The notes under the pieces were generated by a model. The model was not told where the DNA came from, searched no databases, and worked only from the letters and a program-made list of their open reading frames with translations. Position numbers and translations under genes: made by a program. From a virus, in the IMG/VR virus record IMGVR_UViG_3300001679_000076, positions 1 to 22,733 of that record: 22,733 nucleotides of DNA, one strand, 5' to 3'. Each line of letters starts with the position of its first letter. Position 1 is the stretch's first letter. This document shows positions 1-22,733 of this stretch, piece by piece.

Positions 1-103
1 TCGCACCCGTAGTATATGTAGGTCTACGGGGAGGGACGCTAGAAGAACCCCCACGTCTCGGGCCAAGCAAAAAAGAAACGCTTGGAGCGAGAGGAACGCA
101 TAA
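1..103 (+). other. Left edge: 3' end of an unresolved upstream gene
   Basis: Two + strand frames are open from the window edge. Frame 2 runs to a TAA at 101-103 and gives a short, arginine-rich tail. Frame 3 runs to a TAA at 159-161. Either could be the end of a gene that starts outside the window; in this phage layout a packaging gene such as large terminase would be a natural neighbour upstream of portal. Neither tail is long enough to recognise. Frame 1 is closed by stops at 10-12, 19-21 and 40-42 before the next gene opens. I cannot decide between frames 2 and 3. Confidence 0.3.
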
Positions 104-342
104 GGAAATCCAGGAAGATCCTAGCGAAGGGGGCGTTGGGTTCATATATGGGGGCTGCTAAGGTTGTCCAAGATAGACTTGGCCTAGGCAACCCTCCCGC
201 CGGAAGCCCAGAGATGAAGAAGCGGACACGGAATGCCGCCATTCGTCGCAAGCAACAAAAAGAACTGAAGAAACGCCGCACACGCAGAGGTAAATCTTCT
301 ATGGGTGGTAGAGGTGGGCCACGACCAAGGGCAGGTGGGTAA
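82..342 (+). CDS. Small very basic protein upstream of portal
   Basis: An 86-residue protein of unrecognised function, extremely rich in Lys and Arg. It has a charged helical N-terminus (residues 1-15), a central Gly/Pro stretch (about 32-45) and a second basic run near 46-70. It ends in a Gly/Arg/Pro tail. Such a composition suggests nucleic-acid contact, but no fold is recognisable. The start is uncertain: TTG at 82 gives the listed length. The first ATG in frame is at 148 and has a purine-rich AAGGGGG about 14 bases upstream. The frame is open back to the stop at 40-42 without an ATG. The stop lies three bases before the portal start, so it is likely to be co-translated with portal. It has no zinc-binding Cys and no HNH signature. 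Confidence 0.55.
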   Translation: MEREERIRKSRKILAKGALGSYMGAAKVVQDRLGLGNPPAGSPEMKKRTRNAAIRRKQQKELKKRRTRRGKSSMGGRGGPRPRAGG

Positions 343-345
343 GCA

Positions 346-2019
346 ATGTCAAAACGAACAGCCGAAGAACTCCTTGAGCGGTTCTCCTATTTGCAAGGCA
401 GGAGAAGCAACTTTGAGAGTTCGTGGCAAGACATAAGCGATTTGATGATGCCCTACCGGGGGGATATTTCTACAAACAAATCTCCCGGCAGTCGTAGGGT
501 CATTGGGGTCTTTGACTCCACAGCAATGCAAGCCGCCGATACGTTTGTGAACTTCCTGAAGGGAGCGATCATACCTAGCGGTACGGACTGGGTTCGCTTG
601 AGGGCAAAGCCTCCCTATGACAATGACGTAACAATCAGGCAGGTCTTGGATAGGATTGCTAATAAAATACTAGGAGCCTTGTCTGACTCTAACTTCTATA
701 CCGAAGCCGCTGGTTTTCTTAGGGACTTTGCGGTACTGGGTAACGGAACCCTTCACGTTCGAGAGGACACTCCCAAACTAGGAGCGCAAGGGTCTACCTT
801 CGGCGGTTTGATTTTCGAGGCTATCCCTATTGCCCATATGTGGTGGCAGATAGGTCACAAGGGGAAACCCTTCTTCATGGTGCGCCGAATACAGATGACA
901 GCCATCGACGCATATCGTTTCTTCGATGGAAAGGCTGGCGCTGACGTAGATGCAAATCTGAAAATGAAGCAGCCAATGGAGCAGGTTAGTTTTCTTCATT
1001 TCGTCTATGAAAACGAAAACACGATTCCAAAGGCTGGCATTAAAACAGCGGAAGACAAGCCTTGGGTATCTGTCTACATTACTGGTGTAGAAGATAGCGT
1101 ATCTGGTAGCCCTGAAGTTATTCGAGAGGGTGGCTTTGATTTCTGTCCCTATGTCATTGCTAGGTGGATGGTAGTAGACGGAGAAGAGTATGGTCGTGGA
1201 CGTGGACACTTGGCTAGGCCTGACGCAATGGGAATCAATGAACTGCGTAGGCAGATTCTCATAGCGGCTGGCAAGGACTTGAATCCACCGCTCATGGTCG
1301 AACACGACACGATGGTAGAACTAGACATCGCCCCCAATGGACTGATGATAACTAGACCCGCAGTTAAGCAGGGGCCGCAATACCTCAAGAGCGGAACCAA
1401 CTACCAAGTTGCAGACGCTATGGCTAAAGAAGACAGGGAGCAGATCCTCAAGGCTTTCCTTGGAGATTTGCTAACGGAGCCAGAGTCTCAACCTAGAAGC
1501 GCGGAGGAAAGCCGTCAGAGGCAATCGAGGGCACTGCAAAGATTGAGTGCTACTGCCGACATTGTGAACTACGAGTTCCTGGACCCATTGATGGATGGCA
1601 TTATTGAAGTCATGCGAAGGTCTGGCTATCTTCCAGAGTTTGATATGCTAGCGGCTGAGTTGCCAGAAGCAGAACTGGAGATCTCATACCAGTCGCCATT
1701 CTTCACGGCTCAGAAGGCTTCGGGCAGTATGCGAGTACAGGCGTTCCTGGAGAGGCGTTTGGCTTTGTATCAGGCAACACAGAACCCTGTGTTCCTGGAC
1801 GACATTTCTCCAGATCAGGTTGCTAGATATGACGCAATGGTTAGTGACATTCCGGCAATGATACTACGCACTGCTGAAGAGGTTGAAGCGTTACGTAGAG
1901 CCAGAGCAGAGCAAATGGAGCAACAACAAATGGCACAAGCGCAGCAACAAGCGCAGCAAGCGGCTGCACAACAAGGAGCCGCCCCACAGGAAATACCTCC
2001 TGAAGCACAAGGAGTTTAA
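346..2019 (+). CDS. Portal protein (T7 gp8-like head-tail connector)
   Basis: A 557-residue protein of the T7-type head-to-tail connector family. It would form the dodecameric ring at one capsid vertex through which DNA is packaged and leaves, and to which the tail tube attaches. The N-terminus has the usual helical start with Trp27 and a following Met-Pro (MMPYRG), then a FDSTAMQAADTF-like helix and a GTDW loop at about 85-88. The AVLGNGTLHV segment near 130 is also typical of the family. The last 40 residues are a Gln/Ala-rich tail, common in portals and probably flexible. Length fits the family (T7 gp8 is 536 residues). The ATG at 346 is three bases after the upstream stop. The stop overlaps the next start by one base (TAATG). 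Scaffold and capsid follow, as expected. Confidence 0.93.
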   Translation: MSKRTAEELLERFSYLQGRRSNFESSWQDISDLMMPYRGDISTNKSPGSRRVIGVFDSTAMQAADTFVNFLKGAIIPSGTDWVRLRAKPPYDNDVTIRQVLDRIANKILGALSDSNFYTEAAGFLRDFAVLGNGTLHVREDTPKLGAQGSTFGGLIFEAIPIAHMWWQIGHKGKPFFMVRRIQMTAIDAYRFFDGKAGADVDANLKMKQPMEQVSFLHFVYENENTIPKAGIKTAEDKPWVSVYITGVEDSVSGSPEVIREGGFDFCPYVIARWMVVDGEEYGRGRGHLARPDAMGINELRRQILIAAGKDLNPPLMVEHDTMVELDIAPNGLMITRPAVKQGPQYLKSGTNYQVADAMAKEDREQILKAFLGDLLTEPESQPRSAEESRQRQSRALQRLSATADIVNYEFLDPLMDGIIEVMRRSGYLPEFDMLAAELPEAELEISYQSPFFTAQKASGSMRVQAFLERRLALYQATQNPVFLDDISPDQVARYDAMVSDIPAMILRTAEEVEALRRARAEQMEQQQMAQAQQQAQQAAAQQGAAPQEIPPEAQGV

Positions 2020-2306
2020 TGCTAAGTGATATTGAGAACGGCTTCATGGTAGACACCAAGAACCTTTTTGAGTCCGAAAAGGGTGCAAGGGTTCTAGATT
2101 ACCTAAAGAAAGTGCTAGGCGTTGAACAAACGCTAGAGCCTGAAGAAGTCTACAACAAGGAGATGGAAGCGGCGGGAAGAACAGAGAGGCTTCCGATAGA
2201 TCCATACGCAATGGCAAAAAGACAAGGTATGCGTTCAGCATACTTCAAAATCGTTGCCTTGATTCAACAAGGCACAAGGATAATGGAGAAAGAAAGCAAT
2301 GAGTGA
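2019..2306 (+). CDS. Small Bbp19-like phage protein between portal and scaffold
   Basis: A 95-residue acidic/basic helical protein. The C-terminal half has a DPYAMAKRQGMRSAYFKI segment, resembling the 'DP..A...GqR' signature of the small Bbp19-type proteins often found between portal and scaffold in podoviruses. The role of that family is not established; position suggests head assembly. The start at 2019 overlaps the portal stop by one base and has a good AAGGAG at 2008-2013. An alternative ATG at 2046 lacks a comparable site. The 3' end overlaps the scaffold start by eight bases, so the three genes look translationally coupled. Identity as Bbp19-like rests on one motif and on context. Confidence 0.7.
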   Translation: MLSDIENGFMVDTKNLFESEKGARVLDYLKKVLGVEQTLEPEEVYNKEMEAAGRTERLPIDPYAMAKRQGMRSAYFKIVALIQQGTRIMEKESNE

Positions 2307-3099
2307 ACTTAACGAATTTCTGCCCACAGATATGGACAACAGAGATGCGTTACTTGAAAAGTTTGATTCGGTCAGCGATCTGGCTAGTTCGTATAACCAA
2401 CTAAGCCAGAAACTAGGCCAGCAAGCAAGAGTGCCATCTGAAGACGCACCTAAAGAAGAGTGGGACCAGTTCCACCAGACTATGGGTGCGCCTCAATCTG
2501 CTGAAGGGTATCCCACACCGGATAGCGCACCGGAGGTTCTCTCTTCGGCGCTAAAGTCAGCCAGAGAAGCGGCACACTCCCAAGGGGTGTCAATCAAGCA
2601 ATGGGAGGCAATGGCTAATACTTTCATTCAAGCCGAAAATGAGAAGACTACTGTTAGGAACAATCAGAACAGAGAGTCTGTCGAGGAATGGAAGAGAACA
2701 GTTGCCCAGCGTTACGGAGATCAGTTAGATCAAAAAAGCGCCTTGGCCGAACGTGCGTTGAACGGCTTGATTGAAGAAAACCCCGATTTGAAACAAGTCA
2801 TGGACTCTACTGGCATGGGACACCACCCCGCAGTTATGGAGTTCATGGTTACACTGGGAGAAAGCATGAGCGATGACACCACACCCGGCACCACTGCACC
2901 CACTGGATTTGGCGAATCTAGTGCCAAGAATCTAGCAGCAAGGGGACGTAAGATCGGCAAGATCGGTTCCTTGCAAGACGTTAGGCATCCTGATTATGAG
3001 GAGCATTTCGCTGAGTTCATGGACATCCAGCAGAAGTTGCTAGACGCTGGTTACGAGGGAATCAATGATCCAAGACTCGCTAGCGAGTTTAAGTTCTAA
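2299..3099 (+). CDS. Capsid assembly scaffolding protein (T7 gp9-like)
   Basis: A 266-residue hydrophilic, acidic, helix-rich protein lying immediately before the capsid region. It shows the usual N-terminal pattern of podovirus scaffolds: an 'LLEKFDSVSDLASSYNQL' helix (about 18-35), then 'KLG' and 'P.EDAPKEEWDQF', followed by a 'MGAPQSAEGY' turn near 62-71. The middle is predicted helix (about 80-190). The C-terminus, starting near residue 230 with 'HPDYEEHFAEFMDIQQKL', could be the capsid-binding helix. It would direct procapsid assembly and leave before or during packaging. Length is near T7 gp9 (307 residues). It starts inside the end of the previous gene. A strong AAGGAGG follows its stop and serves the next small gene. 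Confidence 0.88.
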   Translation: MSELNEFLPTDMDNRDALLEKFDSVSDLASSYNQLSQKLGQQARVPSEDAPKEEWDQFHQTMGAPQSAEGYPTPDSAPEVLSSALKSAREAAHSQGVSIKQWEAMANTFIQAENEKTTVRNNQNRESVEEWKRTVAQRYGDQLDQKSALAERALNGLIEENPDLKQVMDSTGMGHHPAVMEFMVTLGESMSDDTTPGTTAPTGFGESSAKNLAARGRKIGKIGSLQDVRHPDYEEHFAEFMDIQQKLLDAGYEGINDPRLASEFKF

Positions 3100-3108
3100 G
3101 GAGGAACC

Positions 3109-3270
3109 ATGCCGTGGAAAGCAGTTGGCAAGAAGGTCCACAAACTAAAATCCTCCGGTGCCCTAGGCCCGGTGGTTAGCACACACTCCTCACCAGATGC
3201 CGCAAAGAGGAAAGTAAGGGCACTCTACGCATCAGAGAGAAGGACTGGAACTGGCCGGAGGTATGCCTAA
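3109..3270 (+). CDS. 53-residue basic protein with RALYASE motif
   Basis: A short gene with a textbook start: AAGGAGG at 3098-3104 and ATG at 3109. The 53-residue product begins MPWKAVGKK, has a Gly/Pro/Val middle, and carries 'DAAKRKVRALYASE' at about residues 30-43. This resembles a short ending, 'A..q.RALYa.E', seen in many small phage proteins that begin MPW. The function of those proteins is unknown to me. The TAA at 3268-3270 overlaps the ATG of the following HNH-type gene by one base, so the pair is probably co-translated. The strong ribosome site, tight spacing and family-like motif support it as a real gene despite its size. Confidence 0.75.
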   Translation: MPWKAVGKKVHKLKSSGALGPVVSTHSSPDAAKRKVRALYASERRTGTGRRYA

Positions 3271-3551
3271 TGGCAACTAAGAAGAAAGCAAATGGTGTTC
3301 GCAAGAGGCCCAAGAAGCCGGGGAAAAAGAGAAACTACCCTAGGGAGACTGCTCTCTTCCATTCCAAGCGTTCAGCCAAAGACGCTCGTAACAATTCTAA
3401 TAAGGCTAGAAGACGAGCGGGTCTAAAGCCTGGAGATGCCCGTGAGGTCGATCATATTGTGCCACAAAGCAGAGGTGGCTCAAACAAACCGTCCAACGTA
3501 AGGATTGTTACAAAGCGAAGAAATAGGACTAGGGGCAATAAGCGTTCTTGA
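3270..3551 (+). CDS. Mini HNH-motif protein
   Basis: A 93-residue very basic protein. Residues 59-91 carry an HNH-type signature: Asp61-His62 in 'EVDHIVPQSRGGSNKPSNV', Asn76, and Asn85 in 'RRNRTRGNK'. HNH proteins are metal-dependent nucleases with a beta-beta-alpha fold. Small basic versions like this occur in virion-gene regions of podoviruses and are usually annotated as HNH endonucleases. No Cys is present, so the usual zinc ribbon is absent, and the first 55 residues are a Lys/Arg-rich tail. Whether it cuts DNA is open; a DNA-binding or virion role is possible. It overlaps the previous gene by one base. The structured capsid leader follows its stop. Confidence 0.75.
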   Translation: MATKKKANGVRKRPKKPGKKRNYPRETALFHSKRSAKDARNNSNKARRRAGLKPGDAREVDHIVPQSRGGSNKPSNVRIVTKRRNRTRGNKRS

Positions 3552-3600
3552 CATTGTTTAGGTTTTAGTGATTACTAATACCTGTTCGACAACCCAGATC

Positions 3601-3673
3601 GCTCCGGGCCGGACTGACGCTAGGAAAGACTAGCGACTAATGGGTGCCGTAAGCACCAAGAGAGGCCCGGAGC
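3601..3673 (+). ncRNA. Predicted three-way-junction RNA in the capsid leader
   Basis: The sequence folds by eye into a closed three-helix junction. P1 is a perfect 10-bp stem, gctccgggcc (3601-3610) with ggcccggagc (3664-3673). P2 is cgctag (3618-3623) with ctagcg (3630-3635) and a GAAAGA loop. P3 is ggtgc (3643-3647) with gcacc (3653-3657) and a CGUAA loop. The joining strands are GGACUGA, ACUAAUG and AAGAGA, all purine-rich and of similar length (6-7 nt). It is not followed by a U-run, so it is not an ordinary terminator. It lacks the hammerhead core (CUGANGA...GAAA), tRNA arms and group I intron core elements. Function is unknown; position points to control of capsid expression or to RNA processing. 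Confidence 0.55.
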
Positions 3674-3680
3674 CGGACAA

Positions 3681-3715
3681 CCTCTCGATAGAGTAGAAAA
3701 ATACTAATCGAGAGG
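3681..3715 (+). promoter_or_regulatory. Hairpin overlapping the capsid gene ribosome binding site
   Basis: The stem cctctcgat (3681-3689) pairs perfectly with atcgagagg (3707-3715). After a small AG/A internal loop, agta (3692-3695) pairs with tact (3702-3705) around a GAAAAA loop. The Shine-Dalgarno of the capsid gene, AGGAG at 3713-3717, lies seven bases before the ATG at 3725, and its first three bases are inside the 3' arm. Folding would therefore partly hide the site. Translational control, or cutting by an RNase III-like enzyme as at T7 intercistronic hairpins, are both plausible. No U-run follows. Confidence 0.5.
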
Positions 3716-3724
3716 AGTGGCCTC

Positions 3725-5074
3725 ATGGCTATCTCTGTTCCCTCACCGGGTAATTTTGCCGGGGCTTTTCCAGAAGGTCCATATTCCAGTGATCCTCAAT
3801 CTGGATACATGAATCTGTTCAAGCGAGCCTATACCGATCTGGTAAGACTTGCTGTTCAGCAAACAGATAGCATTCTTCAGGATACTTGTATCAACGAGTC
3901 GATCCGTGGAGAAGTGCTTTCGTTTGATCGCTACCTCGCTTTGAGTGCTACCGATCTTGAGAGTCGCAAGCGTGGTCAGGCATACGGAGACTTCATTGAA
4001 GAATCTGGTGGTACCGTCACTCAATCAAAACTTCAGTACAAGACGACGCAGACTGAACGCCGTTTGGTCAACCCGTCCTTTGTTGATTACGCTGAGTTGT
4101 TTGATCCCCGTGACAAGTATGCGTTGATGAAGGCGGTTCGTCCTGACGGCCAGTTCCTCAAGAACGTGACTGCTTTGTTCAATCGCAAAAAGGACGCTAC
4201 GATTCTTGCTGCGATCAAGGCTGCTGTAACCATCGATCAAAGTCCCTTCAAGACCGCTACGACCCTGATGAACTTTGCGGCTATTAACTCTGATGGTGAG
4301 TTTGAACCAGATACAGAAGATGCTGCCGGGGATGCGGTTGCTGCTGCGGCTACTGGTACTGCTGTAGAAGGTTTCTACATGAAGGATAATGTTCCTCCAA
4401 GTGCGGTTCCTGCTACAACTACTCAAGCATCAGGCTTTACTGAAAGTCTTGGTGGTTCTGTATTCACTAATGCTGCTACAATTGCAGGAGCGTATGACGC
4501 TGTTGCTGGAGGCAGCACGGATGCTGCTAGCAAAACTATTGCACCAACCACTCTGGGTGTAAATACTCTGATCCAGGCTAGGAAAATACTGCACAAGAAA
4601 AACGCAATCCAGCCAGGAGATCGTGTTTACTGTGTTTGCCATCCCATCCAGTTTTACCAAATGATGGAAGACGCAGATGACAGTCGCATGACCAGTATTG
4701 ATTTCAACGATGGCAAGCCGTTGGTCAATGGTTCTCCCATGAACTTCATGGGATTCGAGTTCCGTGTTACTACTGAGGTTACTGAGATTATTCAGGGTAT
4801 TGGTACAACTCCCGATGTTTTGGGTGGTATTGCAGTTGGGGCTTCGACTGGTTATGCAATGACCGCTCTTGCGGGTGGATTCGCTGGTACTGGTCACGAA
4901 GTTTACTTCTACACAGATTCAGCAATGGTGTATGGACAAGCAGACGAAGTAGTCGTGCGAATGGATGAGATTCCTGATCGTGGATACTGTTTGCAACTCT
5001 ACCACCAGTTGGGTCTTGGTGCGCTTCGCTTGGACGGCGATAAAATCCTCATCAAGCGATGTCTTGACAACTAA
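3725..5074 (+). CDS. Major capsid protein (HK97 fold)
   Basis: A 449-residue protein expected to build the icosahedral shell. It follows scaffold as in T7. The N-terminal third has the typical long helix and a 'YKTTQTERRLVNPSFVDYAELFDPRDKYALMKAV' type segment (read as two parts near residues 103-138), followed by a helix around 'RKKDATILAAIKAA'. These are familiar in podovirus capsid proteins. 'DRVYCVCHPIQFYQMM' near residue 300 and the C-terminal 'RMDEIPDRGYCLQLYHQLG' fit the P-domain and A-domain. Residues about 168-268 form an unusually long Ala/Thr/Gly-rich segment. Codon use differs from neighbours, with more CTT/TTG and few CTA Leu codons, as expected for a highly expressed gene. Its leader has two predicted RNA structures and a GAGAGGAG ribosome site. 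Confidence 0.9.
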   Translation: MAISVPSPGNFAGAFPEGPYSSDPQSGYMNLFKRAYTDLVRLAVQQTDSILQDTCINESIRGEVLSFDRYLALSATDLESRKRGQAYGDFIEESGGTVTQSKLQYKTTQTERRLVNPSFVDYAELFDPRDKYALMKAVRPDGQFLKNVTALFNRKKDATILAAIKAAVTIDQSPFKTATTLMNFAAINSDGEFEPDTEDAAGDAVAAAATGTAVEGFYMKDNVPPSAVPATTTQASGFTESLGGSVFTNAATIAGAYDAVAGGSTDAASKTIAPTTLGVNTLIQARKILHKKNAIQPGDRVYCVCHPIQFYQMMEDADDSRMTSIDFNDGKPLVNGSPMNFMGFEFRVTTEVTEIIQGIGTTPDVLGGIAVGASTGYAMTALAGGFAGTGHEVYFYTDSAMVYGQADEVVVRMDEIPDRGYCLQLYHQLGLGALRLDGDKILIKRCLDN

Positions 5075-5101
5075 GTAAAAAGGTAAGGCGGGAGTCGATA
5101 T

Positions 5102-5635
5102 ATGGGTGGCAAATCCCATACTGTTTCTAATGCGGCCCTGAACCGCTTGAAGAATATATCGGCTTCCGCTATTTCTTTGACCTACGTGAATCTTCTCCGG
5201 GTTGGGCCGACGACTAACGATGGTCCGACCGGATGGGTTGAGTGGGGAGTGGTAGATTCAGATCCACCCGCTACTGGTATAGTGCCAAGGATCAGGGTTT
5301 ACGCTGACGTTGGATCAGCCCCCACCGCTAGTGATCCTTACTGGTCTAGTACAGGTACGGATGGATCTGATGAAAACAAACGAGAGATCCATAATATAAA
5401 CGGTGTTCGCTGGAGTGCGGTTGCTTTAGCAGAAACCACAACTGTCCTTGCTGTGGGGGTCTTCCAAACAGCCAGCAGCACGTATGAGTATGATGCAGTC
5501 GCGGAGAAGGCCCAAGTAGTAGAAGCAGATCGAAGCGATCTTGTTTACTGGAATACGCTAGACTCTGCTAAGATAATTGCTAGCGGTGAGACTGTTGTGT
5601 TTTTAACGTCAAAGATCAAAGTTACGGAGCAATAA
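5102..5635 (+). CDS. Putative virion-associated protein 1 (unknown)
   Basis: A 177-residue protein of unknown function. It starts with a VSNAALNRLKN-type helix followed by beta-rich sequence ('AISLTYVNLLRVGP'), a pattern common in small phage proteins coded between capsid and tail genes. The rest looks like an all-beta domain, with strands such as 'GIVPRIRVYADVG', 'TTTVLAVGVFQT' and a final 'ETVVFLTSKIKVTEQ'. A GGGAG sits seven bases before the ATG at 5102. It is 27 bases downstream of the capsid stop and one base before the next gene, so it belongs to the capsid transcription unit. A capsid decoration or head-tail role is inferred from position only. Confidence 0.72.
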   Translation: MGGKSHTVSNAALNRLKNISASAISLTYVNLLRVGPTTNDGPTGWVEWGVVDSDPPATGIVPRIRVYADVGSAPTASDPYWSSTGTDGSDENKREIHNINGVRWSAVALAETTTVLAVGVFQTASSTYEYDAVAEKAQVVEADRSDLVYWNTLDSAKIIASGETVVFLTSKIKVTEQ

Positions 5636-5636
5636 A

Positions 5637-6425
5637 ATGAGTAACAGTTCTTCTGCTGGGGATAGCCTCAGTTTTTCGGTTGGAAGGAATCCTAAAACCT
5701 CGTCTTCCATTGGTGTTTCGGGTTGGTTTGACATCAAACATAAGTGTTCCAAAACGGGAAAGATCACAGATCACAGTGGTCCCAATTGCCTTTTGCTTGA
5801 TGGTATTACAGGGATGCTTGCTGGCCTCACTTCAAATGCTACGGCAAATGCTGGTGGGGTTGTCAGTTTCAAATCAGGCATTCTTGTTTCTGGTCATGAC
5901 GGTGCTATAAATCGTGGTGAAGCGGCTACCATAGCCGACACATCAAGCGGGACAGCATTTGCTTCGTGTTCGTGTAGCAATGCTGCTTCTGCTGATGCCG
6001 ATACATTGTTTCCTTCTTCAAGTTCCAGTCCTGTTACTGGAGTCTTCACAGACGATACTGACTTCGATGGTCGCAATGGTGCTGGTGCTTCAGTTGACGG
6101 TGGTGGCGGTATTTTTTATACTACCGGACCTGTTGGGCTTGACATCTTCACAACTGCTCCAGGAACACCAGCAACTTTCACTATTACTGGTGCGACAGTA
6201 GTTTTGGTAGCAGATGTAACTAGCGTTACTGCACAAGTTGTAAATGGCATCTTTGTTGTGAACCAGGGTCAGTCGAACCCGACTGCTGAATCACAAATAA
6301 AGCCACTCGCAGGTAGAACTACTGCTACAGGTGGTAATACAAGTGAAGAATTCACTCCTGCAATCACCATGAATGATGCCGATACATTGTCGATTACTTA
6401 TGCTTTAAGTATTGTTGTCGATTAA
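5637..6425 (+). CDS. Putative virion-associated protein 2, Ser/Thr/Ala-rich (unknown)
   Basis: A 262-residue low-complexity, beta-rich protein. After a Ser-rich leader it has 'GWFDIKHKCSKTGKITDHSG' and then 'PNCLLLDGITGMLAGL' (about residues 51-66). This resembles the opening of a widespread class of phage structural proteins that read W-x-x-E/D...G...GPN.L...G. The C-terminus, 'PAITMNDADTLSITYALSI' (about 240-259), also fits that class, whose members are thought to be minor virion proteins. Residues 110-150 are rich in Ser, Ala and Gly, including an SCSCS run. It follows the previous gene by one base, with GGAG seven bases before its ATG. A GC-rich hairpin lies after its stop. Function is not assignable. 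Confidence 0.7.
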   Translation: MSNSSSAGDSLSFSVGRNPKTSSSIGVSGWFDIKHKCSKTGKITDHSGPNCLLLDGITGMLAGLTSNATANAGGVVSFKSGILVSGHDGAINRGEAATIADTSSGTAFASCSCSNAASADADTLFPSSSSSPVTGVFTDDTDFDGRNGAGASVDGGGGIFYTTGPVGLDIFTTAPGTPATFTITGATVVLVADVTSVTAQVVNGIFVVNQGQSNPTAESQIKPLAGRTTATGGNTSEEFTPAITMNDADTLSITYALSIVVD

Positions 6426-6439
6426 TTCTGGCCTTTCTG

Positions 6440-6475
6440 GGGGTGGGCGGTTTAGTTCGGGCTACCGTCCACCCC
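6440..6475 (+). terminator. GC-rich hairpin, possible weak terminator or processing site
   Basis: ggggtgggcgg (6440-6450) pairs with ccgtccacccc (6465-6475) over 11 bp with one G-U pair. Above it a 3-bp stem (tag/cta) closes a UUCGGG loop, with a two-base bulge. It sits in the 68-base gap between two genes, ahead of an AGGGAGG ribosome site. The downstream sequence (acttcat) is not a U-run, so efficient intrinsic termination is doubtful. It may lower read-through from the capsid unit or protect or process the transcript. Confidence 0.45.
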
Positions 6476-6493
6476 ACTTCATAGGGAGGCCCG

Positions 6494-7621
6494 ATGGCAA
6501 CCAGAACACACACCGTCACCATGAGTGGGGATTTTGCTGGCAACTATGAAGGTGCCGCACTCAACCTGAAGATATATGGAACCACCTCCCTTGGCAGGGT
6601 TCGAGCCAAGAAGAGTGCCTCTGGATATTTCGCATTCAACATCGACACTGCTGCATCTCAGATAGATAAGTTCATCCCCGCTGAGTCCGTGATTGTCGAT
6701 TTCAATGCTGCAACCGTTTTGCAGAACATGGCTGGCTCCGCAGTATCAGATGGCGATACCATCAACTTCTGGAACAACGATGCTGCCGACAATGAAGCCA
6801 CTGCCCCATCTGGAGATGAGCCAGAATGGATGTCTTCAGGTGACAATATCACCAACTCTCCAACAGTTGACTTCCTGACCAATGGAGGGGATGAGCGTTT
6901 TGTCCTGGGCACTGCCCCATCATTTGCTTCTGGAGAAGAATTCTCAATCGCTATTGTGGTTGACAATGGAAACACCAACGCCAATAGACCCTTTTTAGGT
7001 AGCGATGTCGGTGCAGGAGCAAATGCATCAATATATGGAAATGGCTCAAACAGAAACATGAAGGTTCAAGATGAGTCTGGGAATTCTTTTGAGTCAACTT
7101 CTGGTGGTGGCGATAACTTCAAAAACAAAGATATTCATGTAATGGTAAGAAATTCTAGTGATCGTGTGTCTTGCTACCGTCGAGGCGAAGAAATCATTTC
7201 AGGTGAATCTCTAACTGGCACATTCTCCCCCTCGATCATTGGGAATGCGAGAGAGAGCAGTTCTTGGGGTGGTCAAAAAGCAAATATCACCAGGGTCATA
7301 GTTGCAGATGAGGAGTGGAGTGATGCTTCAAGAGAAAATGTTGAAGCGTGGTTAGCGTGGGAATACGATCTGCAAAACGGCAGTAATTCATACCTTCCTT
7401 CCTCCCATGTTGGATACCGATCAGATCCAAGGACTTCAAAGGCACCAGCATTCTCCTCAGACATTGATCTGTCTGCTCTTTCGGCGGATACCTGGAGTTC
7501 TTATTTCGCCCCAACCGGGGCACCGGGAACCCCGTGGGATGTAGATGGACCGATAGCCATCTATCCCACCAAAGACTACAAGGCTGGAACCATCACCATC
7601 GAACTTGAGTTTGAAGTCTGA
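6494..7621 (+). CDS. LamG/concanavalin-like domain protein, probable virion adhesin
   Basis: A 375-residue protein whose central part looks like a laminin-G/concanavalin A-like beta sandwich. The evidence is 'GEEFSIAIVVDNG' near 151, 'DIHVMVRNSSDRVSCYRRGE' near 213, and a closing 'ITRVIVADEEWSDASRENVE' then 'AWLAWEYDL' near 265-293. That ending matches the usual LamG close (an I..v.vy...ls..e...ie.yL..ky.l pattern). Such domains bind sugars or proteins on surfaces and occur in phage tail and head-fibre proteins. It starts with a strong AGGGAGG four bases before ATG. Its TGA overlaps the next ATG by one base, coupling it to the tail tube gene. The gene is poor in CTAG and richer in CTG and C-ending codons than its neighbours, which may mean separate acquisition. 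Confidence 0.68.
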   Translation: MATRTHTVTMSGDFAGNYEGAALNLKIYGTTSLGRVRAKKSASGYFAFNIDTAASQIDKFIPAESVIVDFNAATVLQNMAGSAVSDGDTINFWNNDAADNEATAPSGDEPEWMSSGDNITNSPTVDFLTNGGDERFVLGTAPSFASGEEFSIAIVVDNGNTNANRPFLGSDVGAGANASIYGNGSNRNMKVQDESGNSFESTSGGGDNFKNKDIHVMVRNSSDRVSCYRRGEEIISGESLTGTFSPSIIGNARESSSWGGQKANITRVIVADEEWSDASRENVEAWLAWEYDLQNGSNSYLPSSHVGYRSDPRTSKAPAFSSDIDLSALSADTWSSYFAPTGAPGTPWDVDGPIAIYPTKDYKAGTITIELEFEV

Positions 7622-10530
7622 TGGCTATCTCCCTTGTTGCTCCAGGAAACGGCGATACCCCATCGATTGCCCTGAGCAGTAATGGCTCCACAATAACTCT
7701 TGGTCAGCAGAATTGTGCCGTTGATGATCTCTTCATAGTTTTCGGTGGAAACAAAAGCAGCAACACTAGCACCTCAATCGCAGTTGTCGATCCCGGTGTT
7801 GGGACACCAAGCACCCCTACAGAGTGGGATCTTCCAAGTTTTCCCTATAACTATGGTGCTGCTGCTGGAGCAACTCAGAACAGAGTTGCTGTTGCGTGGT
7901 GGTTCAGAATCACGGCAGCAGACATCGACACTGCTGCTGGCGATCTTGTTGAGGTTGAGATAACGCCACCACCGAGTCGGTGTCAATACGGGATCAATGT
8001 TTGGCGAGGAGTAGGCACAACAGACTTTGATGGTGCCCCCGCTAGTAACACAATGGTCGGTCTACAGATTCAAGTGGATAACGCATCACTAGGAAGAACA
8101 TTCCTTTGGACTGATTCTGATACCATCATATCAAGCACTCCCTGGTCGGATACTTTCTTCGACAGTTCCATGACCGTGCTTGCGATGGCTATCAACGATA
8201 GATCCAACTGGAATGCTCCAAATCAACTGGCTTTCCCGTCCGGCTGGACTACCTGTATTTATGGAGTCGGAAGCACCCTTGCTTCTAACGAAATAAGCAG
8301 CAACGGGCAAAGTTCCGTGATGCTTTATTCGCAATATGCGAACTTTGCTGATGCTGATGCCACTAGCGATCCAGGCATGGCGACCCCTCTTGATCTCGCA
8401 GATACAAGCGGCAATACGACTACCACAAGGCAGTTGACCCTGTGGATGGCGTTCAAGGAGGACGGGGCTAACGCCTATACATTCACAAAAACAGACAGTT
8501 CAACTGCTTCAGATACCCTTACGCTAACCAAGGCTACTACAGAAACGAGAACCGATACTGCCACCACTAGCGATACTCTATCGGCTAGTAAGTCTGCTAC
8601 AGAAACCAATACGGATTCCTCTACAGCCTCAGACACACTGACAACTCAACGGGCAGCAACGGAATCCAATACAGACAGCAGCACAGCCTCAGACACGCTA
8701 ACTGCTACCAAAGCAATCAGTCTATCGGTTACTGACTCAGCAACGAGTTCCGATATCTTGAGTGCAACTAAATCAAAAGACATAACAAAGACAGACAGCA
8801 GCACTGCGGCAGATGCGCTAACAGCAGTAAAGGCTGGCTCAATATCCATAACGGATTCTGCAACTGCCTCAGATGTTTATACGGAGAGCGGAACCAGTGA
8901 ACTAACCGAAACAGATAGCGTTACTGCTGCTGATACTCTAGTAGTAACCAAAACAGCAATAGAGACAAATACAGATACCGCTACAGCCTCCGATGGTCTT
9001 GTTGCTACCAAAACCGCTGCATTCACGGAAACAGACTCTTCGACTGCCTCAGATACACTCACGGCAGCAAAAGGCGTAACTCTATCTATTACCGATTCTG
9101 CTACAGCCTCAGATGTGTATGACGCTTCAAAAACCGTTGTCTTGAAGGAAAGCAGCACTTCGACCACCTCAGACACCCTAACAATTCAGAAGGACTCAAC
9201 GCTATCCGTTACGGATGTCACAACTTCCTCAGATATCCTAGTTACCGCTAGGTCTGCAACGACAACCATTACGGACAGTTCCACTACTAGCGATACGCTC
9301 TCAGTAAACAAGGCTAGTGCTGTAACGCTAACAGACAGTTCGACTGCTAGTGACGAGTTAGATGCCAACACTGCTGGATCGTCCACCTTTACGGAGACAG
9401 ACTCCTCCACAACTAGCGACACGCTCTTAGCAACCAAGTCAGTTGCTCTAACCTTGACAGATAGTGTTACTGCCTCAGATACCTATATAGACTCCGAAGC
9501 GACTACGATCACAGAGACCGACTCTGCTACGGCAGCGGATACTCTGTCGGCAATCAAGTCAGTTGCTCTGACATTCACAGATTCAGCCACCACCTCAGAC
9601 ACCGTAGCAGCCTCAAGAGCATTGATATTCACGGTAGAAGACAGTTCTTCGACTACAGATACACTTCTAAAAACCAGAGCGGCTAATCTAGCATTCACCG
9701 ATTCTTCGACAACCAGCGATCAACTAGACAGAATGCTAGAAGCCCTGATTTCCCTTACAGATTCTAGCAGTACAGGTGATACTCTAACTGCAACAGGCCC
9801 GGTGGTAACAGAAATATCGGTTACGATCCCTGGAATTGGATCGGTTTCAGCAGAACTTTTAACGGAGGAAGAAGCCTTGGCAGTCATAGATATTTGGAAT
9901 ACCGCATTAACTACATTGGGGATTACAGCGGTCACTTCCACCACAGACAGTTCGCCCCAACAACTACTTCTAACAAATGTTTATCCGTTATTCAAAAGGC
10001 AGTTCCTAGCGGATCACCTTTGGAATGGAGCCAAGAAAACAAAGGCGCTAACCGCTCTAAAGGACAATGCCGGAGATGCGGTTACTCCTCCTAGTCGGTG
10101 GACGTATGCGTTTGACCTTCCCGATGACGTTCTACGTGTTTGGCGATTGAATGGCCTAGAGAACCAGCCAGATTACATTGGTGGGTTCTCTAGCAATATG
10201 TGGGAGATCGAAGTCATCGTTACTGACGAGGGGGAAGTAGAAGAAGCCCTAACAAGGTCTTTGTGTACCGACGAATCTACTGCCACGATTGAGTATGTCT
10301 TTGACGTTGGAGATGACAACATAGGACTGCTTGGACCTCTGACCCAACACGCTCTAGGCAGGGCTTTAGCAGTATATGTAGCCCAAAACTTTGGCAAAAA
10401 TACCACTGAGATCGCTCAACTAGAAGCACTTGCTAAAGAAGCATTGCTAGCGGCTAAGGGTGTAGACGGACAAGAGGGTTCTCCTCAGATATTCTCCCCG
10501 ACAAGCCTCCTGGGGGTTAGGTATATCTAA
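7621..10530 (+). CDS. Tail tubular protein A (gp11-like) fused to a repeat array and N-terminal beta domain
   Basis: A 969-residue three-part protein. Residues 1-290 are beta-rich, with 'RVAVAWWFRITAADIDTAAG' near 90 and 'YGINVWRGVG' near 124. This resembles a beta module common in phage and bacterial surface proteins, in which a GW loop is followed by a y.r.A strand and an y.GV strand. Residues 291-732 are 22 tandem Thr/Ser/Asp repeats of 20 residues. Residues 735-969 match the tail tubular protein A family: 'AVIDIWNTALTTLG', 'FLADHLWNGAKKTKAL', 'RWTYAFDLPDDVLRVWRLNG' and a helical end 'GRALAVYVAQNFGKN'. T7 gp11 is only 196 residues and forms a 12-subunit ring between portal and nozzle. The start overlaps the upstream stop by one base with no strong ribosome site, so translation is probably coupled. 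The fusion suggests the ring also carries projecting arms. Confidence 0.85.
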   Translation: MAISLVAPGNGDTPSIALSSNGSTITLGQQNCAVDDLFIVFGGNKSSNTSTSIAVVDPGVGTPSTPTEWDLPSFPYNYGAAAGATQNRVAVAWWFRITAADIDTAAGDLVEVEITPPPSRCQYGINVWRGVGTTDFDGAPASNTMVGLQIQVDNASLGRTFLWTDSDTIISSTPWSDTFFDSSMTVLAMAINDRSNWNAPNQLAFPSGWTTCIYGVGSTLASNEISSNGQSSVMLYSQYANFADADATSDPGMATPLDLADTSGNTTTTRQLTLWMAFKEDGANAYTFTKTDSSTASDTLTLTKATTETRTDTATTSDTLSASKSATETNTDSSTASDTLTTQRAATESNTDSSTASDTLTATKAISLSVTDSATSSDILSATKSKDITKTDSSTAADALTAVKAGSISITDSATASDVYTESGTSELTETDSVTAADTLVVTKTAIETNTDTATASDGLVATKTAAFTETDSSTASDTLTAAKGVTLSITDSATASDVYDASKTVVLKESSTSTTSDTLTIQKDSTLSVTDVTTSSDILVTARSATTTITDSSTTSDTLSVNKASAVTLTDSSTASDELDANTAGSSTFTETDSSTTSDTLLATKSVALTLTDSVTASDTYIDSEATTITETDSATAADTLSAIKSVALTFTDSATTSDTVAASRALIFTVEDSSSTTDTLLKTRAANLAFTDSSTTSDQLDRMLEALISLTDSSSTGDTLTATGPVVTEISVTIPGIGSVSAELLTEEEALAVIDIWNTALTTLGITAVTSTTDSSPQQLLLTNVYPLFKRQFLADHLWNGAKKTKALTALKDNAGDAVTPPSRWTYAFDLPDDVLRVWRLNGLENQPDYIGGFSSNMWEIEVIVTDEGEVEEALTRSLCTDESTATIEYVFDVGDDNIGLLGPLTQHALGRALAVYVAQNFGKNTTEIAQLEALAKEALLAAKGVDGQEGSPQIFSPTSLLGVRYI
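8491..9816 (+). repeat. 22 in-frame tandem repeats of 20 residues (60 bp) in the tail tube A protein
   Basis: Each unit follows TDSSTASDTLTATKAxxxTx. The TD at positions 1-2 and SD (or AD, TD, GD) at 7-8 are almost invariant, and a Lys or Arg is common near position 14. Unit 15 is 22 residues long because of a two-residue insertion; all others are 20. Unit 12 has lost the leading TD, and unit 20 has ED. The 60-bp units differ widely in codon choice, so DNA identity is lower than protein identity and the array is not freshly expanded. No Cys is present. A regular beta-rich stalk or fibre is likely. Confidence 0.93.
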
Positions 10531-13496
10531 TGGTCTACTTGGCACAGCAAGCATTTGGATTTGGTGAGGTTGATCCCAATATCAGGGCGCAATATGAAGC
10601 AGTACCATACCAAAAAGGTTGTCAGAAACTTGCTAATACATTGCTCTCTGCCACGGGATCTGCCGAAAAACGCTGGGGTTCTGTGAACGATGCTAGTTAT
10701 CAAGCAGTCGCAGAGAACTCCTACCAGTACGTTACGGGCTTTGGCGATAGAGTAATGATCTATGGTGGGACAACCACCTATTCGATCTGCTCTGCTAACC
10801 ACCCGGTTCAAACCTTCACAGGCATGATTCTAGATGTTGCGTATCGTGGACCCGATTTGATTTTGCTAACCGATAAGGGCTTGTTTAGACATGAGTTTAG
10901 TAAATCTGGAACTGATTATCTTAGCATTCGATATGCTGTTGAGGTCACAACAACTCTTCTGAGTTCCACTCCACCAGTTGCTATGCAATACGATGCTAGG
11001 TATACATTGTCAACCCTCGCTACCAAGGTGACTTCAGGGTCGGGATGGTTCATTGCAGAAGACGCTGGAGATGTCTACAAGTTTGGTCATCGAGGTCTTA
11101 CAACACTCGCTGCTGGTGGCACAGAAGTAGCCCCCTTCCCGGTTTCTGTTGGTAGATTTTTATCGTTAGATGCGAATGGATATGTGTCTCCTACGGAGTT
11201 CAATTGCACTTGGAACTACCATGGTGGCACATCCGAAGCCGCTGGCACGGAAGACATTGATACACTAGATTGGTCTGGACCTTACCGAAATTGGATGGGT
11301 GTTGGAAAGGTTCTTAGTTCCCTTGATGTTCCTGGTTCCCCTTTATCTGGTGTTATTTATGATGCAGTAATAGGAACGTGGGTTGCCCCTAGTGGTCTTA
11401 ATGTTCAACAACCTGTGCAGTTCTCCGGATCCATACATGGAAATAACTACACTGATAGAGCATTCTGCGAGCAGGTTGATTCAGATATTTTATCTGTTCT
11501 CGAAACTGGAAAAGTTGGGAAGATAGTCAAAACTTGGAATATGGGTGCTGGAAATCCTTCTGTTGAACAGGTAGAGAATTTTGTTATTTGTGCTAAACAG
11601 GTTTACGACGACACTACTGAGCATCCCATGATATGGCGATCTGGGGTAGAGAGCCAATTCAATCCCTCTGGATCTTTCGCCCCGATAGGATGGGTTGAGG
11701 CCGATGGTTTCACAACCCAGATATTCTTAGCCTCTAGCGACGGGGTTCTTGCGGATGGTCTACCTGCTCCTAAAAGCGGGTTCTTTCCCACCATACTAGC
11801 AAGGATAAGGAGCGAGAAAACAGCGAATACTACGGAATACGAAGCGGTACAATTGGTTGGGGCACCTTCAAGCACCGTGAGTATTACCAAGACAACCCCA
11901 ACATTCGATTCAGAGGGGGTTCTAACCTCAACATCGGAAGCATCTGCTAACTATCGACAAAATGTAGACATCGGGGAAGTCTACCCGCTCATAGATTCTC
12001 GTACCTTTAGAATCTCTGATTGGGAAGTCAATAATTGGGCTAGTAAAATCGCCATCTCTCGCCCTACCAATGCGGCATTCCAATGGACCGCAGGTACTAC
12101 TGGATACTCCGGGTCCAGTCCATATTGGACACTTACTGGAAGAGCCTATAACAACTTCGGGGACACTCCTTCCGGCGATTCTCAAGATGTAACTCCACTA
12201 ACCGCAAGTTCTATCGAGATTCACCAAGAACGCACATTCCTTGCTGGTTTTGATGCAGATACTCCATCTCTTCAGGTTCTTCCAGAAGCCCAGGATTTAG
12301 GGCTAACGATAATATCTAGCAAATCTAACGAACTGACGAATTTCTCTGCTGGTTCGTTACCAGCCGACAGTCTCTCTTTCATTATCTCGTCTAAGGCTGG
12401 CGGGAAAATCTCTTGGCTAAAGAGTCAGTTCAACCAGTTGTTCGTGGGGACGACTCAGGAAGAATATGTGATTGTTGATGCTCCGATTACGGGCACAGAC
12501 CTCAACATACAACTCCAATCCTCCTATGGGAGTGAGTATCTCAAAGAAGCAGTCATTTTCGGCAACGACATTGTGTTTATCCCGAAAGGGAAAAGAACGA
12601 TCAGGGCAATGTCGTTTGAGGAGCGTAGACAGAGATACGAAACCGACGATCTCTTCCAGTTTGCTAGGCATTTGATTAAAGGGGATACGATAGAGCGCAT
12701 AGAGGTGGTCAGCACAGAAATCCAGAGGCTTTTCGTCAGGACTGGGCTAGGTAAAGTTTACTGTTTTACTTCTATTCCAGGAAATCAAGTCTACGGGTGG
12801 TCTGAATGGTCTATGAGTAGCGACCACACGATCCTGGATGTTGTGGGGACAGTGGATGACTCCGGTAATCCCGCCCTGTGGGGCCGCACAAGCGCCACGT
12901 TCGCCTCTGATGCACCACTTGGCCTCTACTTCACGCCAGATTCAACTCGCTTAGACTACCATGTAGACGCTGGAGAGGACGCAACGACTCTAACCACTAC
13001 CACAGCCGTAATCTCTGCTCCCCTCGTAGGAGAAACATTATCTGTTATTGCCACTTTCAATAATGGATCAGAAGTAGTGACGGTGTATTTGGGAGATGTC
13101 ACGCCTAGCACTACAACGATGACCATACCCACTCTCCCCAATGTTCCAACGAAGGTCGTGGTGGGCTTGCCCTACGATTTTGAACTAGCGCCAAATATCC
13201 CAGAACTGCTGATTCCTGGCAAGGGTGGTTCTGGGGTCACGTTGGGCAGAAACAAGAACATTACTCGCATTAGAATCCTTTTGAACCAAGCGAGAGGGGC
13301 TGTCGTAGAAGGCTATAGTATACTACCCGCTCCAAAAACTGCGGAAGTTACCGTTGTTGTGGCTGAAAGCCCAGGATTCTATAGTGTGCCCGTGATTGGG
13401 GAATATGGGCCACAGCCCACGATCTCTATCAAGCAAAGTGTGCCTTACGGATTTGAAGTTAGCGGCTATAATGCCGAATACGAATTTGGAGATTAA
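10530..13496 (+). CDS. Tail tubular protein B / nozzle (gp12-like)
   Basis: A 988-residue protein of the tail nozzle family, forming the distal part of the short tail beneath tube A. The N-terminus has the family start: 'QQAFGFGEVDPNIRAQYE', then 'Y.KGCQKLANTL' and 'GSAEKRWGS'. The core contains 'NQLFVGTTQEEYVIVD' (near 635) and 'SSYGSEYLKEAVIFGNDIVF' (about 662-681). 'RTIRAMSFEERRQRYETDDL' follows, with 'ARHLI' shortly after. These are the hallmark strands and helices of nozzle proteins, and the 'WSEWSM' segment near 760 also fits. It is longer than T7 gp12 (794 residues), with beta-rich additions in the first 600 residues. Its start overlaps the tube A stop by one base (TAATG). Confidence 0.9.
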   Translation: MVYLAQQAFGFGEVDPNIRAQYEAVPYQKGCQKLANTLLSATGSAEKRWGSVNDASYQAVAENSYQYVTGFGDRVMIYGGTTTYSICSANHPVQTFTGMILDVAYRGPDLILLTDKGLFRHEFSKSGTDYLSIRYAVEVTTTLLSSTPPVAMQYDARYTLSTLATKVTSGSGWFIAEDAGDVYKFGHRGLTTLAAGGTEVAPFPVSVGRFLSLDANGYVSPTEFNCTWNYHGGTSEAAGTEDIDTLDWSGPYRNWMGVGKVLSSLDVPGSPLSGVIYDAVIGTWVAPSGLNVQQPVQFSGSIHGNNYTDRAFCEQVDSDILSVLETGKVGKIVKTWNMGAGNPSVEQVENFVICAKQVYDDTTEHPMIWRSGVESQFNPSGSFAPIGWVEADGFTTQIFLASSDGVLADGLPAPKSGFFPTILARIRSEKTANTTEYEAVQLVGAPSSTVSITKTTPTFDSEGVLTSTSEASANYRQNVDIGEVYPLIDSRTFRISDWEVNNWASKIAISRPTNAAFQWTAGTTGYSGSSPYWTLTGRAYNNFGDTPSGDSQDVTPLTASSIEIHQERTFLAGFDADTPSLQVLPEAQDLGLTIISSKSNELTNFSAGSLPADSLSFIISSKAGGKISWLKSQFNQLFVGTTQEEYVIVDAPITGTDLNIQLQSSYGSEYLKEAVIFGNDIVFIPKGKRTIRAMSFEERRQRYETDDLFQFARHLIKGDTIERIEVVSTEIQRLFVRTGLGKVYCFTSIPGNQVYGWSEWSMSSDHTILDVVGTVDDSGNPALWGRTSATFASDAPLGLYFTPDSTRLDYHVDAGEDATTLTTTTAVISAPLVGETLSVIATFNNGSEVVTVYLGDVTPSTTTMTIPTLPNVPTKVVVGLPYDFELAPNIPELLIPGKGGSGVTLGRNKNITRIRILLNQARGAVVEGYSILPAPKTAEVTVVVAESPGFYSVPVIGEYGPQPTISIKQSVPYGFEVSGYNAEYEFGD

Positions 13497-13498
13497 GA

Positions 13499-13924
13499 AT
13501 GCCTTGGCAAGTTGTAGCGGGATACGCAGCAAAAGCACTAGGTTCATACTTTGGTGGCAAGGCCAAGCAAGAAGCGGCCCAGAAAAAAGCAGCCCTTCAG
13601 AGGGAGGAAATCCAACTTGGCAGAGATTGGGCGCTAACTGATCTTTCGCTAGAATCTAGGTCGCAAGGCTCCAGACGAGAAAGCGAAATTGGGTCCACAG
13701 GTGCCCGTGGAAGCAGTGGATCATTCCAGGAGATTAGGGGCGATGAGGCTAGGAAATCTATGCAAAGACGAACTCGAATCCTGGCTGGCAGCGAACTAGA
13801 ACTAAAAAAAGTGGCTCAGGGATTGAGGTCGGAAGTAAAAGCAGCCCAGATTGAATCTACATACGGGCAGGTCAGTGCTATTGCTGGCTACTACGGAGAC
13901 ACCTATGAGCCTCCCACCAGTTAG
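13499..13924 (+). CDS. Internal virion protein (T7 gp14-like)
   Basis: A 141-residue Ala/Gln/Arg-rich helical protein. T7 gp14 and relatives sit in the head core and are ejected first, forming a channel in the outer membrane. The N-terminus 'VVAGYAAKALGSYFGGKAKQ' is an amphipathic Ala/Gly helix. The 'GARGSSGSFQEIRGDEARKS' segment (about 68-87) matches the S-G-V/S...GS turn of gp14-like proteins, which is followed by a long helix. It is shorter than T7 gp14 (196 residues). GGAG precedes the ATG by seven bases, and the nozzle stop is two bases upstream. Position between nozzle and the two large internal proteins supports the call. Confidence 0.78.
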   Translation: MPWQVVAGYAAKALGSYFGGKAKQEAAQKKAALQREEIQLGRDWALTDLSLESRSQGSRRESEIGSTGARGSSGSFQEIRGDEARKSMQRRTRILAGSELELKKVAQGLRSEVKAAQIESTYGQVSAIAGYYGDTYEPPTS

Positions 13925-13932
13925 AGGAGTAA

Positions 13933-16815
13933 ATGGCTAAGATACGGTTAACTACTAGCGGGGCATCGATTGGCGCACCCAGAATTGGCAGAACTACCGA
14001 AGAGGTAAATCCAGACCTAGTTGCTGCTCAGGCCCTTGTAGCCCTTGGAGAGCAGTTTGTCGGGATCGCCAAGACAATCGAGAAGAAAACAGAAGAGGGG
14101 GCAATAAAAGCCGCTAACGATGTTTTTGCCTCTACTCAGGTATGGAAAAAAGATGGCGCAATCGACCTTGCGGCCTCAATTGCTGCAACCGAACAGTTGA
14201 TTCGCAACCCAAGGCAATACCTTGCTAATAGAGTGGGAGAGGAAGTAGCAGAATCCTATTCTAAGTATCTCGATTTCAACAAAATGAAAAGTAGCGCAAT
14301 AGAAAGCGCCGACGCGCTTTATTATGATGTTGCTGTGTCTACTAGAAATGCTTTTCAGAATACCCTATCAAAACAAGGGTATAGTTCGGGAACCTTCATT
14401 GCCGCCACAGATGTACTAACCAACCTAGAAGCCGTATCTAGCAAAATACGAAGCCCACACCTTAGAGAACGCCTGAACCTCTCGACCGCTAAACGGTCAA
14501 TGCTTGCAAACATCGAACGAGCAGCGGAAAGAGAAGGTCCGGAGATCCATTTGGCCCTTGCTGCCGATGTTATGAATCACAAGTACGATGCTTTCGATCC
14601 CGATTACACTCAATGGGATAATTACATCAAGACAACGAACGAAGCCCTATTGGAGCAGTTTTATATTACCCAGGCAAGCGGTGGTGGGTTCTCGTCATTG
14701 GTAGGCGGGGGCGCTATTGAGGCAACCACAGACAAAGATGGTAACACCTCGTTCAAACTAACTGCGCCAATCAAAGAACTCATCGATGCCTATGAGGACT
14801 TGCCCGATGGGAAAGTAAAAGATCGACTAAAGATGCTTGTCGATCAACAAGTCTCGACTCAGTTGCCGATATATGAAGAACTTTCTAGTTTTTGGAAATA
14901 CGATCCAGATGGACCTAATAATATAACCGATTCTGATTTCGTCTTTGCTAGAATGGCCCCAGATAACCCGATATTTAACCAGGGAATAGATTTGCTATTC
15001 ACTCCAAAGATTTCCCAACTACCATTATCTCAACAAGTTGATTATCTGAAACTATCCCTTCTCAAGATGCAAAATCTTTCGGGTGCTGTGCCGGAATCAT
15101 TCAAGAATCATGTGCTAGAAGGACTGCGTGATCCTTCTCGACTGAAATACACCGTGATGGCCCTTGAGGATCTAGAATCATCCCCTCTTTATTCTAGCGA
15201 AACGATGATTTCTAAAGAAGAAAAGTTGGCTAGGCGCTTCAACATTTCTAGGTTCTTGAATGAGGAAGACTCAATAAGAGTCGATCTCCTCCGAATCGCA
15301 CTTGCCCAAGGATTAGATCCTCTCACTGCGAAGGGGACTGTAGATTCATGGCTTGAAGCAGATGTGACTGAAGAAGACATCAGAAACATGGACGCTAATA
15401 TGGTCTGGGAAATGAGTGGCGAAGCGGATGATCTGTGGGGAAATAAGAGATCAGAGTTTAGAGATGCGATGTTGGCGGCTTACTCAAGAGAAGGACTCAA
15501 TTTCGATACAAGTGCGTTTTTCGACTACAGTGGTCCCGAAATAGATTCTTTTGTAGCCTCGCTTGCCGTGCGTACTGACTTCGACACACTTGGTAGATCA
15601 GAATATATGCGTCTGGTAGGCAGGGGAACGAATGGAAGCAAAGCAGAACTAAGATCGTTAGCGTTGAATCATGCTGCTAGGCAACTGGTTAGTTCTGGGG
15701 TTGTTCCGATAGGCGGGAGATTGAGAAGAATCCCGTTAGAGTTGGCCCAATTTGCTGGATTACGGTCCACGTCTCCTGGGGTGGTGGGTAGGTTCACGGA
15801 GGGTGAGATAATCTCCGGCATGGACCTATTGGGATATAAAAATATAAACTATAGCGATCTAAGAGATTTCGACTTTCTTTATCAGTCTACATCAGCCGGA
15901 GAAATCGTAGTTTCTATTATTCATGCTGATAAAGGAGATCCAGCGAGAATGTATAAAGACACTGGTAAAATCTGGAATGCTAGCGACCCACCAGATCCAG
16001 ATAGGGAGAAAGTTCCTGCACAGTTTATTATGAGTAAATGGGACGACTCCTTCTTAGGGAACATCACGGCCTCCGAAGGCACTTTTCAAAACTTTGCAAG
16101 ATTAGACAAGCACGTTGAATCTGCGCTAGATCCTCAGAACGTAAGTGTTGAAGACACTATCCGAGTTCAAAATAGTGCAATCGGATTTGTTAGGAATTAT
16201 CTTTCCGCTACTCAAATTGGAGCCGAACCGGGCCGTGGCTACCGATTAGGATTTCAAAATCCTATGCGTGACGTTTTTTTGCAGGGACCAATGGGTGGCG
16301 CTGGCAGGACAACAAAGGAACTAGGTAGTCGTCTAGTACGGAAAGATCCCGTCTCCTGGAGTCAACATCCTCTACCTAAAACAAATTACGCTATGTTTAT
16401 GTCTGGACCTAAAATAGATCCAGCCACAGGAAAGAAAGAATACATAAGACTTACACCATCGAAACCAATGGTTGCCTATTTAGATCCTGAGTCGTGGGAA
16501 GAACTAGAAAAGCAAGGTTTGTCGGGGCTTCCGTTGATAATGGAGGCTTCGGAAAAATATATCAAAGACAACGATATAGAAAAAATGAGTGTGTTCCAAC
16601 TTAGCAGGTTCATGGATAGTAATATCCCGTCCTTCATGGTCATCAATACAGAAGATGGTACTCCGGTTACTGATTTTTACTGGGAAAAGGGTAAGTTGCC
16701 TGGAGAAAACCTACTTCAGTCTGACAAACTGTTTGAGGTGTTTTACGGCAGATCCGCTTCTGGAGAAGAATCTATCCTCTTTGGTGACTATTCAAGAGAT
16801 CGAGGTAGAGAATAA
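13933..16815 (+). CDS. Internal virion protein (T7 gp15-like)
   Basis: A 960-residue, mostly helical protein placed exactly where gp15 lies in T7. It would form part of the ejectosome tube that spans the periplasm. The N-terminus has 'TTSGASIGAPRIG', which is extended, then long charged helices (about 28-140) with 'EQFVGIAKTIEKKTEEGAIK'. There is no signal peptide and no clear membrane segment. A DPDGPN turn occurs near residue 324, and acidic helices continue to the end. T7 gp15 is 747 residues, so this is a longer member. AGGAG lies only three bases before the ATG, a tight spacing. The stop overlaps the next start by one base. The gp15 label rests mainly on order, size and composition. Confidence 0.72.
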   Translation: MAKIRLTTSGASIGAPRIGRTTEEVNPDLVAAQALVALGEQFVGIAKTIEKKTEEGAIKAANDVFASTQVWKKDGAIDLAASIAATEQLIRNPRQYLANRVGEEVAESYSKYLDFNKMKSSAIESADALYYDVAVSTRNAFQNTLSKQGYSSGTFIAATDVLTNLEAVSSKIRSPHLRERLNLSTAKRSMLANIERAAEREGPEIHLALAADVMNHKYDAFDPDYTQWDNYIKTTNEALLEQFYITQASGGGFSSLVGGGAIEATTDKDGNTSFKLTAPIKELIDAYEDLPDGKVKDRLKMLVDQQVSTQLPIYEELSSFWKYDPDGPNNITDSDFVFARMAPDNPIFNQGIDLLFTPKISQLPLSQQVDYLKLSLLKMQNLSGAVPESFKNHVLEGLRDPSRLKYTVMALEDLESSPLYSSETMISKEEKLARRFNISRFLNEEDSIRVDLLRIALAQGLDPLTAKGTVDSWLEADVTEEDIRNMDANMVWEMSGEADDLWGNKRSEFRDAMLAAYSREGLNFDTSAFFDYSGPEIDSFVASLAVRTDFDTLGRSEYMRLVGRGTNGSKAELRSLALNHAARQLVSSGVVPIGGRLRRIPLELAQFAGLRSTSPGVVGRFTEGEIISGMDLLGYKNINYSDLRDFDFLYQSTSAGEIVVSIIHADKGDPARMYKDTGKIWNASDPPDPDREKVPAQFIMSKWDDSFLGNITASEGTFQNFARLDKHVESALDPQNVSVEDTIRVQNSAIGFVRNYLSATQIGAEPGRGYRLGFQNPMRDVFLQGPMGGAGRTTKELGSRLVRKDPVSWSQHPLPKTNYAMFMSGPKIDPATGKKEYIRLTPSKPMVAYLDPESWEELEKQGLSGLPLIMEASEKYIKDNDIEKMSVFQLSRFMDSNIPSFMVINTEDGTPVTDFYWEKGKLPGENLLQSDKLFEVFYGRSASGEESILFGDYSRDRGRE

Positions 16816-19800
16816 TGGCTAGGATTCCAACTGGAGATGAACTAACCAGGATTATTGCTACCTCCGATACTCTAACCGCTCAAGCGGCTAGGCATTCACT
16901 CTATGGAATGGCCGGAGAAACAGATTTACGGAAGGTACACATACTAAGCGGCAGATCCACTGTTGGAGAAACGCTTAGTGCTGCCTTCCTTCAAGAGAAC
17001 TTACTCAAGTCTACATTTTCAAGATATTCTCAAGTTGCCTGGGAACCGCAAGATGGTTTTGACTCTACTAATGATGAATACAAAGCCCTCATGGTGGGGT
17101 ACAACGAATATGTGGAAGAGTTCCCTGAACTAATGACGGCCCAAAGTCCCGAAGAACTTCAATACTATACACAGAGAATAGATAATGAAGTCTATGCTCG
17201 TCTAACCATGCAACAAGTTGGATTCTGGGAGGGTCTCCTGTACTACCTCCCTGCTGGCATTCTAAGCCCAGAGAACCTGCTCCCATACGCTACCGCACTC
17301 AGGGGGATAGGTCTCGCTACGAGGGGCGTGAGGTCGCTCTCTGCGGCTCGCAATGCGCTTGCTAGACAAGGTATAGGAATAGGTCAGAACTTGGGGTTTT
17401 CTCAGGTTCCGAAAGGAACCATACGTGCTGCTTTACTGAAAAGTGGAGCCATGAAAGCCAAACTGCTACCCACGATGGGCCTAGTGGGTGCCGAAGGCGC
17501 TGTTGCTGCGACCGTTGCTGAAGTCGTTCTAGATGCCCAACAGGGATTGAGAACAGACGAAGAAATGATTATGGGCATTGTTGGGGGTGCTGTCTTTGGC
17601 TCGATACTTGGAGTTGTTCCTACCCTGATGAGCAAGGGCTATCGAGGAGCAATGCAGACTGTAATTGGCTACGAATATCTCACCGACGGGATCAACGACG
17701 CAAATCTTAGTTATTCTAGAGCGTTAGTAGAAGAACTAGACAGAGGGGATGTAGACGTTGCTCTAGTCTTGAAAGAAGTAGAAGAAGGCATTGAGGGTGA
17801 CGCAACGATCAAGGCGCAACAAGCATGGGATAGGGCTGTTCAGACTGTATCTGGAAAAGTTAGAGGTCCAATCCTGCAACTTGCTGGCATTAAAGAAGGC
17901 TGGATAAGAAACGTAACTCGCAAAATAGCCATTATGAATCCCAACATTCGTTTGGCGCTCTCCGACAGCAACAGGGTTGTGACCCTTGGCGACTGGCTAT
18001 CTTCTAACGCTCTTATGAAAACCGCTGACGGTAGCATAAGCAAAAAGGGTGAGTTCAATCGCCCCTCGATTGAGTCGATGTTGCACCTTGTTGAGTTAGA
18101 CGCTCTAAGGCAAATGAAAAGCATTACTGGCGATTGGCATACCTACAGGAAAAAGGGCGGCAAACTCTCTAGCGATGACTTCTACGTTATAGTTGGCAAG
18201 GTCTTGAGGCGGGAAGATAGAGGGTTGGACTTTGACGAGGTTTACCCAAGCGGTGGGTCTAGGGGTGATAATGCTAGAGTTTATAGAGGTGTTGAGGATT
18301 TGGATAGTGTCGAACTAGACCACTTGAGAGTTGCTACTGAATCTGCTGCTAAAACTGCTAGGAAGTTTATCGACAGCATAAGGCAACTTGGACTTCAGAC
18401 CGGGGCGTTCTCCAAGACCGACTTTGAGGATCTCATGGGCAACATCGATACCTACCTCATGCGGGAGTGGGACGTTGCTAAGATCAAAGAAGACCCAATA
18501 GCGTTCAAGGAGATGCTTAATGAAGCGATAACCAATCGAATAGAGCCAAGAAAGGCTGCAAAGGGATTAGAGATTCGTGCCAAGAGAGCAGAGATTCGAG
18601 ACTTGAGCGAGGAAATCAGAATCGCTAAAGGTCAGGCTTTGAGTGTTGAGTCGTTAGAACTTCAAAAGAACGAAGCGATCCTTGAAGCCCAGCAACTAGA
18701 CCAGCAGTTGCTAGAGATAGGACCGGGCGATAGGGATATTATCGATACGACTTACGGGAAGATCACTGGAGAAGAGAACGCTAGCATTGGAAATCTTCAG
18801 GGTGGGGATTCTGCTGCTAGAATAAAAAACTTCCGTGAGCGCACCTTGGACGTTGATGACGCAGACATAGAGGACTGGCTAATCTCTGACGTTGATTTCC
18901 TTATAGGAAAAATGATACGCCAGACATTGCCCGATCTTATGCTCTCTCAATATCTAGGTAGTGGTCAGATTATCAAGTTAGTGAATCTTACTGAGGCTCA
19001 ACTCAGGGGACTCAATACCCTCCACAAGCAATACCAAGAATCGCCGTCACCTGAGAAGGCCCAGGAACTTATATCGCTCATGGGGAAGTTGAGGAACAAC
19101 CTCAACAAAATGAATCTCATGGGAGCCTACAGGGACGCGCCTATGACTACGGCAAAGGGTGGTGAGGGTCTTGAGCATATCGATGTTCTTTCTAAAGAAA
19201 TGGAAGAATACCTAGGAGTTGCTCCCGGCGATGTCGAGGGAGGTCTCAAGAAGATTAGCGATCTTTTCGATGAGAGAACGGAGATCCAGAAGAAGTTCAA
19301 CACTCTACGAGAGAAGATGCTAGACGAGCAAAAGATCATTAACGACAATCGAGCAGACATGGAAGTTCTGGTGAAGTCTCGCATTACCCAGAAGGACTAT
19401 AAAAAAGCCCTAAAGACAATGAGGGACGCTTCAAGCAGACAGTTCTTCAAGGACTCGTTCGATGAGGACTTTGACGAACTTGTTCAAATAGAGGCTCGCC
19501 AAGACGCAGAGATGAGGAGACTAGACGATTCCCTTGAAAGCGAGCAAAGCAACCTTGGGCAGAATGAGGCTCAGGCTCGCAGCATTGCTGACCAAGAAGG
19601 CTTCAATCTTACCCTGGACTTTGCTAAAGGAGTTCAGCAGTTAGTTGGAGACCTGTTCACTCCTCAGAACATTGCTAAAACCTTGAATGTTCCCCTCAAG
19701 GACGCGGTTGTAATAAAGTCGCTAGCAGATTCAATCGGTCTTCAGCCCCATCAAATAACTAAAGAGGTGCAAAAGTTATTGCTAGACGGGGTTCAAAGCA

Positions 19801-22733
19801 AAAACAAAGAGACCTTCCTAAATAACTTCGCCTTGGTGATACGAAAGACACTCTTCAATAAGGATGTGTCCGATTTCCAGAGGCGGGGGATCTCCGATGA
19901 AGATGTTCTTGCCATAGCGCATTGGGCTGGTGCCGCTCCACGTAAGCACCTAGCGGGTGAGACGGACCCAGAGTGGAGGGGATGGGATCCAGAACAAGAG
20001 ACCCAGTTAGAATACCTAGCAAGGGAGACAAAGCGACGGCTTGAGTCTGACCCGAAGGCACCTAAAAAAATGGAGAGCGGAACCCGTGCAGCCAAAGTAA
20101 TCCGCCCACAGAAGCCGTCTGAGGTTTCTCCGTATGTGAGAACGGGCGAGGAGGATGTATTTCCTTCTCCTCCGACATTGAGAGAGGACACCCCGGTAAA
20201 GGGTCAAGCCCATAACTGGACAAAAGAAGCCGATACTAAATTCCAAAAGGGGCTGCAACTCTATCTGGCTGAAGGGAAGTTTCCCAAGGGTCTGCCTGAG
20301 AAACTAAAGAGCGTTTTCAGAGAGATCGGTGCATGGCTGAAAGAAATCTATAGGGATCTAACCAGAGTAAAACTTGTGCGGGGTCGTTTCGTCCATGCAG
20401 GGCAGAACCCTTCACTAAAAACGGTCCCCACTTCTGGAGTCAAGCCTGAAGATGTAATCCAGATACCGGATAACATTCGCGAGATATTCGACAATCTATT
20501 TCAAAGAGGTGAGATTCCTGATCGAAGAAGCGGTCCACGATCTCTAGAAAAAGCCGAACAAACCGATTTCTTATCTGTAGTCAAGAGGAACTACCAAGAA
20601 GCCACTGACGAAACCTTCGACAACAGGGGGAACAAAGTCACAGATAGCACCTCCCAGAGAGAACTGGAAAGAATCAGAGAGCGTGTCGAGTTTGCTAAGA
20701 CACAAAGCGAAGCAGACTATGTGCTAGGTGCTATTGATACGATTGCTAGCCAAACCCACGTAGATACCAGGGTTGATGTTTCGGACGTTGCCGACAAGGG
20801 GTACAGGGTTTCATTTACCAAGAGAAGGGGCGGTCCGGTATTTCTTCGTGCGCTAGAAGATGACAAAGGGCTTATCGGGGATATATCTGATGTCGTAGTT
20901 TCAAAATCTGGGACCGTAAGGGTTCGAGTCAGCAGTCGTGGTAAAACTGTAACCGCTAAAGTCAAGCGAGTTGAGTGGTTGCAAGACGACTCAGGGAAAA
21001 ACACAAAGGTTCGTTCCGATCAGTCCCTTGCAGTTGTTATCGTGAAAGACAAATCTGGAGTCCAGCACTACAAGTTCATAGATATTGTTGATCTGGAAAA
21101 CAAGAAGGGTTCTGCCCTGCTTGCTTCCTTGGGAGATTCGGAAAGATTCCCTGCAACAAGAGAAGAGTTCGAGGCGAACCTTGTACGCAAGGCAGCGGAG
21201 GAAGGTCATGTAAAACCTGCGAAAATAAAAGGGCATTCATATACAGACACGAAGTACGCAGAGTTTCTCGAAATGGACGATCCTGGTCAATGGGGTAGGA
21301 TTCAAGAGGCTCGACAGAAAATAGAAAAAGAACTAGAAGCGGTCACTAAGAACGTTGTCAAACTGGAATCAGGAGGGCCACCTACTAGGGTTGCTCGCAG
21401 CGCCAAGAATCCAAACTACCCAGACCAGTTGCTTCAGACCCTAGAGGACGCATTGTTTGAGGAGTCGGCTAAGGGTTCGCCCCAACTGCTAAAACTAACT
21501 GACGGGGCTAGAACTCTTGTAGAAGAGTTCAGACAGGGATCAGGCAATCCAAGTATGCCAAGCCGTCAAGTCTCTGGAGAAATGGCTTTGCGTAAGTACG
21601 ACATAGGGGAGATCGCTAAACAAAAAGAAATCCGCCTGAACGAGATCAGAAAGGAATTGAAGAAGGATTACAGCAAGGTTGAGCAGGGTATGAAGTACGT
21701 GTTTGAAGATATGGTTCTAGAGGGCGGCGCAATCTCTGGTGGCAAGTTCCCAAGGCTAGCAAAAGTAATGGGAGAACATCTAGACAACATATCACTCGTC
21801 GGTATCAGGCCCATTATCGAAAAGGCCCACAAAGAACTAAAGACGCTAGAGATTCAAAACGCCATAAGTGCCAAGGACAGCACGATATTCCAGAGTGCCA
21901 TGAAAAGAAATGCCCTTGCCCGTGCCGTGGCGAAACAGACTAAAGAGATTAGCGAGAGGGACGAAAAGATATTTGGAATCGCTAACCGGGTTTCACGAAG
22001 GACTGGTGGGGAGAAGGGGTTCTTCCCGAAGAACTACAACTACCAAGGCTCTCTTCGCAATGCTCTGCCAGAGGATTTCGACGTAGCGATTCAATCGTTG
22101 AACCTTTCTTCCCATGCCGTTAGGAGGCAAGCGTTTAGTAGGAACGCTAGTCTGCATCACCATTTCGAGGTGATCGACATGGAATACGAAATGAAACTGA
22201 AAGAAGATCCTAGCCTCAACAGAAATAAGACGATCAGGAATAGGGATCACGAAAAGAACTTGATCCTAACGATGGTCAATCGTGTGAGGAATCTAGATGG
22301 CCTGACTGCTCAAGGCATAGACAACTTCGCCTCCAAAGCCTCAAGGATTGCTAGAAACTACAACTACCTGCGAAGCATGGGTGGTGTGGTTATCAGTTCT
22401 ATTCCCGACATCGTAATGGGCATTAGCACGGCAGGAATGACTCATTACGCCCGTGCCTTCGCAAAGATAATCAAGCAGGAGTGGACTGAGCGTGGGGCGC
22501 ACAGAGATGAGTTAGCACTCCTTATCTGGTCTGGAGAGTCGGTGCTTGGCAAGAGCAGGGCTTCAGCGGTGTTCAATATCGACGCTCCCTTTATGAAGAG
22601 TTCTGCTCCTAGTGGTGGAGAAAGACTTGATTACGCCTCCTCCCGGATGGCTGAAAGATTTGGTCGCCTTTCTGGAATCAACTTCCTGATCTTGTCCTCG
22701 TCCAAGTCGCCAATCGCATCCTTGCCATTCATG
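16815..22733 (+). CDS. Giant internal/ejection protein (T7 gp16-like), truncated by the window edge
   Basis: An open frame of 1973 codons with no stop to the window end. T7 gp16 is 1318 residues, so this is much larger. It should be ejected with the DNA to span the inner membrane. Residues 136-272 contain hydrophobic Gly/Ala segments ('WEGLLYYLPAGI' and 'MGIVGGAVFGSILGVVPTLM', near 253-272), typical of membrane-active parts. Residues 672-705 ('NFRERTLDVDDADIEDWL') match a segment shared by large phage ejection proteins. Residues 810-925 look coiled coil. Residues 1133-1185 ('FQKGLQLYLAEGKFP' and 'WLKEIYRDL') resemble the part that follows zincin peptidase domains in large phage polyproteins. 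Residues 1316-1420 look beta-rich. The end has 'MGGVVISSIPDIVMGI' near 1854. The N-terminus shows no lytic transglycosylase motif, unlike T7 gp16. Confidence 0.83.
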   Translation, partial: MARIPTGDELTRIIATSDTLTAQAARHSLYGMAGETDLRKVHILSGRSTVGETLSAAFLQENLLKSTFSRYSQVAWEPQDGFDSTNDEYKALMVGYNEYVEEFPELMTAQSPEELQYYTQRIDNEVYARLTMQQVGFWEGLLYYLPAGILSPENLLPYATALRGIGLATRGVRSLSAARNALARQGIGIGQNLGFSQVPKGTIRAALLKSGAMKAKLLPTMGLVGAEGAVAATVAEVVLDAQQGLRTDEEMIMGIVGGAVFGSILGVVPTLMSKGYRGAMQTVIGYEYLTDGINDANLSYSRALVEELDRGDVDVALVLKEVEEGIEGDATIKAQQAWDRAVQTVSGKVRGPILQLAGIKEGWIRNVTRKIAIMNPNIRLALSDSNRVVTLGDWLSSNALMKTADGSISKKGEFNRPSIESMLHLVELDALRQMKSITGDWHTYRKKGGKLSSDDFYVIVGKVLRREDRGLDFDEVYPSGGSRGDNARVYRGVEDLDSVELDHLRVATESAAKTARKFIDSIRQLGLQTGAFSKTDFEDLMGNIDTYLMREWDVAKIKEDPIAFKEMLNEAITNRIEPRKAAKGLEIRAKRAEIRDLSEEIRIAKGQALSVESLELQKNEAILEAQQLDQQLLEIGPGDRDIIDTTYGKITGEENASIGNLQGGDSAARIKNFRERTLDVDDADIEDWLISDVDFLIGKMIRQTLPDLMLSQYLGSGQIIKLVNLTEAQLRGLNTLHKQYQESPSPEKAQELISLMGKLRNNLNKMNLMGAYRDAPMTTAKGGEGLEHIDVLSKEMEEYLGVAPGDVEGGLKKISDLFDERTEIQKKFNTLREKMLDEQKIINDNRADMEVLVKSRITQKDYKKALKTMRDASSRQFFKDSFDEDFDELVQIEARQDAEMRRLDDSLESEQSNLGQNEAQARSIADQEGFNLTLDFAKGVQQLVGDLFTPQNIAKTLNVPLKDAVVIKSLADSIGLQPHQITKEVQKLLLDGVQSKNKETFLNNFALVIRKTLFNKDVSDFQRRGISDEDVLAIAHWAGAAPRKHLAGETDPEWRGWDPEQETQLEYLARETKRRLESDPKAPKKMESGTRAAKVIRPQKPSEVSPYVRTGEEDVFPSPPTLREDTPVKGQAHNWTKEADTKFQKGLQLYLAEGKFPKGLPEKLKSVFREIGAWLKEIYRDLTRVKLVRGRFVHAGQNPSLKTVPTSGVKPEDVIQIPDNIREIFDNLFQRGEIPDRRSGPRSLEKAEQTDFLSVVKRNYQEATDETFDNRGNKVTDSTSQRELERIRERVEFAKTQSEADYVLGAIDTIASQTHVDTRVDVSDVADKGYRVSFTKRRGGPVFLRALEDDKGLIGDISDVVVSKSGTVRVRVSSRGKTVTAKVKRVEWLQDDSGKNTKVRSDQSLAVVIVKDKSGVQHYKFIDIVDLENKKGSALLASLGDSERFPATREEFEANLVRKAAEEGHVKPAKIKGHSYTDTKYAEFLEMDDPGQWGRIQEARQKIEKELEAVTKNVVKLESGGPPTRVARSAKNPNYPDQLLQTLEDALFEESAKGSPQLLKLTDGARTLVEEFRQGSGNPSMPSRQVSGEMALRKYDIGEIAKQKEIRLNEIRKELKKDYSKVEQGMKYVFEDMVLEGGAISGGKFPRLAKVMGEHLDNISLVGIRPIIEKAHKELKTLEIQNAISAKDSTIFQSAMKRNALARAVAKQTKEISERDEKIFGIANRVSRRTGGEKGFFPKNYNYQGSLRNALPEDFDVAIQSLNLSSHAVRRQAFSRNASLHHHFEVIDMEYEMKLKEDPSLNRNKTIRNRDHEKNLILTMVNRVRNLDGLTAQGIDNFASKASRIARNYNYLRSMGGVVISSIPDIVMGISTAGMTHYARAFAKIIKQEWTERGAHRDELALLIWSGESVLGKSRASAVFNIDAPFMKSSAPSGGERLDYASSRMAERFGRLSGINFLILSSSKSPIASLPFM

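Follow-up and report, generated by a model that had tools for sequence, protein, structure and literature searches.

Autogenous translational repression by structural or replication proteins of phages is known, the examples including the coat-protein operators of the RNA phages, gp32 of T4 and the scaffold of P22. The T4 cases have been reviewed (PMC3014915). Structured cis-acting RNAs are also known from marine phages, in the form of the glutamine riboswitches of phages Melnitz and Mosig and the manA and wcaG RNAs of cyanophages, and these lie near a tmRNA gene or near metabolic genes (PMC9004378, PMC2864571). The HTVC010P-type phages have been described as being among the most abundant marine viruses, and in the paper on the isolate Skadi, which has an HTVC010P-type genome, no riboswitch was found (PMC10504331). 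The RNA analysed here precedes the major capsid gene in more than 100 phage contigs and in cultivated HTVC010P-type Pelagibacter phages, and is probably a previously undescribed control element for the making of capsid protein.

The capsid locus

The window, by which is meant the whole stretch of DNA analysed, is a 22.7-kb (22,733 nt) IMG/VR virus record, IMGVR_UViG_3300001679_000076, from a marine phage. The element spans 3584-3686 (103 nt, or about 100 bases) and the leader continues to the capsid AUG at 3725, the coordinates of its parts being collected in the table. It occupies a gap of 173 nt (3552-3724) between an HNH ORF and the capsid ORF, which is the largest non-coding gap in the window; the preliminary description dealt with a 73-mer at 3601-3673 inside it. 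A gene for a PF12236-type head-tail connector is found upstream. The small HNH endonuclease ORF (3270-3551, with its stop at 3551) lies directly 5' of the element in the window clade and is not annotated before the capsid gene in HTVC010P. Elsewhere in the window a tail or fibre protein is probably encoded by a 969-aa ORF (7621-10530) in which Ser/Thr/Asp-rich repeats (TDSSTASDTLTA-like) occur many times in tandem.

Table. Features of the capsid leader, with window positions
Feature	Position	Strand	Basis or remark
TTGACA, -35-like box, overlapping the HNH stop codon	3548..3553	+	36 nt upstream of the start of hairpin A
Hairpin A, GUUCG-[ACAA]-CCC...GGG-[C]-CGGAC, 4x1 internal loop ACAA/C	3584..3614	+	RNAalifold on MAFFT-only alignment
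Internal-loop strand of A, ACAA facing C3609	3589..3592	+	concerted change with B loop
Three-way junction, P1 (3601-3610/3664-3673) enclosing P2 and P3	3601..3673	+	competing fold; thermodynamically preferred in the window
Hairpin P2 (6-bp helix of the preliminary description), conserved loop GAAAGA	3618..3635	+	covariation
Hairpin P3 (5-bp helix of the preliminary description)	3643..3657	+	covariation
Hairpin B, GAGAGG-[C]-CCG(GAGC)CGG-[ACAA]-CCUCUC, loop of A mirrored	3660..3686	+	covariation
Internal-loop strand of B, ACAA facing C3666	3677..3680	+	concerted change with A loop
Hairpin S, CCUCUCGAU...AUCGAGAGG	3681..3715	+	B-arm pairing counts; arm-swap test strong in window clade
Shine-Dalgarno AGGAG of capsid gene	3713..3717	+	sequence
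Major capsid protein gene	3725..5074	+	Pfam PF19821 Phage_capsid_2, E 8e-29; phrog_3437 major head protein

The conserved fold

The preliminary description proposed that the 73-mer forms a compact three-way junction, and the pairing itself is exactly as claimed: three perfect helices of 10 bp (P1), 6 bp (P2, 3618-3623/3630-3635) and 5 bp (P3, 3643-3647/3653-3657), connected by the joining strands GGACUGA, ACUAAUG and AAGAGA of 7, 7 and 6 nt. The predicted energy of the 73-mer is -39.2 kcal/mol as against -21.5 +/- 3.0 in dinucleotide shuffles (z -5.8), and none of 200 shuffles was as stable. Comparison with relatives has shown, however, that the fold kept by evolution is not this junction but a series of four hairpins, namely A, P2, P3 and B. 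That relatives keep this longer helix set could not have been seen from the window by itself.

An alignment of 22 sequences made by MAFFT only is treated as the main evidence, because model-fitted alignments lean towards structure. From this alignment RNAalifold returned exactly A/P2/P3/B, with two-sided changes in 15 of the 25 pairs, including four of the five outer pairs of hairpin A. The model-fitted alignments gave two-sided changes in 20 and 24 of 27 pairs, with a covariation score that was reached by none of 500 shuffles, and in the first MAFFT alignment 13 pairs changed on both sides and 92.6% of cells could pair. Among the HTVC010P-type phages the outer helix of A was intact in all 46 distinct cores despite the presence of 10 different 5' arms. 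Counting against the four hairpins, RNAalifold preferred other helices, which were without covariation, when it was given the cultivated HTVC010P-type sequences alone. Besides the internal loops of A and B, the RNA has a conserved GAAAGA loop and a CCAAG strand.

Of the three helices first described, P2 and P3 covary and P1 stays at the level of chance, with 68% of cells paired and 2 two-sided pairs compared to 3.0 in shuffles. P1 was tried as a conserved helix in two registers and rejected, there being no covariation in either. It is a competitor of the conserved hairpins, as the 10-bp helix is incompatible with both A and B, and it is predicted mainly in the window clade and its nearest kin, where it may represent a competing conformer. 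One alternative is that the P1-P2-P3 junction is the working fold and that the repetition of CCGG-rich strands yields A and B as by-products. The junction does dominate the predicted ensembles of the window, of group G2 and of contig L262, and P1, perfect over its 10 bp, does not vary among the eight contigs of the window clade; but the chance-level covariation of P1, its near absence from the ensembles predicted for most members of G3 and for several others, and the strong covariation of A, P2, P3 and B make this a distinctly improbable reading.

Relatives and distribution

The window clade consists of eight contigs, the window included, in which the core (3584-3686) shows two differences at most, i.e. 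98-100% identity over 103 nt. The capsid genes of the other members have 68-73% nucleotide identity to that of the window, and pairs from different lineages are 60-78% identical over the 100 nt upstream of the core; for the DNA flanking the element in the different lineages the identity is 60-75%. Such near-identity shows strong constraint on the sequence and, being without variation, says nothing on structure. Taken together with the covarying homologues that much more distant phages have in front of their capsid genes, it bears out the original proposal that this is a structured RNA under selection and linked to the capsid gene.

Scanning with the portal protein yielded 51 contigs. In about 30 of them the capsid gene lay within reach, its product having about 31-44% amino-acid identity, and in these a diverged but clearly related RNA was present at the same place. 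The first covariance model was built from 11 sequences of one group and found matches in untrained outlier groups and in several cultivated Pelagibacter phages, for most of them with E values of 1e-5 to 1e-2. A further 150 loci, 80 of HTVC010P type and 70 others, were added through capsid profiles, and exactly one match was obtained in 57 of the former and 68 of the latter, always on the sense strand and always before the capsid gene. The distance from match to start codon was 24-72 nt (164 matches with an assigned start codon), apart from one group for which the codon assigned by script was a downstream one. With the refined model, E values of about 1e-10 (below 1e-9) were reached for HTVC010P, HTVC034P and Skadi, all of them outside the training set, and of about 2e-11 for Lederberg, which was in it. 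The window element (3584-3686) scores 89.8 bits and has all the features by which the family is defined, namely A, P2, P3 and B, the loops ACAA/C and ACAA/C, and a position before the capsid gene.

Wherever the RNA was found, whole genomes included, it was present as a single copy per genome or contig on the + strand, with no match away from the capsid leader in about 1 Mb searched. A gapped DNA pattern returned 89 stretches, nearly all due to chance, which were reused as a negative control, and in these 0.6 Mb model R2 gave only three weak matches (E 0.28), none of them convincing. An exact pattern had no match in 84,980 bacterial and archaeal genomes, and the INPHARED phages gave none by tblastn with two capsids or by blastn with one element. 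The models missed the HTVC028P clade, as they did most of the other outgroup phages to which they were applied. Leaders of the HTVC028P clade (L147, L207, L208, L213, L220, L238) contain A-like or B-like hairpins, some with GAAA/C, and P2 seems to have been lost there.

On the 5' side of the RNA contig L010 (junction at 4363-4465) is identical to the window and on the 3' side to L001, reflecting either module exchange at a conserved element or an assembly chimera, and L002 and L004 share upstream DNA and have different capsid genes. These cases could be taken to mean that the element is a boundary at the level of DNA, such as a recombination joint for the exchange of head-gene modules, or else an artefact of misjoined metagenome contigs. 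The element is, however, present in cultivated complete genomes and has undergone compensatory changes of the RNA type over deep divergence, so that as a sole explanation the boundary is already contradicted by covariation and is most improbable. Exchange at the element is plausible as a consequence of its conservation.

Concerted loops in hairpins A and B

One asymmetric 4x1 internal loop, four bases opposite one, recurs in hairpins A and B at mirrored positions. In the alignments the loops are ANAA/C in both hairpins, ANAC/C in both, or GUAG/U in both (the RUAG/U class), and are never mixed. The two belong to one class in every cleanly aligned case, the exceptions being two rows where the B loop faces an A and a few rows in which the A loop is misaligned. 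Inspection by eye gave AUAG/U in A and GUAG/U in B for L232, and GUAG/U in both for L234 and L237. On the capsid tree the RUAG/U class must have arisen in both loops in at least two lineages, or else have been transferred between them. As the same loop changes in concert in A and B, both probably bind one common partner or each other, and the twin loops would then serve a single recognition event.

It may be that this partner is the capsid protein, the scaffold or another head protein, making the leader an RNA operator for autogenous control or an assembly signal that couples synthesis to assembly. The strict linkage to the capsid gene, the concerted loop changes and the presence of twin identical loops, which would suit a dimeric or repeated protein, are in keeping with such an operator, as is the need for a partner common to phages of different hosts. 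Against it, no co-varying protein residues were identified. The idea overlaps with the explanation preferred here, from which it differs mainly in naming the partner, and is possible though doubtful.

Paired hairpins of this kind were also seen in the capsid leaders of some cultivated model phages. The Vibrio phages VP2, phiVC8 and 23E28.1 (L155, L321, L322) have an A-type and a B-type hairpin, both GUAG/U, about 50 and 90 nt upstream of the capsid gene, and Vibrio phage 1.182.O and Yersinia phage YeP5 have AUAC/C or AAAC/C hairpin pairs; a same-class pair occurred in about 0.5% of shuffled leaders or fewer. None of these five leaders was detected by the covariance models and their hairpins are regarded as leads only to membership of the family. 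The capsid leader of phiVC8 has a putative terminator and a putative promoter annotated within it. Leaders of ZP6, CKB-S2 and Manatee Spring had single or ambiguous hairpins and were left out of the counts. In Alteromonas phage ZP6 (L154) two tandem A-type hairpins with GUAG facing U can be made out by eye at about -100 to -30 relative to the capsid gene, one of them being AAAUUCAG-GUAG-CCACUAGG-U-CUGAGUUU and the second similar.

Possible pairing of hairpin B with the ribosome-binding site

In B the CCUCUC of the 3' arm doubles as the 5' arm of a further predicted hairpin, S, whose 3' arm holds most of the Shine-Dalgarno sequence. In the window S has nine pairs and covers most of the ribosome-binding site GAGAGGAG. 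Across the family the 3' arm of B can pair into positions -24 to -1 before the start codon in 53 of 64 distinct leaders, compared to 17.8 expected from shuffles. As nearly all the arms are pyrimidine-rich and all the ribosome-binding sites purine-rich, arms were swapped between clades. The window clade, G5 and G6 showed clear specificity in this test, which was weak for G3 and for the SAR11 phages, ambiguous for G4 and negative for G2. S was missing in about one sixth of leaders, including the RUAG/U ones. Judged by complementarity, mutual exclusion of B and S appears well supported in the window and, within the family, in only some clades. The pairing of the B arm with the ribosome-binding site suggests an on/off switch for capsid translation, and among the functions listed in the preliminary description that of translation regulator is the best supported, with the proviso that the competition on which it would depend is well supported in some clades only.

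The minimum free energy of the whole leader in the window was calculated as -61.3 with P1 and S and -45.4 with B forced. The difference of about 16 kcal/mol exceeds the usual reach of a small ligand at equilibrium and a switch would thus need a kinetic or protein-driven step; on these predicted energies, departure from the P1 and S state would call for co-transcriptional folding or a bound protein. Since the energies in the window favour P1 and S over any B fold, the P1 junction may be the masked state in the window clade.

Promoter and transcript start

An exact TTGACA is situated 35-37 nt before A in 23 distinct upstream sequences from several lineages outside the HTVC010P type, the -10 hexamers downstream of it being weak, and two further clades have TTTACG or TTGCG-type boxes instead. 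From this spacing transcription is predicted to start on the first base of hairpin A or right beside it, and the element would then make up the whole 5' leader in TTGACA-bearing phages. In HTVC010P-type leaders the TTGACA box is absent and no promoter is evident, and the last part of the preceding small ORF extends into the element. Five HTVC010P-type sequences (L187, L214, L223, L209, L210) have a AACCCCTT...AAGGGGTT-type hairpin just upstream of A, possibly a terminator isolating the capsid transcript.

The predicted start of transcription immediately at a stem, and the fact that capsid protein is needed in many copies, would be in accord with a stabiliser at the 5' end, or a site of RNase processing, by which capsid mRNA becomes more abundant. 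A stabiliser would have no need, however, of a conserved GAAAGA loop, a CCAAG strand or concerted internal loops, and this explanation is considered unlikely. The predicted start at A also invites the suggestion that the leader acts on RNA polymerase in the manner of the HK022 put RNA, a phage precedent for direct action on the enzyme (PMC9378689), with the two hairpins conferring resistance to pausing and termination through the structural genes. Two similar loop-bearing hairpins, conserved across hosts and placed before structural genes, would fit. On the other hand, put has been described for early genes and here there is one site before the capsid gene, in the HTVC010P type the previous ORF extends into the element and the same promoter is lacking, and the complementarity of the B arm to the ribosome-binding site is left unexplained. 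Action of the put type is accordingly thought rather improbable.

Proposed mechanism

The explanation that is on balance considered likely is that the element is a cis-regulatory 5' leader of the capsid mRNA, representing an undescribed RNA family, in which a partner of A and B and the masking by S together determine translation. Transcription would probably begin on the first base of A or right beside it, as the -35-like box indicates, and the leader folds, as covariation shows, into A, P2, P3 and B. The loops of A and B (ANAA opposite C, or the concerted variants) would together form the recognition site for one partner, for which a phage protein, a host protein and a small ligand are all candidates. 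The CCUCUC of the 3' arm of B is complementary both to the 5' arm of B and to the GAGAGG of the ribosome-binding site and could pair with either. With A and B formed or bound, the ribosome-binding site would be free and capsid protein would be made; with B open, a state that the P1 junction would assist in the window clade, S would mask the site and translation would be low. The capsid gene would in this way be put under the control of the leader, the likely purpose being the timing or dosing of capsid synthesis relative to that of other head genes.

A broader proposal can be put forward tentatively, namely that a capsid control RNA is present in a large part of the marine T7-like podoviruses, the HTVC010P-type pelagiphages among them, and that the twin loops act as a composite sensor, of a head protein or of a ligand reflecting the state of infection, which directly gates capsid translation. 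It may extend to phages of the Vibrio VP2/phiVC8 type and other cultivated phages, whose capsid leaders carry paired loops. That phages of different hosts have this RNA implies that they share a partner for it. An RNA conserved at the capsid gene from deep-sea to cultivated SAR11 phages would be a rare instance of RNA-level control of virion production in tailed phages, and the RNA provides a marker for this capsid lineage in metatranscriptomes.

Comparison with known systems

Searches of Rfam 15 (4227 families) with the window element and group representatives gave no match at gathering or relaxed thresholds, and a tRNA search at the element was likewise negative. No match to the catalytic core of the hammerhead or of the other self-cleaving ribozyme classes in Rfam was obtained at the element, and there is no U run directly 3' of either B or S in the window, on which ground an intrinsic terminator was rejected. 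The view that the RNA is not a terminator, tRNA or hammerhead has therefore held, and no evidence was found for the self-cleaving or packaging roles that had also been entertained. A related phage contig, L122, contains a type II hammerhead ribozyme (1011-1079, minus strand; 55 bits, above the Rfam gathering score) upstream of its portal gene, so the same Rfam search was able to detect ribozymes. No description of the RNA was found among the open-access papers searched.

We know of no RNA operator of twin-loop architecture for a tailed-phage capsid gene. The 5' leader does have a conserved structured domain of the sensor kind, as is characteristic of riboswitches, and resembles riboswitches and protein-responsive leaders that mask the Shine-Dalgarno sequence in having a conserved 5' domain followed by a potential alternative helix over the ribosome-binding site, and in its conserved unpaired residues. 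It differs from them in having no Rfam match, in standing before a capsid gene and in carrying two copies of one 4x1 loop in flanking hairpins. The put RNA of HK022, from lambdoid phage antitermination, is like it a cis-acting phage RNA structured near the start of the transcript, but serves early genes via RNA polymerase (PMC9378689), whereas here a single structural gene is concerned and a possible ribosome-binding-site switch is overlapped. The marine phage riboswitches and cyanophage RNAs are comparable as structured cis RNAs and differ in their gene context, the present RNA being linked to the capsid gene and without an Rfam match. With the autogenous phage repressors it may share the logic of a phage protein binding its own leader, the partner here being putative. 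By these comparisons the RNA would constitute a new family among the cis-regulatory leaders, with an unusual twin-loop design and at an unusual gene.
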